In this document: piece by piece, positions 1 to 64,000 of the stretch
Numbering within the stretch: position 1 is the stretch's first letter
Layout of the letters: each line of letters opens with the position of its first letter
Assembly: GCF_030389965.1 (NCBI RefSeq)
Contig: NZ_CP128399.1
Location: forward strand, 868,001-932,000
DNA: 64,000 bases
Reading direction: 5' to 3'
Source of the DNA: Candidatus Chlorohelix allophototropha
GTDB taxonomy: Bacteria > Chloroflexota > Chloroflexia > Chloroheliales > Chloroheliaceae
Notes under the pieces: generated by a model
The model's input: the letters and a program-made list of their open reading frames with translations, nothing else
Told to the model about the DNA's origin: nothing
Databases searched by the model: none
Made by a program: the position numbers and the translations under genes

Positions 1-375
1 CGCCTCATCGGTTAGGATTTTACTGCTGTAACTGAGATTACGAGGGGCTACTACCTCATCCAGCGCTACATCACCCGCTGATTGCTTATAAACCGCCTTT
101 ACGTCAACTTGCCACAGAAGCGCTATAGCTATACCGGCAAGGCTGAAAAAAGCAAAGATAAATGCGGTCAAACGGCGCGCCATTAAGGATTTATCTGTCA
201 GATTAATTAACAATTTTAGCCAGATATTCTTTGAACCGTTTCTTTTAGCATTAGAGGTAATTTTAAGCTGAGCGGTATCCTTTTCTGCCAGATTCTGCTT
301 ACTTTTTGTATTGGAAGATGATTTAGTTTTTTTCTGAGGGTCGGGTTTCTGCTTACTTTTTTTCAATAAGCTCAT
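1..375 (-). CDS. 7TM-HD family (PgpH-like) phosphohydrolase, N-terminal fragment
   Basis: The reading frame stays open from an ATG at 375 to the left edge, giving the first 125 residues. A Lys/Ser-rich cytoplasmic start of about 65 residues is followed by one hydrophobic segment (about 69-89) and then the extracytoplasmic start with GDVALDEVVAPRNLSY and ILTDEA. That pattern matches the beginning of the 7TMR-HD extracellular domain in the YqfF/PgpH family, whose members known from Firmicutes hydrolyse cyclic di-AMP. The seven membrane helices and the HD catalytic domain would lie outside the window, so enzymatic activity cannot be judged. The unusually long basic N-terminus is the only oddity. 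Family assignment is from recognition of the short motif region and is moderately sure. Confidence 0.72.
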   Translation of the reverse strand, partial: MSLLKKSKQKPDPQKKTKSSSNTKSKQNLAEKDTAQLKITSNAKRNGSKNIWLKLLINLTDKSLMARRLTAFIFAFFSLAGIAIALLWQVDVKAVYKQSAGDVALDEVVAPRNLSYSSKILTDEA

Positions 376-495
376 AATTTTACCTAGATTTTGGAAAATT
401 TTCCTGTTGCCTTTTTGACTTCAATCTGTCCCAATTTGACCCGACGTAGCATCATTTTATCGTAACATGAGGCAAACTACAACACAACAAAAAAA

Positions 496-517
496 GACGC
501 CGCAAGTTAGCGACGTC
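496..517 (-). terminator. Intrinsic terminator after cimA
   Basis: On the minus strand an 8-bp stem with one mismatch (496-503 with 510-517) is followed directly by a run of seven to eight T. It lies about 30 bp past the cimA stop codon and would end the branched-chain amino acid transcript. Confidence 0.75.
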
Positions 518-545
518 GTGGCATTTATCAAAAGAAGTTGTCAGG

Positions 546-2174
546 TTAAACTGTCTGTAGCGCCGATGCTTCTGGTTGATTTTGCTTGAACAAATGGTAT
601 ACCAACGCATATTCAAGGCTATCTGCTAGCGCAAACCAACTGGCTTCTATCACATTGGTGCTACTGCCCACGGTCTGCCAAATTTCATGCCCATCGCTAC
701 TGGTAATAGTAACCCGAATACCGCTGGCAGTGCCATCTTCATTTACCACCCGCACCTTATAATCGGTCAGTCGTACCGCATCAAGTTGAGGGTAATATAC
801 TACAAGCGCCTTGCGTAACGCTGCGTCCAAGGCATTGACCGGCCCATTCCCATCTGCAACGGTATGCAACATATTTCCGGCAACTTGCAACTTGACGGTT
901 GCCTCGCTCAGCAAGCCTTCATTGCTACTGGCGCGCCGCTCTGATAGCACCAACATGTCGCGCAACTCAAAGGGAGCGATGTAACCCGGTTGTGTGCGCC
1001 ACATTATCAATTCAATGCTCGCTTCGGCATTTTCAAAGTGGAATCCACGATTTTCAAGTTGCTTTATCTGTTCGATTACTTCTTTTACTTCGGCATCACC
1101 CTTGTGCATCTGCAAGCCAAGCTGATAGGCTTTATGCAAAACATTGCTTTGCCCACTCAATTCCGAAATCAAAACGCGCTGGCTATTCCCAACACTTTCA
1201 GGCACGATATGCTCATAGGTGCGGCGATCCTTCATAACCGCATCCACATGCACGCCACCCTTATGAGCAAAGGCGCTGCGACCAACGAAGGGTAGCTGAT
1301 TATTGTGTGAAAGGTTTGCCACTTCTGCCACATATCGGGAGATTTCGGTTAGATTTTTAAGATTGCCTTCGGGCAAGCATTGATAACCCATCTTTAATTC
1401 AAGGTTGGGTAATACAGAACAAAGGCTAACGTTACCGCAGCGTTCCCCGTAACCGTTAATCGTGCCTTGTACTTGCTCTGCTCCGTTCCGAACGGCAGTA
1501 AGGGTATTAGCACAAGCCAAATCGCCATCGTTATGTACGTGAATGCCCAAACGCGCGTTAGGAATAGTTTCTTTCACCCGCGAGATGATTCCCGGCACTT
1601 CTTCGGTCAGCAAGCCACCGTTGGTATCACACAACACAATCCAGTCCGCACCGGCGGCGTGGGCTTGGCGTAGCGTTTCGAGCGCATAATCCGGATTTGC
1701 TTTGTAACCATCGAAGAAATGCTCTGCATCGTAAACCACTTCGCGTCCTGCTTTTTTCAAGTAGGCGACACTATCCGAAATCATATTCAGATTTTCTTCG
1801 AGAGTAGTACCCAAAGCGCGAATTACATGCAAATCCCAAGTTTTCCCGAAAATTGTTATTACCGGAGTTTTTGCCGCAATCAGCAAACGTAGGTTGGTAT
1901 CCTCTTCAGGCAAAACATTGGCGCGGCGAGTGCTACCGAAAGCCGAGAGCTTTGCATTTTTTAGCTGCAATTCGCCTGCTGCCGCCCGCGCAAAGAACTC
2001 CTCATCTTTAGGGTTGCTGCCGGGCCAGCCTGCCTCGATATAAGCAAGACCAAGCATTTCATCCAGCTTTTTTGCCAGATTTAGTTTGTCTTCCACCGAA
2101 AAGCTCAAGCCTTCACCCTGACTGCCATCACGCAGGGTTGTATCGTATACAACTATTCGATTGTCTTCCAACAT
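546..2174 (-). CDS. cimA: (R)-citramalate synthase
   Basis: 542 residues. CimA condenses pyruvate with acetyl-CoA to (R)-citramalate, giving a threonine-independent route to 2-oxobutyrate and isoleucine. The HMGL-like TIM barrel fills about residues 5-280, with DTTLRDGSQGEG near the N-terminus, GWPGSNPKDEEFF (typical of the longer CimA subtype rather than LeuA) and the metal/substrate motif HVHNDGDLACAN. The C-terminal 130 residues fit the LeuA allosteric dimerisation domain, so feedback by isoleucine is plausible. It is the last gene of the minus-strand ilv/leu cluster, about 455 bp after leuB, with its own hairpin-containing leader upstream and a terminator downstream. The sequence resembles LeuA, but a true leuA is present at 3828-5468, which supports the citramalate role. 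Confidence 0.9.
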   Translation of the reverse strand: MLEDNRIVVYDTTLRDGSQGEGLSFSVEDKLNLAKKLDEMLGLAYIEAGWPGSNPKDEEFFARAAAGELQLKNAKLSAFGSTRRANVLPEEDTNLRLLIAAKTPVITIFGKTWDLHVIRALGTTLEENLNMISDSVAYLKKAGREVVYDAEHFFDGYKANPDYALETLRQAHAAGADWIVLCDTNGGLLTEEVPGIISRVKETIPNARLGIHVHNDGDLACANTLTAVRNGAEQVQGTINGYGERCGNVSLCSVLPNLELKMGYQCLPEGNLKNLTEISRYVAEVANLSHNNQLPFVGRSAFAHKGGVHVDAVMKDRRTYEHIVPESVGNSQRVLISELSGQSNVLHKAYQLGLQMHKGDAEVKEVIEQIKQLENRGFHFENAEASIELIMWRTQPGYIAPFELRDMLVLSERRASSNEGLLSEATVKLQVAGNMLHTVADGNGPVNALDAALRKALVVYYPQLDAVRLTDYKVRVVNEDGTASGIRVTITSSDGHEIWQTVGSSTNVIEASWFALADSLEYALVYHLFKQNQPEASALQTV

Positions 2175-2254
2175 GTCTGATTCTCCATTTCCAGCCGGGT
2201 CAGGCTGCGTGATAAATTTACAATTCCCGTTAGGGTCACAATTAAATGTAAGAA

Positions 2255-2356
2255 TCAGCCAATTTGCGCGCCGACCACCAAACTAAAAGCCCTACTTAAG
2301 GCTTCTAGCGGCATGGTCGGCGCTAAACGATTTCCTTTTTCAACTTCTGTAAGCAT
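2255..2356 (-). other. Leader hairpin with possible 33-residue ORF upstream of cimA
   Basis: On the minus strand, 10 bp at 2314-2323 (GCGCCGACCA as transcribed) pair perfectly with 2268-2277, and a second stem (AAGCC with GGCTT) sits inside the loop. The structure lies within a 33-codon ORF that starts at 2356 with a GAGG motif five bases upstream and ends at 2257-2255, 80 bp before cimA. The ORF is not enriched in Ile, Leu or Val, so it does not look like an attenuation peptide. The hairpin could be a regulatory leader, a processing site or a relic. There is no U-tract after it. Confidence 0.35.
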
Positions 2357-2411
2357 TTTGCCTCTATTTTCGTGCTCATGTTCTATCAGGACTTTTGTTT
2401 GAGTCAGACAA

Positions 2412-2609
2412 GAGGCTAATAAACTTTAAGAAATTAATCCGTAAATATGTGAGAAAACCGGGCGGTTCACGAACCGCCCCTACAAATCGGCTCTCATAAG
2501 GGTTGGTTCGTAGGGGCGCATCGCGATGCGCCCACGCTTGATGGTGAAATCTGGTAGATTTACCCCAATCCTCGTTTTACGGTTTTAATTGTTAATCTTC
2601 ATAAGCCCC
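2412..2609. repeat. Dispersed ~200-bp element with terminal inverted repeats, copy 1
   Basis: This copy matches 37177-37396 over most of its length. The ends form imperfect inverted repeats of about 35 bp (consensus GGGGCTTATGAA then AATTAATCCGTAAA). The middle carries a perfect 20-bp palindrome at 2514-2533 and a second 9-bp perfect hairpin at 2460-2479. There is no coding capacity, so this looks like a MITE or REP-type element. It fills the leuB-cimA gap. Confidence 0.75.
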
Positions 2610-2629
2610 ATACCTTAATACCAAATAGT

Positions 2630-3742
2630 TTAGCGTGTGACTTTGGTGCGAACTCGTTCAGCGACGGCATCACCCATCTGGATAGTATTTAGTTTGGTAG
2701 TGCCGGGCTGATAAAGGTCGGGAGTGCGCAAGCCATCGTTAAGAGCCTGCTCGATAGCCTCCTCAATCGTAGAAGCTTCTTTTTCCAGACCAAAAGTTGA
2801 ACGCAGTAACATTGCCACGCAACCTATTGCGGCTAACGGGTTGGCAATACCCTGTCCGGTTATGTCGGGGGCGGTGCCGTGAATCGGCTCATACATGCCG
2901 TATTGTCCACCGTATTCATTGTGGCGCGTTCCAAGGCTGGCGCTTGCCAATAAACCCATCGAACCTGCCAGCATCGAGGCTTCATCGGTGAGGATGTCGC
3001 CAAACATGTTTTCGGTTACAATCACGTCAAAAGCCGCAGGCTTGCGAATCAGGTTCATCGCTGTAGCGTCCACCAACAAATGCTCTAGTGCAATATCAGG
3101 GTATTCTTGCCCAACTTCGGTGGCTACTTCACGCCACAAACGGCTGGTATGCAGTACGTTTGCCTTGTCAACCGAAGTAACCCGTTTTTTGCCGTTACGC
3201 TGGCGTGCCAGTTCAAAGGCAGTTCGCACGATACGGCTGATTTCCTGCTCACTATAGGGCAGGGTGTCAACGGCTTTGCGTCCTTCAGCATCGGTGTAAC
3301 GTTCTGCCGGTTTCCCGAAATATAGCCCTCCCGTAAGTTCACGCACTACCACTAAATCAACCCCTGCCAACACTTCCGGTTTCAGGTTGCTGGCGTTTTG
3401 CAAAGCGGGTAGATTCTTGACCGGGCGTAGGTTGGCATAAAGCTCGAAACCCTTGCGCAACCGAAACAATGCCAGTTCGGGGCGTTTCTCCATCGGGGCA
3501 GTGTCGTATTTAGGTAAGCCCACCGCGCCAAAGAGAATTGCGTCGGCGCGATTACACATTTCCATCGCTGAGTCTGAGATCGGCACACCCTCTGCATCGA
3601 GCGCAGCGCCACCTACTAAGCCAAATTCGGTATCCAGCGTATGCCCAAACTCCTCGGCTACTACCTCAAAAACTTTAAGCGCTTCTTCCGTTACTTCCTG
3701 ACCGATTCCGTCACCGGGTAGTACCGCAATCTTGAAGTTCAT
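2630..3742 (-). CDS. leuB: 3-isopropylmalate dehydrogenase
   Basis: 370 residues, the usual length. LeuB oxidises and decarboxylates (2R,3S)-3-isopropylmalate with NAD+ to 2-oxoisocaproate, the third step of leucine synthesis in the cytoplasm. The N-terminus IAVLPGDGIGQEVTEEAL and the C-terminal block GGQYGMYEPIHGTAPDITGQGIANPL are diagnostic, as are the substrate-contact arginines in LFRLRKGFELYANLRPV and the Mg-binding VTENMFGDILTDEASML. It lies 85 bp downstream of leuA on the same strand. The enzymes for the intervening isomerisation (leuC, leuD) are not in this window. Confidence 0.96.
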   Translation of the reverse strand: MNFKIAVLPGDGIGQEVTEEALKVFEVVAEEFGHTLDTEFGLVGGAALDAEGVPISDSAMEMCNRADAILFGAVGLPKYDTAPMEKRPELALFRLRKGFELYANLRPVKNLPALQNASNLKPEVLAGVDLVVVRELTGGLYFGKPAERYTDAEGRKAVDTLPYSEQEISRIVRTAFELARQRNGKKRVTSVDKANVLHTSRLWREVATEVGQEYPDIALEHLLVDATAMNLIRKPAAFDVIVTENMFGDILTDEASMLAGSMGLLASASLGTRHNEYGGQYGMYEPIHGTAPDITGQGIANPLAAIGCVAMLLRSTFGLEKEASTIEEAIEQALNDGLRTPDLYQPGTTKLNTIQMGDAVAERVRTKVTR

Positions 3743-3827
3743 TAAACAATCCTTGTATTAGAAATATAAATGCAGAATGCAGGAACCGCACCTTCTGAGG
3801 GTAACCGTTCCTGTATCTTCTAGTTTG

Positions 3828-5468
3828 TTATCTTCCGAAAGCGCGGCTCGTTCCGGCAAGCGGTCCGAACTCATCGCGGCGATAAGGGTCTGCGCCCGAC
3901 TCGTCCGCAAATTCGCCCATTTGCACAAAGCGATTAACCGCTTGCAGGTAAGCACGGGCTGAAGCCACAATTATATCGGTGTGTGCGCCATGCCCGCTAA
4001 CCGTGCGCCCTTTATATGATACTTTGATTGCCACCTCACCCATAGAGTCGATGCCCTTGGTTATAGCTGTAATATTGAACTCGCTGAGAACGCAGTGAAC
4101 ACCGGTAATGCGATTGATAGCAGCGCAAACCGCATCTACGGGCCCGTCTCCGGTAGCCGAGTCGGTTACAATCGTGCCATCGGGAGCAACTAATTTGACA
4201 GTTGCGGTAGGAATAGACTTATCGCCAGAGGTAGCCTGAATCTGTTCAAGTCGGTACAGAGTTTTGTTCTCGTTCTGAACCTGATCAATTACCAATGCTT
4301 CCAGTTCGCGGTCGGTGACAGTTTTCTTGCGGTCACACAATTGTTTGAACTCGAAGAAAGCGCGGTTCAATTCCTCACCTTCCAGATAATAGCCCAAATC
4401 TTGTAGCTTTTTCTTAAAAGCGTGCCGCCCGCTATGCTTGCCCAGTACCAGATTAGTATCTCCTGCGCCTACCGCCGAAGCATCCATGATTTCGTAGGTG
4501 CGGCGCTCTTTCAGCATACCGTCCTGATGTATACCACTCTCATGCGCAAAAGCATTTGAACCGACAATTGCTTTGTTGGGCTGTACCGGAATACCGGTGA
4601 AAGAGCTTACCATCCGGCTCGTTTTCTGGATTTGCCCAATGTCCACACCCGTCCACAGGTTAAAGAAATCCCCGCGAGTGTTAAGCGCCATCACAATTTC
4701 TTCCAGCGCAGCATTTCCAGCACGTTCGCCGATACCATTGATAGTACACTCAACCTGTCGTGCGCCTGCGCGAAGGGTAGTTAGGCTATTGGCAACTGCC
4801 ATTCCCAAATCATTGTGGCAATGCACAGAAATTATAACGTTCTCAATGCCTTTTACACGCGCCTTGACGGTCAAAATCATATTCTCATATTCGTCAGGAG
4901 TGGTATAGCCCACCGTATCAGGCAAATTCACGGTAGTAGCGCCTGCATCTACCGCCGCTTGAATCATCTGGCAAAGATAATCAAGTTCGGAACGGGTAGC
5001 ATCCTGTGCGCTGAATTCTATATCGTCACAATATTGTTTGGCATGTGCCACCATTTCGCGAGTTTGCACCAGCGCTTCCTCACGGGTAAGTTTGAAAAGA
5101 TGTTGGAGATGAATATCGGAACTGGAGATAAAAACGTGGATACGGGGTTTATCGGAATGTTTGACTGCTTCCCAACAGCGATCAATATCTTGAGCGCGAG
5201 CGCGGGCGAGACCGGCGATAGTGGGACCTTTTACTTCCTGTGCAATTCGTCGTACTGCTTCGAAATCGCCTTCGCTGCTGATCGGAAAACCGGCTTCGAT
5301 TACATCCACACCCAACCGTGCCAATTGCTTGGCAATTTCGATTTTTTCATCCACGTTCATAGTTGCGCCCGGTGATTGCTCCCCATCGCGCAAGGTGGTA
5401 TCGAAAATAATTACACGGTTGTTTTTATCGTGGCTTACTACCCCACTCTCTCCGCTCTGACTGCTCAT
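3828..5468 (-). CDS. leuA: 2-isopropylmalate synthase
   Basis: 546 residues with the start chosen here. LeuA condenses acetyl-CoA with 2-oxoisovalerate, the committed step of leucine synthesis. The catalytic barrel shows IIFDTTLRDGEQSPGATMN, GFPISSEGDFEAVRRIA, the HCHNDLGMAVANSL metal motif and NGIGERAGNAALEEIVMAL. The C-terminal LeuA_dimer domain, which carries leucine feedback, includes the GDGPVDAVCAAINRITG region. An ATG also exists at 5480, but that codon is part of the sequence ATGGAGGATAAGATG, so it would consume the GGAGG ribosome binding site. The ATG at 5468, five bases after that site, is the better start. It follows ilvC by 75 bp in the BCAA cluster. Confidence 0.95.
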   Translation of the reverse strand: MSSQSGESGVVSHDKNNRVIIFDTTLRDGEQSPGATMNVDEKIEIAKQLARLGVDVIEAGFPISSEGDFEAVRRIAQEVKGPTIAGLARARAQDIDRCWEAVKHSDKPRIHVFISSSDIHLQHLFKLTREEALVQTREMVAHAKQYCDDIEFSAQDATRSELDYLCQMIQAAVDAGATTVNLPDTVGYTTPDEYENMILTVKARVKGIENVIISVHCHNDLGMAVANSLTTLRAGARQVECTINGIGERAGNAALEEIVMALNTRGDFFNLWTGVDIGQIQKTSRMVSSFTGIPVQPNKAIVGSNAFAHESGIHQDGMLKERRTYEIMDASAVGAGDTNLVLGKHSGRHAFKKKLQDLGYYLEGEELNRAFFEFKQLCDRKKTVTDRELEALVIDQVQNENKTLYRLEQIQATSGDKSIPTATVKLVAPDGTIVTDSATGDGPVDAVCAAINRITGVHCVLSEFNITAITKGIDSMGEVAIKVSYKGRTVSGHGAHTDIIVASARAYLQAVNRFVQMGEFADESGADPYRRDEFGPLAGTSRAFGR

Positions 5469-5543
5469 CTTATCCTCCATTTATTTACGGGCGCAAGCAC
5501 TCTGGTAATACTCAAACCAGAGTGCCTTTACCTTGTGTGCTTG

Positions 5544-6536
5544 TTACTTTGCGTTCAACCAACTCATCATTGCGCGCAATTCCTTGCCAACCTTCTCAAT
5601 TGGATGCTCTTTCTCCACTCTGCGCATTGCTTGGAAGGAAGCTTTACCGGACTGATTTTCCAAAATAAATTCTTTGGCAAACTGTCCGTTCTGAATCTCT
5701 CGCAGGATCCGCCTCATCTCGGCGCGAGTCTCATCATTTACGATGCGAGGACCGCGGGTATAATCGCCATATTCAGCGGTATCGCTGATGCTAAAGCGCA
5801 TATATTCCAGCCCACCCTTGTACATCAAGTCCACGATTAGCTTAAGCTCATGCAAGCATTCGAAGTAAGCTGCTTCGGGTTGATATCCGGCTTCTACAAG
5901 GGTTTCAAAACCGGCTTTGGTCAAGGCTGCCAGACCACCACACAATACCGCTTGTTCGCCAAAAAGGTCGGTCTCGGTTTCTTCCTTAAAAGTGGTTTCA
6001 AGCACACCAGCGCGCGCTGCCCCGATACCACGTGCATAAGCCAGCGCTTGTTGTTTGGCTTGCCCGGTGTAATCCTGCTGAACTGCTACCAATGCGGGAA
6101 CGCCACCACCTTCTACATACACGCTGCGTACCAAATGTCCCGGCCCTTTGGGCGCAATCATTGATACGTCTACGAACGATGGCGGTAGAACTTGGTTGAA
6201 ATGGATGTTAAAGCCGTGTGCGAACATCAAAGTGTCGCCATCTTTCAAGCCCGGCTTAATATCCTGCTCGTAAACCGCACGTTGGGTCTGATCGGGCAGA
6301 AGTATCATTATGACATCTGCTTCAGCCGAAGCATCCGCCACGGTTTTAACCGGAAGATGCTTTGCGGCTTCTTCCCAGCTTTTGCTGCCTTTGTAAAGAC
6401 CGATTCGCACGTCACAGCCACTTTCGTGCAAGTTCAACGCATGTGCGTGACCTTGACTACCGTAACCGATAATTGCTATCTTCTTGTTTTTTATAAGGTC
6501 GAAATTCGCATCTTTGTCGTAATAGAGCCTCGCCAT
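5544..6536 (-). CDS. ilvC: Ketol-acid reductoisomerase, class I
   Basis: 330 residues, the short class I length. IlvC isomerises and reduces acetolactate (or acetohydroxybutyrate) to the dihydroxy acid in valine, leucine and isoleucine synthesis. The Rossmann motif [17 protein letters not shown] begins at about residue 24. The cofactor loop [12 protein letters not shown] carries Ser residues, as in NADPH-using enzymes. The conserved [22 protein letters not shown], the metal-binding [14 protein letters not shown] and the C-terminal [16 protein letters not shown] are intact. It sits between the unknown gene 6645-7031 and leuA, all on one strand with short gaps. Confidence 0.97.
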
Positions 6537-6644
6537 TATCTCCTCCTCAAAGGTTTCGGATACCGACTTTCAGGTTTATTATCGTTCATAAATGATACAG
6601 CCTTCATGCTCGTTGTTTCCGCAACCTGATTGCACAGCCCGAAC

Positions 6645-7031
6645 CTAGTAAACGTTATCCCAGATATTGTCGTGTGATGGTTTCCAAGTAATTAATCGAT
6701 CGTAAGCCCGTTGCATCAGGTTTGGTACACGTTCTCGAGCTTCAGATCGATTGGACGTGCCGATTCGTTCTACGAAGAAATGGGTATCACCTTCGTATAA
6801 CTCATAAGAAGCTTCGATACATATCCTTACCAAATCCTCATTGGCATCCGCCACAATCATAATGCGACGACCTTTGCTCTCGAGATTATCGAGTCTGCAA
6901 GAATAATAGACAGAAGCATTGATCTGCTGGATATGGTCTATAGCATCCTGCAAATCGCCTTTAATAAATCTATCCAAAGCGTTTTCCGCTTCCAGCGTAT
7001 TCACCTGAGTGATTGCGTAGGTTGATCCCAT
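6645..7031 (-). CDS. Unknown 128-residue protein inside the ilv cluster
   Basis: I do not recognise this protein. It has 128 residues, no membrane segment and no signal peptide. It is rich in acidic residues in its first half (EAENALDRFIKGDLQDAIDHIQQ), then has a beta-like stretch (RRIMIVADANEDLVRICIEASYELYEG) and a Trp/Asp-rich tail. A GAGGAG ribosome site lies 10 bases before the ATG. It is placed co-directionally between ilvN and ilvC with gaps of about 86 and 108 bp, so it is probably cotranscribed with them. The position suggests a link to acetolactate metabolism or its regulation, but that is context only. Confidence 0.7.
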   Translation of the reverse strand: MGSTYAITQVNTLEAENALDRFIKGDLQDAIDHIQQINASVYYSCRLDNLESKGRRIMIVADANEDLVRICIEASYELYEGDTHFFVERIGTSNRSEARERVPNLMQRAYDRLITWKPSHDNIWDNVY

Positions 7032-7117
7032 TTTTCTCGAACTCCTCTCATACTACACAGTGTTTTGTTACTAAAATGCTTGAAAGCGGTAGCCCTCACA
7101 ACTACCGTTTTCGTAAT

Positions 7118-7642
7118 TTAAATTGCTCCAGCAACAGAGGATCCGCGCAACATGGCTACGCTGCCAGTTCGAACGCTCTCCTTGATACCATAACGCTTTA
7201 ACAAAATAAACAGACGATCAACTTCATCTTCTGGTCCAGTAGATTCAAGTGTTATGCTATCGGGGGCTACATCCAGTACACGTGCTTTAAAGATCTCGGC
7301 AAACTGCATAATTTCAGCCCGGTTTTCAGGCTTGTCGGCGGTGACTTTTATCAGTGCCATTTCACGAATAATACTTTGCTCGGCAGTGACATCGGTTACT
7401 TTAACTACTTCCAGTACCTTATAAAGATGTTTAACCATCTGCTCGACCTCGTTGTCTTCACCGGCAACGGTCAAAGTCATACGGCTAAGATTGGCTTCTT
7501 CAGTATGTCCGACACTCAAACTTTCAATGTTGAAGCTGCGTCTTCGGAACATGCTTACAACCCGATTCAAAGCGCCCGGTTCGTCTTCCAGCAACACAAC
7601 TAGGGTGTGTTTTGTTCCTGTATTTGCAGTTATAGTAGGCAT
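7118..7642 (-). CDS. ilvN: Acetolactate synthase regulatory small subunit
   Basis: 174 residues, typical of the IlvH/IlvN type. This subunit binds the catalytic IlvB and confers valine feedback inhibition. The N-terminal ACT domain (about residues 8-80) begins HTLVVLLEDEPGALNRVVSMFRRRSFNIESLSVG as two recognisable blocks, and the second ACT-like domain includes ALIKVTADKPENRAEIMQFAEIF and SITLESTGPEDEVDRL. It is 64 bp downstream of ilvB with a hairpin in the gap. It is clearly the partner of that gene. Confidence 0.95.
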   Translation of the reverse strand: MPTITANTGTKHTLVVLLEDEPGALNRVVSMFRRRSFNIESLSVGHTEEANLSRMTLTVAGEDNEVEQMVKHLYKVLEVVKVTDVTAEQSIIREMALIKVTADKPENRAEIMQFAEIFKARVLDVAPDSITLESTGPEDEVDRLFILLKRYGIKESVRTGSVAMLRGSSVAGAI

Positions 7643-7667
7643 TCTGGCTTCCTTATATATATTCCAG

Positions 7668-7699
7668 TATCCCCCTCACTTTATACAAGTGAGGGGATA
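7668..7699 (-). promoter_or_regulatory. Hairpin between ilvB and ilvN
   Basis: TATCCCC(C)TCACTT at 7668-7682 pairs with AAGTGAGGGGATA at 7687-7699, a stem of 13 bp with a single bulged base and a 4-base loop. No T-run follows on the minus strand, so it is not a classic terminator. It could stabilise the upstream ilvB message or set subunit ratio. Confidence 0.5.
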
Positions 7700-7706
7700 G
7701 GGTTAA

Positions 7707-9443
7707 CTAAGCTTCGGTAATAGCATCCAGGTTTGAGCCACCCGGGGGAACCATTGGGAATACGTTTTCACCTTGCGGGATGATGAAATCAATCAATGCC
7801 GGACCGTCCCAATCGTTAGCTTCTTGGATAGTGCGGGCTACTTCATCGCGGTGGGTTACGCGCCAAGCACGCACGCCGAAGGCTTCCGCCAGTTTAACAA
7901 AGTCTGGTCCTGTGATTGGGGTGCTATGGTAGCGACCATCATAGAACACCTGCTGCCACTGCCTAATCATTCCTAACACGCCGTTATTCAGGATGGCTAT
8001 TTTGACGTTGATTTTTTCCTGTACGCAGGTGGCAAGTTCCTGCATATTCATTTGAAAACCGCCATCACCTGTTACCGTCCACACCGGCACATTCTCTCCC
8101 AAAGCCATTTTTGCGCCCATCGCGCTCGGCAAGCCAAAGCCCATCGTACCCAAACCGCCGCTACTAATCAGGGAATTAGCCTTGCGGAAGTTGAAGTGTT
8201 GCGCCACATACATCTGGTGCTGCCCCACATCGGTAGTAATAACCGCTTCTCCGCCTAAAACCTCACCTAAAGTTTTGATGATGAATTGAGGAGGTAACAC
8301 GCCCAACCGTGCCATTTCGTTCTCACGGCGTGCTGCGTCTTTTCCGCGCCAGTGGGTAATTTTTTCCAGCCATTCAGTATGCTTGGCAGCATTGACGTGC
8401 AAGTTCAAAACCTGTAATACTTTTTTCACATCGCCTACAATCGGGATATGCACAGGTACGTTTTTACCGATCTCAGCCGGGTCAATATCAATGTGGATAA
8501 TCTTGCAGTTACGGGCGAAGGATTTCAAGTTTCCGGTTACACGGTCATCAAAACGCATACCCATCGCAATCAGCACATCCGACTCATTGATAGCGTGGTT
8601 GGCATGCAGGTTGCCGTGCATACCGGGCATACCCAAGCTCAAAGGATGCGCGGTTGGGAAACTGCTCAAACCTTGTAAGGTGCTAATAACCGGAATCTCG
8701 GCTCGTTCTGCCAGTTCCATCAGTTCGTTATAAGCTTCGGAAGTGGTTACACCATGACCTACCAAAAGTACAGGACGTTGCGCCTCATTAATCAACTTGG
8801 CTGCCTGTTTGATTTGGCGAGCATGACCGAAAACAGTAGGGTTATATCCACGCATTTTTACTTCCGCAGGATACCCGCTGAAATAGGTTTTGCTGGTAAA
8901 TACGTCTTTAGGAATATCCACCAGAACCGGTCCGGGTCGTCCAGTACCGGCAATGTGAAATGCCTTTTTGATGGTTGTTGCCAAATCGGCAGTATCCATA
9001 ACCAACCAGTTATGCTTGGTAATTGGCAAGGTGATGCCGGTAATGTCAGTTTCTTGGAAGGCATCGCGTCCAATCAGGCTGCGTGTAACCTGACCGGTAA
9101 GAGCAACCACCGGAGCGCTATCCATCATAGCAGTCGCAATACCGGTAACCAAGTTGGTGGCACCGGGCCCGCTGGTTCCCATACAAACCCCTACCTTATT
9201 AGTGGCGCGGGCGTAGCCATCTGCTGCGTGCGCTGCTGCTTGCTCATGCCTTACGAGTATATGCCGGATTTCAGGATATTCGCTAAATACATGATAGAGC
9301 GGCAAAAGCACACCACCGGGATAGCCAAATATAATCTGTACGCCTTCTGCAATTAAGCACTCGCAGAGAATACGCGCACCGTCTAGTTCGCGTTGGGTAA
9401 AGCGAACATCAGCCTGTTGCTGTGTTGAAGTGGTGGTAGCCAT
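7707..9443 (-). CDS. ilvB: Acetolactate synthase catalytic large subunit
   Basis: 578 residues. IlvB joins two pyruvates to acetolactate, or pyruvate and 2-oxobutyrate to acetohydroxybutyrate, using thiamine diphosphate, Mg and FAD. Visible signatures are the catalytic glutamate in ILVRHEQAAAHAADGYARAT (about residue 65), the FAD-domain segment MGMRFDDRVTGNL, and the ThDP motif starting GDGGFQMNMQELATC and ending in NNGVLGMIRQWQ. The C-terminal IPQGENVFPMVPPGGSNL is usual for biosynthetic AHAS rather than catabolic ALS. It is the first enzyme gene of the minus-strand BCAA cluster and lies 255 bp downstream of the Leu/Ile-rich leader ORF, so it is likely under amino-acid-responsive control. 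Confidence 0.97.
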   Translation of the reverse strand: MATTTSTQQQADVRFTQRELDGARILCECLIAEGVQIIFGYPGGVLLPLYHVFSEYPEIRHILVRHEQAAAHAADGYARATNKVGVCMGTSGPGATNLVTGIATAMMDSAPVVALTGQVTRSLIGRDAFQETDITGITLPITKHNWLVMDTADLATTIKKAFHIAGTGRPGPVLVDIPKDVFTSKTYFSGYPAEVKMRGYNPTVFGHARQIKQAAKLINEAQRPVLLVGHGVTTSEAYNELMELAERAEIPVISTLQGLSSFPTAHPLSLGMPGMHGNLHANHAINESDVLIAMGMRFDDRVTGNLKSFARNCKIIHIDIDPAEIGKNVPVHIPIVGDVKKVLQVLNLHVNAAKHTEWLEKITHWRGKDAARRENEMARLGVLPPQFIIKTLGEVLGGEAVITTDVGQHQMYVAQHFNFRKANSLISSGGLGTMGFGLPSAMGAKMALGENVPVWTVTGDGGFQMNMQELATCVQEKINVKIAILNNGVLGMIRQWQQVFYDGRYHSTPITGPDFVKLAEAFGVRAWRVTHRDEVARTIQEANDWDGPALIDFIIPQGENVFPMVPPGGSNLDAITEA

Positions 9444-9625
9444 TTTTTACCTCTTCCTCCTCAGATTAACATAACAATAACGACGTTTATTAGCCTTATA
9501 ACAGCTTGAAACGCGTCCTTGCGATCAAAATTCGTTTTCAAATAAATGAAATTATTTAGTTTTACTGTTTTCGCGTCTTTGCGATTATTATTTTGGGAGC
9601 TATGTTACCGGAAATTTATTTGGGT

Positions 9626-9712
9626 CCGCTTGGCTCTTTACTCGAATACCGGGTGATTGAGGTAACGCTTCTTTGCCTTTACCTACCTGGTATCTTACTA
9701 AAGACCAAGCGG
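9626..9712 (-). promoter_or_regulatory. Long stem-loop overlapping the leader-peptide stop, ilv leader
   Basis: Read on the minus strand, the last codons of the leader ORF (CCGCTTGG, then TCTTTA) pair with TAAAGA-G-CCAAGCGG about 60 bases downstream (9626-9640). The stem continues through an internal loop with ATACC:GGTAT and an inner AGGTAA:TTACCT. The outer 8 bp are perfect. A ribosome stalled in the Leu/Ile run or standing at the stop codon would prevent this stem from forming, which is the logic of attenuation. No U-tract follows, so termination would have to be Rho-type or the effect would be on translation or stability. Confidence 0.6.
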
Positions 9713-9865
9713 GCTAATAACGAGCAGGAGACCGATAAGGCTAATAATAATAAGGCTAATAAGTAGAAGAATAAGGGGATTAATGAGGTTAAGGGGAGTA
9801 GCAGTGGGTAGCGCGAAAGCTTGAGGCTGGTTAGCCATTCGAGAGTAACAGGCTTGGTTCGCCAT
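9698..9865 (-). CDS. ilv operon leader peptide (candidate, 55 residues)
   Basis: A 55-codon ORF upstream of ilvB. A strong GGGGAGGG ribosome site lies 8 bases before the ATG at 9865, so I prefer this start to the ATG further upstream at 9910. From residue 25 to the end, 22 of 31 residues are Leu, Ile or Val (13 L, 8 I, 1 V), with runs such as LILLLISLIIISLIGLLLVI. Codons are mainly CTT, CTC, ATT and GTT. Such density is the hallmark of leader peptides that sense charged tRNA-Leu/Ile/Val before an ilv operon. A short membrane peptide is the alternative, but the helix-breaking N, P, S and G pattern and the overlapping stem-loop favour a regulatory leader. Confidence 0.75.
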   Translation of the reverse strand: MANQACYSRMANQPQAFALPTATPLNLINPLILLLISLIIISLIGLLLVISPLGL

Positions 9866-9938
9866 CTGGCGTTCCCTCCCCTGCATTGGTTCGTTCATAC
9901 GGTACATCACTGCAATTATCCTTTCCTCAAAACATCGG

Positions 9939-9950
9939 GCGGGCGCCCGC
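9939..9950. promoter_or_regulatory. GC-rich 12-bp palindrome upstream of the ilv leader
   Basis: GCGGGCGCCCGC is a perfect palindrome in otherwise AT-rich DNA, just downstream of TATAAAGTATAAG-like sequence on the minus strand that could serve as a -10 region. It may be an operator or a leader hairpin. The evidence is position and symmetry only. Confidence 0.3.
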
Positions 9951-10012
9951 TTCTCTTATACTTTATAAATGTTATTACCTGTTGTTAGTAACAAATGCTT
10001 TATTTGTGAAAA

Positions 10013-10034
10013 AACCTCCCTTGTTGGGGAGGTT
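10013..10034 (-). terminator. Intrinsic terminator of the small gene 10062-10226
   Basis: An 8-bp perfect stem, AACCTCCC/GGGAGGTT, with a 6-base loop is followed on the minus strand by six T. It lies 28 bp after the stop codon of the small membrane-protein gene and separates it from the ilv leader promoter region. Confidence 0.8.
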
Positions 10035-10061
10035 TCTTAGTTGCTGATTTTGTCTTTTCAG

Positions 10062-10226
10062 TTAACTAGATTTTTCCCCAGAACCACCCATCTGCTTACG
10101 TAGTATTACTACAAGGAGAGTAAGGATTGCAAGGATAAAAAGGAAGCGGAAGAAGCCCCCACCTTTTTTCGTTTTCTTTTCAATTTTTTCGGCTACTTGC
10201 GCGCTAGTCTTTTTCTGTTTTGCCAT
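10062..10226 (-). CDS. Small single-pass membrane protein, 54 residues
   Basis: A 54-residue protein starts MAKQKKTSAQVAEKIEKK, then has a GGG hinge, one hydrophobic helix (about residues 25-42, FFRFLFILAILTLLVVIL) and a short RKQMGGSGEKSS tail. A GGGAG ribosome site lies about 9 bases upstream of the ATG, and an intrinsic terminator follows the stop, so the unit looks like a complete monocistronic gene. The Lys-rich N-terminus predicts it stays inside the cell. I cannot assign a family or function. Confidence 0.65.
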   Translation of the reverse strand: MAKQKKTSAQVAEKIEKKTKKGGGFFRFLFILAILTLLVVILRKQMGGSGEKSS

Positions 10227-10405
10227 TATGGCATCTCCCTAGGAAGAAGGTTCTAATCAGTATTTACAAATTAAATACTCCCGCAAATTTAACACATTAT
10301 TGAAGAACTTGTCAAGTTATTTTTCAGTTAATTTTGAATGATTTTGCGAATTTAGCCATTCGTATAGATTATTTAATTACATAAATACTCTTTCAATTAA
10401 GAGCT

Positions 10406-11842
10406 TTATGATGTCGGAAAATCCAAGCGACTGGATGTGGGGAAAGAACAGTTCTTTTTCAAAGCGTCTAATAGTATATCATCTTGATCGGGCAATACGG
10501 TACGAGGGTCTAGCAATAGGGTTTCGCGCTCAACTCGGCAAATTATCGCCGGGCGTTGTTGTCGTAGGGCAGCAGTTAGCATTGCAGCGCTCTTTCCCGG
10601 TATTGCGGGCAACGCCAGTAGGTAGGTTGGTAGCGTTTCGCTCGGTAGAGAACCTCCTCCCACCGTAGAAAGTCCTTCCACAATGGTAGCGCCCTCCCAG
10701 CAATTAGCTAGAACCGCTTGCCAGCTTTTGGCACGTTGTAATATTTCTGCTTGCGACATCGAAATCATTTGCCACACCGGGATTTTGTGTTCTGCTTCTC
10801 CCTTTAGATAATGCAAAAAGGTAGCTTGAAGTGCTGCAATTGTCATTTTATCGAGCCGCAACGCGCGCGCGAGGGGATGTTTTTTGAGTTTATCAATTAA
10901 GTCTTTGCGCCCGGCAATTATTCCGGCTTGCGCACCGCCAAGCAATTTATCGCCGCTAAAAGTTACCAGATGAACGCCCTTGCTAATGCTTTCCTGTACG
11001 GTAGGTTCGTGTGATAAGCCGTATTGAGCAGTGTCCAGTAATGTACCGCTGCCTAAATCTTCCACCACAATCAGGTTGTGCGCGTTTGCCAATTGTACCA
11101 ACTCTTCCAGTTTGGCTGAATGGGTAAAGCCTACAACCTTAAAATTGCTGCTGTGCACCTGCAATATAATCGCCGTATTGGGATTAATGGCGTTCTCGTA
11201 ATCTCTTATATAGGTTTTATTGGTAGTGCCTACATCCACCAATTTACCGCCGCTTTGCGCAATTACGTCCGGTACTCGAAAAGAACCGCCGATTTCCACC
11301 GCTTGCCCGCGTGAAATTAGCACCTCTTTAGCACGTGCGAAAGCAGAAAGCACCATTAATACCGCTGCCGCATTATTATTTACAGCCATTCCCGCTTCTG
11401 CTCCGGTTAACCGCGCTATCAAATCTGAAATATGGCTCATGCGACTACCACGTTCGCCTGTCTCTAGTTCGTATTCAAGATTGCTATAGCCTATCGCAAC
11501 CTTATTCACTGCTGCCACAGCCTCAATGCTTAAAGGAGCGCGACCTATATTCGTATGTACAATTACTCCGGTAGCGTTTATAACTTCGCGCAAATTCCCG
11601 TTACTGATAGTTTTTGCCAAACTTTCGATTTCATCCAACAATTGCTGCGAACTGAGCGGTGCCACGCCCTGTCGGATATTCTGCCGTGCTAAATCCAGCC
11701 TTTCACGCGCTATAGCGGTTATAAAGTCGCGTGGCAAGCCCTCTACTTCCATCAACCTTTGTAAAGGCGCTGAAGTTAATAGCTTGTCAATTGCAGGTAG
11801 CAAACGATAGGGATTAGAAGGCTCATTTGGTGTATCAGGCAT
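10406..11842 (-). CDS. selA: L-seryl-tRNA(Sec) selenium transferase
   Basis: 478 residues, usual SelA length. SelA converts Ser-tRNA(Sec) to Sec-tRNA(Sec) with selenophosphate, using pyridoxal phosphate. The N-terminal tRNA-binding region has RLLPAIDKLLTSAPLQRL. The core has NATGVIVHTNIGRAPLS, the GERGSRMSH loop, EDLGSGTLLD, and the PLP lysine in TFSGDKLLGGAQAGII (about residue 300). The C-terminal domain with VGGGSLPSETLPTY and the RVERETLLLDPRTV motif is complete. It implies the organism makes selenoproteins. selB, selC and selD are not in the window, and I saw no in-frame TGA candidate in neighbouring genes. It is transcribed alone, with intergenic DNA on both sides. Confidence 0.94.
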   Translation of the reverse strand: MPDTPNEPSNPYRLLPAIDKLLTSAPLQRLMEVEGLPRDFITAIARERLDLARQNIRQGVAPLSSQQLLDEIESLAKTISNGNLREVINATGVIVHTNIGRAPLSIEAVAAVNKVAIGYSNLEYELETGERGSRMSHISDLIARLTGAEAGMAVNNNAAAVLMVLSAFARAKEVLISRGQAVEIGGSFRVPDVIAQSGGKLVDVGTTNKTYIRDYENAINPNTAIILQVHSSNFKVVGFTHSAKLEELVQLANAHNLIVVEDLGSGTLLDTAQYGLSHEPTVQESISKGVHLVTFSGDKLLGGAQAGIIAGRKDLIDKLKKHPLARALRLDKMTIAALQATFLHYLKGEAEHKIPVWQMISMSQAEILQRAKSWQAVLANCWEGATIVEGLSTVGGGSLPSETLPTYLLALPAIPGKSAAMLTAALRQQRPAIICRVERETLLLDPRTVLPDQDDILLDALKKNCSFPTSSRLDFPTS

Positions 11843-11881
11843 GTATTAATCAAAATTTAAGTTAATGTATTCTCACAATAA

Positions 11882-11910
11882 TTGCGCAGGTATCCTAAAA
11901 ATGCTACACT
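11882..11910 (+). promoter_or_regulatory. Sigma70-like promoter for the TlpA gene
   Basis: TTGCGC, 17-bp spacer, TACACT, ending 51 bp upstream of the ATG at 11962 in the divergent gap with selA. Confidence 0.45.
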
Positions 11911-11961
11911 CAACTAGAGAAGAAGTCAATCCTATATTTAAAAAAGAAAAGGCAGTAAGCG

Positions 11962-12645
11962 ATGGCAAATACCGTAGAAAAAGATAAAAAAGAACAGGCA
12001 ACCACCACCGTTAGACCACGCTCATCCCGTCCTGATTCTACCGGTGCAAGGTTGGCACGTTTTGCATTGGGTTCTATTTTTGGTCTTGCCTTTTTGCTTG
12101 GTTGCTATATTATGCTTGCTACCGCACTACGTGGACCCGATACCATTACAATGGATGGCGTAACTCAAAAAGCAGGCTTGATTCCTAACCAGAAATTGCC
12201 CACCGAAGAACTGAAAGAAAACGATATCGCACCCGACTTTGCACTCTCACAATTGGGTGGTAACCCGGTACAGCTAAGCAAATTTCGAGGCAAGGTTGTT
12301 TTCGTGAATTTTTGGGCTTCTTGGTGTATTCCTTGTCAAGATGAAATGAAGGATATTAACGATTTTTACAAACTACATAAAAATGATAGCTCGGTAGCCG
12401 TTTTAACCGTAAACCAGAAGGAAGACGATAGCACTATCAAATCGTTCTTTAAGGACAATGGTGGTGTCACTGTTCCCGTGTTACTCGATAAGAATAGTGA
12501 GGTAGCTGGCGGTTATTTCGTGACAAAATTCCCAGAGTCATACTTTCTTGATAAGAACGGTAAAATTGTAGCGATTAAGCGCGGACAGCTAAGCGCCGCC
12601 GAGATAAAAGACTTTTACCAAAAAGCGTTAGCCAGTGGTATTTAA
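11962..12645 (+). CDS. TlpA/ResA-like membrane-anchored thioredoxin
   Basis: 227 residues. A charged cytoplasmic N-terminus of about 30 residues is followed by one membrane helix (about 33-56), then an extracytoplasmic redoxin fold from residue 85. The APDFALSQLGGNPVQLSKFRGKVVFVNFWASWC stretch (shown here only by its key parts APDFAL and NFWASWC) leads into the active site C122-I-P-C125. A cis-Pro region appears in KFPESYFLDKNG. Such proteins reduce disulphides outside the membrane, often for cytochrome c maturation. No cytochrome c genes are adjacent. It is the first gene of a co-directional run, with the DUF2085 gene starting 5 bp after its stop. Confidence 0.85.
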   Translation: MANTVEKDKKEQATTTVRPRSSRPDSTGARLARFALGSIFGLAFLLGCYIMLATALRGPDTITMDGVTQKAGLIPNQKLPTEELKENDIAPDFALSQLGGNPVQLSKFRGKVVFVNFWASWCIPCQDEMKDINDFYKLHKNDSSVAVLTVNQKEDDSTIKSFFKDNGGVTVPVLLDKNSEVAGGYFVTKFPESYFLDKNGKIVAIKRGQLSAAEIKDFYQKALASGI

Positions 12646-12650
12646 GTATT

Positions 12651-13280
12651 ATGCCCGCATCGCAATTTCAAAACAGGCAAAATAATATCAAGCCCGATCC
12701 TGAAAAACTGGCTTATATTCAGGATGATATACCGGAGTGGCGGCAACATCTTTCCGAGAACACTATTAACGGTTTTACAGGGTTTCTGCGCTTTATGTCG
12801 CAGCGCTGGCTAACTGTGCTTAACACTTTTAATATTGGGATGGTCGGTTTAGCTTTGGCAGTACCGCTTGCTGAGCAGCAGGGTTGGCGTTGGTTGAGCG
12901 TTCCGGTTAATGGACTATGCAACCTGTTATGTGTACAAGAACCATCCCACTCTTTCTTCATTGAAGGGCATCAAATGGGCTTATGCCAGCGGTGTTTGGC
13001 AATCTATGCCTTGTTGGGGTTGACCGGGCTACTATTCCATATCATCAGAAACCGTTTGCAGCCACTTAAGCTGTGGCAATATGGCATTTTTTCCCTACCA
13101 ATGCTGATAGATGCTTTTACCCAGTTATTTGGCTGGCGGCAAAGCGCATGGGAATTGCGTTTGCTAACCGGAGGTCTATTCGCTATCGGCACTGTTTGGT
13201 ATATTTATCCTCAGATTGAAATTGGTATGCGCCGCATGAAAGCGCGTTTCAATGCTAGGCTGTTGGAAACGAGGGCTTAA
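12651..13280 (+). CDS. DUF2085 family membrane protein
   Basis: 209 residues. The DUF2085 signature is clear: a CNLLCVQEPSHSF block, then GHQMGLCQRCLAIYALLGLTGLLF, then LPMLIDAFTQLFGWRQSAWELRLLTGGLFAIGTVW (quoted in parts: PMLIDAFTQLFGWR and ELRLLTGGLF). There are about four hydrophobic segments and a conserved Cys pair plus LCxRC motif. The biochemical role of the family is unknown. An extra hydrophilic N-terminus of about 50 residues precedes the first helix. It is 5 bp after the thioredoxin gene and 5 bp before the glycosyltransferase, so one transcript is likely. The cysteines next to a membrane thioredoxin suggest a redox link, as inference. Confidence 0.8.
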   Translation: MPASQFQNRQNNIKPDPEKLAYIQDDIPEWRQHLSENTINGFTGFLRFMSQRWLTVLNTFNIGMVGLALAVPLAEQQGWRWLSVPVNGLCNLLCVQEPSHSFFIEGHQMGLCQRCLAIYALLGLTGLLFHIIRNRLQPLKLWQYGIFSLPMLIDAFTQLFGWRQSAWELRLLTGGLFAIGTVWYIYPQIEIGMRRMKARFNARLLETRA

Positions 13281-13285
13281 CCACG

Positions 13286-14569
13286 TTGCGTTATCTGCAC
13301 GTACTTCCACGTTACTACCCCTTTATTGGCGGCTCAGAAGTTTATATCCAGCAAATAGTTGAGCGTCTGGTTGAGCGCGAACCCAGCGCGGAGGTTTCTA
13401 TATATACTACCGATGCCTGGGATCTTGAACACTTCTGGAGCAGCGGTAAGCGTACCATCGGGCGACCTTCCCACGAAGTAATTAATGGTGTGGAAGTTGA
13501 ACGCTTCAAAGTACGAAGAGTACCGATTATATCCCCTCTATTCTTTCCGGTTTGGCGTAGGTTGCTTACAATGTTGAGCGCGTCGCCGATACCTTCCGGT
13601 GTTGCCGTTCCATTGCTGCAACAAGCCTGCCGAATGACCCCGCTGATACCATCGCTAGGTCACGCTCTCCGGCAAGCTAATTATGACCTTGTGCATGCCG
13701 TGAACGCGCCCTTCGACAGTATAATTTACGATTCATGGCAAAATGTGAAGCGTACCGGAGCGGCTTTTGTGTTTACGCCGCATGTACATTTAGGAGAACC
13801 AAAAAACCCGCAGGTACGCAAATATTACACTATGCGCCACCAAATGCACTGGATGAACCAAGCTGATGCGGTAATTACCATGACTTTTCTTGAACGTGAT
13901 TATGTGGTCAGTCTTGGCGTGCCGGGCGAAAAGGTGCATATTGTTGGACCGGGAATAGAACCGACCACCATAATGGGCGGTAATGGTCAGGCATTTCGGC
14001 AAAAACATAGTATTGAAACGCCCATTGTTTTTTATCAGGGTACTGCTGCCTTTGACAAGGGAACGGTGCATCTGGTACAGGCAATGCAATTGCTCTGGAA
14101 AGAAAAGAAAACTGAAGCCACGCTGGTTATTGCGGGACCGGTGATGAGCCATTTCCAAAAGTTTTATGATGAATTATCCACTGAAGATAAAGCGCGCACC
14201 AAAGTATTGGGCTTTATATCCCCGGAAGAAAAGCGTGATTTGTTCGCAGCGGGTGATGTTTTTGCTATGCCAAGCCGCACCGATAGCTTTGGAATTGTTT
14301 ATTTGGAAGCATGGCTAAACGGTAAGCCGGTGGTGGGAGCGGCTGCGGGTGGCGTTCCCGGTCTGGTAAGCCATCAGCAAGATGGGTTGCTGGAGGAATT
14401 TGGAGACATCCCGGCAATCGCCAACAGCATTTTAACCTTATTGGAAGATTCAAGCTTAGCCGCAAAGTTGGCGGCGGCAGGACGAAAGAAAACGCTAGAG
14501 CATTACACCGCCGATATAGTTTACAGCAAGGTAAAAGCAATTTACGACCACGCACTTGAGGCTAAATGA
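13286..14569 (+). CDS. Glycosyltransferase family 4
   Basis: 427 residues, starting at a TTG codon (RYLHVLPRYYPFIGGSEVYIQQ is split here as LPRYYPF and GGSEVYIQQ, the typical N-terminal Rossmann glycine loop). The C-terminal GT-B domain begins with IVFYQGTAAFDKGTVHLVQAM and has the nucleotide-sugar motif DSFGIVYLEAWLNGKPVVG, in which the first acidic residue of the usual E-x7-E is Asp. It transfers a sugar from an activated donor to an unknown acceptor, probably a lipid or surface polymer at the inner face of the membrane. Its stop overlaps the next gene by 4 bp (ATGA), showing translational coupling with the adaptor protein. Confidence 0.87.
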   Translation: MRYLHVLPRYYPFIGGSEVYIQQIVERLVEREPSAEVSIYTTDAWDLEHFWSSGKRTIGRPSHEVINGVEVERFKVRRVPIISPLFFPVWRRLLTMLSASPIPSGVAVPLLQQACRMTPLIPSLGHALRQANYDLVHAVNAPFDSIIYDSWQNVKRTGAAFVFTPHVHLGEPKNPQVRKYYTMRHQMHWMNQADAVITMTFLERDYVVSLGVPGEKVHIVGPGIEPTTIMGGNGQAFRQKHSIETPIVFYQGTAAFDKGTVHLVQAMQLLWKEKKTEATLVIAGPVMSHFQKFYDELSTEDKARTKVLGFISPEEKRDLFAAGDVFAMPSRTDSFGIVYLEAWLNGKPVVGAAAGGVPGLVSHQQDGLLEEFGDIPAIANSILTLLEDSSLAAKLAAAGRKKTLEHYTADIVYSKVKAIYDHALEAK

Positions 14570-15600
14570 GGCGTTATCTGATTCCGGCTTTGGTAATAGT
14601 GGTTTTACTAAGCCTGATCGGGGTAGTAGTATATTTTACCGTTGCTCAACCAAAAGGTACTTCAACCACAATTTATACAGTTCGAAGCGGTACAATTACT
14701 GCCAGCGTTCGCGCTACCGGGCGAGTAGAATCCTCCCGTTCGCAACAACTTTCTTTTCGTAGCCAAGAAGTAATCCGTAAAATTTATGTGAAGCCCGGTG
14801 ACATTGTTCCTATCGGTACGTTACTGGCAGAACTAGATACCACAAATCTGGAAAGAAGCTTGGCACGCGCCGAAGGAGATCGAGATATAGCGCGTTTCAA
14901 CCTCAGTGCAGCCCAAGAACGTGCTAACAATTCGCCAAGCCCAACTCCCAATTCTACTCCCGAACCCCAATCTTATTCAGGTGGTTATGCCGCTGCTCGG
15001 CAAGCAGAATTGGCAGACCTTCAAGTTGCAACAGCCCGGCAGGCTTTGGAATCGGCGCGTCTCTATGCCCCTTTTGACGGCACTGTATTAACGGTCAACG
15101 CGCAAGAGGGGGAATCAGTAAGTGGCGCGCTCATTCAGTTTTCCGATTTGAAAGCCTTGCAGATACGCGCTGATATAGACGAACTAGACGTTCCCAATGT
15201 AGAAATCGGACAGCCTGTAATGATAAGTCTGGATGCTTTTCCCGGTAAAGCCTTTGAAGGTAGAGTTTCAAACATTGCGCCTATTTCCACACAGCGACAG
15301 GGTTCTTCTAGTTATTCTTCAATAATTTCTTTCAATCAAAAGCCTGATATTAAAATCCGGATTGGTATGGCATCCACCGTTACTATCACAAGCCTTAGCA
15401 AGAATGACGTTTTGCTGGTTCCTTCGCGAAGCCTAGAGTCAATTGGTCTCCAAAAGTATGTAAATTTAATCAAGCCTGATGGAAGCACTGAGAAAGTAGC
15501 AGTAGAAATTGGAGTAACTAATGGGACGGAAACTGAGATTGTGAAAGGTATCAGTGCAGGAGACAAAATAAGCGTATCAGTTCAAAAAGTGGGGGGCTAG
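14566..15600 (+). CDS. HlyD/MacA-like efflux adaptor subunit
   Basis: 344 residues. One N-terminal membrane helix (about 5-27) is followed by the half-lipoyl motif GTITASVRATGRVESSRSQQ, a short hairpin, the second half-lipoyl AARLYAPFDGTVLTVNAQEGESVSG-like block (key residues APFDGTV), and beta-barrel and membrane-proximal domains. Where related adaptors have a long coiled-coil hairpin for reaching an outer-membrane channel, this protein has a Pro/Ser/Thr-rich linker of about 20 residues (NSPSPTPNSTPEP). This suits a cell without a TolC-type partner. No MacB-type permease or ATPase is adjacent, so the partner pump must be elsewhere. It overlaps the glycosyltransferase by 4 bp. Confidence 0.83.
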   Translation: MRRYLIPALVIVVLLSLIGVVVYFTVAQPKGTSTTIYTVRSGTITASVRATGRVESSRSQQLSFRSQEVIRKIYVKPGDIVPIGTLLAELDTTNLERSLARAEGDRDIARFNLSAAQERANNSPSPTPNSTPEPQSYSGGYAAARQAELADLQVATARQALESARLYAPFDGTVLTVNAQEGESVSGALIQFSDLKALQIRADIDELDVPNVEIGQPVMISLDAFPGKAFEGRVSNIAPISTQRQGSSSYSSIISFNQKPDIKIRIGMASTVTITSLSKNDVLLVPSRSLESIGLQKYVNLIKPDGSTEKVAVEIGVTNGTETEIVKGISAGDKISVSVQKVGG

Positions 15601-15708
15601 GCAATATAATTTGTAATATGTGATTGACCAAGAATATTTCCCAGACCTAGATACCAAACGGAACTATAGGGGCTACAACCTTTTAGCTGTTACCAATAAG
15701 GTGAACCA

Positions 15709-17445
15709 GTGAAAATTAGGGGGAAATCGAAGAAACTCTCAGCAATTTTAGCCCAGAATAGATTGTTATATTCTTCCACTGCCCGTTTACGCTGGCAAGG
15801 GCTTTTGTTTAGCTTTCTTTCGGTGGCAGTCGCTACGCTCATTCTATTTCTTTTGAATGAAGCTCCCTATAATGTGAACATGGTTTTCATGTTCCTAACC
15901 CTCGTTTCGACTGTTTGGTTTGGATTAATGACCGGCTTCCTGACTGCGGTTCTCTCGTTTTTTTGCTTTGATTTCTTTTTTATCCCTCCTTTTTTTACTC
16001 TCGTTATTGACGCTTTGCAGGGCTGGACGGCGGTATTGCTTTTTTTTGGGACGGCTCTTTTCGCCAATCAAGTAGCCGGGCGTGCCAGAATTAGCAGTTT
16101 TCAGGCACAGCACCGTGCTATGGAAGCAACTGCTCTTTATGAACTCGGAACGGAAGTTTTGACTCGGATAGATCAACGAGAAATGCTGCTGGTAGTTTTG
16201 AGGAAAGTCAGCGAAGTGTTAGGCGCGCAACACTGCACGCTCTATCTACTAGATGAGGGGGTGGAAGGTAAATTACTGGAAAGCGCTATGATTGAGTTGC
16301 CCTCTTACCGCAATAGACCTCACCGCCACCCAGACCCGGCAATCGCCCAGACGGTTTTCCAACAGAACCGCGCGGTTTATTACCCGGCTCAGCACAATTT
16401 TCAACCGGATAGTTCCGGTCAAACTGCTAACAACTTAGTGGGCGAAACCGCTCCGGTAGCCTATTTGCCGCTCACCTATGGTTCTCAGGTAATGGGAGTA
16501 ATGCTGACGGTAGGGCGAGATAGGGCGGATTATCCTAACTTTAGCATCGAAGAAAAGCGGTTGATTCAGGTATTTGCCAACCATGTAGCGCTAGCAGTAG
16601 AACATGCTCGTCTGATTCGCGAGTCGGCGCAAGTCGCTACCTTGCGCGACTCAGACCAGCTTAAATCTTCATTGCTGGCTTCAGTTTCTCACGAACTACG
16701 CACCCCCCTCACCTCAATTAAAACTGCCACCGCCAATCTTGGACTGTATGACGAGCCTCAACTAGGGACAGATTATCGGGAAACCTTGAATATTATTGAA
16801 CAGGAAACCGAGCGGCTAGAGCGACTGGTGAATAATCTGCTTGACCTTTCTAAGATTGAAGCGCATGCTCTTAAACCAGATTTTGGCTGGTATTACCTAC
16901 CTGAAATTGTCCAAAAGGTGTTGGAACGGCTGAACAAAAGCCCTCTACTAAAGAGTCATCCGGTCACTACCACTTTTGCGTCTGATTTACCCCTAGCGCA
17001 TGTAGATTACTTGCAGATTGATCAGGCGCTTACTAACCTGATTGAGAACGCTGCTAAATACTCCGCTCCCAATCGCCCAATTACCATCGCAGTAGAGTTA
17101 CAAACTTGTGCTGAGGTTAAACTACCGAGTGGGCAGACTCTTGATTCGGGCATTTCCAGTACGCAAGTATTACTGGTGAAAGTGTTGGATGAAGGAAGAG
17201 GGATACCACCGGGGGAACTCGAAAGGATTTTTGACAAGTTTTACCGGGTGCGTACCAACCAAAACGGTTTGGTTATGGATGTGCCGGGCACTGGAATCGG
17301 TTTGGCTATTACCAGAGGGATTATTGAAGCGCACGGTGGTAGAGTATGGGCGCAGAATCGTCTATTTGGTGGGTCAATTTTTAGTTTTGCTTTGCCGGTT
17401 GAACCCATCGCCGAAGATTTTGAGGAAGAACAGGATTATGGCTAA
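15709..17445 (+). CDS. KdpD-type histidine kinase lacking the N-terminal KdpD/Usp domains
   Basis: 578 residues from a GTG with AAGGTGA upstream. A DUF4118 four-helix membrane module (about 35-120) is followed by a GAF domain (about 150-305) and then the kinase core: phospho-acceptor H328 in SVSHELRTPLTSIK, N box NLIENAAKYS, DEGRGIPPGELERIFDKFYRV and GTGIGLAITRGIIEAHGG. This corresponds to the C-terminal two-thirds of KdpD. The missing nucleotide-binding sensor and Usp part is encoded separately at 23419-24648. The stop overlaps the kdpE start by 8 bp, so the two are translated together. It likely phosphorylates KdpE in response to low potassium or turgor. Confidence 0.88.
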   Translation: MKIRGKSKKLSAILAQNRLLYSSTARLRWQGLLFSFLSVAVATLILFLLNEAPYNVNMVFMFLTLVSTVWFGLMTGFLTAVLSFFCFDFFFIPPFFTLVIDALQGWTAVLLFFGTALFANQVAGRARISSFQAQHRAMEATALYELGTEVLTRIDQREMLLVVLRKVSEVLGAQHCTLYLLDEGVEGKLLESAMIELPSYRNRPHRHPDPAIAQTVFQQNRAVYYPAQHNFQPDSSGQTANNLVGETAPVAYLPLTYGSQVMGVMLTVGRDRADYPNFSIEEKRLIQVFANHVALAVEHARLIRESAQVATLRDSDQLKSSLLASVSHELRTPLTSIKTATANLGLYDEPQLGTDYRETLNIIEQETERLERLVNNLLDLSKIEAHALKPDFGWYYLPEIVQKVLERLNKSPLLKSHPVTTTFASDLPLAHVDYLQIDQALTNLIENAAKYSAPNRPITIAVELQTCAEVKLPSGQTLDSGISSTQVLLVKVLDEGRGIPPGELERIFDKFYRVRTNQNGLVMDVPGTGIGLAITRGIIEAHGGRVWAQNRLFGGSIFSFALPVEPIAEDFEEEQDYG

Positions 17446-18184
17446 AAACCAATTTGATAGCATTTATAAACCGAAAATTCTTGTGGTTGATGATGAACCC
17501 GCCATCACTATCGGTCTAAAGCGACAACTTAGCAGTCAAGGCTATGAGGTCAGAACTGCCAGTGGTGGGGTACAAGCGTTAGAAGAGATTGAGCAGAATT
17601 CACCCGATTTGGTGATTCTAGATTTAATGATGCCCGACCTTGACGGCTTGCAAGTAACACGCGAAGTGCGCCGTCGCATCCTTAGCAATGTGCCGATAAT
17701 TGTGCTTTCAGCACGAGGTGAATCTCGGCAGAAGGTTGAGGCTTTGGATTTGGGCGCAGACGATTATCTCACCAAACCCTTTGGGTTGGATGAATTGCTG
17801 GCGCGGGTGCGGGTAGCTTTGCGCCATCGCCAGCAAATTAGCAATCCAATGGTTTCAGCCTCACCCACAATTATCAGCGATGATTACCTTACCATCGATC
17901 TAGAAAAACATCTTGTGTATAAAGAAGGTCAGGAAATCAAGCTTACTCCTAAGCAATATGAAACCCTGAAATTTCTGGCTTTGAATCCTGACAAGCTGAT
18001 TACTCACCAAATGTTGCTGCATCATGTATGGGGTCCTGAATACGGCAAGGAAACCCAATACCTCCACGTTTTAATCGGTCAATTGCGCCAGAAACTTGAA
18101 CCAGACCCCGCTTCTCCGCGTTACATTCTGACCGAACCGGGCTTGGGTTATCGCTTTCGCCTTCTCGCTAGAAACGACAGCTAA
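17438..18184 (+). CDS. kdpE: KdpE-like response regulator, OmpR family
   Basis: 248 residues. The receiver domain has the acidic pair in ILVVDDEP, phospho-acceptor D62 in LVILDLMMPDLDG, and K in DYLTKPFGLDELLARV. The winged-helix DNA-binding domain has KEGQEIKLTPKQYETLKFLALNP and the ending RYILTEPGLGYRF. The frame is open much further upstream, but the ATG at 17438 (MAKNQFDSIYKPKILVV) matches family length and overlaps the kinase stop by 8 bp. It should activate the kdpFABC genes that start 330 bp downstream. A KdpE operator in 18185-18350 is expected but I could not define it. Confidence 0.93.
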   Translation: MAKNQFDSIYKPKILVVDDEPAITIGLKRQLSSQGYEVRTASGGVQALEEIEQNSPDLVILDLMMPDLDGLQVTREVRRRILSNVPIIVLSARGESRQKVEALDLGADDYLTKPFGLDELLARVRVALRHRQQISNPMVSASPTIISDDYLTIDLEKHLVYKEGQEIKLTPKQYETLKFLALNPDKLITHQMLLHHVWGPEYGKETQYLHVLIGQLRQKLEPDPASPRYILTEPGLGYRFRLLARNDS

Positions 18185-18350
18185 TATTTTTTAGAAAAAT
18201 TTTAGTCCTGCACTGCCTCTTTTTAGTAATTCTTTAGAACTAATTGATAACCTGAGAATAGGATAGTCTGCATATAGCTCTGCACGAAGTGGCACAGAGT
18301 TATTGAAGGCTGAATTTATTAGCTTTGCCCTTCTTTAGGAGAATGAATCC

Positions 18351-18497
18351 ATGTTAGACCTTTTATTTGTAGCAGTAGGGGTTTTGTTTTTCGTGGTAGC
18401 AATCCTCTATGTTTTTGGCTGTGATTGGTTAGTCAAGGAAGAAAAAACTAATTTGGGTGGTTATGTAAAAACTACTCTTGACAAGGCTGAGAATTAA
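18351..18497 (+). CDS. Small membrane protein ahead of kdpF, 48 residues
   Basis: 48 residues: one hydrophobic helix (MLDLLFVAVGVLFFVVAILY) then a short cytoplasmic tail with CDWLVKEEKTN. An AGGAG ribosome site precedes the ATG. It lies in the kdp operon, 18 bp before kdpF. Small one-helix proteins of this shape also occur before kdpF in other phyla, so it may be an accessory subunit of the pump. That is inference from position and size. Confidence 0.7.
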   Translation: MLDLLFVAVGVLFFVVAILYVFGCDWLVKEEKTNLGGYVKTTLDKAEN

Positions 18498-18515
18498 CGC
18501 TAATCGGAGGAAATT

Positions 18516-18605
18516 ATGCCAATTGATATGCTTCTAGGCTTGATTGCGGGAATCTTGCTGCTGATTTACCTGACTTTTGCGCTGCTACAGGCAGAAAAAT
18601 TTTAG
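18516..18605 (+). CDS. kdpF: K+-transporting ATPase subunit KdpF
   Basis: 29 residues, a single helix (LLGLIAGILLLIYLTFALLQAEKF split as LLGLIAGILLL and YLTFALLQAEKF), matching KdpF in size and in the ending of Leu-x-x-Ala/Pro-Glu-Lys-Phe type. A perfect CGGAGG ribosome site lies upstream. KdpF stabilises the KdpABC complex. It is followed 15 bp later by kdpA. Confidence 0.9.
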   Translation: MPIDMLLGLIAGILLLIYLTFALLQAEKF

Positions 18606-18620
18606 CGAGGGATTAAGCCA

Positions 18621-20414
18621 ATGACCGCGAATGGGTTGCTCCAAATTGCCCTTTACTTCTTGGTAATTCTATTGATTACCAAGCCGTTGGGGATTTATAT
18701 GTTTCGGGTCTTTAGCGGGGAACGCACTTTCATGCACCGTGTTATAAGACCGCTTGAGGCGGGTATCTATAAAATAGCCCGCATTGACGAGAAAAAGGAG
18801 ATGAACTGGATAGTTTATGCGATCGCTATGCTCTTGTTCAGTCTCGTTACTATGCTATTGACCTATCTGGTTTTGCGCCTTCAGGATGTTTTACCGCTCA
18901 ATCAGACAATTGATGCCAGTGGCACAAAAGTTGGAAAAATGCCCGAAGCGTTGGCATTTAACACCGCTGCCAGCTTTACTACCAACACCAACTGGCAAAA
19001 TTATGTGCCGGAGGCAGGTTCATATGCAGCTTCAGGGGCAGCCAGCGCGGGAAGTGGCGTTACCTATTTTACTCAGCTAACCCAATTGGCTTTCCACAAC
19101 TTTGTATCAGCAGCGGTCGGTATCAGTATTGCGGTGGCGCTCATCCGAGGTTTGGTACGGAGGCAAGCCCGCGAATTGGGCAACTTCTGGGTGGACGTAG
19201 TTCGCGCAGTCCTGTATATATTGTTGCCCTTGTGTATATTAATTGCGCTCTTCTATGTGTGGCAGGGTGTGCCGATGAATTTTAACGATTATACCGTTGC
19301 TACCACAGTGGAAGGGCAACAACAAATAATCGCGCAAGGTCCGGTAGCAAGCCAAGAAGCCATCAAAATGCTTGGCACTAACGGTGGCGGTTTTTTTAAC
19401 GCCAACTCCGCCCATCCTTTTGAGAACCCTACCCCCTTTACCAATTTCATCCAAATGCTTTCGATATTTGCCATCGGGATGGGCTTACTCTACGCCTTTG
19501 GACGTTGGGCAGGTAACACCAAACAAGGTTGGGTGCTGGTGGGAGCTTCCATGTTTTTGTTTGGTCTAGGCTTGTTTGTGTGTTATGTGAGCGAAGCGCA
19601 AGGCAATCCGATTGTGGCAACACAAGGCGTAAACCAATCTGTAGCCGATACTAACCCCGGCGGGAATATGGAAGGCAAGGAAATACGCTTTGGTATTGTA
19701 GACTCGGCGTTATTTACCACCATTACTACCGATGCCAGTTGCGGAGCAGTTAATAGCTTCCTCGATAGCTATACTCCGCTTGGTGGGCTTGTACCCCTGA
19801 CAAATATTGCCTTGGGTGAAATAGTAGTAGGCGGTGTAGGCGCAGGTTTCTACGGGAAGATTGTCTTTGTAATACTGGCGGTCTTTATCGCCGGACTGAT
19901 GGTAGGGCGTACTCCCGAATATCTTGGCAAGAAAATAGAAGCCCGTGAGATGAAAATGGTAATGCTGGTGGTGCTGATTTTACCCCTAAGTATTCTGGGC
20001 TTCAGTATGGTAGCTTCGATTAATAACGTGGCGCAAAACAGCATTGCTAATCCCGGGCCGCATGGTCTGACCGAAATGCTTTACCTGTTTACCAGTTCTA
20101 CTGGGAATAACGGCAGCGCCTTCGCGGGAATAACAGGAAATACCGATTTTTACAATATTACCGGCTCTGCCGCCATGTTAATCGGTCGCTTCCTAATGAT
20201 AGTACCAATCCTAGCTCTGGCAGGGGCGATGGCACGTAAGAGAACTGTTCCTGCTAGCGTGGGTACCTTCCCCACTACCGGACCATTATTCGCCGGATTG
20301 CTGATAGGTGTAATCCTGATTGTAGGGGCGTTAACCTATTTTCCGGCTTACTCGCTTGGACCGTTGGTTGAACAGTTCTTTATGAATGCCGGAAAAGTGT
20401 TCCAGCTTAGCTAG
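18621..20414 (+). CDS. kdpA: K+-transporting ATPase subunit A (K+ channel-like)
   Basis: 597 residues with about ten membrane helices. KdpA forms the selectivity filter of the high-affinity potassium pump. Conserved blocks include FNTAASFTTNTNWQNY, FVSAAVGISIAVALIRG, GTNGGGFFNANSAHPFENPT, TTDASCGAVNSF, GGVGAGFYGK and SSTGNNGSAFAG, which include the four filter glycine motifs. It sits between kdpF and kdpB in the standard order and is complete. Confidence 0.97.
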   Translation: MTANGLLQIALYFLVILLITKPLGIYMFRVFSGERTFMHRVIRPLEAGIYKIARIDEKKEMNWIVYAIAMLLFSLVTMLLTYLVLRLQDVLPLNQTIDASGTKVGKMPEALAFNTAASFTTNTNWQNYVPEAGSYAASGAASAGSGVTYFTQLTQLAFHNFVSAAVGISIAVALIRGLVRRQARELGNFWVDVVRAVLYILLPLCILIALFYVWQGVPMNFNDYTVATTVEGQQQIIAQGPVASQEAIKMLGTNGGGFFNANSAHPFENPTPFTNFIQMLSIFAIGMGLLYAFGRWAGNTKQGWVLVGASMFLFGLGLFVCYVSEAQGNPIVATQGVNQSVADTNPGGNMEGKEIRFGIVDSALFTTITTDASCGAVNSFLDSYTPLGGLVPLTNIALGEIVVGGVGAGFYGKIVFVILAVFIAGLMVGRTPEYLGKKIEAREMKMVMLVVLILPLSILGFSMVASINNVAQNSIANPGPHGLTEMLYLFTSSTGNNGSAFAGITGNTDFYNITGSAAMLIGRFLMIVPILALAGAMARKRTVPASVGTFPTTGPLFAGLLIGVILIVGALTYFPAYSLGPLVEQFFMNAGKVFQLS

Positions 20415-20432
20415 GGTTTCAGGAGATTTCAA

Positions 20433-22631
20433 ATGAGTGAGTATAATTTAAATATAAGTACTGGTAGTCTTGAACCTGCATCCCCGGCGTCACAAGTGCC
20501 TGCCACTCTACCGAATATTCCGGGAAAGCCGCATCGTCCGCGCCGTTCCAGTAGCCTGCTTGACCCTAAGATAATTCGGCAGGCGCTTCTTCCCGCTTTT
20601 ACCAAACTCGATCCGAGGGTTCAATTTCGTAACCCGGTGATGTTAGTGGTAGAGGTAGGCAGCCTTATCACCACGATTGCGTTTATCGCCAGTTTCTTCG
20701 ATGGGGCAAGCCAGAAAGACCAATTTTTCGTGGGCTTTACCAGTCTATGGCTTTGGTTCACCGTTATATTTGCTAACTTCGCCGAGGCAATGGCAGAAGG
20801 GCGAGGTAAAGCCCAAGCCGATACGCTGCGCCGAACTAAAACCGAAACTTCCGCGAAATTGATCACCACCGACAAGCCGGGTACGTCTGAGGTTGTTACC
20901 GCTCAGGTGGCTGCTCCTCAGTTAAAAAAGGGGGATGTGGTGCTGGTGGTAGCGGGAGAAGTAATACCGGGAGATGGTGAGGTAATCGAGGGCATCGCCA
21001 GCGTGGATGAGAGTGCCATCACGGGTGAGAGTGCGCCAGTAATACGCGAAAGCGGCGGTGATCGTTCGGCGGTTACAGGCGGTACCAAAGTGCTATCGGA
21101 TTGGGTCAAGGTTAGAATCACTTCTAATCCCGGCGAAAGCTTTCTTGATCGTATGATTAGCCTCGTTGAAGGGGCTAACCGTCAGAAAACCCCTAACGAA
21201 ATCGCCTTAAACATTCTCATTGCGGGTTTGACCATCGTTTTTATGCTGGTGATTATCAGCCTGCAACCCTTCGCCATTTATAGCGGTGCGCCACAGTCCC
21301 TTACCATTTTGGTAGCGTTGCTGGTTTGCCTGATTCCCACAACCATCGGCGGTTTGTTGTCGGCTATCGGGATTGCCGGAATGGACAGGCTGGTGCAGCG
21401 CAACGTACTGGCGATGAGCGGGCGGGCGGTTGAAGCAGCCGGGGATGTGGATGTGCTATTGCTGGATAAAACCGGCACTATCACGTTGGGCAATCGGCAA
21501 GCTTCCGAATTTATTCCACTCGCAGGAATCCGCATAGAAGATATGGCAGATGCGGCTCAACTTAGCTCATTAGCCGATGAAACCCCCGAAGGTCGCTCTA
21601 TTGTAGTGCTGGCGAAAGAGAAATACGGGCTACGTGGGCGGGAAGTATCGCAGCATAACGCCGAATTTATCCCCTTTACTGCTCAAACTCGCATGAGCGG
21701 AGTAAACCTAGAAGGGGTAGAAATTCGCAAGGGCGCTGCGGATGCGGTGGTGCGCTATGTACGTAGCAAAGATGGTACTGTCCCGCCTGAATTGGAAGAT
21801 ATCGTCAGCCGTATCGCCAAAAGTGGCGGTACTCCTCTCGCGGTAGCGCGGAATGGTCAAATGTTAGGTGTAATCCACCTTAAAGACGTAGTTAAGGGTG
21901 GTATGCGAGAGCGTTTTGACGAATTGCGCCGAATGGGTATCCGTACCGTTATGATTACCGGAGACAACCCCCTAACTGCCGCTGCCATTGCTGAAGAAGC
22001 AGGAGTGGATGATTTTCTGGCGGAAGCCACCCCCGAAACCAAAATGAAGCTGATAAAGCAACAACAGGCTGGCGGAAAATTGGTAGCCATGACCGGAGAC
22101 GGTACTAATGATGCCCCCGCATTGGCTCAATCCGATGTGGGCGTAGCAATGAATAGCGGCACACAAGCGGCTAAAGAAGCTGGCAATATGGTTGACCTAG
22201 ACTCTAACCCCACCAAGTTGATTGAGATTGTGGAAGTGGGCAAGCAATTGCTGATGACTCGTGGCGCGTTGACCACATTCTCGATTTCCAACGATGTAGC
22301 TAAATATTTCGCCATCATCCCGGCGATGTTTGCCATTGGCTCGACTGTACCCAATCCTAAAACCGCACAGGATTACCTGAATTATCTGAGTCCACTAAAC
22401 ATTATGGGCCTTACCTCGCCCTATACCGCTATCCTGAGCGCGGTGATTTTCAACGCCCTGATTATAGTGGCGCTAATACCGCTTGCGCTTAAAGGCATTA
22501 AATACGTACCGTTGGGTGCAGCCAGTATTTTGCGCCGAAATTTACTTGTCTATGGCTTGGGCGGCATCATTGCGCCTTTTATAGGTATAAAGCTGATTGA
22601 CATAATATTAACGCTGGTGGGTATCAGGTAA
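20433..22631 (+). CDS. kdpB: K+-transporting ATPase ATP-binding subunit B
   Basis: 732 residues, slightly longer than usual because of a Pro/Ser-rich N-terminal tail of about 45 residues before the first helix. P-type ATPase motifs are intact: TGES in [12 protein letters not shown], phosphorylated Asp in [39 protein letters not shown], and [22 protein letters not shown]. It hydrolyses ATP to drive potassium uptake with KdpA, KdpC and KdpF. It lies 18 bp after kdpA. Confidence 0.97.
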
Positions 22632-22674
22632 GATATATAAGCTTGCCCGAAGGTGGCATTATGGAGAATGAGAA

Positions 22675-23409
22675 ATGTTGAAAACGATTGGACGAGAAAC
22701 TTGGAACTCGATTAAAATTACACTGGTGTTGCTGGTACTTTGTGTAATATTGTATCCTTTGGTGGTATGGGGCGTAGGTCAACTGGTTTTCAATAAACAG
22801 GCTAACGGCAGTTTGATAAAAGACCAGCAAGGAAACGTGATCGGTTCAGAGCTAATCGGTCAGCAGTTCACCCGCCCCGAATATTTTCATGGTCGACCTA
22901 GCGTAGTAGGTTATAATGCTGCCGGTTCGGGCGCATCCAATCTCGGACCTACTAACCCACAGCTAATTGAGGGTAACGGCAGCGAGGTAACGGTTGTGCC
23001 GGGGGCAACCCCTCCTCCCGGTGGCACGCCCGTTGCCGGAAAGGATAACACCTACTACGTTCCGGGTAGTTATCTAGGAATTAAAAATTATGCCGAACAA
23101 TTCCGGCTGGAAAACGGTTTGGCTGCCGATGCCAAATTACCTGCCGATATCGTAACTGCCAGCGGTAGCGGCTTAGACCCGCAAATATCGGTGGAAGCGG
23201 CAAATCTTCAGGTAACCCGTATTGTGGCGGCGCGAACTGCGCTCGGTGGTAAAAATGCCGGTATTTCAGTGGCTAAAGTGAAGGAACTGATTACCCAAAA
23301 TACCGATGGGCGCGACTTGGGCGTATTAGGTGAACCGCGTGTAAATGTCCTGAAACTTAACCTAGCGTTAGACGCAGCTTTCGAGAAGCCGCCTGCGCCC
23401 GCTAAATAA
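22675..23409 (+). CDS. kdpC: K+-transporting ATPase subunit C
   Basis: 244 residues, longer than the usual 190-200 because of an insert of about 30-40 residues rich in Gly and Pro (around EVTVVPGATPPPGGTPVAG). The single N-terminal helix (about 17-38, LVLLVLCVILYPLVVWGVGQL), GSELIGQQFTRPEYFHGRPS, DIVTASGSGLDPQISVEAAN and the C-terminal GEPRVNVLKLNLAL are typical. KdpC chaperones assembly and ATP binding. It starts 43 bp after kdpB and ends 9 bp before the KdpD N-terminal gene. Confidence 0.95.
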   Translation: MLKTIGRETWNSIKITLVLLVLCVILYPLVVWGVGQLVFNKQANGSLIKDQQGNVIGSELIGQQFTRPEYFHGRPSVVGYNAAGSGASNLGPTNPQLIEGNGSEVTVVPGATPPPGGTPVAGKDNTYYVPGSYLGIKNYAEQFRLENGLAADAKLPADIVTASGSGLDPQISVEAANLQVTRIVAARTALGGKNAGISVAKVKELITQNTDGRDLGVLGEPRVNVLKLNLALDAAFEKPPAPAK

Positions 23410-23418
23410 ACAATAATT

Positions 23419-24648
23419 ATGAGCGAAAAAGAACCTTTGCCGGATAAACTTAGCAATGACAGACCAAAACCCCGCCAGATATTTTTGTCGGACGTAGAAG
23501 AATCTGTGCCGGAAACAAAGGAAGTTACCGAAGCCACCTTGCTGCCTCCCTATATTAAGCCATGGAAGATGGGAAGTCTGAAAATATTTCTTGGGGCGGC
23601 GGCAGGAGTGGGTAAAACCTATGCTATGCTGGAAGAAGGGCAGGAACTTAGAGCGCAAGGTATCGATGTAACTATCGGCTATGTGGAATTACATGGGCGC
23701 AAGGATACTGAACGTTTGCTGGAAGGCTTTGAGATTATTCCGGTGCGAAAGGTGTCATATCGAGGTACAACGCTGGAAGAAATGGATAGCGAGGCGATAA
23801 TTGCCCGCCAGCCGCAATTAGTATTAATAGATGAATTAGCGCATACTAACGCACCGGGTTCAGAGCATGAAAAACGCTACGAGGATATAGAAGAAATTTT
23901 GTTGAGTGGTATAGATGTTTACTCTACCGTCAACATTCAACACCTTGAGAGCTTGAACGACCGGGTGTTTGAGCTAACCGGCACTCGTGTACGCGAGACT
24001 TTCCCCGACCGCATTCTAGACCTTGCGAAAGAGGTGCGGTTGATCGACCTGCCACCAGAAGATTTACGTGATCGGATAAAGCAAGGTAAAGTTTACCGCC
24101 CTGAGAAAATCCAACAGGCGCTAGAGCACTTTTTCAAAACCGCGAACCTGACCGTCCTGCGTGAGTTAGCTTTACGCGAAACCGCCGACTCGGTGGAATC
24201 TAGTGCGCCACGAAAAGAATATCGTGAGAAATATGAGGAATCGCCCCCAACCGCTAACGCTTTTGTACTTATATGCGTGGCATTAAAGGAAAAGGATGTG
24301 CGAGTTATTCGGCAAGGCTGGCGTTTTGCTCATCGCCTCAATGCCCCTGCCGAAGTAATCACCGTTTGGTATAGCGATTATCGCTCTGCGGAACAAGAAG
24401 CAACCATCGCCCTTTTGCGGCGTTTAGCCCGTTCCCTCAATCTGCCATTTCAAGAGCTAAGCGGTGATCCGGTAGAGTTAATCGTTGAAAGAGCTAGGGC
24501 AACCCGTGCTACTCTGATTGTTATTGGCGAAAGCTCTCGTAAAACTTGGCGTGAGAGGTTGTTTGGTTCTTTTACCGATAAAGTCCTGAGCAAGCTTGAT
24601 GGTGTGGATATCTACGTTGTAGGCGACCCTGACCGCCGCCTCGGTTGA
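23419..24648 (+). CDS. Stand-alone KdpD sensor domain with Usp domain
   Basis: 409 residues. It equals the N-terminal portion of KdpD: Walker A at 59-67 (GAAAGVGKT), ELHGRKDTE, Walker B VLIDELAHTNAPGSEHEKR, and DVYSTVNIQHLESLND, followed from about residue 270 by a universal stress protein fold (VRVIRQGWRFAHRL, ATLIVIGESSRKTWRERLFGSFTDKVL). There is no membrane part and no kinase core. Those are at 15709-17445, at the other end of the locus. In other bacteria this region inhibits or tunes the kinase according to K+ and cyclic di-AMP. A cyclic di-AMP link would fit the 7TM-HD gene at the window edge, as inference. Confidence 0.9.
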   Translation: MSEKEPLPDKLSNDRPKPRQIFLSDVEESVPETKEVTEATLLPPYIKPWKMGSLKIFLGAAAGVGKTYAMLEEGQELRAQGIDVTIGYVELHGRKDTERLLEGFEIIPVRKVSYRGTTLEEMDSEAIIARQPQLVLIDELAHTNAPGSEHEKRYEDIEEILLSGIDVYSTVNIQHLESLNDRVFELTGTRVRETFPDRILDLAKEVRLIDLPPEDLRDRIKQGKVYRPEKIQQALEHFFKTANLTVLRELALRETADSVESSAPRKEYREKYEESPPTANAFVLICVALKEKDVRVIRQGWRFAHRLNAPAEVITVWYSDYRSAEQEATIALLRRLARSLNLPFQELSGDPVELIVERARATRATLIVIGESSRKTWRERLFGSFTDKVLSKLDGVDIYVVGDPDRRLG

Positions 24649-24759
24649 AAGCTAATAAAAATGGCGACTATGGGCAGGCTAACTGGTTACAAGTACAGTT
24701 GGACAAGGTGAACAGGTTTCGGCATCATTATCAGTCTTATAGGTTTGGAGAAAGCCGAG

Positions 24760-24849
24760 GTGTTAACTGTAGTTATGGCTACTGAGGGATTGTTTGCTAC
24801 TCTTTATAATCCTGATAAAGCTGTGGAGACTGATTCTTTTATGCTGTAA
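24760..24849 (+). CDS. Possible small ORF upstream of bchP
   Basis: A GTG-started ORF of 29 codons (ends PDKAVETDSFML) with a GGAG motif 9 bases before the start, ending 24 bp before bchP. It has no recognisable similarity and may be chance or a leader. The rest of 24649-24872 shows nothing else. Confidence 0.22.
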   Translation: MLTVVMATEGLFATLYNPDKAVETDSFML

Positions 24850-24872
24850 AAAAGATTGGGAGGTTCGGCGCA

Positions 24873-26105
24873 ATGGCGAAGCCAAAGATTTTGGTGGTAG
24901 GTGGTGGTCCCGGCGGCGCGACGGCAGGGCGTACCTTGGCGGCGGGTGGCGCAGATGTATTGATACTGGAAAAAAGCTTTGGCAGACCCAAACCCTGTGG
25001 CGGCGCAATTCCTCCGCTCGTAATTAATGAGTTTGGTATTCCCCCCGAAATTATAGATTGCCGGATGAAGTACACTACTATTTATTCTCCCACCGGACGC
25101 GAAACCGATGTAACTGTGGTTGGCACTAAACCCACCGATAAAGATTTTATCGGAATGGTGCGCCGTGAAGTTTACGATAATTATCTACGTGAGCAAGCTT
25201 CCAAAGCGGGCGCGGAAGTAATTGAAGCCAAATTGCTTTCAATTAAGATTACGCCTGATGGGGTGAAAGCAGTTTATGAAGAAAAAGGGGTTGAGAAGAA
25301 AATAGAAGCCGCCGCTGTTATTGGCGCGGACGGCGCATATTCGATGGTAGCGAAAGCAGTAGGTGCGCCGCGTGTGCCGCAATGTGTGGCAATGCAGTAT
25401 CGTATTCGCTTGCCAGAAAGCCAGATGCAAGAATGGCGTGAAACTGCCGAACTATATCTTGGCGATGAGGTTTCACCAGATTTCTATGGTTGGGTTTTCC
25501 CCAAACACGATCATCTTTCGGTAGGAGTTGGCGTAAGCCCCGACCACTCCACCAAAGTTCGTACCTATCTGAATAATCTAGTAGAGCGCACCGGAAACAA
25601 GCTAAAGGATGGCAAAATATATGCTACCGAAGCACACGCTTTGCCGATGCGCCATCAGAAAAAACTTGCTTGGGATCGCGCGATGCTGATTGGTGATGCA
25701 GCAGGTATGGTGGTCAGTACCAGTGGTGAGGGTATTTATTGGGCAATGAAAAGTGGCAAAATCGCTGCCGAAACTCTGCTCAAGTTTCAGGAAAATCCCA
25801 TCGCCGCAAACCTGAACGAATACGAGAAAATTTGGAAAAAGCAATACGGCACGATGTATCGTTTCCTTGATCGCTTGCAAGGTATTTATTTTGGAGATAA
25901 TCGCAAGTTTGAGGTTTTCACCCAGATGTGTCGGGATGAAGATGTGCAGCGTCTTACCTTTGACAGCTATTTGCATAAAGAGATGGCGAAACTACCGGTT
26001 ACCAGCGGTCTGAGAATATTCGGCAAAATGGCTTTCAACTTTGCACGCTGGTATGTGCCCGCCTTGCGACCCAAACCTCGCCCGACTCTGGCGTTGGAAG
26101 GTTAA
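24873..26105 (+). CDS. bchP: Geranylgeranyl reductase, BchP/ChlP type
   Basis: 410 residues with a GGGAGG ribosome site upstream. The enzyme reduces the geranylgeranyl tail of (bacterio)chlorophyll, or geranylgeranyl-PP, to phytyl. The FAD Rossmann motif ILVVGGGPGGATAGRTLAAGG begins at residue 6, followed by PKPCGGAIPP, DGAYSMVAKAVGAPR, FYGWVFPKHDHLSVGVG and the second FAD motif GDAAGMVVSTSGEGIYWAMKSG near 274. The whole length and these motifs fit BchP/ChlP better than archaeal lipid saturases. No other pigment genes are in the window, but two proteins of families found mainly in phototrophs follow in the same operon. It indicates a phototrophic organism. An archaeal-type GGR acting on quinone or lipid is the alternative. 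Confidence 0.86.
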   Translation: MAKPKILVVGGGPGGATAGRTLAAGGADVLILEKSFGRPKPCGGAIPPLVINEFGIPPEIIDCRMKYTTIYSPTGRETDVTVVGTKPTDKDFIGMVRREVYDNYLREQASKAGAEVIEAKLLSIKITPDGVKAVYEEKGVEKKIEAAAVIGADGAYSMVAKAVGAPRVPQCVAMQYRIRLPESQMQEWRETAELYLGDEVSPDFYGWVFPKHDHLSVGVGVSPDHSTKVRTYLNNLVERTGNKLKDGKIYATEAHALPMRHQKKLAWDRAMLIGDAAGMVVSTSGEGIYWAMKSGKIAAETLLKFQENPIAANLNEYEKIWKKQYGTMYRFLDRLQGIYFGDNRKFEVFTQMCRDEDVQRLTFDSYLHKEMAKLPVTSGLRIFGKMAFNFARWYVPALRPKPRPTLALEG

Positions 26106-26155
26106 TATTAATAACCCTTGCCACTTCCGGCAGGAATTTTGTACGGAGTTCAAGT

Positions 26156-26479
26156 ATGATTGGATTGCTTTCCATCCCTACCTGGATAGTCCACTTTAGT
26201 AGCGTGATAGAGTGGTCGCTTGCTATGGTGCTTTTCTATGTGATAGGGAAGCGTATGAATAATGTATGGTTCAAACGTATGCCCATTGTTATGATACCGT
26301 ACATGTTGAGCGGCTTTTGCGCCCTCGTATACCATATTACAGAAGATACTTGGGTAGGCTTGAATGAATTGCAGAGTTATCTGACATTCTTCGGGAGTTG
26401 TTGTTTTGCTTTCTGGGCTTTTCTGTTTCTGCGCTCTGTAACGGCTACTTCAAAAAGCAAGGGGGTAGGTCGTGGATAA
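26156..26479 (+). CDS. DUF2499 (Ycf49-like) membrane protein
   Basis: 107 residues with about three membrane helices (12-32, 43-60, 74-94). The N-terminal motif LSIPTWIVHFSSVIEW at 5-20 and the later GFCALVYHITED match the DUF2499/Ycf49-like family known from cyanobacteria and plastids. His13 and His60 are candidates for cofactor contact. A GGAG site lies 8 bases before the ATG. It is 50 bp after bchP and overlaps the DUF3593 gene by 8 bp. The function of the family is not established to my knowledge. The operon suggests a role in pigment maturation or photosystem assembly, as inference. Confidence 0.82.
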   Translation: MIGLLSIPTWIVHFSSVIEWSLAMVLFYVIGKRMNNVWFKRMPIVMIPYMLSGFCALVYHITEDTWVGLNELQSYLTFFGSCCFAFWAFLFLRSVTATSKSKGVGRG

Positions 26480-26825
26480 GATTTTCATGTCAGGTTCTCT
26501 CGTTCCCTATGTCCTATTTCTGTTTCTCATCTGGCGAATCCGTAAGCATGACCCGCGTTTGATAAACAAGTTTACTTTCATCGGTTTCTGCTCGATGCTA
26601 GGCTTTATCACCGTAACGGCAGTGGCAGGTGCAATTGCGCTGAAAGTAATAAATGCCCCTACACTGGCGCATGTTGATTACTTGCATGGAATTGCAGAAG
26701 GCGCTCTCACCATCGTAAACGGTCTTATAGTATTTGGTTTAAAGAAACAAAAGGATGCGCTGGATAGTACTGAGAGAGATGTGCTGGAAGAAGCCAGTGT
26801 TACCAGCTATGCGGCGGATGCCTAA
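26472..26825 (+). CDS. DUF3593 membrane protein
   Basis: 117 residues from a GTG at 26472. About three hydrophobic segments are present (8-22, 34-58, 78-92). The motif LAHVDYLHGIAEGALTIVNG at 65-84 matches the LANVDWLHGGAE-type signature of DUF3593, and SLVPYVLFLFLIWR matches its N-terminus. Like DUF2499 the family is typical of cyanobacteria and plants and has no settled function. The 8-bp overlap with DUF2499 means the two are translationally coupled and probably form a complex. The extra acidic C-terminus (DSTERDVLEEASV) is not part of the core. Its stop is 3 bp before a mobile-element repeat that ends the operon. Confidence 0.8.
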   Translation: MDKIFMSGSLVPYVLFLFLIWRIRKHDPRLINKFTFIGFCSMLGFITVTAVAGAIALKVINAPTLAHVDYLHGIAEGALTIVNGLIVFGLKKQKDALDSTERDVLEEASVTSYAADA

Positions 26826-26828
26826 TAA

Positions 26829-27075
26829 CATAGTTGATAACTTAAGGAATTGATGGACTTTGTCAAGTATAAAACTAGGAATTTTCAGCCTAATCTCATA
26901 CCAATTTTGGCTGCTGTGTTCTTAATTTTCTCAAATGTGACTGCTTTGGCAATTGCTACTCGGACAAAATACAGGCTTTTTTTGCCAAACGATTATTTTT
27001 ACCGAAGATTGACCGCTTTGAGTGGCATCGTAATTAGCTTGACAAATTCAGTTGAAGCTTATGTTGTCACCTATG
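26829..27075. repeat. MITE-like element with ~45-bp inverted ends
   Basis: The left end 26829-26875 (CATAGTTGATAACTTAAGGA, then GGACTTTGTCAAGTA) is matched in inverted orientation by 27033-27075 (as read on the minus strand CATAGGTGACAACATAAGC, then GAATTTGTCAAGC). Related ends occur singly at 27183-27222 and 30539-30585. The ~150-bp interior has no convincing gene. An 88-codon frame across it is treated as chance. Confidence 0.6.
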
Positions 27076-27182
27076 AGCTTAGACTACAGCAAAGTACTCA
27101 AAAGCTAATAGACTGATGGTAACGGGAGAACCCAGGTTTCGACTTACGGTTTCATACCTGAACCGTTCTTTATTTATTAGGT

Positions 27183-27404
27183 CATCAGTGACAACTTAAG
27201 AAAATAGTTAAGAAGTCAAGCTTTAAGGAGCTTTTTACGGGAGGCTTTGATAATGCCTAATAACTTGGCATTTTGAGCGTAAAACTGAAAAATAGTTAGA
27301 GTTTCACCACGCGCCAAGGCTTGACTATAATGGTACAAACCCCGATACACCATTTCAACACTAATTGCCACAAAATACAACAGCCAAGTCGTCCATAACG
27401 ACAC
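27183..27404 (-). mobile_element. IS remnant: terminal repeat plus transposase C-terminus
   Basis: 27183-27222 carries the same CAGTGACAACTTAAG-type end as the adjacent MITE. Directly inside it, on the minus strand, is a 62-codon frame (27216-27404) whose product, WLLYFVAISVEMVYRGLYHY and LTIFQFYAQNAKLLG, resembles the membrane-like C-terminal tail of IS4/IS701-group transposases. The rest of the transposase is gone. If right, this IS family mobilised the MITE. Confidence 0.4.
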
Positions 27405-27580
27405 CGGGGGAATTGTGAAATGACCCAGTTTGTCAAGACAAAAATAAAAGCTTGGTTAAGGAGTGTCGCTTTTATGTCCTACATCTGTCCAATATATGGC
27501 TATGATGAGTTAAAAGAACCAGACTAGCTCATAATGCTGGCTCCTCGCCAATTTGCGTGAAAAATCACCATGTCTCCTTT

Positions 27581-28663
27581 TTAGGCAGCCTTTTCCGTTA
27601 CAGCTTTCTTCTTTTTTCGCTGCTTTCGTTCCACTTTCACTTCACGATGTAATACCCGTCGCCTCATAAGCTCAAACCCTGCTTGACCATAGGTCTGTCG
27701 CTTCAGTAGTTTTAGCCTATTTATCTGACCTTCGCTACCACCATTATTCCATTTCAAACTTAAACCCGTTTTCACTGCCTCATAATCTTTTTCTAACCCC
27801 TTAGCAAAGGCTTGTAACTCTTTTACCCCTAGCACTTTGACCTTTTTTAACCACTCGCCCAACCCATTTCCCTCAAGCTGACGTAGCATTACCATAAATT
27901 CTTGGACTTGCTCGTATGTCTGGGCTACCTCAGAGTCTATCGCACATAGCTTCTCTAGATATTGCTTTTCCCACTCCTTGCGCTTTTCCACTTTGCTCAG
28001 AAACAACCTGGCTACTTGCAACGGGCTTAAGGGTCGGTGTTTTTGGACTGACTGTTGGTAGATTGTCTCGGTTTTTTCTGACTTAAAACTACGAGCTTTT
28101 CCGCTATCGTGCCTTAGTCTCGTTATAAATCGACCCACACTGCTGCGAGAAGGGGAATAACCCATTTCTTTAAGCTCTCGCAGCATTTGCTCGGCGTTGC
28201 GACAGCCTTCGTTCCAACGCTGGAGCAAGTAGGGGACATAAGGCTCGACTGCTTTCGGTTCGATATGCTGGATAACTGCAGGCTCTGGAGGGCTTTTCAT
28301 ATGCAGATAACGATAAACAGTCCGCCGACTGGATCCCACCTGCCGGGCAATATTAGCAATATCTACCTTTTTGGAGTGTAGACCCTGGATCCTCTGGTAC
28401 ATTTCGACGTAGTGCGCCTGCCGTTTCTCGCTGTTGCAGTCTTGTTTTGAACCTAATGTAATACCAACTGTGACTGGAAGGGCTCTGAGAGTGTTCTCCT
28501 CTGATTGCGCGATCAGTTGCTGGGTCTGCTTAAGCAACTCCCGTCGATTCAGAAAAACCTGCTCTAGCGCATCCAATAGGTTTTTCCCCAAATGCCAACG
28601 GTCGGCAGACTGGATTGCCTGAGGGGCTCCAAGCTTAGCACCTTGGGCAAATGAACCTCCTTG
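27581..28663 (-). pseudogene. 5'-truncated ISL3-family transposase
   Basis: About 360 codons resemble the C-terminal two-thirds of ISL3 transposases: SFAQGAKLGAPQAIQSADRWHLGKNL, an HTH-like insert (IANIARQVGSSRRTVYRYLHM) and the ending WNNGGSEGQINRLKLLKRQTYG with the catalytic Glu. The N-terminal zinc finger and the first catalytic Asp region are missing. In their place a frame of about 33 codons from the neighbouring IS110 end is fused by chance (to 28762). It cannot be an active transposase. The break coincides with the presumed left end of the IS110 element, so that insertion or a linked deletion probably destroyed it. Confidence 0.8.
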
Positions 28664-28696
28664 TATAATGAAAATGTACGACACCAGGTTAAAAGA

Positions 28697-28837
28697 GAGG
28701 TTCAGAACCTCCTTGCGGTCAGACCGCCTGAAAGAGATAGACCCTCTTTTGATCTGGGCCACCTAATAATCTCTACCGTATCTAGCGGCTAAGCAGACCG
28801 CCCATACAAGGCCAGAAATAAGGGTAGCCCCGGTGTC
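28697..28837 (+). ncRNA. Candidate IS110 bridge RNA
   Basis: Upstream of the recombinase lie four ordered stem-loops: 28697-28711 (GAGGTTC/GAACCTC), 28715-28727 (GCGGTC/GACCGC), 28731-28749 (AAAGAG/CTCTTT), and a long stem TCTGGGCC/GGCCAGA (28753-28760 with 28810-28816, one bulge) enclosing a 49-base loop that has its own GCGG/CCGC stem. IS110-group elements are known to encode a bridge RNA with two guide loops in exactly this place. The fold here was made by eye. Boundaries, loop assignments and expression are unproven. Confidence 0.5.
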
Positions 28838-28896
28838 AGTTACTGCTTATTAACTCCCGACAAACCTGTGGACTTAATGGAGGCACCATAATTACA

Positions 28897-29973
28897 ATGG
28901 CTCCTGCTAAAGACCTGCCTGTCCCCAAATCCCGTCCGAAATATGAGTATTACGCCGGACTGGATATCGCCGCCAAAACCTTCACCGCGGCGACTTGCTA
29001 CCGCGATGCTGAACCCAGCCGTGCGGTTAGCTTGTCTCAATCGCCCGAAGGCTACGCCAGCCTGACCAAGTTCTTACTTAAAGCCGGTCATCCGCTTGAC
29101 CAGATTCTGGTAGTGATGGAAGCTACCGGCACTTACTGGATCGAACTGGCTACCTACCTGCAAGGCGAAGGTTTCGCGGTTAGCGTGATCAACCCCAAAC
29201 AGGCGCACGACTTCGCCGGTGCCCTTGGTCTCAAGCCTAAAAACGACCAGCTCGATGCGCAACTCCTGGCCCGGCTTTCGGCTACCCTGCAACCGGCTCG
29301 TTGGACCCCACCACCCCAGATTTACCGCGAGCTTTACCAACGCCTTACCCACCGCCTCAGTCTTTTGGAAGCCCGCCAGCAGTTCCGTAACCAATTGCAT
29401 GCTCTTTCAGTCGCCCGGCCCGTGGAAGGGGTAGTGACGAGCCTGGAGAACCTAATCGCTACCCTGACCGAACGCATCAAGCAGGTAGATAAGGAGATAA
29501 AAGAGCTTCTCAAACTGGACCAAGAATGGGCCGCTTCAGTTACTCTTCTCCAAACCATCACTGGCATCGGGCGGTTGACGGCGGTGTGGCTGGTGGTGGT
29601 GACCCTTAACTTTACGAGCTGCTCCAGCGCCGAAGGGTTGACCCACTTTACTGGCCTGGCACCCATCGAACGGAGTAGCGGCACCAGTGTGAGAAACCGG
29701 CCTATGATCGGAAAAGGTGGTCATAGTCGGCTTCGTGCGCTCCTTTATATGGCGGCAGGCAGCGCCATGCGGTTCAACCCGGTGATAAAAGCCTACTGTG
29801 AACGCATGCAAAAGACTAAGGGTCGGGCTTACAAGGAAGTGCGGTGCGCCGCCGCCCGCAAGTTGATCCACCTGGGTTTTGCCGTGGTTAAGAGCGGGCA
29901 GCCCTTCGATCCGGCTTACCAGCCCTCGTCCCAGAAAAAGGCGGGTGCCTCACTGGAGGCAAAGGCCAGCTAG
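28897..29973 (+). CDS. IS110-family DEDD recombinase
   Basis: 358 residues, full length. The RuvC-like DEDD domain shows D23 in YYAGLDIAAKTF, E in VVMEATGTYW, and the D-D pair in KPKNDQLDAQLLARL. A coiled middle (about 150-205) leads to the Tnp_20 domain with GIGRLTAVWLV and the catalytic serine region APIERSSGTSVRNRP followed by KGGHSRLRALLYMAA. All expected catalytic residues are present, so the enzyme may be active. IS110 enzymes insert DNA under the direction of a bridge RNA. The candidate RNA lies just upstream. Confidence 0.94.
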   Translation: MAPAKDLPVPKSRPKYEYYAGLDIAAKTFTAATCYRDAEPSRAVSLSQSPEGYASLTKFLLKAGHPLDQILVVMEATGTYWIELATYLQGEGFAVSVINPKQAHDFAGALGLKPKNDQLDAQLLARLSATLQPARWTPPPQIYRELYQRLTHRLSLLEARQQFRNQLHALSVARPVEGVVTSLENLIATLTERIKQVDKEIKELLKLDQEWAASVTLLQTITGIGRLTAVWLVVVTLNFTSCSSAEGLTHFTGLAPIERSSGTSVRNRPMIGKGGHSRLRALLYMAAGSAMRFNPVIKAYCERMQKTKGRAYKEVRCAAARKLIHLGFAVVKSGQPFDPAYQPSSQKKAGASLEAKAS

Positions 29974-30185
29974 GGCAGTGCGGTTAACGAAAACTAAAAC
30001 TTATTCTTGCACCGAGCGCGGACAGCCGCCGCTTGGCTTGTTGGTGTTACGGCTCACTTTGCGCCTGTTCGCTGCGATGGCGTGGTGGCGGCTTTGGCTG
30101 CAACTTTTTGAATTTTTCTGTCCTTAACAAATTCCTTTCGTCATTTCAAAATTGGCTCTTGACAGCTAATACCGTATCTCATTCT

Positions 30186-30377
30186 GTAACAGGAGGAGGT
30201 TCTTACGAAATTTGCCCATCATGTGGTTTTCAGTTTGGCGTTACGGATGAGGATGAAGGAATATCTTATGAAGCCTGGAGAAAAGATTGGGTAGATCAGG
30301 GTATGCCATGGTATAGTAAGGGGCTAAAACCATCAAAATTTTGGAATCCGCTAGATCAATTAAATAAATTGAGATGA
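30186..30377 (+). pseudogene. Zinc-ribbon small protein, 5' end lost
   Basis: In-frame from about 30186 the product reads SYEICPSCGFQFGVTDEDEG, then YEAWRKDWVDQGMPWYSKG and FWNPLDQLNKLR. This matches the C-terminal part of small CPxCG...EFG...DD proteins whose first zinc knuckle (CPVCG type) should precede it. That first knuckle and a start codon are missing, and the break adjoins the IS110 right end. An ATG at 30033 in frame reads through IS sequence and is not credible. Confidence 0.6.
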
Positions 30378-30538
30378 CTTAACTAACAATTCTGATTAGT
30401 TTGGCTCGATCACCTAGATGTGTTGTATATAAGAGCTAAGCCAATCTTTTCTATCCAGTCAGATGCCTATAATTCTGAAAATTCTATAAATACATCAGAC
30501 CAGCCGGATACGATGAGAGCTACAATTACCAGTAAGGC

Positions 30539-30585
30539 CATAGGTGACAACTTAAGGATTTGACGGACTTGTCAAGTACAAAATA
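30539..30585 (+). repeat. Solo copy of the MITE/IS terminal repeat
   Basis: CATAGGTGACAACTTAAGGA followed by TTGACGGACTTGTCAAGTAC closely matches 26829-26875 in the same orientation. It sits just before the HNH toxin remnant. The 160 bp to its left (30378-30538) are AT-rich and show no gene. Confidence 0.6.
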
Positions 30586-30593
30586 ATGGAGCT

Positions 30594-30850
30594 ATGATAT
30601 GCCCTACCTGTGGTAATGAGATTTCTGAAACGATTCAGGTAGAAATATTAATGGTCATGTGACCAGACGAGGATATGACCTAGATCATTTTGATACTTGG
30701 GTGAACAAAAAGATAAAATTACAAGAGCAAGATCCGCCTCCTACACGAAAAGAAGTTATTGATGAGTATAATAGTGACCTTCGAATTCAATGTCCTTCTT
30801 GTAACCAGGGGCATAAATATGAGGGGAAAAGAGGAGCCTACTCGGAATGA
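30594..30850 (+). pseudogene. Frameshifted HNH nuclease toxin tip
   Basis: Frame one starts MICPTCGNEISETIQVE and stops at 30662. A one-base shift near 30641-30650 continues as INGHVTRRGYDLDHFDTW, TRKEVIDEYNSDLR and IQCPSCNQGHKYEGK. Combined they form a compact HNH/treble-clef nuclease with Cys pairs at both ends and the LDH motif, the type found at the C-terminus of RHS and other polymorphic toxins. The frameshift and the lack of a delivery domain make it non-functional as it stands. Its stop overlaps the next gene by 4 bp, as in toxin-immunity pairs. Family assignment rests on motif memory. Confidence 0.6.
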
Positions 30851-31398
30851 GTTTTGGGGAATGTTATTATGATCATTATATTAATTACTTAAAAGACCCA
30901 ATTAGAAGAAGCATTATTTTTATAAATGATAATTCTCCTAAAATACAAATTTTAATGTTTGAGCACGTATTTAGAGATTGTATAATTTTTTGCACCCTTG
31001 GTTTAACACATTATTTTAAGGAAAAGTTCGAAATATTTCTACCAGTAGAAGGTGATGAGAAAGAAGTGCTCCTGGTTTTTTCAAGTATTTTAGACTTCAT
31101 AGTAGAAAGAAATGTAGTCATTGAAAGGGGTATTTATTTTCGTAATATAGCAAAGTTATTTCCTGCTTTTGTGTACAAGTACCATAAAACTGCAATATAT
31201 TTTACTACGCCTTTTGGTATTCCAAGTTCTTTTGATATAGTTAAATGCGGGGAAAGACAGGGAAAAATATATCAAGCGATTTTCATCAGTGAAATAGAGT
31301 GTGAGTATTTAGAAAAGAATGGGGTGGAAGAGTTGGAAACTTTATTAGAGCAGAAAGAAATTGACATTTATCAGTTAAGTAGAGAATCTTGTATTTAA
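30847..31398 (+). CDS. SUFU-domain immunity protein (putative)
   Basis: 183 residues, no membrane segment, AT-rich. The pattern with PKIQILMFEHV, FCTLGLTHYFKEKFEIFLPV, an acidic centre, GIPSSFDIVKCGERQGKIYQ and the ending IFISEIECEYLEKNGVEELETL (key parts ISEIECEYL and GVEELETLL) resembles bacterial suppressor-of-fused (SUFU) proteins, which serve as immunity proteins beside polymorphic toxins. The start codon overlaps the toxin stop (ATGA). The gene is intact although its toxin is broken, as expected if immunity is still useful. Function is inference from family and position. Confidence 0.65.
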   Translation: MSFGECYYDHYINYLKDPIRRSIIFINDNSPKIQILMFEHVFRDCIIFCTLGLTHYFKEKFEIFLPVEGDEKEVLLVFSSILDFIVERNVVIERGIYFRNIAKLFPAFVYKYHKTAIYFTTPFGIPSSFDIVKCGERQGKIYQAIFISEIECEYLEKNGVEELETLLEQKEIDIYQLSRESCI

Positions 31399-31548
31399 TG
31401 GAAATCAGGTACAAATTAAAGAGAGTTTAAATGATATATATTTGTACTGGTTTAGAATTGTGCGGGTTATAACGATCATTATTTAATAAAGTTAAGCAAT
31501 CGGCTTCATTGCAAAGCTGTTTAATATCCTCAATACATATCAGTTTTC

Positions 31549-31730
31549 GGGCAAGTGGGCTATGATGATAGCTACAGCTACGACACCATCGGGAATATTA
31601 CCGTAAGGCGAATGTGGTGAAGCAGTACCCGGTGGGCGGACAGCCTCGCCCGCACACCCCGCTGTCGGTGGGTGGGCAGAACTACAACTACGATGCCAAC
31701 GGCAACCTGTGGAAGTTGGAAGTAGCATAG
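31549..31730 (+). pseudogene. RHS/YD-repeat debris
   Basis: Two fragments in different frames read GYDDSYSYDTIGNIT and, after a shift near 31610, GGQNYNYDANGNLWKLEVA. The YSYDTIGNIT and YNYDANGNL units are classic RHS/YD repeats from the shell of polymorphic toxins. The stretch is more GC-rich than the immunity gene before it. It is a displaced piece of an RHS gene and marks the toxin origin of the region. 31399-31548 holds nothing I recognise. Confidence 0.7.
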
Positions 31731-31785
31731 CGGTAGCAAATTAATTCCCAAGAAAAATTAGAACTTGTCCAAAATTGCGGGGGTT

Positions 31786-33324
31786 TTATTTTTGCCAATA
31801 TGCCTCTCGCATTACTCGTTTGAGGGTTTTGCCCGCCGCATTTCTAGGGAAACTTTCTACAAAGGTAAGACCATGTAATCGCTGAAATTTGGCATGCACA
31901 TGCTCGTTAATCCAGTTTAGCATTTCCTCCTCGCCGATTTGTGCCCCTGCTTTTAGGATAATCTGAGCAATGGGTACTTCATCCCATTTGGGGTGGGGTA
32001 CACCGAATACTGCCACTTCGGATACCAGCGGGTGGGTGGCTACCACTTCTTCAATGTCTTTTGGGTACACACTGATGCCGCCGGATTTAATCATATCCTT
32101 TTTGCGATCTACCAGATAGATAAAGCCTTCTTCGTCTTGGTAGCCCAAATCGCCGGTACGCATCCATTTGCCCTGATAAAGTGCATCGGTAGAGGCATTG
32201 GGGTTGTTGTAATAGCCCGGCATGAGGGTTGGACCTCGCCCCACGATTTCGCCTACTTCCCCCAATTTAAGCGGCTGCATGTCTTCGTCCATAATCATGA
32301 ACTCGTTAAAGGGCATTGCCGGACCAACCGAACCGGGCTTGCGCATTACATCTTGAGGGCGAAGAGTGGTGAGAAAACCCTCGGTCAAGCCGTAAAGTTC
32401 GTAAAGCACACCGGGTAATTTGGCTTCTAGTTCCCGCTTTCGTTCCACTGCCAGCGGTGAGCCGAGCGTCATCAGCACTTTAAGTGAGCGTAAATCGGTT
32501 TTGTCAAACAGTGGCGATTCCAAAAGCTGAATTACTTGCACCGGAACTAGCATTGTTTGCGAAACTCGCTCGTTCTGAATGACGTTCAGGGTTATTTCCG
32601 CGCTGAATTTTGGCAATACTACATAGGTTGCACCCGCGCAAATCGCCGGGAACATAAAAGCCAGCGTTCCATTGAACACCAAATTACCTGCGCTTAATAC
32701 TACGCTATCAAAGGTTACGCCGTATTCCATACCCCACAGGAAGGCATACATAACGCGGGTGCGATGGCTATGCACAATGCCTTTGGGTAGTCCGGTTGTG
32801 CCCGAAGAATACATGATGTTGTAATGGTCGTATTCACTAAGCTCAACTTCAGGTTCGCTATCACTTGCGTTGGCAACCAATTTATTATACTTTACATAAT
32901 CATTATCGCCGCCGATTGATACAAATCGTTCCGGGTTTATCAGCGAAAGTTCAAGCTTCATTTCCTCTACTTCGGCGGTATAATCGGGCGCAAAGTACAA
33001 TGCTCGCGCTTCGCAATCCTGCAAAAGGCGCACCATATCCTTACCCTTGACCATCGGATTGAGCGGTACGATTACCGTTCCGGCTTTGGCGCAAGCCCAG
33101 AATAGGTCAAGCATTTCGAGGCTATTGGGCAGCAGCATTGCCACTTTGTCGCCTTTGTTTAAGCCCATTGCCAGCATTGCATTGGCGGCGCGGTTCACTC
33201 TCTGGTTGAATTCTCTATAGGATAGCCGATCCTGCCCGACCACAATTGCCAGCTTATTAGGATAATGACGCGCATTCCGGCGCAGCATCATACCGAGGTT
33301 CATTTCAAATCTGGCTTCTTGCAT
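31786..33324 (-). CDS. Acyl-CoA synthetase (AMP-forming)
   Basis: 512 residues, class I adenylate-forming fold. It activates a carboxylic acid with ATP and CoA. Motifs: YSSGTTGLPKGIVHSH (phosphate loop), YGLTEG, GRGPTLMPGYYNNP, WMRTGDLGYQDEEGFIYLVDR with the hinge Asp/Arg, KDMIKSGGISVYPKDIEEV, and the catalytic Lys in RNAAGKTLKRVMREA. Substrate class cannot be told from these motifs. Medium or long-chain or aromatic acids are all possible. It is 45 bp downstream of livM on the same strand, so it is likely cotranscribed with the Liv-type importer. That suggests the importer carries an acid that is then CoA-activated. Confidence 0.88.
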   Translation of the reverse strand: MQEARFEMNLGMMLRRNARHYPNKLAIVVGQDRLSYREFNQRVNRAANAMLAMGLNKGDKVAMLLPNSLEMLDLFWACAKAGTVIVPLNPMVKGKDMVRLLQDCEARALYFAPDYTAEVEEMKLELSLINPERFVSIGGDNDYVKYNKLVANASDSEPEVELSEYDHYNIMYSSGTTGLPKGIVHSHRTRVMYAFLWGMEYGVTFDSVVLSAGNLVFNGTLAFMFPAICAGATYVVLPKFSAEITLNVIQNERVSQTMLVPVQVIQLLESPLFDKTDLRSLKVLMTLGSPLAVERKRELEAKLPGVLYELYGLTEGFLTTLRPQDVMRKPGSVGPAMPFNEFMIMDEDMQPLKLGEVGEIVGRGPTLMPGYYNNPNASTDALYQGKWMRTGDLGYQDEEGFIYLVDRKKDMIKSGGISVYPKDIEEVVATHPLVSEVAVFGVPHPKWDEVPIAQIILKAGAQIGEEEMLNWINEHVHAKFQRLHGLTFVESFPRNAAGKTLKRVMREAYWQK

Positions 33325-33368
33325 TGTTACATATCCCTTCAGTATTTTATTATTACTATCTGAAATTT

Positions 33369-34472
33369 CTAGGTATTACGATTACCCTTGACCAAGCCCA
33401 ATATTCGGGTGCGATACAATCGCCAAGTACCTACGATTCCAAAAGGTAGGAAAAGCACTATAAGGGCGTAAATCAAACCTAGCAATAACAGCCAATGTTC
33501 CAGAATAGGTCCGACTATAAACCAACCTTTGACATTTTCTACAAACTCACGGCTGCTCAGAGAAAAATTCAGCACTTCGATAAGTGTTGCGCCGATTAAT
33601 GCCCCGTATAATGTGCCTGCTCCACCCAAAATTACCATTAGCAAGGGCAGCAACGAAACGTCACCGGAGAGAACCCCCGGATTAACTATGCCGTTGCGCA
33701 AGCCGTATAGCGTACCCGCGAGGCTGGCAATGATTGAGGAGAAAACCAGCGCTACCACTTTGTAAGACAGGATGTTGAAACCGATCATTTCAGCACGTCG
33801 CTCATTTTCACGTATTGAGATTAGCACTCGCCCCAGTGGGGAATTGATAAGTCTGCCAAGCCCAAAATAGCTAATCACTGCCAACGCCAACGCCAGCAAA
33901 TATACGGTAGTGGCATTGGGCGCATCACTGGCTTTAATAAGCGATAGTCCCTCGTCCCCTTTGGTAATATCTACCAATTTGCTACTCAGGTTATGGGCAG
34001 TGGTGGCTAATGCCAGCGTTACCATCGCAAAGAAAACCCCTTGCACCCGCAGCGACACAAAGCCCACAAAAACCCCTAGCACCGCACAGATAAGCGCACC
34101 CAGTATTGCGCCACTCCAGATGGGCCAACCCAATTTAAGAGCGCACAGGGCAGTAGTATATGCTCCCACCCCGAAGAAAAGGGCGTGTCCGAAACTAAAT
34201 ATTCCGGTATAGCCAAATAATAGGTCATAGCTCATGGCGTAAGCGGCGAAAATCAAGACCATTGCAATCAGACGCTGGTTTAGCTCAGCAATTCCCAATA
34301 GCGGTAAAACCAGCAAAGCCAGCGCTAGTATGGCTACAACCCAACCGGAACGACTGATACCGAGCGGTCCGGAGGATTTACGCAAAATTTCTTGCCCTAA
34401 TGCCATTCGTTTTTGCGCAGCTTCGCTTAGTGTTTCCTCTGATTTGTCGGTTTCTATCACTTTCACATTCAT
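33369..34472 (-). CDS. livM: Branched-chain amino acid-type ABC permease LivM
   Basis: 367 residues, about ten helices. A cytoplasmic N-terminus of about 40 residues precedes the first helix. The BPD_transp_2 core has YAMSYDLLFGYTGIFSFGHALFFGVGAYT (key residues GYTGIFSFGHALFFG), RGLINSPLGRVLISIRENE-type coupling helix (SPLGRVLISIRENERRAEMIG) and LPLLMVILGGAGTLYGALIG. It pairs with LivH to form the membrane channel. The gene lies 14 bp after livH. Confidence 0.93.
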   Translation of the reverse strand: MNVKVIETDKSEETLSEAAQKRMALGQEILRKSSGPLGISRSGWVVAILALALLVLPLLGIAELNQRLIAMVLIFAAYAMSYDLLFGYTGIFSFGHALFFGVGAYTTALCALKLGWPIWSGAILGALICAVLGVFVGFVSLRVQGVFFAMVTLALATTAHNLSSKLVDITKGDEGLSLIKASDAPNATTVYLLALALAVISYFGLGRLINSPLGRVLISIRENERRAEMIGFNILSYKVVALVFSSIIASLAGTLYGLRNGIVNPGVLSGDVSLLPLLMVILGGAGTLYGALIGATLIEVLNFSLSSREFVENVKGWFIVGPILEHWLLLLGLIYALIVLFLPFGIVGTWRLYRTRILGLVKGNRNT

Positions 34473-34486
34473 CTGGCATTACCTCT

Positions 34487-35548
34487 TTAATAAACCTTGC
34501 TGCCGAACAATCCTTGCGGGCGCACCAGCAATACCAGCACCAGTAATATCATTACAAAGCTATCGGCTACAGCCGGGAAATGGTAGCCTACAAACGGCGT
34601 TATCAGACCGACCATCAGCGAGCCAACCGCCGCTCCGCTGAAACTACCCAACCCGCCTAACACTACTACCACGAAAGCGGTGAGCAAATATGCTTGCCCC
34701 ATCGTTTCCGAGCCAGCACCGCTGTTGATGCTGTTGGCAATGCCGCCTAGCGCAGCCAGCAATGAGCCAAGCACAAATACCGCGAAGAAATAACGTTTTA
34801 CATTATAGCCAAGCGCCTGTACCATCTGGGTGTCTTCCACACCGCCCCGAATTACCAACCCCACTTTGGTGCGGTTCAAGAGCCACGTTACACTGCCGAA
34901 TACCACCAACCCGGTTATGACGATGGCAACCGACTTCCAGTTCACCAGTATGGTGGGGTCTGGACGAAAGCCGCCGCTGGGCCATTGCTCGGCGGTATAA
35001 TTTATCGTGCCGTCCTTGCCGAAAATCAAGCGCAAGGTCTCTTCCATAATCAGCACCAAGCCGAGCGTTAACAAAATCTGGAAAACCGGACGACCATAAA
35101 GGCGGCGTATCGCAATAAATTCTATTGCTGCTCCTAGTAATGCTCCGCCAATTAGCCCAAAAACTAATGCTAAAAGCGTGGCAGGTAACGGCTCAAGTCC
35201 CATGTACATCCATGAAAGGAAATGCCCTTTATCCTCAGTAGGTATGCCGGAAGTGGTAAAACGGTTGAACGCCCACACAAAGATATAACCGCCCCACGTA
35301 AAGACTGCTCCATGCGCAAAATTTACCACATCCATCAAACCGAAAATGAGCGAAAGCCCGCTTGCCATCAGAAAAAGCACGCTGCTTTCCACCAACCCGT
35401 TGATGAGGAATTTGACAAAGGTAGACCACTTTATCGCGGTATTGATGTATAGTAGAATCAGTAATAACCCCACCACGACTCCGATTACGGTCATAATGCG
35501 GGGGTCTCGCAGCAATTGGCGGGGCTTTTCTAATCGAACGACACTCAT
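34487..35548 (-). CDS. livH: Branched-chain amino acid-type ABC permease LivH
   Basis: 353 residues, longer than E. coli LivH because of an extracytoplasmic insert after the third helix (around FTTSGIPTEDKGHFLSWMYM) and another near DGTINYTAEQWPSGG. Core motifs: ASGLSLIFGLMDVVNFAHGAVFTWGGY (key GLSLIFGLMDVVNFAHG), RTKVGLVIRGGVEDTQMVQALGYN and FVVVVLGGLGSFSGAAVGSLMVG. Its start overlaps livF's stop by 4 bp, showing coupling. Confidence 0.93.
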   Translation of the reverse strand: MSVVRLEKPRQLLRDPRIMTVIGVVVGLLLILLYINTAIKWSTFVKFLINGLVESSVLFLMASGLSLIFGLMDVVNFAHGAVFTWGGYIFVWAFNRFTTSGIPTEDKGHFLSWMYMGLEPLPATLLALVFGLIGGALLGAAIEFIAIRRLYGRPVFQILLTLGLVLIMEETLRLIFGKDGTINYTAEQWPSGGFRPDPTILVNWKSVAIVITGLVVFGSVTWLLNRTKVGLVIRGGVEDTQMVQALGYNVKRYFFAVFVLGSLLAALGGIANSINSGAGSETMGQAYLLTAFVVVVLGGLGSFSGAAVGSLMVGLITPFVGYHFPAVADSFVMILLVLVLLVRPQGLFGSKVY

Positions 35549-36321
35549 ACTCCACCTACTCCAAGATACTTGCGGGTCAATTCCTTGTCGTTTATTAACT
35601 CTTCCATCGTACCGTTGGCAACATTATGCCCATCATCTATCAAGTAGAAATAATCTCCAACGATGCTTGCCATCGTGAAATTTTGCTCTACCAAGAGAAT
35701 CGTTATATGGCTCTTGAGCTTGACTAATGCCTCAATTACCGCTTGCACTACGATAGGGGCAAGCCCTTTGCTTGGCTCATCAATCAGCAGTAACTTGTTA
35801 TCTACCATTAAACCCCGACTCATCGCCACCATTTGTTGTTGCCCACCCGAAAGCGTCCCGGCTTTTTGCCTCATAAAGCGTTGCATATCGGGGAAAAGCT
35901 CGGTGCAGAAATCTAAGCGTTGGCGATATTCCCCACTGGAAACGCTGCGTGCTGCCAACTTGAGGTTTTCTTCCACCGTCATATCGCGAAAAATTCCGCG
36001 ATCTTCTGGCACGTAGCCAATACCACGCCGTGCCAACTTGTAGGTGATTTCTCCGTCCAGTTTTGCTCCATTGAAGGCAATTGCACCATTGCGGGGGGGA
36101 ATTAAGCCCATTATAGTTTTCAAGGTAGTGGTTTTGCCCGCGCCGTTACGCCCAAGCAGCACTGTCGCTGCACCGCGCCTCACCTGCATTGAGATGCCTT
36201 GCAAAATATGAAACTGCCCGATATAAGTATGTACATCATCTAGGCTTAACATCGGCGCAGAGGGGTCATTAGACAGCCCGTTCGGTGTAAGTGCCGAGGT
36301 AGGCAGATTGGACGGTTTCAT
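35545..36321 (-). CDS. livF: ABC importer ATPase LivF
   Basis: 258 residues. Walker A GRNGAGKTTTLKTIMGL, Q loop with GYVPEDRGIFRDMTVEENL, signature LSGGQQQMVAMSRGLM and Walker B LLLIDEPSKGLAPIVV are intact. I keep the ATG at 36321 although it overlaps livG by 53 bp, because a GGAGGAGAT ribosome site lies 9 bases upstream of it. An in-frame ATG at 36252 has no such site. The resulting 23-residue N-terminal extension is Pro/Ser-rich. Confidence 0.93.
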   Translation of the reverse strand: MKPSNLPTSALTPNGLSNDPSAPMLSLDDVHTYIGQFHILQGISMQVRRGAATVLLGRNGAGKTTTLKTIMGLIPPRNGAIAFNGAKLDGEITYKLARRGIGYVPEDRGIFRDMTVEENLKLAARSVSSGEYRQRLDFCTELFPDMQRFMRQKAGTLSGGQQQMVAMSRGLMVDNKLLLIDEPSKGLAPIVVQAVIEALVKLKSHITILLVEQNFTMASIVGDYFYLIDDGHNVANGTMEELINDKELTRKYLGVGGV

Positions 36322-37048
36322 TCTTGGCTATCTCCTCCGGCGTGCCGTCGGCAATCAACTGCCCGTAGTGCATCACGGCTACGCTATCGCTAACATTCAT
36401 TACCATATCCATTTTATGCTCAACCAGCATCACGGTGCAATTACCGGCTTGCTTGATGCGCTGCACCACTTCAATAATGCCCGGCACTTCATCCCGACTC
36501 ATTCCGGCGGTTGGCTCGTCTAACAAAATCAGGCGTGGGTTGGTGGCAAGCAATATCCCGATTTCCAGCTTGCGCTTATCTCCATGCGAAAGAGTCTGAG
36601 CGGGTTGCAACTCGCGCCCGCCTAGCATTACGGTTTCGAGAATGGAATAGGCGCGTTTCTCATCTTGAGGATAGCTTCGAAAAGAGCGCCAGAAAATCAT
36701 ATTACTGCTGCCCCGGCTTTGTGCTGCCAGCCTCACATTTTCGAGTACTGTTAGGTTTGGAAAAACATTGGTAATCTGGAAAGAGCGTCCGATACCTAGA
36801 TGCGAACGTTTGTGAGCGGGCGTATGGGTAATATCGCTTCCTTCAAAAGTGATATGCCCGCTACTTGGCGGCAGCATGCCACTGATAAGGTTAAAAAAGG
36901 TGGTTTTACCTGCCCCGTTTGGTCCGATTATGCTCTTAAACTCACCGCGTTGCACCGAAAGGGAAACGCCGTTTACTGCAACATTTCCGCCAAACGAGCG
37001 GGAGAGATTTTCGGTCTGAAGAATTGTAGTTTCATTACTACTTGACAT
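36269..37048 (-). CDS. livG: ABC importer ATPase LivG
   Basis: 259 residues. Walker A IGPNGAGKTTFFNLISGM, the family marker GIGRSFQITNVFPNLTVLENV, signature LSHGDKRKLEIGILLATNP and Walker B LILLDEPTAGMSRDEV are present. The signature LSHGD instead of LSGGQ is normal for LivG. It forms the ATPase heterodimer with LivF. First of the ATPase/permease genes in transcription order, about 390 bp downstream of the binding-protein gene, with a repeat element in that gap. Confidence 0.93.
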   Translation of the reverse strand: MSSSNETTILQTENLSRSFGGNVAVNGVSLSVQRGEFKSIIGPNGAGKTTFFNLISGMLPPSSGHITFEGSDITHTPAHKRSHLGIGRSFQITNVFPNLTVLENVRLAAQSRGSSNMIFWRSFRSYPQDEKRAYSILETVMLGGRELQPAQTLSHGDKRKLEIGILLATNPRLILLDEPTAGMSRDEVPGIIEVVQRIKQAGNCTVMLVEHKMDMVMNVSDSVAVMHYGQLIADGTPEEIAKNETVQSAYLGTYTERAV

Positions 37049-37176
37049 AAATTAGCCCTCGATGGCTAGTTGTACAATCTTGCTTTTACGGATTATTGGT
37101 TAGTATCTCAGGAAAGAGGCTCAATATTACAGGATTTTCGCCCGAAACAGTAAAATTGAGTTTGGATTAGAGACAA

Positions 37177-37396
37177 GGGGCTTATGAACTTTAAGGAATT
37201 AATCCGTAAATAGGTGAGATTTCCGAAGGGCGATTCACACCCTCTACGGGGCGCAGGCGAACTGCCCCTACAAAACGACCCCATGAGATTTGGTTCGTAG
37301 GGGCGCATCGCGATGCGCCCGCGTTTGATGGTGAAATCTGATGGATTTACCCCAATTCTCGTTTTACGGATTTAATTGTTAATTTTCATAAGCCCC
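37177..37396. repeat. Dispersed ~220-bp element with terminal inverted repeats, copy 2
   Basis: Same element as 2412-2609. The left end GGGGCTTATGAACTTTAAGG and the right end (inverse complement GGGGCTTATGAAAATTAAC) are mirror images, and the AGACAA/AGGCAA just outside extends the match. The same perfect 20-bp palindrome lies at 37301-37320. It sits between the binding-protein gene and livG, so it lies within the presumed liv transcript. The rest of 37049-37435 has no gene. Confidence 0.75.
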
Positions 37397-37435
37397 TTGC
37401 CTGAAATCTTCTTTGAAGCAAAAGTTGTAAAACTC

Positions 37436-38830
37436 TTACTTTCGGCGGATAGGTGGCGCTGATTCCTGAGCAGAGAGTTCCTTAAGCAGCTTCGGTACAG
37501 GGAAACCAAATGTCCCGGTGGTGTCTTTGGTCATCTCTACCAAGTACATCGGCTGTAGCGCCTGATGGTCTTCCTTGCGGAAAGTCAGCGTACCTTTCGC
37601 GCTAGGGAAGGACATGCCTTCCATAACCGTGATAAGCTTTTCAGGGTCGGTATCGCCGTTGGTTTTAGTCAAGGCAGAGTTGATGGCGGAAACCAAATTC
37701 ATACCACTGGTATCGAATACGTCAGGGAAGGTATTATACTTCTCTTTGTAATACTTCACCAAGAAATCGTTTTCCGCGTTCTTGGGGAACTGATGCCAGT
37801 AGATACCCACACCAACAGCCCCGATTACGGTATCGCCCTGTGATTTCACGGTAGCTTTTGCGTCACCGATAGGGCTGACCAGCGCCATTTTGCTGTAGAT
37901 GTCGTTATCCTTCATCTGCTGGAACAACTTGATGGCGGTTGCGCCTGCCCAGTTCAATACCAGCACGTCCGGTGCGGCATCCAGCACTTTCTGAATATAA
38001 GGGGTGTAATCGGTGGCGGTCAAGGGAACAGCCACTTCAGTCCACTGAATACCGGCGGTCTTGGTAGCGATTTCCTTCCAAGCAACGTTAGCGCCTTGCC
38101 CGAAAGCATAATCCTGATAGATATGGGCAATCTTCTTGTTTTTCTTAGAAGCCAATTCCACCGCGTAAGGTGCGCCTGCGGCGGCATCTTGGTCGGTGTT
38201 GCGGGCAGTGCGGAAGGTGTACTTGTTGAAGGCAGCGCCGGTAACGCTCTGATCGGCAGCAGGGTCAACGATAAAGATTTTCTTCAATTCTTTTTCGTTT
38301 ACGGCTGCTACCTGAATGGCGGCTGCGCTGCTGACAGTGCCGACCAAAATCTCGGCTTTGTCCTGCTGAACCAACTTGCGGGCAGCTTCTACCGCTTTGT
38401 TGGCATCACCAGCATCGTCTTCTACTACTAGCTTAACTTCACGCCCTGCGATTTTGCCGGTGCCTTTGGTGAAATATTCAATAGCGGCGGGCCAGCTATC
38501 GTCCACCATTTTGCCATAACCTGCTAACGCTCCGGTACGTGAGTTAATCATACCGATAACCAAAGGCGCGGTACTGGTAGCAGCCCCGGTGGTGGCAGCG
38601 GCGACAGTGGTGGCAGCAGCAGCGGTAGTAGTGGCGGCGGCAGCGGTGGTAGTAGCTGAAGTAGTTGCCGCTGCCGTGGTAGCCGCTGCAGTAGTGGCAG
38701 CTTTGGTCGGCGCAGCGGTAGTGGCTGGAACCGGGGTAGCGGTATTATCACCGCAAGCTACCAGAAATACAGAAATCAGCATCATCAAAACGGTCAGTAT
38801 ATAAAATTTGACCGGTCGGCTTTTGCTCAT
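37436..38830 (-). CDS. Liv-type substrate-binding lipoprotein
   Basis: 464 residues. A signal peptide with lipobox VFLVAC (Cys about residue 26) is followed by an Ala/Thr-only linker of about 50 residues and then a type I periplasmic-binding fold (Peripla_BP_6): PLVIGMINSRTGALAGYGK, DDAGDANKAVEAARKLVQQDKAEILVG (key DDAGDANKAVEAARKL), AHIYQDYAFGQG and LNWAGATAIKLFQQMKDN. It captures the ligand outside the membrane for LivHMFG. The linker is typical of lipoproteins in monoderm Chloroflexota. Similarity is to amino acid, amide or aromatic-acid binding proteins, so the ligand is open. The neighbouring acyl-CoA synthetase favours an organic acid. Confidence 0.9.
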   Translation of the reverse strand: MSKSRPVKFYILTVLMMLISVFLVACGDNTATPVPATTAAPTKAATTAAATTAAATTSATTTAAAATTTAAAATTVAAATTGAATSTAPLVIGMINSRTGALAGYGKMVDDSWPAAIEYFTKGTGKIAGREVKLVVEDDAGDANKAVEAARKLVQQDKAEILVGTVSSAAAIQVAAVNEKELKKIFIVDPAADQSVTGAAFNKYTFRTARNTDQDAAAGAPYAVELASKKNKKIAHIYQDYAFGQGANVAWKEIATKTAGIQWTEVAVPLTATDYTPYIQKVLDAAPDVLVLNWAGATAIKLFQQMKDNDIYSKMALVSPIGDAKATVKSQGDTVIGAVGVGIYWHQFPKNAENDFLVKYYKEKYNTFPDVFDTSGMNLVSAINSALTKTNGDTDPEKLITVMEGMSFPSAKGTLTFRKEDHQALQPMYLVEMTKDTTGTFGFPVPKLLKELSAQESAPPIRRK

Positions 38831-38905
38831 GGTACGGTTTCTCCTCCTTGAGTAAAAAGGTTTTTAACATTAAAAAAGCCGGGTAAAAGTGATACCCCAG
38901 ATTTG

Positions 38906-39136
38906 CTATTCACCAATGAATTTTTTAATGAAGCTTTCGGCATCATCTAGCGTGGTAAAGTGATGTTCTTCGCCGCTCTGAATATGTTTGATTATACCGC
39001 GCCAAGCGGACTGAAGAACTTCACTTTCGCCTTCCGCCTGTTCCTTATCAATAGCAGCCTTTGTTTCCTCTTCCACTTCATGCACAAACCTTAGCATGAA
39101 GCTGGATATAACCACACGATGGCGGTTTGGTTCCAT
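38906..39136 (-). CDS. Conserved-looking small protein, 76 residues
   Basis: 76 residues, soluble. The N-terminal half is SSFMLRFVHEVEEETKA, the C-terminal half SAWRGIIKHIQSGEEHHFTTL and DDAESFIKKFIGE. The WRGxIxHIQSGE...F...L.....F pattern resembles small proteins I associate with Chloroflexota, of unknown function. An AAGGA site lies 8 bases before the ATG. It is upstream of the binding-protein gene on the same strand (75-bp gap) and could share its promoter. Confidence 0.6.
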   Translation of the reverse strand: MEPNRHRVVISSFMLRFVHEVEEETKAAIDKEQAEGESEVLQSAWRGIIKHIQSGEEHHFTTLDDAESFIKKFIGE

Positions 39137-39263
39137 AAATAGTTCCTTAATTAAAAGGCTTATTGAATAGCGGTGGGTTAATCTTCATCCAGATACGAGA
39201 TTGGTAGATTTAAGATAACAAGCTTCAGTTACAAAGCAGTTACAAGATAGATACGTTGGGGTC

Positions 39264-39272
39264 TGCTATAAT
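39264..39272 (+). promoter_or_regulatory. Extended -10 promoter for the MalT/BTAD regulator
   Basis: TGCTATAAT, a perfect -10 with the TG extension, lies 51 bp upstream of the ATG at 39323. No good -35 is visible, as is allowed for extended -10 promoters. Confidence 0.45.
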
Positions 39273-39322
39273 AAATAAAACCTCTGGACATGTAAGCTTT
39301 AAAATAACCGGACTGGCAAATA

Positions 39323-42300
39323 ATGTCGTTTGGTGATGATTTAATACTACGAACCCGTTTGATACCACCTCGTTTAAGACGCTGGACGCTTAATCGCGCT
39401 CGTTTGCTTGAAGCGTTGGAAGGCGCTACCGATTATCGGTTGACCATACTGGAAGCGCCCACCGGCTATGGGAAAAGCACTTTGCTTACCAGTTGGTTGG
39501 TTTCCGGTCAACGCACCTACGCCTGGTATTCTCTTGCTCAATTCGAGTTTGACCCTTTTCTGTTCCTACTACATCTAATATATGCTTTTCACCAGACCGA
39601 TCAAGCGCCGGGTGCTCGTGCGCTTGAAGTGTTGGAGCGAGACTGGAATGAGGCGCAAGGTTCTGCCGAAAAGCGCATTGCCTATCGCCCTGCCTTACAG
39701 GTATTTATAAATGAGCTTGCTACTTCCCTCACTGCTGATACTTTTCTGGTGCTGGATGATTTTCACTTTCTAGAGGGTCAAACAGAATTGTTGCGCTTGG
39801 CGGAAGAGTTAATTTCTGTTGCTCCTCCCAACTTGCACATTATTATTTCCACGCGCAGCCGCCCCAGTTTTGAATTGCTAGCGCGCTGGCAAGTACAGCA
39901 AGAAATGCTATTCATTGACAAAGATGCGCTTGCGTTCACTCCTGAAGAAACGGCACGTTTGTTTGATGAGTGCTACGGTTTTCGTCTGAGTGAATCGCAG
40001 GCAATCCGCCTTTCCAGCGAAACAGAAGGCTGGATTATTGCCTTGCAAATGGTTTGGCAGAATTTGCAAGGTGAAAATTCCACTGTCCTTGAAAGCATCT
40101 TGAAAGATCTGCCTCGCAATCTTTCCGGCTTATTTGACTACTTGGCGCAAGAGGTGTTAAGTCGCCAATCGCCCGATGTACAACGTTTTTTGCTGGAGAG
40201 CGCAGTATTACGTCGCATGTCAGGTCCAATCTGTGATTATGTGCAGGAGCGCAATGCTGGAGAAAGCGAACAACTTCTGCGCCGTCTCAGTGAGAATGGT
40301 CTTTTCATAATCGGTCAAGGAGTTGATGAGTCCGAATCGGCGGGCGGTAGATCGCGCCTCTTTTCATATCGCTATCATCATCTGTTTGGAATATTCCTGT
40401 ATTCCCGTTTGCAGGAAGACCCAGCAAAACTGATAGCCTTACACTCACGCGCTGCTGCTTACCTGAATGGGCGAAACCAAATTGAGGATGCACTCCATCA
40501 CCGCATCGCTGCACAGGATTGGACTCAAGCTTCAATTTTGTTGGAAGATGGTTTGGGTAAGCAATTAGTGGAAACCGGGCAATTAGAGCGACTGGAATAC
40601 TGGCTTACTCTCTTTCCCGCCTCTTTTATAGTTAAACAACCCGCTCTTGCATTATTACAGGGCGATTGCCTGCGCCTGACCAGCCGTTTTGAGGCTGCAC
40701 AGCAAAGTTACCGTTTGGCAATTGCGCGCTATGAACAACTTTTAGAGGAAAACTGTTCCCAAACTGAACTGCTTGAGGGTTTAGCGTTAGCTTTACAGGG
40801 TAGGGCGTTGGTTTTCCTCGATACCGTCCAGCCGTTGGCAGCGGAAGAATGGTTGGAGCGTGCGCTGGAAGCGGCAGAGGCTTCTGGCAATTCGCGCTTA
40901 CACGCTATGTTATTACATGATCTCGCTGAAAATAAATTGAATCGTGGTCGTCCTCTTGAAGCCGAAGACTTGCACCAACAGGCACGAAAATTACTAGGAG
41001 AATCGGATAGTGGCAGCCAGCAGGATGCGCGAATTTTGTTGCGAAGTGGTAGGTTAGCAGAAGCGGTTGCTTATCTTGAGCGGCGTTCTGAAGGGAAAAA
41101 CCGACATCCTCGTCGCGCTGCCCGTAGCCATCGCGAGGAGGTGCTGATTCTATCGTTATTGTATTCGATACGTGGTGAAAAAGAATTGGCGGTACAACTT
41201 GCCGAACAGGGCATATTCTTGGCGCGTGAATTGAAAACTCCATTTACCGAAGCAGTGGCATGGCAAAGGCTTGGTCACGCTTTGATGGTTTCAGGCGACT
41301 ACCAGCGTTCTTTGGAAGCCTATGAATGCGGTCTGGAGTTGGGCGAACAATTACAAGTAAGACGTTTACGGGCAGAAGGCTTGATGGGCAAAGGGCTTTT
41401 ATTGGGAAGCTACTCGCAGGGAAACCTTGCTACGGCGCAACAGGCTTTAGAAGAAGGGATTCAGGTAGCGCGAAGCGCCGGGGATGAATGGATAGAAGGC
41501 TTCCTGCAATTGAGCTTAACCGCAGTATTGGCAGAGCATGGCGAATATGGCGAAGCGTTGGGCACAGCCCAAATTGCCCGTGCCATAATGGAAAATTGCG
41601 GTGATAGATTCGGCATAATTCTTGCGCGCTTGTGGGCAGCGCTGGCTAACAGTGATGCGGCTGAACTTTCTTTACTGAAAGCTGAATGCGCCCGTTATGG
41701 CTATAAATTCTTGCTGGAATGCCCTAGTATGTACGGACCGAAAGCTCCTGAAACTTTCCAGCGTTTGCATGAATTATCGGCTGGCGTAAACCACAGCATA
41801 CAATTTCAAATAAATACTCACTCTTATGATGTTAAAGCTCCGGTTGAAGCAATGCTTTTAAGGATAACTACCCTTGGAATCTTTTCGCTACATCGTCCTG
41901 ATGGCTCAGAGCTTACCCCTCGCGATTGGCAACGTGAGAAAGCCCGCCAGTTATTTCAGCTATTATTGACCCGGCGCGAAAAAGCTCTTTCCAAAGACCA
42001 GATATTGGAAAGCTTGTGGCCCGAAAGCGATTATATGTCGGCGGAGGCGCGATTCAAAGTAGCCCTAAATGCGCTGGTACGTGCGCTTGAACCAGAACGC
42101 TCAAGTCGCGCCCAATCCACCTATATAATTAGAACCGGTAGCGGCAGCGACTTATCCTATATGCTGAACCTCGATCCCCGCTATGTGTGGCTGGATGCGA
42201 TTGCTTTTGAGCAACTGGCAGCACAGGGGGCACATATAGAATTACAAGCCAATAGCAAGGATGACGCGCTGGATGCCTATACCCGTGCCCTTGAATTGTA

Positions 42301-42640
42301 TCGGGGCGACTTTTTGCCGGGATGTCTCTATGAGGATTGGGCAGCAGTCGAGCGAGAAAAATTGCTATCTCTTTTTCTGACCACGGCCGAGAGATTGACT
42401 CGCTTGTTGGCAGTGCGAGAACAATGGGAACGTTGTATGGGAGTGTGCCGCTTGATTCTGGCACGTGATAATTGTTGGGAAGAAGCCTACCGCATGATGA
42501 TTTTGGCGCAATGGCGGCTAGGCAATCGTTCCGCTGCTTTACGCACCTACGACAAGTGTGTCAGTACGTTGGCAGAAGAACTTGGCATAGAGCCGATGTA
42601 CCAAACTCAGAAGCTCTATAATGAGATTCTGGCAGGCTAG
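39323..42640 (+). CDS. MalT-like STAND ATPase regulator with BTAD domain
   Basis: 1105 residues. The N-terminus has the MalT-type pattern TRLIPPRLRRWTLNRARLLEAL and Walker A APTGYGKSTLLTSWL, with Walker B FLVLDDFHFL. Helical TPR-like repeats fill about 390-820. The C-terminal 270 residues hold a winged-helix-like LGIFSLHRPDGSELTPRDWQ, KARQLFQLLL and a bacterial transcriptional activator domain ending AEELGIEPMYQTQKLYNEIL. Unlike true MalT it has no LuxR HTH. It probably senses a small molecule with its repeats and activates transcription. The convergent GH36-like glycosidase is the nearest candidate target, though stop codons overlap by 4 bp and the gene order does not require regulation. Confidence 0.87.
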   Translation: MSFGDDLILRTRLIPPRLRRWTLNRARLLEALEGATDYRLTILEAPTGYGKSTLLTSWLVSGQRTYAWYSLAQFEFDPFLFLLHLIYAFHQTDQAPGARALEVLERDWNEAQGSAEKRIAYRPALQVFINELATSLTADTFLVLDDFHFLEGQTELLRLAEELISVAPPNLHIIISTRSRPSFELLARWQVQQEMLFIDKDALAFTPEETARLFDECYGFRLSESQAIRLSSETEGWIIALQMVWQNLQGENSTVLESILKDLPRNLSGLFDYLAQEVLSRQSPDVQRFLLESAVLRRMSGPICDYVQERNAGESEQLLRRLSENGLFIIGQGVDESESAGGRSRLFSYRYHHLFGIFLYSRLQEDPAKLIALHSRAAAYLNGRNQIEDALHHRIAAQDWTQASILLEDGLGKQLVETGQLERLEYWLTLFPASFIVKQPALALLQGDCLRLTSRFEAAQQSYRLAIARYEQLLEENCSQTELLEGLALALQGRALVFLDTVQPLAAEEWLERALEAAEASGNSRLHAMLLHDLAENKLNRGRPLEAEDLHQQARKLLGESDSGSQQDARILLRSGRLAEAVAYLERRSEGKNRHPRRAARSHREEVLILSLLYSIRGEKELAVQLAEQGIFLARELKTPFTEAVAWQRLGHALMVSGDYQRSLEAYECGLELGEQLQVRRLRAEGLMGKGLLLGSYSQGNLATAQQALEEGIQVARSAGDEWIEGFLQLSLTAVLAEHGEYGEALGTAQIARAIMENCGDRFGIILARLWAALANSDAAELSLLKAECARYGYKFLLECPSMYGPKAPETFQRLHELSAGVNHSIQFQINTHSYDVKAPVEAMLLRITTLGIFSLHRPDGSELTPRDWQREKARQLFQLLLTRREKALSKDQILESLWPESDYMSAEARFKVALNALVRALEPERSSRAQSTYIIRTGSGSDLSYMLNLDPRYVWLDAIAFEQLAAQGAHIELQANSKDDALDAYTRALELYRGDFLPGCLYEDWAAVEREKLLSLFLTTAERLTRLLAVREQWERCMGVCRLILARDNCWEEAYRMMILAQWRLGNRSAALRTYDKCVSTLAEELGIEPMYQTQKLYNEILAG

Positions 42641-45600
42641 TTGAGCCAACCCTCTATCTCTATACCAATAATCTTGACACTGCGCGGCGGTATGTTGATA
42701 GCTACGCCTTCTCCGGGCTTAGCTTCTCCCTTTTCTTGCGCTCCGGTCAGGCTACTCCAATCAAAGAGGCGATAACTGTGGTTGGGGTCAAGTTCAAGCT
42801 CAGGTGCACTCAATGGTAGGGTAGTTTGCACCTCTTGCGTGGTAGGGTTATTAAGTATGATAAAGCCTTTCCCATTAATGACGTGACCCTCCCCGAAAAT
42901 TTGGGAGTCGGATGGAAAATCCAAAAGGTGCTGGTACACTTTGAAATATGGCTCAAAACGCTTGCGCCAAGTAAAGAGCTTCTTGATATAGTCCAGTAAA
43001 TCTTGCGGAGCTTTCGTAAGGTCAAGGCTGGCTCCGGCATTAAACGCACCTGTGCCAATCATACTTGCTTCAGCGTATATAAGTTCCTGCGGAGCTTTCG
43101 CTAGGTTATTATCGGAATTTTCACGGTAGCTAATACTATACCAGTCTCCCCAAATTGCATAATAGGGGATGTGATAAGTGGCAGAATAAAATTGTTGTAA
43201 GCGCGTAATCTCGCTTTGTCCGAGCGGTAAGTCCCATTTGTCTGAAAGCTGCAATTGTTCGACTGCACCCAATAAATGCACATTAACGGTGCTATTCCAC
43301 GCCACAATAACAAGCTCAGGACGGATGGCGCGCAATTCATCAGCTAAGGCACTGAGACGCTTTAAACCCTTGATTCTTTCAACACGGCGTTGGTCTTCGG
43401 TCAGGTTAGGTACTTCCGAATCAGGGATATTCCAATCTGCGCCGTCCCAATATATAACTTTAACGTTGTAATTTTTAACAAGGTCTATTAACCGCTCACG
43501 CACATAGAAATAGTAATCGGTATTAACCCCATATTTTCCGCTGGCGTATGGCTTCCCTTCTATCTGTTGCTCAGTGTCTTTCAAGCGCCATTCAGGATGG
43601 GTTCGATACAAATCGGTATAATATACATATTTGCTGTAGCCATTTGAGAAAGGATTAATCCAGATACCCAAACCCATACCTAGCGCAGCAGTTTTATCTG
43701 CCAGCGGTTTTAAACCCTGTGGAAATTTCTGAGGATCAGCTTGGAGCGGCATGCCGCCTTCCCATCCCGCATCGAGGTGCAAGACATCGTAAAAACCTAA
43801 ATCCTTGATTTTCTCAAATTGAGTATTAACAATATCTTGGTTTATCTGGGTGGTAAAGGGATACCAAGTGCTGTACCACACCGGTTGCCATTTTGTACCT
43901 ATTTTGCTGTAATAATTTTGTAGATATTGGCTAAAGCGCTTATAGCCCAAATCTACCCGTCCCGTATAAACCCCTAGCACTGCTTTGCCACTGATAAAGC
44001 CATCTCCAAGCGATTGGTTATCCTCTTGCATTACGGTGAGGCGACGGTTCGTGGCATATTCACCACCCAAGGGAGTGGCAGAAAAGAAATACAAACCGCC
44101 ATCGCCCGATTCGTGTACCATTAGGTCGGTGAAAATTGCGCCACCGGGCACGCTGCTGGTTTTTTCAACCGGAACAAGCATGGGTATTGTATCCTCTTCC
44201 GGTGTTGGAGCTGCCGGGGATAGACTTTTATCAACCTGCGAATCCTCAATTGTAGCGAAGCGCACCCTAAAATCTTTTAGCTTATCATTTGGCGCTAACT
44301 GCACCCATTTTTCAATGAAATTTTGCCCTGCCAGCGCGCGGTAAAATAGTTTAAGCTGTAAAGTAGCGCCGAGAAATGAAATTTGCCCGTTTAATACCAG
44401 TTCCTTCTCCGTATCATTCCATACTGGCATGTTAAATCCAGTCAGGCTGAATTGGTCGCCGTTTATCTGGTAGGCAACTTGATTTTGCCCCTCTAGCCCA
44501 ATCGAGAACCCGCTCATATTTACAAATGGCTTTAAGTCGGCATATACCTGCCCGTTTAGCCGATTTATCAGCATGTTGCGGCTCATATGCCCATTTTCTA
44601 TGGTTATAATCCGCATTATGCTTTCGTTACCTATTATCAGCCTTGCCCCCGTGGTAGTGGTCGCTGCCCCTTGTGCCTTGATATTCTGGGTTGTATCGCT
44701 GATGAATTGATTTCCGGCATAGCGCCATTCGTAATAATGCTGACCTATATTAGCGGTATCTACTCTAAGTTCTGGTTTGGCAGAGGGATTATAGATCAAT
44801 ATCTGATTTTCAAAGACCTGAATTAGAATATCCTGATTTCGCTGGTTGATAAGGGCTTTTATCCAGTAAGGTTCGCTGAGTGGCGTTCCAAATTGTTGCG
44901 ACCAGTTATATAATCGTTCGGTGGTATTTACACCATTCTGAGAAATAGTGCCGCTGCGATTTAGGAAATCCCAGAAAACATTCGGAATATTATGTCCGGC
45001 TTGCTCCACAAAATTGACGTTTTTTACATTATAAATTGCCAATCCTTCATCGCTACCGCTTCCTACCTCCCCAGCCTGATTTAGCGTTGCATTTACCGTC
45101 AGACCAACTTGCTTTTCAGCTCGGTTAGTGCCGGGTTTCAGGCTGGTAACACTCGAAAGAGATTTATAAGTGGGGGCAGGGTTATCACTACTGACTTCAC
45201 CATATATATGGGTGTCACATCCCGCCAGTTGGAGCGTTTCTTTATCACCCATGCGCACTTGCCCGCTGATTAACTCGTAGGCAAGGGGCGCTATTACAAT
45301 CGAAGCGGTGCTATCATTTTCCAGTTGCATCCGACCTTTTTCCCAATATTGCACCATCTTGAGGTTCTGATTATCGGAATGGTACTGTTCGAGAAAAGCA
45401 GGACCGGGGTTATTGCCGAATGTATAGGCTCTTTGCACCTTGCCGGAATTAATCGGGCTATCTAGCCGTTGCCATGGAGTGTAAAAAATTTCGTAGGAAT
45501 AACTAGCAGTAGGGTAATTACTCCGCCCTGCGGAATCAAGCACTATAGGTGTACCACGTACCAGATAACCGGCATCATTAGAAAGTGCATCTCTGGGTGT

Positions 45601-45780
45601 ACTGCGTTCACGTTGCTCCGAAGCTAGAGAGGGCAGCAGGTAGAAACCTAACATGACTAATATTGCCGGAATTGAGAGCATTAAAAAAAGTTGCCACAAG
45701 CGTTTGCTCTTACGCTTTCGGTAACTCAGGCTGCTATGTTGCTTGTATCTATTATTTCCACCAAACAAAATTATATACAC
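42637..45780 (-). CDS. Membrane-anchored GH36-like alpha-galactosidase
   Basis: 1047 residues. A short basic N-terminus and one helix (about residues 30-50, FLMLSIPAILVMLGFYLLP) anchor or export the protein. Residues about 70-380 hold a beta-rich region without a clear match, and the beta-supersandwich/TIM barrel follows. Barrel motifs include PVWYSTWYPFTTQIN, LHLDAGWEGGMPLQADPQKFP, GLGIWINPFSNG, HPEWRLKD and the presumed nucleophile Asp in VKVIYWDGADWN. The C-terminal beta domain has PPRSVKIIGIEIEGW. Clan GH-D enzymes release terminal alpha-galactose. The unusual N-terminal half leaves specificity open. It is convergent with the regulator at 39323. Confidence 0.75.
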   Translation of the reverse strand: MYIILFGGNNRYKQHSSLSYRKRKSKRLWQLFLMLSIPAILVMLGFYLLPSLASEQRERSTPRDALSNDAGYLVRGTPIVLDSAGRSNYPTASYSYEIFYTPWQRLDSPINSGKVQRAYTFGNNPGPAFLEQYHSDNQNLKMVQYWEKGRMQLENDSTASIVIAPLAYELISGQVRMGDKETLQLAGCDTHIYGEVSSDNPAPTYKSLSSVTSLKPGTNRAEKQVGLTVNATLNQAGEVGSGSDEGLAIYNVKNVNFVEQAGHNIPNVFWDFLNRSGTISQNGVNTTERLYNWSQQFGTPLSEPYWIKALINQRNQDILIQVFENQILIYNPSAKPELRVDTANIGQHYYEWRYAGNQFISDTTQNIKAQGAATTTTGARLIIGNESIMRIITIENGHMSRNMLINRLNGQVYADLKPFVNMSGFSIGLEGQNQVAYQINGDQFSLTGFNMPVWNDTEKELVLNGQISFLGATLQLKLFYRALAGQNFIEKWVQLAPNDKLKDFRVRFATIEDSQVDKSLSPAAPTPEEDTIPMLVPVEKTSSVPGGAIFTDLMVHESGDGGLYFFSATPLGGEYATNRRLTVMQEDNQSLGDGFISGKAVLGVYTGRVDLGYKRFSQYLQNYYSKIGTKWQPVWYSTWYPFTTQINQDIVNTQFEKIKDLGFYDVLHLDAGWEGGMPLQADPQKFPQGLKPLADKTAALGMGLGIWINPFSNGYSKYVYYTDLYRTHPEWRLKDTEQQIEGKPYASGKYGVNTDYYFYVRERLIDLVKNYNVKVIYWDGADWNIPDSEVPNLTEDQRRVERIKGLKRLSALADELRAIRPELVIVAWNSTVNVHLLGAVEQLQLSDKWDLPLGQSEITRLQQFYSATYHIPYYAIWGDWYSISYRENSDNNLAKAPQELIYAEASMIGTGAFNAGASLDLTKAPQDLLDYIKKLFTWRKRFEPYFKVYQHLLDFPSDSQIFGEGHVINGKGFIILNNPTTQEVQTTLPLSAPELELDPNHSYRLFDWSSLTGAQEKGEAKPGEGVAINIPPRSVKIIGIEIEGWLN

Positions 45781-45927
45781 GCTCAGTTTCAGGGCAAATC
45801 AATTAACCTATTCGGCTTATTATAATCGAATAAATGGAATAGTCCAGTTATTAATAGCTTATGTCTACTTAATAAATGGTATCGGTTACTGTTACAAACA
45901 AGTTGGCGCTATTGTTTTCACACAAAA

Positions 45928-45965
45928 AAGGGTGATTTGAGCCTGTTACAGTGCCAATCACCCTT
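45928..45965 (-). terminator. Intrinsic terminator of the YbaK-type gene
   Basis: A perfect 10-bp stem (AAGGGTGATT/AATCACCCTT) is followed on the minus strand by six T. It lies 22 bp past the stop at 45987. Confidence 0.85.
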
Positions 45966-45986
45966 AATTTCTTATGGAATCGAATA

Positions 45987-46475
45987 TTACCTGCTTAATG
46001 TATCGGCTACCTCTTTCGCGAAGTTTGTTAAAACCGGTTGCACCAATTTGGCAAAATCGGCATATTTGAGGCTGATTGTTTCTGTGGAAGTCCCCGCTCT
46101 GAAATAGATTGTCTCATCTTCGGCAAGAGTTTGATCGACATACACGGGCAAATTATAGAGGTTTCCGAAGGGATGGAGTACGCCAAGCTCGCAATCATCA
46201 AAAATATCGGCAAATTCGTATTCATGTGCCAGCCTGAAACTATGTGCTTTAAACGCCCTCACTGCCTCATGTGGGTTTACCACTTTTGAAGCAGGTAATA
46301 CCAACATAATCACTCTGCCATCCGCAATACCGATCACCACTTTAGCCATTAATTTCCCCGGTAAATGTTCGCTTTCCGCCACATCCCCGGCAGTATATGC
46401 CCTTGGATGGATTTGCATCTGATGAGGAATCCGCTGCTGGCGGAGGTAAGTTTCCAATCTATCTCTGCAATCCAT
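45987..46475 (-). CDS. YbaK/EbsC-type aminoacyl-tRNA deacylase
   Basis: 162 residues, the size of stand-alone editing domains. These proteins hydrolyse mischarged tRNA (for example Ala- or Cys-tRNA-Pro). Family features are the N-terminal helix with YLRQQRIPHQMQIHPRAYTAGDVAE, the conserved Lys in LPGKLMAKVVIG, VLPASKVVNPHEA, and the GVLHPFGNLYNLPVYVDQTL block with GNLYNLPVY. It stands alone with its own terminator. Substrate preference cannot be read from these motifs. Confidence 0.85.
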   Translation of the reverse strand: MDCRDRLETYLRQQRIPHQMQIHPRAYTAGDVAESEHLPGKLMAKVVIGIADGRVIMLVLPASKVVNPHEAVRAFKAHSFRLAHEYEFADIFDDCELGVLHPFGNLYNLPVYVDQTLAEDETIYFRAGTSTETISLKYADFAKLVQPVLTNFAKEVADTLSR

Positions 46476-46708
46476 TTTAACCCTCCTGTCATTACTAAAT
46501 ATCCACCTTACTATAGACTAACTCTTTAATGTGGCAGTGAAGGTATAAGGGGGTATATGTGTAGTAAATTTCGCTTGCTCATATCGTGATAGCGTTTTGG
46601 TTATAGCACTTACAAATAGTGGTAAAATGTTAGTAATGGTTGAAAAGATGTTATTGCAAAGCGCGATATTCTGCATACCGTAGTTTTTTATTAACGAGGA
46701 AATGGTTA

Positions 46709-48088
46709 ATGAAAACGGTCAAAATTGGTGGAGGGCAAGGTTTTTACGGGGACACACCGCTCCCGGCGCTGGAAATGGCGCGTAAGGTGGACAACCTCAA
46801 CTATATCGGTTTTGATTGCCTGAGCGAGCTAACACTATCCATCCTGCAAAAAGACAAGAAACGTGATCCTCAACGCGGCTATACTCTGGATTTATTGGCT
46901 TTAATGCCGCGCCTTTTGCCGATAGCCTTTGAAAAAGGCATCAAAATAATAACCAATGGCGGGGGAGCAAACCCACAGGCAGCGCGAGAATTAATACTTG
47001 GAATTGCCCGTAAGTTGGGTATCAAAGGCTTAAAAGTTGCGCTGGTAACAGGCGATGATATTTTAACGCGCTTACCGGAGTTATTGGATAACGGCTATCG
47101 TTTGGAAAGCCTTGATAATGGGAAAGCTCTTGCCGATAGCGGCATACCACTTGAACGCATTGCCAGCGCAAACGCCTATCTCGGCGCTAATCTGGTTGCC
47201 GACGCGCTAGCGCAGGGCGCTGATGTAGTGATTACCGGGCGCGTAACCGATAGCGCTCTTTTCTTGGGTCCCCTTATCCACGAATTTGATTGGAAAGCAG
47301 ATGATTGGAACTCGCTTGCTTCAGGTATTGTGGTAGGACATTTGCTGGAATGTGCCGGACAGGTGGTAGGTGGCAACTATGCGGGCGGTTGGGAAGCAAT
47401 AGAAGGATTGGAACACATTGGCTATCCGGTGGCAGAAGTCAATGAGAACGGCACTTTTGTTATAACCAAAACACCCGGAACAGGCGGGCTGGTTTCATGG
47501 GATACGGTACGCGAGCAATTACTTTATGAAGTGCTTGATCCTAATCACTACCTAACGCCGGATGTAGATGCCGATTTCACCTCAGTTAAGCTAGAGCAAG
47601 TAGGCGAAAACCGGGTAAAGGTATCAGGAATCAGGGGCAGACCTCGCCCAGAAACGCTTAAAGTATGTCTCGGCTACGAGGATGGTTGGATGGGAGAAGC
47701 CCAGATATGCTATAGCTGGCCCAAAGCCCTTGCCAAAGCCCGCCGCGCCGACCAAATTTTGCGCCAAATTTTGTTAGCCAATGGGTTGAATTATGAAGAA
47801 ATACGCAGCGACTTTATCGGCTACAACGCGCTGCATGGTTCACTTTCTTCAGAAGAGGGCGTAGATGCGCTTAACGAAGTGGTTTACCGAATCGCGGTAC
47901 GGGCTAAGGAAGAAAAGGATGCGGAAAGAATTTTCCGAGAGCTTGTGCCGCTTGGCTTGAATGGACCACCCACCGCAACCGGGAATTTCTTGCGTGCGCG
48001 TCCACGCGAACTGTTGGCGCTTTGGACAACTTTATTGCCTCGCCAAGAAATTGAGCAAGGCGCTAAAATTGAAATAAGCGAGTCTTGA
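46709..48088 (+). CDS. Acyclic terpene utilisation AtuA family protein (DUF1446)
   Basis: 459 residues from the ATG at 46709. The frame is open further upstream, but a GAGGA site lies 8 bases before this ATG and the product then begins with the family's KIGGGQGFYGD. Other markers are FDCLSELTLSIL, ITNGGGANPQAARELI, VITGRVTDSALFLGPLIHEF, HLLECAGQVVGGNYAGGW and TPGTGGLVSWDTV. AtuA is needed for citronellol/geranyl-CoA breakdown in Pseudomonas, but many homologues sit elsewhere and the reaction is not known. The next gene starts 29 bp after its stop. Confidence 0.85.
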   Translation: MKTVKIGGGQGFYGDTPLPALEMARKVDNLNYIGFDCLSELTLSILQKDKKRDPQRGYTLDLLALMPRLLPIAFEKGIKIITNGGGANPQAARELILGIARKLGIKGLKVALVTGDDILTRLPELLDNGYRLESLDNGKALADSGIPLERIASANAYLGANLVADALAQGADVVITGRVTDSALFLGPLIHEFDWKADDWNSLASGIVVGHLLECAGQVVGGNYAGGWEAIEGLEHIGYPVAEVNENGTFVITKTPGTGGLVSWDTVREQLLYEVLDPNHYLTPDVDADFTSVKLEQVGENRVKVSGIRGRPRPETLKVCLGYEDGWMGEAQICYSWPKALAKARRADQILRQILLANGLNYEEIRSDFIGYNALHGSLSSEEGVDALNEVVYRIAVRAKEEKDAERIFRELVPLGLNGPPTATGNFLRARPRELLALWTTLLPRQEIEQGAKIEISES

Positions 48089-48117
48089 GAATAGATTATT
48101 TTGTGAAGGAGTATAGC

Positions 48118-50043
48118 GTGGTTCAGATAGCGCCTTATGGCAGTTGGAAATCTCCTATAAGCACCGAGATGATTATTACCGATGCGGTTGGATTGGCTGA
48201 TATTGCTCTAGATGGCGCAGATATTTACTGGCTAGAGGGTCGCCCAAAAGAAGGGGGGCGGGTTGTATTGGTTAGACCTGATGCTTCGGGTGCTGGAATT
48301 GATTTAACGCCAGCCCCTTTTAACATACGCACTCGTGTACATGAGTACGGTGGCGGGGCGTTGCTGATAAATAATGGGGTTATCTACTTCTCGAACTTTG
48401 CCGACCAACGTTTGTACCGTCAGGTTGAAGGGGGCGCACCGGAAGCGCTTACCCCTGCGATTGCTTTGCGCTATGCCGATGCGGTATATGATCAACACCG
48501 CAACCGCTTGATTACTGTTCGCGAAGACCATACAGCGGGCGGGCATGAACCTGTCAATACCATTGTGAGTCTGAGCTTGAGCGGTGAGAATGGTGGTGAG
48601 GTTTTGGTATCAGGTAAAGATTTTTATGCTTGTCCGCGTCTTAGCCCGGATAGTACAAAACTGGCATGGTTAGAGTGGAGTCACCCCAACATGCCGTGGG
48701 ACGGTTGCGAACTAAGACTAGCATCGGTATTGCCGGATGGTACGCTAGGCGAGGCTGAACTCGTGGCAGGCGGTTTGCGAGAGTCCATTTACCAACCGAC
48801 ATGGTCGCCCGATGGTTTGTTGTATTTTGTGTCAGACCGCACCGGGTGGTGGAATCTCTACCGGATAACTGATGGGCAAGTTGAGTCACTATATCCGATG
48901 GAAGCTGAGTTCGGACAGCCTATGTGGGTGTTCGGAACACAAACCTATGGTTTTACTCTCGATGGGAACATAGTCTGCGCCTTTACCCAGAACGGTTTCT
49001 GGAATCTGGGTATTCTCGATCTCCAGAGCAAAGTTCTTTCGCGTATTAACCAGCCCTACAACTATATCGGTAATCTTAAAGTAAGTGGCAATCGGGTGGT
49101 GATGATTGCGGGCGGTTCAAACAAAACGATGGCTGTAGTTGAGTATGACCTTTCCAGTGGCGAAATGCGGGTACACAAACTCGCCTCCACCCTTGAAGTA
49201 GATTCCGGTTATATTTCAACCCCGCAAGCGATTGAATTTCCCACTAACGGTGGGCTTGATGCTTACGCCCTTTACTACCCACCTGCTAACAAGGATTATC
49301 TCGCCCCTGAAGGCGATCTTCCACCCTTGGTGGTGCGAAGTCACGGAGGACCTACCTCTGCCTCGCCTGCGTTGCTTTCGCTTAGCTTTGCATATTGGAC
49401 TAGCCGAGGATTTGGGATTTTGGACGTGAACTACGGGGGCAGCACGGGCTATGGGCGCGAATATCGTGAACGGCTCAACGGTAACTGGGGGATTGTGGAT
49501 GTAGATGATTGCGTAAATGGGGCATTGCATCTGGCAAAACAAGGGTTGGCGGATGAAAATCGGCTCGCTATTCAAGGTGGGAGCGCAGGTGGTTATACTA
49601 CGCTCTGCGCCCTGACCTTCCGAGATACCTTTAAGGCGGGGGCGAGCTACTTTGGGGTTAGCGACTTGGAGGCGCTTGCTCGCGACACCCATAAATTTGA
49701 ATCGCGCTATCTGGATAATCTGGTTGGTGCTTATCCGGAGCGGCTGGATTTGTACCGCGCTCGTTCTCCGATATATCACACCGAAGGGTTGCGCTGTCCG
49801 ATAATTCTGTTCCAAGGTCTTGAGGATAAGGTAGTGCCACCTAACCAAGCCGAGATGATGTTTGAGGCGGTTAAGCAGAAGGGCATTCCGGTTGCTTACA
49901 TCCCGTTTGAAGGTGAGCAGCATGGTTTTAGGCGGGCTGATAATATAAAGCGCGCTCTGGAAGCTGAGTTTTATTTCTATTCAAAAGTCTTTGGTTTTGA
50001 AGCGGCAGACCAGATTGAGCCGTTTGAAATCGCCAATCTATAG
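48118..50043 (+). CDS. S9 family prolyl oligopeptidase-type peptidase
   Basis: 641 residues from a GTG at 48118, preferred because AAGGAG lies 8 bases upstream. A TTG at 48085 would overlap the previous gene and lacks a site. The N-terminal beta-propeller (to about 370) has repeated ...SPDG/...W.L.... units such as QPTWSPDGLLYFVSDRTGWWNLY. The alpha/beta hydrolase domain has the oxyanion VVRSHGGPTSAS, STGYGREYRERLNGNWG, nucleophile Ser in IQGGSAGGYTTL, Asp in GLEDKVVPPNQAEMM and His in GEQHGFR. It cleaves short peptides, probably in the cytoplasm because no signal peptide is seen. Confidence 0.92.
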   Translation: MVQIAPYGSWKSPISTEMIITDAVGLADIALDGADIYWLEGRPKEGGRVVLVRPDASGAGIDLTPAPFNIRTRVHEYGGGALLINNGVIYFSNFADQRLYRQVEGGAPEALTPAIALRYADAVYDQHRNRLITVREDHTAGGHEPVNTIVSLSLSGENGGEVLVSGKDFYACPRLSPDSTKLAWLEWSHPNMPWDGCELRLASVLPDGTLGEAELVAGGLRESIYQPTWSPDGLLYFVSDRTGWWNLYRITDGQVESLYPMEAEFGQPMWVFGTQTYGFTLDGNIVCAFTQNGFWNLGILDLQSKVLSRINQPYNYIGNLKVSGNRVVMIAGGSNKTMAVVEYDLSSGEMRVHKLASTLEVDSGYISTPQAIEFPTNGGLDAYALYYPPANKDYLAPEGDLPPLVVRSHGGPTSASPALLSLSFAYWTSRGFGILDVNYGGSTGYGREYRERLNGNWGIVDVDDCVNGALHLAKQGLADENRLAIQGGSAGGYTTLCALTFRDTFKAGASYFGVSDLEALARDTHKFESRYLDNLVGAYPERLDLYRARSPIYHTEGLRCPIILFQGLEDKVVPPNQAEMMFEAVKQKGIPVAYIPFEGEQHGFRRADNIKRALEAEFYFYSKVFGFEAADQIEPFEIANL

Positions 50044-50109
50044 AGCTTTGATTGGTTCTGTCTGTCGTAACTAACTGCCAAAGACTTGGAAAGGCGAGAA
50101 GTAACAGCT

Positions 50110-52914
50110 ATGGAGCTTCTTGTTGAAAACAAGAAGGATGGCTCTCAATTATCCCTCCTTCCTGTTAACGAGATTTACAAGGCATTTAATACCTCCCCGC
50201 AGGGCTTAACACAGGCTGAAGCGCAAGTTCGACTGGAGAAATTCGGGCGCAACACGCTCAGCGAAGGACACAAAACTCCCCTTATCTTGAAATTTCTGGC
50301 AAATTTTACCCACCTGATGGCGCTTTTACTGTGGGCTGGTGGTATTGTCGGTTTTCTGGCAAATGCTCCTCAACTTGGAATTGCTATTTGGACGGTCAAC
50401 CTAATTAACGGGGTCTTTAGTTTCTGGCAGGAATACAAGGCGGAGAAGGCTACTGAAGCCCTCAAACGGATGTTGCCCAATTATGCCAGAGTGATACGAG
50501 ATGGCAGTGAAAGCAAGATTTTGGCGGAGGAACTCGTTCCGGGCGACCTGCTTATGCTGGAAGAGGGCGATAATATTTCCGCCGATGCTCGTATCATTGA
50601 CGAATCTGATCTTCGGGTTGACCAATCCACCCTGACGGGAGAGTCGCGCCAGGTTCGTAAAACCAAAGAAGCCGCGTTGCATACTGAATTGGGAGTCGCC
50701 GATATTGCGAATCTGATTTTCGCCGGAACGGGTGTGGCTTCTGGTAGGGCTACTGCGGTTGTAACCGCAACGGGGATGCAAACCGAATTTGGTAAAATCG
50801 CGCATCTTACACTTAATGTAACCGATCAACTAAGCCCATTACAGCGCGAACTCGGACGAGTGACCAAAATCGTTACAATGCTTGCCACCGGGATAGGCTC
50901 GCTCTTTTTTGTGCTGGCAATATTTCTGGCTAAAGTCGATCTTGCCACTAGTTTTATCTTCGCAATGGGCATGATTGTAGCCTTTGTACCGGAAGGGATG
51001 TTGCCTACCGTCACTTTGGCGCTGGCGTTGGGTGTCCAGCGTATGGCAAAACGCAATGCGCTTGTAAAAAGGCTTTCGGCGGTAGAAACGCTGGGTTGTA
51101 CCACTGTAATCTGCACCGATAAAACCGGCACGCTGACCCAGAACGAGATGACGGTTACACATTTATGGTTGCCGGGACACATGTATGAGTTCACCGGAAC
51201 CGGCTATGCTCCGCAAGGTCATATTGTTGAGAATGCTCAAAAGATAAATACTCCTGTCGCCGGAGATTTGCATCTGGCTCTGCGAATTGCCAGCCTGTGC
51301 AATGATGCGCGAATATTGCCGCCCGATGGGGATTCAGAAAAATGGCGCGAACTGGGCGACCCCACCGAAGCCTCTCTGGAAGTAGCGGCACTAAAGGGAT
51401 GGGTTGATTTGAAAGCCGAAGCTACCGAGAACCCACGTATTCGCGAGTTGCCTTTCGACTCGTACCGCAAGCGCATGAGTACTATCAATCGGCAGGGTAA
51501 TGCGCAGGTGGCGTATGTTAAAGGCGCACCTAAAGAAGTGCTGGAATTATGCAACTTTATCCAGCAGGAAGAAAGCGTGTCGGCAATAAGTGAGAGCCAA
51601 CGTCTTGAAGTGATGCAGGTAAACGATAGATTAGCGCGTGAAGGCTTGCGGGTACTGGCGCTGGCTTATCGCATTCTACCGGATAACACGATGGATTTTA
51701 CGGCGGAACAGGTTGAACATGACCTGATTTTTCTCGGTTTGGTGGCAATGCGTGACCAACCAAGAACGGGAGTCGGCGAGGCAATTGCCCGCTGCCATAA
51801 AGCCGGTATTCGGGTTGTAATGATAACCGGGGATTATGAATTGACTGCTGCCAGCATTGCCAAGCAACTCGGTATAGTTACTGGTGAGGATTTCAAAGTA
51901 ATTACCGGCTTGATGCTTGATAGAATGAGTGATGCTGCCCTGAAAGATATTTTAAAGAATGCGCAGGTAATTTTTGCCCGTGTTACGCCTGCACATAAAC
52001 TCAAAATTGTCACCACTTTCCAAGAATTGGGGCATATCGTCGCGGTTACCGGCGACGGCGTAAACGATGCGCCCGCTCTTAAAAAAGCCCATATCGGGGT
52101 AGCGATGGGGCAAGCCGGAACGGACGTGGCAAAAGAAGCCGCTGATATGGTACTGACAGACGACAATTTCGCCTCGATTGTAAATGCGGTGGAAGAGGGT
52201 CGCGCTATTTATAGCAATATCCGTAAGTTCGCTATGTATGTATTCAATAGCAATATGGCAGAAGCTGTTCCCTTTGTAGCTATGCTTTTTTCGAGAGGGG
52301 CAATACCCTTGCCGCTAACCGTAATGCAAGTGCTGGCGATTGACCTTGGCACTGATATGGTTCCGGCGATTGGCTTGGGCACAGAACCTCCCGAAGCGGG
52401 GGTTATGGAATTGCCACCCCGTTCCCAGAAAGAGCCATTGCTCAATCCTAAGTTGCTGGCACGGGCGTTATTGTGGTACGGGCTAATCGAATCGATAGCC
52501 TCTATGTCGGCATATTTCTTCCTGAACTGGCGGTTTGGTTGGCCCGGTGTTCCGCTGGCAGCCGAAGGAACCGAGATATACCGCCTTGCTACAACTATGA
52601 CTCTAGCGGGGGTCGTTGCTACACAGGTAGGAGCGGTTTTTGTTTGTCGTACCGAACGCAACTCTGTTTTCAAAATCGGTTTCTTCAAGAATCGGCTGGT
52701 ACTCATAGGAATAGTCGTTGAACTGGGTTTGCTGGTTTCACTGGTATATTTGCCTTTTATGCAGGGGCTATTCAATACTGCCCCGCTGGATATTATTGAT
52801 TGGCTTTTTGTATTTGCTTGGACTCCGGTTATATTTTTCGCGGATGAAGCGCGCAAATTATGGTGGCGTTGGCGCAATAGACAACAAATTAATCATATTA
52901 CAGGTGGCGTATGA
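50110..52914 (+). CDS. P2-type cation-transporting ATPase
   Basis: 934 residues from the ATG at 50110 (a TTG at 50086 is the alternative). Order: cation ATPase N-domain with FNTSPQGLTQAEAQVRLEKFGRN (parts TPQGLTQAEA-like), actuator TGES in STLTGESRQV, ion-site helix M4 with VAFVPEGMLPTVTLALALG, phosphorylation Asp in CTDKTGTLTQNEMTV, GDYELTAASIAKQLG, GDGVNDAPALKKAHIGVAMG and the C-terminal six helices. The PEGMLPTVT pattern is closer to the Na/K (P2C-like) bacterial group than to Ca-type PEGLPAV. The ion is uncertain (Na, K, Ca or H). The stop overlaps the sirtuin start by 4 bp. Confidence 0.92.
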   Translation: MELLVENKKDGSQLSLLPVNEIYKAFNTSPQGLTQAEAQVRLEKFGRNTLSEGHKTPLILKFLANFTHLMALLLWAGGIVGFLANAPQLGIAIWTVNLINGVFSFWQEYKAEKATEALKRMLPNYARVIRDGSESKILAEELVPGDLLMLEEGDNISADARIIDESDLRVDQSTLTGESRQVRKTKEAALHTELGVADIANLIFAGTGVASGRATAVVTATGMQTEFGKIAHLTLNVTDQLSPLQRELGRVTKIVTMLATGIGSLFFVLAIFLAKVDLATSFIFAMGMIVAFVPEGMLPTVTLALALGVQRMAKRNALVKRLSAVETLGCTTVICTDKTGTLTQNEMTVTHLWLPGHMYEFTGTGYAPQGHIVENAQKINTPVAGDLHLALRIASLCNDARILPPDGDSEKWRELGDPTEASLEVAALKGWVDLKAEATENPRIRELPFDSYRKRMSTINRQGNAQVAYVKGAPKEVLELCNFIQQEESVSAISESQRLEVMQVNDRLAREGLRVLALAYRILPDNTMDFTAEQVEHDLIFLGLVAMRDQPRTGVGEAIARCHKAGIRVVMITGDYELTAASIAKQLGIVTGEDFKVITGLMLDRMSDAALKDILKNAQVIFARVTPAHKLKIVTTFQELGHIVAVTGDGVNDAPALKKAHIGVAMGQAGTDVAKEAADMVLTDDNFASIVNAVEEGRAIYSNIRKFAMYVFNSNMAEAVPFVAMLFSRGAIPLPLTVMQVLAIDLGTDMVPAIGLGTEPPEAGVMELPPRSQKEPLLNPKLLARALLWYGLIESIASMSAYFFLNWRFGWPGVPLAAEGTEIYRLATTMTLAGVVATQVGAVFVCRTERNSVFKIGFFKNRLVLIGIVVELGLLVSLVYLPFMQGLFNTAPLDIIDWLFVFAWTPVIFFADEARKLWWRWRNRQQINHITGGV

Positions 52915-53639
52915 ACGAAATTGTTATTCCTGTGCAACTAATCGAAGCCTTGAAAAAGGCGCAACGTGTGGCAATATTGACCGGGGCAGGAATCTCCGCT
53001 GAAAGTGGTATCCCTACCTTTCGAGACCAGTTAACGGGCTTATGGGCAAAATATCGTCCTGAAGAGCTTGCCACCTCGAAAGGATTTCAGCGAAACCCAC
53101 GCATGGTATGGGAGTGGTACGCTGCTCGCCGTGAGAAAGTCCATACGGTTGAACCGAATGCGGGGCATTATGCGCTGGCAGAACTGGCACGTAAAGTCCC
53201 TGAATTGACCCTTGCTACCCAGAATGTGGATGGGTTGCATCAGCGCGCCGGGAGTGAAGGCGTTATCGAACTGCACGGCAATATCAATCGAGTTAAATGC
53301 TTTGATGAAGGTCTGTTAGTGGATAGCTGGAATGAAAACCAAGGAATACCGCCACGCTGCCCACGTTGTGGCGGATTCCTACGTCCCGATGTGGTTTGGT
53401 TTGGTGAAATGTTACCTGACGAGGTTTTTGAAAAAGCTGAATATGCGGCAAAAAAGTGCGATGTTTTTTTCTCCATTGGAACTTCCGGTCAGGTAGAACC
53501 TGCCGCTTCATTAGCAAGAATAGCGCACGGAATTGTGATTACAATTAATCTAGAGGTCGAATCACTGATTTCACCGTACCGCTATAATTTTAACGGAAAA
53601 GCCGGTGAAATCTTGCCTTTATTGGTGCAAAAGTTGTAG
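52911..53639 (+). CDS. cobB: Sir2-family NAD-dependent protein deacylase
   Basis: 242 residues. NAD-binding motifs: ILTGAGISAESGIPTFRD, the catalytic TQNVDGLHQRAG and ELHGN, and the C-terminal GTSGQVEPAAS. The WEWYAARREKV segment has the Tyr-x-x-Arg pair that marks class III sirtuins, which prefer succinyl- or other acidic lysine modifications. The zinc site is atypical. The second pair RCPRCGG is present, but the first pair has only one Cys (VKCFDEG, where CxxC is expected), so metal binding may be altered. It is translationally coupled to the P-type ATPase gene. Confidence 0.92.
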   Translation: MNEIVIPVQLIEALKKAQRVAILTGAGISAESGIPTFRDQLTGLWAKYRPEELATSKGFQRNPRMVWEWYAARREKVHTVEPNAGHYALAELARKVPELTLATQNVDGLHQRAGSEGVIELHGNINRVKCFDEGLLVDSWNENQGIPPRCPRCGGFLRPDVVWFGEMLPDEVFEKAEYAAKKCDVFFSIGTSGQVEPAASLARIAHGIVITINLEVESLISPYRYNFNGKAGEILPLLVQKL

Positions 53640-53645
53640 GTATTT

Positions 53646-55634
53646 TTAATAGTTGGATTTAAGAGGAGCGGAGGCGCGTAGGTATATAGTAAGGTTAGAG
53701 CCTTTACCTTCTTCGCTCTGTACTTCTATACGTCCGCCCATTGCTTTAATAAAGTTCTGGCTGATATAAAGCCCTAGCCCTAACCCGTTGGCTTTTGATG
53801 GAGAGTTGTTGGCTTTGAAGAAGCGTTCAAAGAGGTGGGGCAAATCTTTTTCAGGAATACCAACGCCTTCATCCTGCACGGCGATAGTGATTTCTTCCAA
53901 AGCCTGTTGCACCCTTACCTTTATTAATCCACCTCTAGGCGAGTATTTAACGGCATTGCTAAGAAGGCTTGATAATACTCGTTCGAAAGCCGGTATATCG
54001 ACATCGCCAATAACCACTGCGGGATTTGTGCGTAATTCAAAGTGATGAACTGGGCGCGGCATACGCACCTGCTTAGCTAGTTGTTCCGCCTCATTGATTT
54101 TGTTTCGTATAATCGGTATGAGATCAACCGGACGTTTGTGTAATTCAAGCTTGTTGGTTTCAATATCCGATATACTGGTAAGATCTTCTACCAGTGTTTG
54201 CAGGCGATCCAGTTGACCTTCCATAACCCCATTATAATGACGCAAACTCTCGATTAGTTTGTTGAGGTCAATTTTTTCGAGGCTTTCTTCTTCCAAACGT
54301 TTGTTGACAAGTCGGTTATAACCAAGTAGCGAGGTTAGCGGGGTTTTTAGCTCATGCGAGATTAAGGTAAGAAAGAGGTCTTTCTCCTGTAAAGCTGACC
54401 TTTCGGCTTCATAGTTACGGGCGTTCTCGATGGCGTTGGCGGCACGTTCAGCCAACTGTTGTAGCAATGTTACATGGCGGTCTTCAATTGGTGTAACCTT
54501 GATCTCTGGATTCTGGTAGGTAATATTATAGATTGCCAGCGCGCCAATAACCTTACTTCTTACTTTCAAGGGAACACATAGCAAGCTATTTACATGTTCT
54601 ACATCCCGGATAAACGGTGCTATACGCGACCAATCGGTATTGTCCTTGATAAACATAGCGGTGGCATTTTGCACCACTTTACCCACAATTGTCTGTCCGA
54701 TTCTTACAGGTTCACTATTTTTGGTGGGTATATATTCCGGTAATTCGGGCGGGGGTGTTTCTTTACTATAGTAGCCTATTGGGAAAATCTGGTCTGTATT
54801 TTCTCTAACGATAAATACAACTGAGGTATTGCCAACCATTCTGGTAGACATTTCCCCAATTACAGATAGCACTTCGCGCAATTTCAATGAGCTACTAAGA
54901 ACCCGGCTTGCTTCCGCCAGCATTTCAGCTTCTTGCTCACGGCGACGGGCTTCTTCATAAAGGCGCGAATTGGTTATAGCCAGCGCTGCTTGATTGGTAA
55001 TAATAGTTAGCAGGCGTAACTCTTCTCTGGAATAGACTCTGTGCTGGCTGTGGTACAAAACCATAATACCGATCAAACTCTGGCGATAGAGTAGGGGTAG
55101 GGTGAGCATTGTCATCAAACCCTCGCGCATACTCAATTCTCGCAAGCCGTTTAAACGCTGTGAAGCTTGAATATCTTCTATATAGACAGGGCTACGGATG
55201 GTTTGTAAGCGACTGAACTCACGATCTTCGTAGAATTTAAGAACTTTATCAATAAACAGGTCGGTAAGTCCCCAATTAGCCGCGCAAACCAACCTTCCGA
55301 TATCGGCGAGGGGTTCTTCTTCGGTAAAAACATTGTGAGGATTAGAGCCATCGGTCAGTTCATGTTGCAGGTTTTTTCGGAGAAAAACAGCCGCTCGACT
55401 AGCTTTGAAAAGCCCTGAGACATGTTGTACAAGGTTTATAAGTACATTCCCCGGATTAAGCTCGGAATTTAGCAATGAGGAAATAACCAGGAGAGCTTCT
55501 GCTTGTTCAGGGCGAATACTAATTTCTGGCACGAATAAGTCTTCCGCTGGCACCATATTAAAGCGATTAAACGCTTGTGTACCATCCTTATTATTCTGCG
55601 AATCGGATGATACTTCATTAATATGCTCTAGCAT
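53646..55634 (-). CDS. Double-GAF sensor histidine kinase
   Basis: 662 residues from the ATG at 55634, chosen over a TTG at 55706 because GGGG lies just upstream and the longer start is hydrophobic with no family support. Two GAF domains occupy about 45-215 and 230-400 (VCAANWGLTDL, MTMLTLPLLYRQSLIGIMVLY; SLLCVPLKVRSKVIGALAIYN), joined by a coiled linker. The kinase core has the phospho-His in LTLISHELKTPLTSLLGYN, SNAVKYSPRGG, DEGVGIPEKDLPHLFERFFKA and GLGLGLYISQNFIKAMGG. No membrane helix, so it is cytoplasmic. No response regulator is adjacent. It is convergent with the sirtuin gene 6 bp away. Confidence 0.9.
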   Translation of the reverse strand: MLEHINEVSSDSQNNKDGTQAFNRFNMVPAEDLFVPEISIRPEQAEALLVISSLLNSELNPGNVLINLVQHVSGLFKASRAAVFLRKNLQHELTDGSNPHNVFTEEEPLADIGRLVCAANWGLTDLFIDKVLKFYEDREFSRLQTIRSPVYIEDIQASQRLNGLRELSMREGLMTMLTLPLLYRQSLIGIMVLYHSQHRVYSREELRLLTIITNQAALAITNSRLYEEARRREQEAEMLAEASRVLSSSLKLREVLSVIGEMSTRMVGNTSVVFIVRENTDQIFPIGYYSKETPPPELPEYIPTKNSEPVRIGQTIVGKVVQNATAMFIKDNTDWSRIAPFIRDVEHVNSLLCVPLKVRSKVIGALAIYNITYQNPEIKVTPIEDRHVTLLQQLAERAANAIENARNYEAERSALQEKDLFLTLISHELKTPLTSLLGYNRLVNKRLEEESLEKIDLNKLIESLRHYNGVMEGQLDRLQTLVEDLTSISDIETNKLELHKRPVDLIPIIRNKINEAEQLAKQVRMPRPVHHFELRTNPAVVIGDVDIPAFERVLSSLLSNAVKYSPRGGLIKVRVQQALEEITIAVQDEGVGIPEKDLPHLFERFFKANNSPSKANGLGLGLYISQNFIKAMGGRIEVQSEEGKGSNLTIYLRASAPLKSNY

Positions 55635-55893
55635 TTGACCCCACAAAGGGAAATTATATTCCCCCACTTTAATATTATTAAGTAGTATCAAATAGATATA
55701 AACCAATTATACACATTTCAATAAATACATACAATACATGCTGTCAGCAGTAAGTGTTCAGAATTATAGTAAATGGTTTACAAGAACAGCCTTAGCCCTG
55801 TTGTAAGAAGGGGAAAGGCTTATAAATTGGAACAATATAAGTCATATTGGAACAAGCCTGCGCAGCCGCGAATATACTGCCGATTAACCTCGG

Positions 55894-55922
55894 TTGACAA
55901 CCTTACCTTCGCCTTATAAACT
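55894..55922 (+). promoter_or_regulatory. Sigma70-like promoter for udk
   Basis: A perfect TTGACA at 55894-55899, 17-bp spacer and TAAACT at 55917-55922 predict a start near 55929, leaving a leader of about 80 bases before the udk ATG. Confidence 0.6.
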
Positions 55923-55950
55923 CTTCTAATGATAGCGGAATGAGATATGC

Positions 55951-55988
55951 TATCCGGCGCAGCAAAACAGCGCCGGATATGTTTTTTT
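55951..55988 (+). terminator. Intrinsic terminator in the udk leader (attenuator candidate)
   Basis: TATCCGGCGC (55951-55960) pairs perfectly with GCGCCGGATA (55970-55979) around a 9-base A-rich loop, and seven T follow at 55982-55988. No plus-strand gene ends upstream, because the preceding gene is on the minus strand. The terminator therefore lies between the udk promoter and start codon and should limit udk transcription. Confidence 0.7.
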
Positions 55989-56009
55989 ATGGTAGGGAGA
56001 AAATCGGCT

Positions 56010-56708
56010 ATGCGTAATTCGACCCCGCTTGTTATCGGGGTGGCTGGTGGTACAGGTAGCGGCAAGACTACAGTAGCACGTCACATCGTAGAGAATATCG
56101 GCATCTCGCTGGTAGTGCATCTCCAGCACGATTCGTACTACAAAGACCTTTCCCATATGCCTTTTGAAGAGCGCACCCGTGTTAACTATGATCATCCTGA
56201 TTCGCTTGATAACGATCTCTTATATCAACATCTGTTGGATTTACGAGCAGGCAAACCAATTTTGATGCCCATTTACGATTTTGTGCAGCATAATCGTTTG
56301 TCTGAGCCAGTTTTTATGGAGCCTTGTCCGGTTATTGTGGTGGATGGAATTTTGCTTTTCACCGATAAGCGTATCCGCGATTTGATGGAATTGAAAATCT
56401 TTGTAGATACCGATGCCGATTTGCGATTTATTCGCCGTTTAAGACGCGACATAAAAGAGAGAGGACGTTCGGTTGACTCGGTAATCGAACAATATCTGAC
56501 TACAGTGCGGATTATGCATCAGGAATTTGTAGAGCCTACCAAACGTTATGCTGATTTGATTATCCCGGAGGGTGGGTTTAATGTGCCGATGCTATTAGAT
56601 CGGATTGTGAAATTGGTGCAAACTCTCTACGACCAAGCGCTCGGTGAGCGTATTTCGCCTCTGCTGGAACGCGCTAAATTTTTTGCAGGCGCTAACGAAC
56701 CCGATTAG
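56010..56708 (+). CDS. udk: Uridine kinase
   Basis: 232 residues. Udk phosphorylates uridine and cytidine in pyrimidine salvage. Walker A VIGVAGGTGSGKTTVARHI starts at residue 8, followed by LQHDSYYKDLSHMPFEERTRVNYDHPDS (key HDSYYKDLSHMP and NYDHPDSLD), PIYDFVQHNR, VIVVDGILLFTDKRIRDL and RRLRRDIKERGRSVDSVIEQY. A start at 55947 would run the coding region through the terminator hairpin, so I chose the ATG at 56010, 11 bases after AGGGAG. A terminator follows the stop. Confidence 0.94.
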   Translation: MRNSTPLVIGVAGGTGSGKTTVARHIVENIGISLVVHLQHDSYYKDLSHMPFEERTRVNYDHPDSLDNDLLYQHLLDLRAGKPILMPIYDFVQHNRLSEPVFMEPCPVIVVDGILLFTDKRIRDLMELKIFVDTDADLRFIRRLRRDIKERGRSVDSVIEQYLTTVRIMHQEFVEPTKRYADLIIPEGGFNVPMLLDRIVKLVQTLYDQALGERISPLLERAKFFAGANEPD

Positions 56709-56717
56709 GCAAAAAAT

Positions 56718-56747
56718 AACCGCACAAATCTTAAAACCTGTGCGGTT
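56718..56747. terminator. Bidirectional terminator between udk and the LOG-family gene
   Basis: AACCGCACA (56718-56726) and TGTGCGGTT (56739-56747) form a perfect 9-bp stem between convergent genes. An A-run on the left serves the minus strand, and a weaker T-containing stretch the plus strand. Confidence 0.75.
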
Positions 56748-56769
56748 TGCCATAATATTTTCGAAGTTA

Positions 56770-57405
56770 TTATTCTGAACCCGGTACTTCCCCGTTTCCG
56801 TTCTTTTTCAGACTTTTCAATTCGTCTTCAGTAACTTTATCAATATGTTGGTGAGGTTGGTAGTTGAAAATGTAATCCAAAGCCTCTTGCGGGGTATTCG
56901 CTACATGCAACAAATCCATATGTACCGCTTTGATAAAATGTTCCTCTACCCCTAATTGGAGTTGTGCCAGCAAATGATTATAGTAGCCATTGGTATTGAC
57001 CAATACCATCGGCTTCTGATGAACCCCTAGTTGCCCACCCGTAAGAATCTCAAAAATTTCTTCCAGTGTGCCAAATCCTCCGGGCAAGGTGATAAATGCA
57101 TCTGCTCTTTCTTCCATAATAGCCTTACGCTCGCGCATGCCATCGGTCAGGATAAGTTCTCCGGCATCATGGTTGCCGATTTCTATTCTTTCAAGAAAGT
57201 AGGGGATTACACCTATTACGCTCCCGCCATTCTTAACCACTGCCTGACTTACCGCACCCATAAGACCAATACGCCCACCACCGTAAACCAGCACCGTTCC
57301 ACGCTTAGCCATCATTTCGCCAAGTTCGGTGGCTACTTCAAAGTACTTTGGTGCAATTGAGTTACTTGAAGCGCAATATACCGCGATGTGAATAGGTTTA
57401 TGCAT
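56770..57405 (-). CDS. LOG family protein (TIGR00730 type)
   Basis: 211 residues. The nucleotide-binding core has IAVYCASSNSIAPKYFEVATELG at the N-terminus, VYGGGRIGLMGAVSQAV, MRERKAIMEERADAFITLPGG and the signature PGGFGTLEEIFEILTGGQLG with catalytic Arg and Glu. Family members cleave the N-glycosidic bond of nucleoside monophosphates; plant LOG makes active cytokinins. The bacterial substrate is usually AMP or a modified purine. It is the last of a minus-strand run with the small membrane protein, starting 2 bp after that gene's stop. Confidence 0.9.
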   Translation of the reverse strand: MHKPIHIAVYCASSNSIAPKYFEVATELGEMMAKRGTVLVYGGGRIGLMGAVSQAVVKNGGSVIGVIPYFLERIEIGNHDAGELILTDGMRERKAIMEERADAFITLPGGFGTLEEIFEILTGGQLGVHQKPMVLVNTNGYYNHLLAQLQLGVEEHFIKAVHMDLLHVANTPQEALDYIFNYQPHQHIDKVTEDELKSLKKNGNGEVPGSE

Positions 57406-57406
57406 A

Positions 57407-57625
57407 TCAGGTAGCCTTCCTGTCTGCTTCTTCTTTCTTCCTAGCTCTTTCCTTATTGGTGAAGTACATTCGAATACGGAATCCTACTACACTGCCACCA
57501 ATCATCAGAGACATAAAGAGAATATAGAATACGGCTGTTCCCATCGGTTCATTACCGGGATCAACTTGTAGCGTATTCGGCGTAGGGGTCGCTATTTGCA
57601 ATAATAAATTATAGATTGAACTCAT
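57407..57625 (-). CDS. Small single-pass membrane protein, 72 residues
   Basis: 72 residues: a 28-residue extracytoplasmic Pro/Thr-rich start (IATPTPNTLQVDPGNEP), one helix (about 29-48, GTAVFYILFMSLMIGGSVVG), then a strongly basic, Lys/Glu-rich tail. No family recognised. The gene lies between moaE (13-bp gap) and the LOG-family gene (1 bp), so it is very probably cotranscribed with them. Confidence 0.65.
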   Translation of the reverse strand: MSSIYNLLLQIATPTPNTLQVDPGNEPMGTAVFYILFMSLMIGGSVVGFRIRMYFTNKERARKKEEADRKAT

Positions 57626-57637
57626 AGAATTAATTAC

Positions 57638-58069
57638 TCACACCTTATTTTCTACCCAACGTTGACCGCTCTGTTCGTCTCCCTCCCAAGATTCCTTTTT
57701 CCAGATCGGGACGGTGGCTTTCAAGGTATCAATTACAAATTGGCATGCAGCAAAAGCTTCTGCCCGGTGTGGGCTACCAATTGCCACTCCTACCGCAATA
57801 TCCTTGATGCCAAGCTGTCCAATCCGGTGAGACATTGCTATATCCGAAATGCCCCACTGTTTTTCCACTTTACGGGCAATTTCTGCCATAGTTATTTCGG
57901 CAGCCTCTTTATAGGTTTCATACTCAAGCCAGTGAACTTCATTACCCTCGTTCCAACGTCGCACTGTGCCGGTAAATAAAACTATTCCACCGTTGCGCTC
58001 ATTAGAAACCGTCTCAAGCAGTTCTTGTAAATCTATTGGTTGCTCGGTTATTCGAATAAGCTGTCCCAT
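57638..58069 (-). CDS. moaE: Molybdopterin synthase catalytic subunit
   Basis: 143 residues. MoaE inserts sulfur carried by MoaD into precursor Z to form molybdopterin. Markers are GGIVLFTGTVRRWNEG, LEYETYKEAAEITMAEI, HRIGQLGIKDIAVGVAIGSPHRAEAFAAC (parts RIGQLGIKD and GSPHRAEAF) and the active-site Lys in LKATVPIWKKE. It is 55 bp after moaD. Confidence 0.94.
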   Translation of the reverse strand: MGQLIRITEQPIDLQELLETVSNERNGGIVLFTGTVRRWNEGNEVHWLEYETYKEAAEITMAEIARKVEKQWGISDIAMSHRIGQLGIKDIAVGVAIGSPHRAEAFAACQFVIDTLKATVPIWKKESWEGDEQSGQRWVENKV

Positions 58070-58124
58070 GCATTACTCCTGTGAGTAGTAAATTACAATA
58101 ACGAGTGTTGTCAACTTAAGGCTA

Positions 58125-58388
58125 TCAGTCGGAACCTCCTCCAACCGGCGGTATAAATGCTACTTCATCACCGGGAGAAAGCGGGGAATTGCTCGAAGCG
58201 TACTGCCGATTAATCATGATTCGGCAAGTACGGGCGGGACCACCTAGCGCGGTATATTTCTGAACGAGTTGTGCCAACAGTTCTCCGGCAGTTAAGCTAC
58301 CGTTTTCAGGTAAAGGAAATTCGAGATTTCCATTACCGATTATTTCTCTGAAGGAAGCAAATAATTTTACTGTTACCTTAGAAGACAT
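58125..58388 (-). CDS. moaD: Molybdopterin synthase sulfur carrier subunit (MoaD)
   Basis: 87 residues with a ubiquitin-like fold: VTVKLFASFREIIG, LPENGSLTAGELLAQL, INRQYASSNSPLSPGDEVAFIPPV. MoaD must end in Gly-Gly for thiocarboxylation. Here the frame ends VGGGSD, two residues past the glycines (stop TGA at 58125-58127). Either the tail is trimmed after translation or this subunit differs from the standard mechanism. It precedes moaE and follows the proline dehydrogenase gene by 6 bp. Confidence 0.88.
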   Translation of the reverse strand: MSSKVTVKLFASFREIIGNGNLEFPLPENGSLTAGELLAQLVQKYTALGGPARTCRIMINRQYASSNSPLSPGDEVAFIPPVGGGSD

Positions 58389-58394
58389 CTATAA

Positions 58395-59318
58395 TTACCC
58401 TCGCCAGGCATTGTTCAGCATAAAAAACAGGTTGGCAGGGCGTTCTGCCATGCGACGCATCAGGTAGGGATACCACTGTGAACCATAAGGAACATAAGCT
58501 CGAACATTATAACCTAAACCTGCCAATTTCTTTTGCAAATCCCGGCGTATTCCGTACAGCATTTGAAATTCAAATTTCTCTGCCGGAATATTCTGCGCTT
58601 TTACATAATCCAGAATCTGATTTATGATTTTCTCATCGTGGGTTGCAAACCCTGGATAGTTACCATTGTCCAGCAATTGTTGCATGCACTTGACATAATT
58701 ACTATCAGTATCGCTTTTCTCAGCATAAGCAACGGTGGGAGGTTCAAGATACGCGCCTTTACATAGCCTTACTCTGGCTTTAAGCTCGATCATGGTATGC
58801 ACATCATCTTCGGTGCGATACATGTAACTTTGCAGGACTGTGCCAGTATTGCGAAAGCCGCTTTGCCATAGTTCCTTGAAAATGTCGATTGTGCGCTCGG
58901 TGTACTCCGAACTCTCCATATCTATTCTGACAAAAATGCCGCCCAAATCACGGGCGCGGGTTAGCACCGCTGTAATATTATTTAAGCACAACCGTCTATC
59001 CACATCTAACCCTAGTGCGGTAAGTTTAACTGAAATATTGGCATCTAGTTTCTCACGCGCAATCATTCCTAACAAATTTAGATATTGTTCGGTGGAGGCA
59101 ACCGACTCCGCTTCACTGAATACGTTTTCTCCCAAATAGTCAAGGCTAACATGGATTCCGAGTTTGTTCATGTCGCGCGCAGCTTTCAATGCATCTTCTA
59201 GAGTTTCGCCTGCTACGAAACGACGTGCTGCACTTCGTCCAATCCGGTTATGGCTCACGAAATTTTTCATCCGGGCACTTTTTGATAATTTTAAGATAGG
59301 TTCTTTTAAAATTGACAT
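58395..59318 (-). CDS. Proline dehydrogenase
   Basis: 307 residues from the ATG at 59318, which has GAGGAG 9 bases upstream. An open stretch to 59456 is not needed and would be atypical. The FAD-dependent TIM barrel oxidises proline to pyrroline-5-carboxylate. Motifs: HVSLDYLGENVFSEAES, ISVKLTALGLDVD, VRIDMESSEYTERTIDIF, LCKGAYLEPPTVAY, FATHDEKII, FEFQMLYGIRRDLQKKL and the substrate-binding end YPYLMRRMAERPAN. It is the monofunctional form as in Thermus and Gram-positives. The P5C dehydrogenase partner is not nearby. Confidence 0.93.
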   Translation of the reverse strand: MSILKEPILKLSKSARMKNFVSHNRIGRSAARRFVAGETLEDALKAARDMNKLGIHVSLDYLGENVFSEAESVASTEQYLNLLGMIAREKLDANISVKLTALGLDVDRRLCLNNITAVLTRARDLGGIFVRIDMESSEYTERTIDIFKELWQSGFRNTGTVLQSYMYRTEDDVHTMIELKARVRLCKGAYLEPPTVAYAEKSDTDSNYVKCMQQLLDNGNYPGFATHDEKIINQILDYVKAQNIPAEKFEFQMLYGIRRDLQKKLAGLGYNVRAYVPYGSQWYPYLMRRMAERPANLFFMLNNAWRG

Positions 59319-59449
59319 ATCTGGGACTCCTCTAAATACCGGGAAATAAATAATATGTATCTTTACTAATGTTACCACCGGCGTAAATCGCTGTAAATTG
59401 GCAATACAACTTACTTGATGATAAAAGTATCTACTTCTAACTTTCAAGA

Positions 59450-59478
59450 TTGGCAAAAATGTTGTAATATACTAGACT
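59450..59478 (+). promoter_or_regulatory. Promoter for the phospholipid genes
   Basis: TTGGCA, 17-bp spacer, TAGACT, about 70 bp upstream of the ATG at 59552. The divergent gap shows no other signal. Confidence 0.4.
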
Positions 59479-59551
59479 ATACTAATAGGTAAGAATGGGC
59501 TTGGTGTCGGCAAGATTACCCAACCGGAAAGTTGTCTTACAGGAGTGGTGC

Positions 59552-60280
59552 ATGTTTTCTAACCTTATCGAAGATTGGGCGCGTGGTATCGCGCGAGTGG
59601 TTGTCCGTATTTTTGTAAAAACCCCTCTTACCCCCAATAGGATTACCGTAATCGGGTTTCTGCTTAATATACCGGTAGCCTACGTACTAGCTAACGGTTG
59701 GTTTCTATTGGGTGGTTTACTAATCTTGTTTGCGGGTGTTTTTGATATGCTGGATGGGGCGTTGGCAAAAATTACCGGACGCGCCAGCACTTTCGGGGCT
59801 TTTCTGGATAGCTCTCTCGATCGTTATAGCGAAGTGGTAGTTTTTCTAGGTTTGCTGCTTTATTATCGCAATATACCTGATGCGGACAAAGATGGCGGCT
59901 CGATACTAGTCTATGTATCAATTTGCGGCTCGCTTATGATCAGCTATGTCAAAGCGCGTGCCGAAGGTCTGGGTTTGCAGTGCAAGATGGGTTTGTTACC
60001 TCGTCCTGAGCGTGTAGTATTGATTGCGCTTGGAACTTTTATCGCCGCTTTCTGGTCGCCTGCGTTGCCGATTTCGCTCTGGATACTCGCCGTAGGCACT
60101 AATTTGACCGCCTTCCAGCGTATAATTTACATCTGGATGCAAACTAATCGGGAAAATCGGGAAAAGTTGCAGAGTGAAGTGGAAATTCGCGCCGAAAATA
60201 AAAAAGAAGCCCGCTTGTCAGAAGGCGAAGAAGGCGAACCGATTCGCAAACGCTGGTCATTTAAACGCGCAAACGATTAA
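59552..60280 (+). CDS. CDP-alcohol phosphatidyltransferase
   Basis: 242 residues from the ATG at 59552 (AGGAG upstream). About six helices. The catalytic motif D-x2-D-G-x2-A-x8-G-x3-D-x3-D is present as FDMLDGALAKITGRASTFGAFLDSSLDR (parts DMLDGALAK and GAFLDSSLDR), with Lys where Arg is more common. It joins a CDP-diacylglycerol to an alcohol such as glycerol-3-phosphate or inositol phosphate. The acidic, Lys/Glu-rich tail is not part of the fold. It is 3 bp before an acyltransferase gene, so both act in membrane lipid synthesis. The acceptor is not certain. Confidence 0.88.
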   Translation: MFSNLIEDWARGIARVVVRIFVKTPLTPNRITVIGFLLNIPVAYVLANGWFLLGGLLILFAGVFDMLDGALAKITGRASTFGAFLDSSLDRYSEVVVFLGLLLYYRNIPDADKDGGSILVYVSICGSLMISYVKARAEGLGLQCKMGLLPRPERVVLIALGTFIAAFWSPALPISLWILAVGTNLTAFQRIIYIWMQTNRENREKLQSEVEIRAENKKEARLSEGEEGEPIRKRWSFKRAND

Positions 60281-60283
60281 ACC

Positions 60284-61045
60284 ATGATTCCGGCGCGTAA
60301 GAACTTTCTAGGTGAGTTACTGGTTTTTGGGATTGCTCGCCGCTCAGTCTGGCGTGCCTTCCACTCCGTCCACATGCGGGTAGCAGAGCCGCTGCCTTTA
60401 CCCCCTTCCAAACTAGACGCTCCCATTATTTTCTATGTAAACCACTCCTCATGGTGGGACGGTTATCTGGCACATCTTATTTCCCGCCAAGTTTATAACT
60501 TGAGTCCTTATCTGATGATGGATGAGCAGCAACTCAGCCGTTATCCTTTTTTTGCTTGGGCGGGCTGTTTTGGGGTTAATCGCAATGATGCAAGGGAAGC
60601 CTTAAAGTCATTGGAATATATCGTTAAAGAGCTAAAGCAAAAATCACCCTGTATATTGTGGATGTTTCCGCAAGGCGAAATAATGCCGCTGGAATTGCGC
60701 CCGTTGGGTTTCCACTCAGGACTTGGCTGGTTGGTGCGTGAGTTAGGCGATTGTTATATTGCGCCGGTATCCTTCCGTTTTGATTTTCTGCGTGAACAAT
60801 ATCCCGATATATTTATTAATATCGGCAAGTTCACCCGCTTTAGAGCCGGGGAAAAAATCAATACCCGCAAACTAACCGCTCAACTTGAAGAAACCTTAAC
60901 GCTTGACCTTGATTGTTTGCGGGATGATGTCAGTAACGGTCGGTTGGCTGATTTTGAAACTATAGTGCAGGGTAAAAGCAGCACCGATATTGTATTCAGT
61001 TTCATTGTCGAAAAATTGCTGAGAATAAAGCCGAAAGAAGCGTAA
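60284..61045 (+). CDS. PlsC-like 1-acylglycerol-phosphate acyltransferase
   Basis: 253 residues. The H-x4-D motif is NHSSWWDG (H54, D59), followed by FAWAGCFGVNR and the FPQGE block that binds the phosphate. It transfers acyl groups to lysophosphatidate or a related acceptor at the membrane. There is no clear N-terminal helix. It is directly after the CDP-alcohol phosphatidyltransferase gene and 35 bp before mnmE. Confidence 0.87.
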   Translation: MIPARKNFLGELLVFGIARRSVWRAFHSVHMRVAEPLPLPPSKLDAPIIFYVNHSSWWDGYLAHLISRQVYNLSPYLMMDEQQLSRYPFFAWAGCFGVNRNDAREALKSLEYIVKELKQKSPCILWMFPQGEIMPLELRPLGFHSGLGWLVRELGDCYIAPVSFRFDFLREQYPDIFINIGKFTRFRAGEKINTRKLTAQLEETLTLDLDCLRDDVSNGRLADFETIVQGKSSTDIVFSFIVEKLLRIKPKEA

Positions 61046-61080
61046 GCGGGCAACTTTGCCCTTTCCATCGGATAAAAGAT

Positions 61081-62493
61081 ATGTACAACGATACTATTAC
61101 CGCTATTTCTACTGCTTTGGGTGAAGGGGCAATCGGGTTGGTGCGCCTTAGTGGACCGAATGCCTATGAAATATTGCAGCAAGTTTTTTTTACGATAAAA
61201 GGCAAAACCCGCAAGAGCTTTGAAAGCCATCGTTTGTATTATGGCTATATTGCCGACCCGGCGATTCCGGCTGATCCTTTGGATGAGGTTATGGCGGTTT
61301 ATCTTGCGTCCCCGCGCACCTATACCCGCGAACCAATGGCTGAGATTAGCTGTCATGGCGGTAGTGTCCCGTTGGAGAAGATATTAAACCTGACTCTTAG
61401 AATGGGCGCACGCCACGCCGAACCGGGCGAATTTACCTTGCGAGCCTTCTTGAACGGACGGATTGATTTGGCTCAGGCGGAGGCGGTGCAGGATATTGTT
61501 CGCTCCAAAACCGGTCCCGCGCTTGAGCAGGCGTTGGGGCAATTGGCAGGAAAGCTGTCGCAACGTATCGGGGTGGCGCGCCAGAAATTGCTTTCAGCCC
61601 TCGCCCAGCTTGAAGCTATGATAGATTTCCCGGAAGATGATGTCCCATTTGCCTCGGTTTCTCCGCAATTGGGTGAAACTTTAGCCGAAATTGATACCTT
61701 GTTGGCTACTGCCGATGCCGGACAAATTTATCGGCAAGGAATTCGAGCAGCAATTGTAGGCGTGCCCAATGTGGGTAAAAGCTCATTGCTAAACGCCCTT
61801 TTGCGAAATGACCGCGCGATAGTCACGCCAGTTGCCGGGACAACTCGTGACTTGATTGAGGAAACTCTTAATGTACGCGGAATACCGGTGGTGCTGGTGG
61901 ATACTGCCGGAATAACCGCTACTGAAGATATGGTCGAGCGTATCGGTATCGAGCGGAGCAGGCAAGCGATTGCCAGCGCCGATTTGTTATTGCTGGTGCT
62001 GGATAGCTCGCGCCCTTTGCACTCCGGCGACCTTGAGTTAATCGCTGCTGTACAATCTGAACTAGCTATACGCCCAACTACCAAAGCCATGCTGGTTTTG
62101 AATAAAACGGATTTAAATCAGGGTGAGAATGAAAATTATAAGCTTGAATCGGAGTTGAATCAGAAGCTTCCAGAGTTGCCTCGTGTAAGTATATCGGCTC
62201 AAACGGGCGATAGGTTGCAGGAATTGGAAGATGCGCTGGCAAATCTAGCGTTAGGGGGGCAAAATCTGGCTGGTAGAAGCTTGATGATTACCAACACTCG
62301 GCACCGCCGCGCCCTTGAGCGTGCTCGCGAACATTTGCTTTCGGCAATTGCCAGCGATGAAGCAGGCATGGTCGCTGATTTTATCTCAATTGACTTGCGT
62401 CTGGCAATGGAAGCAATGGGTGAAATTACAGGCGAGTCGGTGCAAGAATCTCTCCTGCATGAAATCTTCTCAACTTTCTGTATCGGAAAATAA
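61081..62493 (+). CDS. mnmE: tRNA modification GTPase MnmE
   Basis: 470 residues. With MnmG it adds carboxymethylaminomethyl groups to U34 of certain tRNAs. The N-terminal folate-binding domain starts DTITAISTALGEGAIGLVRLSG (parts AISTALGEGAIG), then HGGSVPLEKIL and GEFTLRAFLNGRIDLAQAEAV. The G domain has G1 GVPNVGKSSLLN (about 225), G3 DTAG and G4 NKTD. The protein ends with the invariant CIGK, whose Cys is functional. A terminator follows. Confidence 0.97.
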   Translation: MYNDTITAISTALGEGAIGLVRLSGPNAYEILQQVFFTIKGKTRKSFESHRLYYGYIADPAIPADPLDEVMAVYLASPRTYTREPMAEISCHGGSVPLEKILNLTLRMGARHAEPGEFTLRAFLNGRIDLAQAEAVQDIVRSKTGPALEQALGQLAGKLSQRIGVARQKLLSALAQLEAMIDFPEDDVPFASVSPQLGETLAEIDTLLATADAGQIYRQGIRAAIVGVPNVGKSSLLNALLRNDRAIVTPVAGTTRDLIEETLNVRGIPVVLVDTAGITATEDMVERIGIERSRQAIASADLLLLVLDSSRPLHSGDLELIAAVQSELAIRPTTKAMLVLNKTDLNQGENENYKLESELNQKLPELPRVSISAQTGDRLQELEDALANLALGGQNLAGRSLMITNTRHRRALERAREHLLSAIASDEAGMVADFISIDLRLAMEAMGEITGESVQESLLHEIFSTFCIGK

Positions 62494-62528
62494 AAACGAC
62501 CTCGCCTATTAAATAAGCAAGGTCGTTT
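62494..62528. terminator. Bidirectional terminator between mnmE and the MFS gene
   Basis: AAACGACCT (62494-62502) pairs with AGGTCGTTT (62520-62528), with a further GC pair inside. A-run and T-run flank it, and it separates two convergent genes. Confidence 0.8.
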
Positions 62529-62539
62529 AAAGCAGTTAA

Positions 62540-64000
62540 CTATTCCATTATCATCGCGGGTTGCTCCGCATGGGACTCGATTTCTTTGCTAAGTCCTTCC
62601 GCGCGATGCGGCTTCTTTGGTAAAATTACCGCTACCAGCAGTAGAATTACAGTGCCAATTGTTACGAACATAAACACATCGTTCATACCACTTGTGCCAG
62701 CCTGTGCCACAATTAGAGCTTGTGCATCCGCTGTGGTCGGGCGTGGTAATGTACCGGCTGCAATCTGACTACCAATATCGGTGCCATGCTGCGCAGACTG
62801 TTGTACGAATAGAGAAGCGAGAACAGCAATACCGATTGAGCTAAATATTTGCCGCGTTACGTTGAAAAGTGAACTGGCTTTCGGCAGCGCAGGGCCGGTT
62901 AGCGACATCAAAGCCAGTGTTTGAACCGGTATTGCGGTCATGCCGAAGCCTAACCCACGTATTATTAACCATGGCATCAGGAAAAGCCCATCTGATTCGG
63001 GTTTCAAGGATGTCAACATAAAGGAACTGAAAACCAACAATACCGCTCCTGTCATAACCAAAACACGCGGACCAAAGCGGTTATACATTTTGCCGCCCAA
63101 CCCTACCGCTACTGCTGCTGCAAGACCTTGTGGCATTAGAGCAAGACCGGCATCTAACGCGCTTAAATGCGGTACTCTGACTTGCTCAAGGAAGATTGGT
63201 AGCATGAAGAGGCTGCCGAATACCACAATCGCGGATAGCCACGAAATGATGCTAGCCACCGTAAAATCGTAGCTTTTGAATAATCTCAAATCCAACACCG
63301 GGTCTTTGCTGATGTAGATTTCATAAATGGCAAAGATAGCCACCAGCGCCAAACCGGCAATTAATAGTATCCAGACAGGTGGGTAGCCCCAACCGTGAAT
63401 ATCACCTCGTGGATTGGCGGCAGTTATTGTGCTTGAATCAGACTCGCTAACCAACGCAAATGCGTAAACCACTGCCAATACACCCAGAATGGACAGGCTC
63501 AGACCGATATAATCGAATGCTTTTTTGCTCTGTGCCACGAGGTTGTCGGCAGGGAAAACCCGAATTGCTAGGAAAATTGCAACAAAACCTACCGGTACAT
63601 TGATGAAGAAAATGTATTCCCATCCAAAGTTAACCGTCAATAAACCACCGATAGTTGGACCAAAGGCTGGCGCTAATAGCACCGGAATACCTACCACTGC
63701 GCTGGCTGCCGCCCTTTCGCGTGGCGGGAAAGCCTGTAAGGCGATAGCGTTAGCCAATGGGAAGAGTGCGCCGCCACCAAGTCCCTGAATAATTCGGAAC
63801 CCGATTAACATGGTCTCACTCTGCGCGAGACCGCACAACAATGAGCCTAGTGTGAAGAAGGCAAGGCAGAGAATAAATAGTCGTTTGATACCAAATCGCA
63901 AACTAAAGTAACCAGAAATAGGAATTACTGCGGCTTGTGCTAGAAAGTAGCCGGTAATTACCCACTGAATTGAACTCAAATCGGCTTTCAGACCCGTAGC
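62540..64000 (-). CDS. DHA2-type MFS drug transporter, N-terminus cut by window edge
   Basis: 487 codons to the right edge, which is reached in frame without a start codon. The first visible residues are ATGLKADLSSIQWVITGYFLAQ (parts ADLSSIQWVITGY), the usual sequence following the first helix of 14-helix H+ antiporters. Further markers are RIIQGLGGGALFPLA, VGIPVLLAPAFGPTIGGLL and NVPVGFVAIFLA. About 13 helices are visible. The family exports drugs, dyes or other hydrophobic compounds. The substrate is unknown. The C-terminal tail is short and acidic. Confidence 0.92.
   Translation of the reverse strand, partial: ATGLKADLSSIQWVITGYFLAQAAVIPISGYFSLRFGIKRLFILCLAFFTLGSLLCGLAQSETMLIGFRIIQGLGGGALFPLANAIALQAFPPRERAAASAVVGIPVLLAPAFGPTIGGLLTVNFGWEYIFFINVPVGFVAIFLAIRVFPADNLVAQSKKAFDYIGLSLSILGVLAVVYAFALVSESDSSTITAANPRGDIHGWGYPPVWILLIAGLALVAIFAIYEIYISKDPVLDLRLFKSYDFTVASIISWLSAIVVFGSLFMLPIFLEQVRVPHLSALDAGLALMPQGLAAAVAVGLGGKMYNRFGPRVLVMTGAVLLVFSSFMLTSLKPESDGLFLMPWLIIRGLGFGMTAIPVQTLALMSLTGPALPKASSLFNVTRQIFSSIGIAVLASLFVQQSAQHGTDIGSQIAAGTLPRPTTADAQALIVAQAGTSGMNDVFMFVTIGTVILLLVAVILPKKPHRAEGLSKEIESHAEQPAMIME

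Follow-up and report, generated by a model that had tools for sequence, protein, structure and literature searches.

Leader peptides of ilv operons are of a known kind, described in the Enterobacteria and in the Actinobacteria, where they include the Corynebacterium ilvB-II motif (PMC1262725, PMC10272879). The locus described here shares with the attenuators of the enterobacterial ilvBN and ilvGMEDA operons and of actinobacterial ilvB a short ORF upstream of ilvB with a run of Ile, Leu, and Val codons, and an RNA structure at or after the end of the ORF. It differs from them in that no intrinsic terminator follows this ORF (L2) and that a second leader-like ORF (L1) with a terminator lies upstream. 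As in the LEU element of Actinobacteria (PMC1262725), the leader codon run can pair with a downstream Shine-Dalgarno region; however, this pairing is supported in one genome only, and the gene is ilvB rather than leuA. The ilvB-OMG and Leptospira ilvB motifs (PMC10272879) are likewise structured leader RNAs that precede ilvB and have upstream ORFs rich in branched-chain amino acids (BCAAs), whereas our sequence matched no Rfam family at gathering scores and gave nothing meaningful at E values up to 1. Tandem leader ORFs are known from Salmonella mgtCBR, which has been called a singular example and in which the two ORFs serve two different signals (PMC3641672). Both mgtCBR and our locus would have a pair of short ORFs within a single mRNA leader, one or both of which sense charged tRNA via their codons; however, the signal is ATP for mgtM and proline for mgtP, whereas L1 and L2 both carry Ile/Leu/Val runs before a biosynthetic operon. 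The new part appears to be a series of two BCAA-run leaders of which the second lacks a terminator. A search confined to open-access papers gave no description of an ilv leader for the Chloroflexota, which agrees with the initial annotation of the ORF as undescribed for this group.

The window, which is the whole 64,000-nt stretch analyzed here, belongs to the 6.09-Mb genome of Candidatus Chlorohelix allophototropha, in which a rho gene is present. We compared it with four other genomes of the Chloroheliaceae, including Candidatus Chloroheliaceae bacterium and Chloroflexi bacterium 54-19. Their ilvB genes are 77-79% identical to that of the window; the five genomes span three genera, and three of the five are close to each other. 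The features of the locus are listed in Table 1.

On the minus strand, positions 9865 to 9698 translate to 55 codons, MANQACYSRMANQPQAFALPTATPLNLINPLILLLISLIIISLIGLLLVISPLGL followed by a stop codon. The initial annotation had proposed this ORF, with a strong ribosome-binding site, as an ilv leader peptide that senses charged tRNA. The 22 branched-chain residues that it counted among the last 31 were confirmed (8 Ile, 13 Leu, and 1 Val); when the region was shuffled 1000 times with its dinucleotides preserved, the richest open stretch of 31 residues held a mean of 10.2 and a maximum of 16 such residues, and the best stretch in any long ORF of the window held 18. The ORF does precede ilvB, which starts at 9443, 254 nt past the L2 stop. 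However, our comparison of the five genomes showed that the conserved start is the ATG at 9907, behind AAAGGA, and that the peptide begins with MYR or MYS in the family, giving 69 rather than 55 codons. The ribosome-binding site has to be moved with the start: neither the ATG at 9865 nor the purine-rich stretch upstream of it is conserved among the five genomes, whereas the AAAGGA before the ATG at 9907 is conserved in all of them. An ORF of the L2 type (66-71 codons) lies before ilvB in all five Chloroheliaceae, 250-315 nt ahead of the aligned ilvB start. The ilv leaders of E. coli have 32 residues and L2 is about twice as long, as the annotation had anticipated in calling it longer than the enterobacterial leaders. 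L2 is a short ORF with a putative ribosome-binding site and a run of codons for the products of the operon that it precedes, which is the arrangement expected of a leader, and it is presumably translated.

Table 1. Features of the ilvB leader region and the ilv genes in the window
Feature	Position	Strand	Remarks
Probable promoter of the leader-ilv mRNA, TTGACA and TAAATT 18 nt apart (or TTAAAT, 17 nt)	10286..10315	-	Consensus match only
L1, first ORF with an Ile/Leu/Val run, 54 codons, candidate first leader	10062..10226	-	5/5 genomes
Predicted intrinsic terminator AACCTCCCCAACAAGGGAGGTT and U tract	10009..10034	-	Between L1 and L2
L2 Shine-Dalgarno sequence, GAGGAAAGGA in the window	9919..9928	-	AAAGGA 7-11 nt ahead of the conserved ATG, 5/5 genomes
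L2, probable leader ORF, 69 codons (MYRMNE...LLVISPLGL, stop)	9698..9907	-	Conserved in 5/5 Chloroheliaceae
L2 putative control-codon run, 22/31 codons Ile/Leu/Val, with ATT ATT ATT	9701..9793	-	
Predicted stop-codon helix, 5' arm, GCTTGGTCTTTA	9699..9710	-	End of the last codons and first two stop bases
Predicted stop-codon helix, 3' arm, TAAAGAGCCAAGC	9628..9640	-	One bulged base; invariant in 5/5 except a compensatory A to G
ATAAGGCTAATAA, complementary at all 13 nt to TTATTAGCCTTAT, a unit repeated in the run	9487..9499	-	Run units at 9762-9750 and 9747-9735
ilvB Shine-Dalgarno sequence GGAGG	9460-9456	-	
ilvB, acetolactate synthase large subunit	7707..9443	-	Pfam TPP_enzyme N/M/C
ilvN, acetolactate synthase small subunit	7118..7642	-	Pfam ALS_ss_C and ACT domains

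Searches of the genomes with two of the L2 peptides gave convincing matches at the ilvB locus only, and no second copy was found; in the window and isolate L227, L2 has diverged too far for a convincing hit in such a search and was identified by position and alignment. When the region upstream of ilvB was aligned, the run was found to retain 18-22 Ile, Leu, or Val residues in 31 across the five genomes while their order changes. The run had been described as almost all Leu and Ile codons, which holds for the window, whereas the runs of the relatives also contain Val codons. The peptide thus appears free to vary while the run is kept, with the exception of partial amino acid conservation in its N-terminal half; this counts against a pure leader, which would not need it.

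The choice of codons within the run is distinctive. In the five genomes, CTT accounts for 53% of the Leu codons in the runs (6% in ilvB), ATT for 94% of the Ile codons (47% in ilvB), and GTA for 91% of the Val codons (23% in ilvB); TTA and TTG do not occur in any of the five L2 runs. In the window, 12 of the 13 Leu codons in the run are CTT, CTC, or CTA, compared with 45 of 140 in the membrane-like segments of neighboring genes (p = 2.9e-5, with the 42 long ORFs of the window as the reference for such segments). This bias favors control codons over an ordinary membrane segment. The synonymous divergence of L2 among the three closest genomes was also lower than that of ilvB (OR 0.30-0.51; p = 2.5e-4, 2.3e-3, and 0.058, in comparisons that share genomes and are not independent). 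A run of this composition could span a membrane, and the dN/dS of L2 among the three close genomes (0.24-0.46) indicates that amino acid changes are constrained too, as would be expected if L2 were a small membrane protein that acts as a protein and is merely located in the ilv operon. We consider this very improbable, since the codons are sharply unlike those of membrane segments in the same window, the Ile/Leu/Val content of the run is conserved and the order of its residues is not, synonymous sites are constrained, a conserved RNA helix is predicted over the stop codon, and L2 has no copy elsewhere and belongs to no Pfam family.

In all five genomes, GCTTGGTCTTTA is complementary to TAAAGAGCCAAGC, about 60-70 nt downstream. 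The resulting helix has 12-13 consensus pairs, nearly all of which are invariant, and one U-A pair is replaced by C-G through a double change in isolate L227. Invariance alone is no proof of pairing; however, pairing is favored by the double change and by the conservation of a downstream arm that has no coding reason to be conserved, and a predicted conserved helix over the L2 stop codon is thus supported. A classical attenuator has a terminator between the leader stop codon and the structural gene; a predicted terminator follows L1 in all five genomes, but not L2. Behind L2, the window and isolate L227 have neither an intrinsic terminator nor a U tract, and the other three genomes have just a weak hairpin with CTTTTTGG at this position. 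We were unable to identify a conserved competing partner for the stop-codon helix among the five genomes; blocking the 5' arm in the folds yielded no alternative structure shared by the genomes, and a pairing of TAAAGAGCCAAGC with a downstream segment, considered as a classical 2:3 antiterminator, was rejected because none of the five genomes showed it beyond shuffles.

In three close genomes (L004, L005, and L065), a conserved block, GGCGCAGTGAAGCGTCT..AGAACGG..AGTAG..CTACTT..CCGCTTTTTGGCG, is present about 55-110 nt past the L2 helix. It folds into an extended hairpin that contains the weak terminator-like CTTTTTGG, and it is not recognizable in the window or in L006.

The stretch immediately before ilvB bears on whether L2 might control translation rather than transcription of the gene, with slow ribosomes altering a pairing between the run and the region before the ilvB Shine-Dalgarno sequence. 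In the window genome only, ATAAGGCTAATAA, located about 27 nt ahead of the Shine-Dalgarno sequence, is perfectly complementary over 13 nt to a unit that the run contains twice, and it is paired with the run in the minimum-energy fold; the duplex energy in the window beats 199 of 200 shuffles. There is also a precedent in the actinobacterial LEU element, in which the Leu codon run pairs with the leuA Shine-Dalgarno sequence (PMC1262725). However, the pairing was not significant in the four relatives, where 22, 161, 35, and 26 of 200 shuffles were as good, and we regard translational control as unlikely to be the main role of L2. A small ORF rich in Ile, Leu, and Val before ilvB (minus strand, 9541..9461), whose stop codon overlaps the Shine-Dalgarno sequence, was found in the window only and was taken as chance.

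A further ORF of this kind, L1, which had been missed, lies upstream of L2. It is 35-54 amino acids long in the five genomes, belongs to no Pfam family, and sits between a probable, conserved promoter and a predicted intrinsic terminator. A perfect TTGACA with a -10 element matching at least 4 of 6 positions (10 of 12 in all) was found upstream of L1 in all five genomes, and neither the L1-L2 interval nor the stretch from L2 to ilvB has a comparable site conserved among them. The run codons of L1 include CTT CTC GTA GTA and are leader-like in four of the five genomes. With an OR of 0.13-0.21, L1 shows the lowest synonymous divergence of all, below that of ilvB. The terminator, AACCTCCCC-AACAA-GGGAGGTTTTTT, has a stem of -12.6 kcal/mol in the window and of -12.6 to -14.2 kcal/mol over the five genomes, and is of the sequence type found in the attenuator terminators of ilvB leaders elsewhere in the Chloroflexia. 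The end of L1 was not complementary to the terminator arm (held fixed) beyond shuffles in any of the five Chloroheliaceae; in genome 54-19, the antiterminator was strong by duplex energy, and with a fixed arm it was not above shuffles there either. The predicted terminator after L1 is therefore clear, whereas its antiterminator is not. An automatic scan of the 900 nt upstream of ilvB at 87 loci detected two run ORFs in four of the five Chloroheliaceae and in none of the 82 others; in the fifth, L227, both ORFs are present and L1 falls below the codon cut-off of the scan.

L1 begins with a Lys-rich segment and has an Arg after its run, like a small, single-span membrane protein, and this, together with the lack of significant antiterminator complementarity, raises the possibility that L1 is an unrelated gene with its own promoter and terminator, that L2 is the sole working ilv leader, and that the ilv transcript starts between the two. 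TTCAAA-19-TATAAT before L2 in isolate L227 and, in the window, a 9/12 match whose spacer is 15 nt could serve such a start; however, no promoter is conserved at this position. L1 adjoins L2 and ilvB in all five genomes although the preceding gene changes, from selA in the window to hydrolase-like genes in two relatives and an acyltransferase-like gene in a third (the latter two names being read from the sequences). Its leader-like codons, its low synonymous divergence, and a terminator of the attenuator type of the class are also not what an unrelated gene would predict, and we think it rather unlikely that L1 stands apart from the ilv operon. Most likely, L2 comes second in a tandem pair of leader-like ORFs, for which the promoter pattern would fit a single transcript.

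The reading that we prefer, with a probability of about two-thirds on the available sequences, is that L2 encodes a regulatory leader peptide for the ilv operon and that it follows another such leader in tandem. An ilv leader that senses charged tRNA fits the conservation of L2 at ilvB in all five genomes, the lack of other copies, the codon choice, the synonymous constraint, and the helix. The original proposal of such a sensor is upheld to this extent; what it did not foresee is that L2 follows another leader-like ORF and that the terminator comes after L1 and not after L2.

On this reading, the two ORFs may act together as follows. Transcription would most likely start at the TTGACA promoter upstream of L1 and proceed through L1, the intrinsic terminator, and L2 into ilvBN. 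When Ile-, Leu-, or Val-tRNA is uncharged, ribosomes would slow on the runs of both ORFs; a slow ribosome at L1 would favor read-through of the terminator, as appears to hold where other Chloroflexia have a single leader. With a ribosome close to the end of the L2 run, or on its stop codon, the helix would be open; otherwise it could close, and its state would serve as a second checkpoint on the expression of ilvB. Given that L2 has no conserved terminator behind it, the likeliest output would be Rho-dependent termination or RNA polymerase pausing within the untranslated 250-315 nt ahead of ilvB, and the next candidate would be translational control. At a little under even odds, L1 acting on a terminator and L2 acting via the stop-codon helix and a terminator-free output, in series on one transcript, might provide two successive readings of Ile/Leu/Val-tRNA charging with different weights, L1 giving more to Val and L2 more to Ile and Leu.

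Single ilvB leaders are widespread in the Chloroflexia. Our automatic scan found an ORF with an Ile/Leu/Val run at 63 of 90 ilvB loci, or about 62 of 90 after one probable false hit (L148) is discounted. For nearly all of these leaders outside the Chloroheliaceae, a GC-rich, GCCTCCC/GGGAGGC-type hairpin comes next, within about 20-55 nt. These loci resemble ours in codon choice (CTT/CTC, ATT, and GTA), in the position of the leader before ilvB, and in the type of terminator that follows L1. They have one leader with the terminator directly after it, and several families show complementarity between the leader end and the terminator's 5' arm (beyond shuffles at 14 of 14 loci in family f7, with mixed results in others), whereas L2 has its own stop-codon helix and no terminator. 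The 58 leaders of other Chloroflexia show the same codon bias as L2, with GTA at 74% versus 2%. According to theory, attenuators use codons read by starvation-sensitive tRNA isoacceptors (PMC1183508), and the bias in L2 and these 58 leaders fits it; the preference for CTT, CTC, ATT, and GTA, as against CTG, ATC, and GTG/GTC in ilvB, would provide a broad comparative case for this theory.

These findings suggest that ribosome-based control of BCAA synthesis extends to the Chloroflexota. Most families appear to have single leaders, the Chloroheliaceae two in series, another family a T-box with a leader, and in a further one none was detected; this pattern offers a natural series for asking how sensors come to be duplicated or combined, and why. 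In family f8, seven ilvB loci (L088-L090, L092-L094, and L110) had no BCAA-run leader within 550 nt, and scans of L088, L089, L092, and L110 against Rfam gave no RNA family. At all four loci examined in family f3, a T-box riboswitch (RF00230) is followed by a BCAA-run leader ORF and then a terminator before ilvB (L117 429-646, L121 376-585, L127 394-608, and L136 423-638; the T-box of L117 has its own terminator), so that two different sensors of tRNA charging would lie in series. The window and its four relatives gave no match to RF00230.

Across the Chloroflexia, Ser codons within the leader runs are mostly AGC (77 of 110 outside the Chloroheliaceae, compared with 71 of 273 in ilvB). CTT AGC and ATT AGC are common in the runs (e.g., 9762-9739 in the window) and place a UAG stop in the -1 frame immediately behind the control codon; ATT AGC also occurs in the ilvGMEDA leader of E. 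coli. Similar ORFs (e.g., LPNLLLLVGLTILLLGIITLK) were observed upstream of ilvB in metagenome-assembled genomes of Ignavibacteria/Bacteroidetes, at -437..-293 (L038), -431..-287 (L074), and -535..-373 (L039) relative to ilvB.
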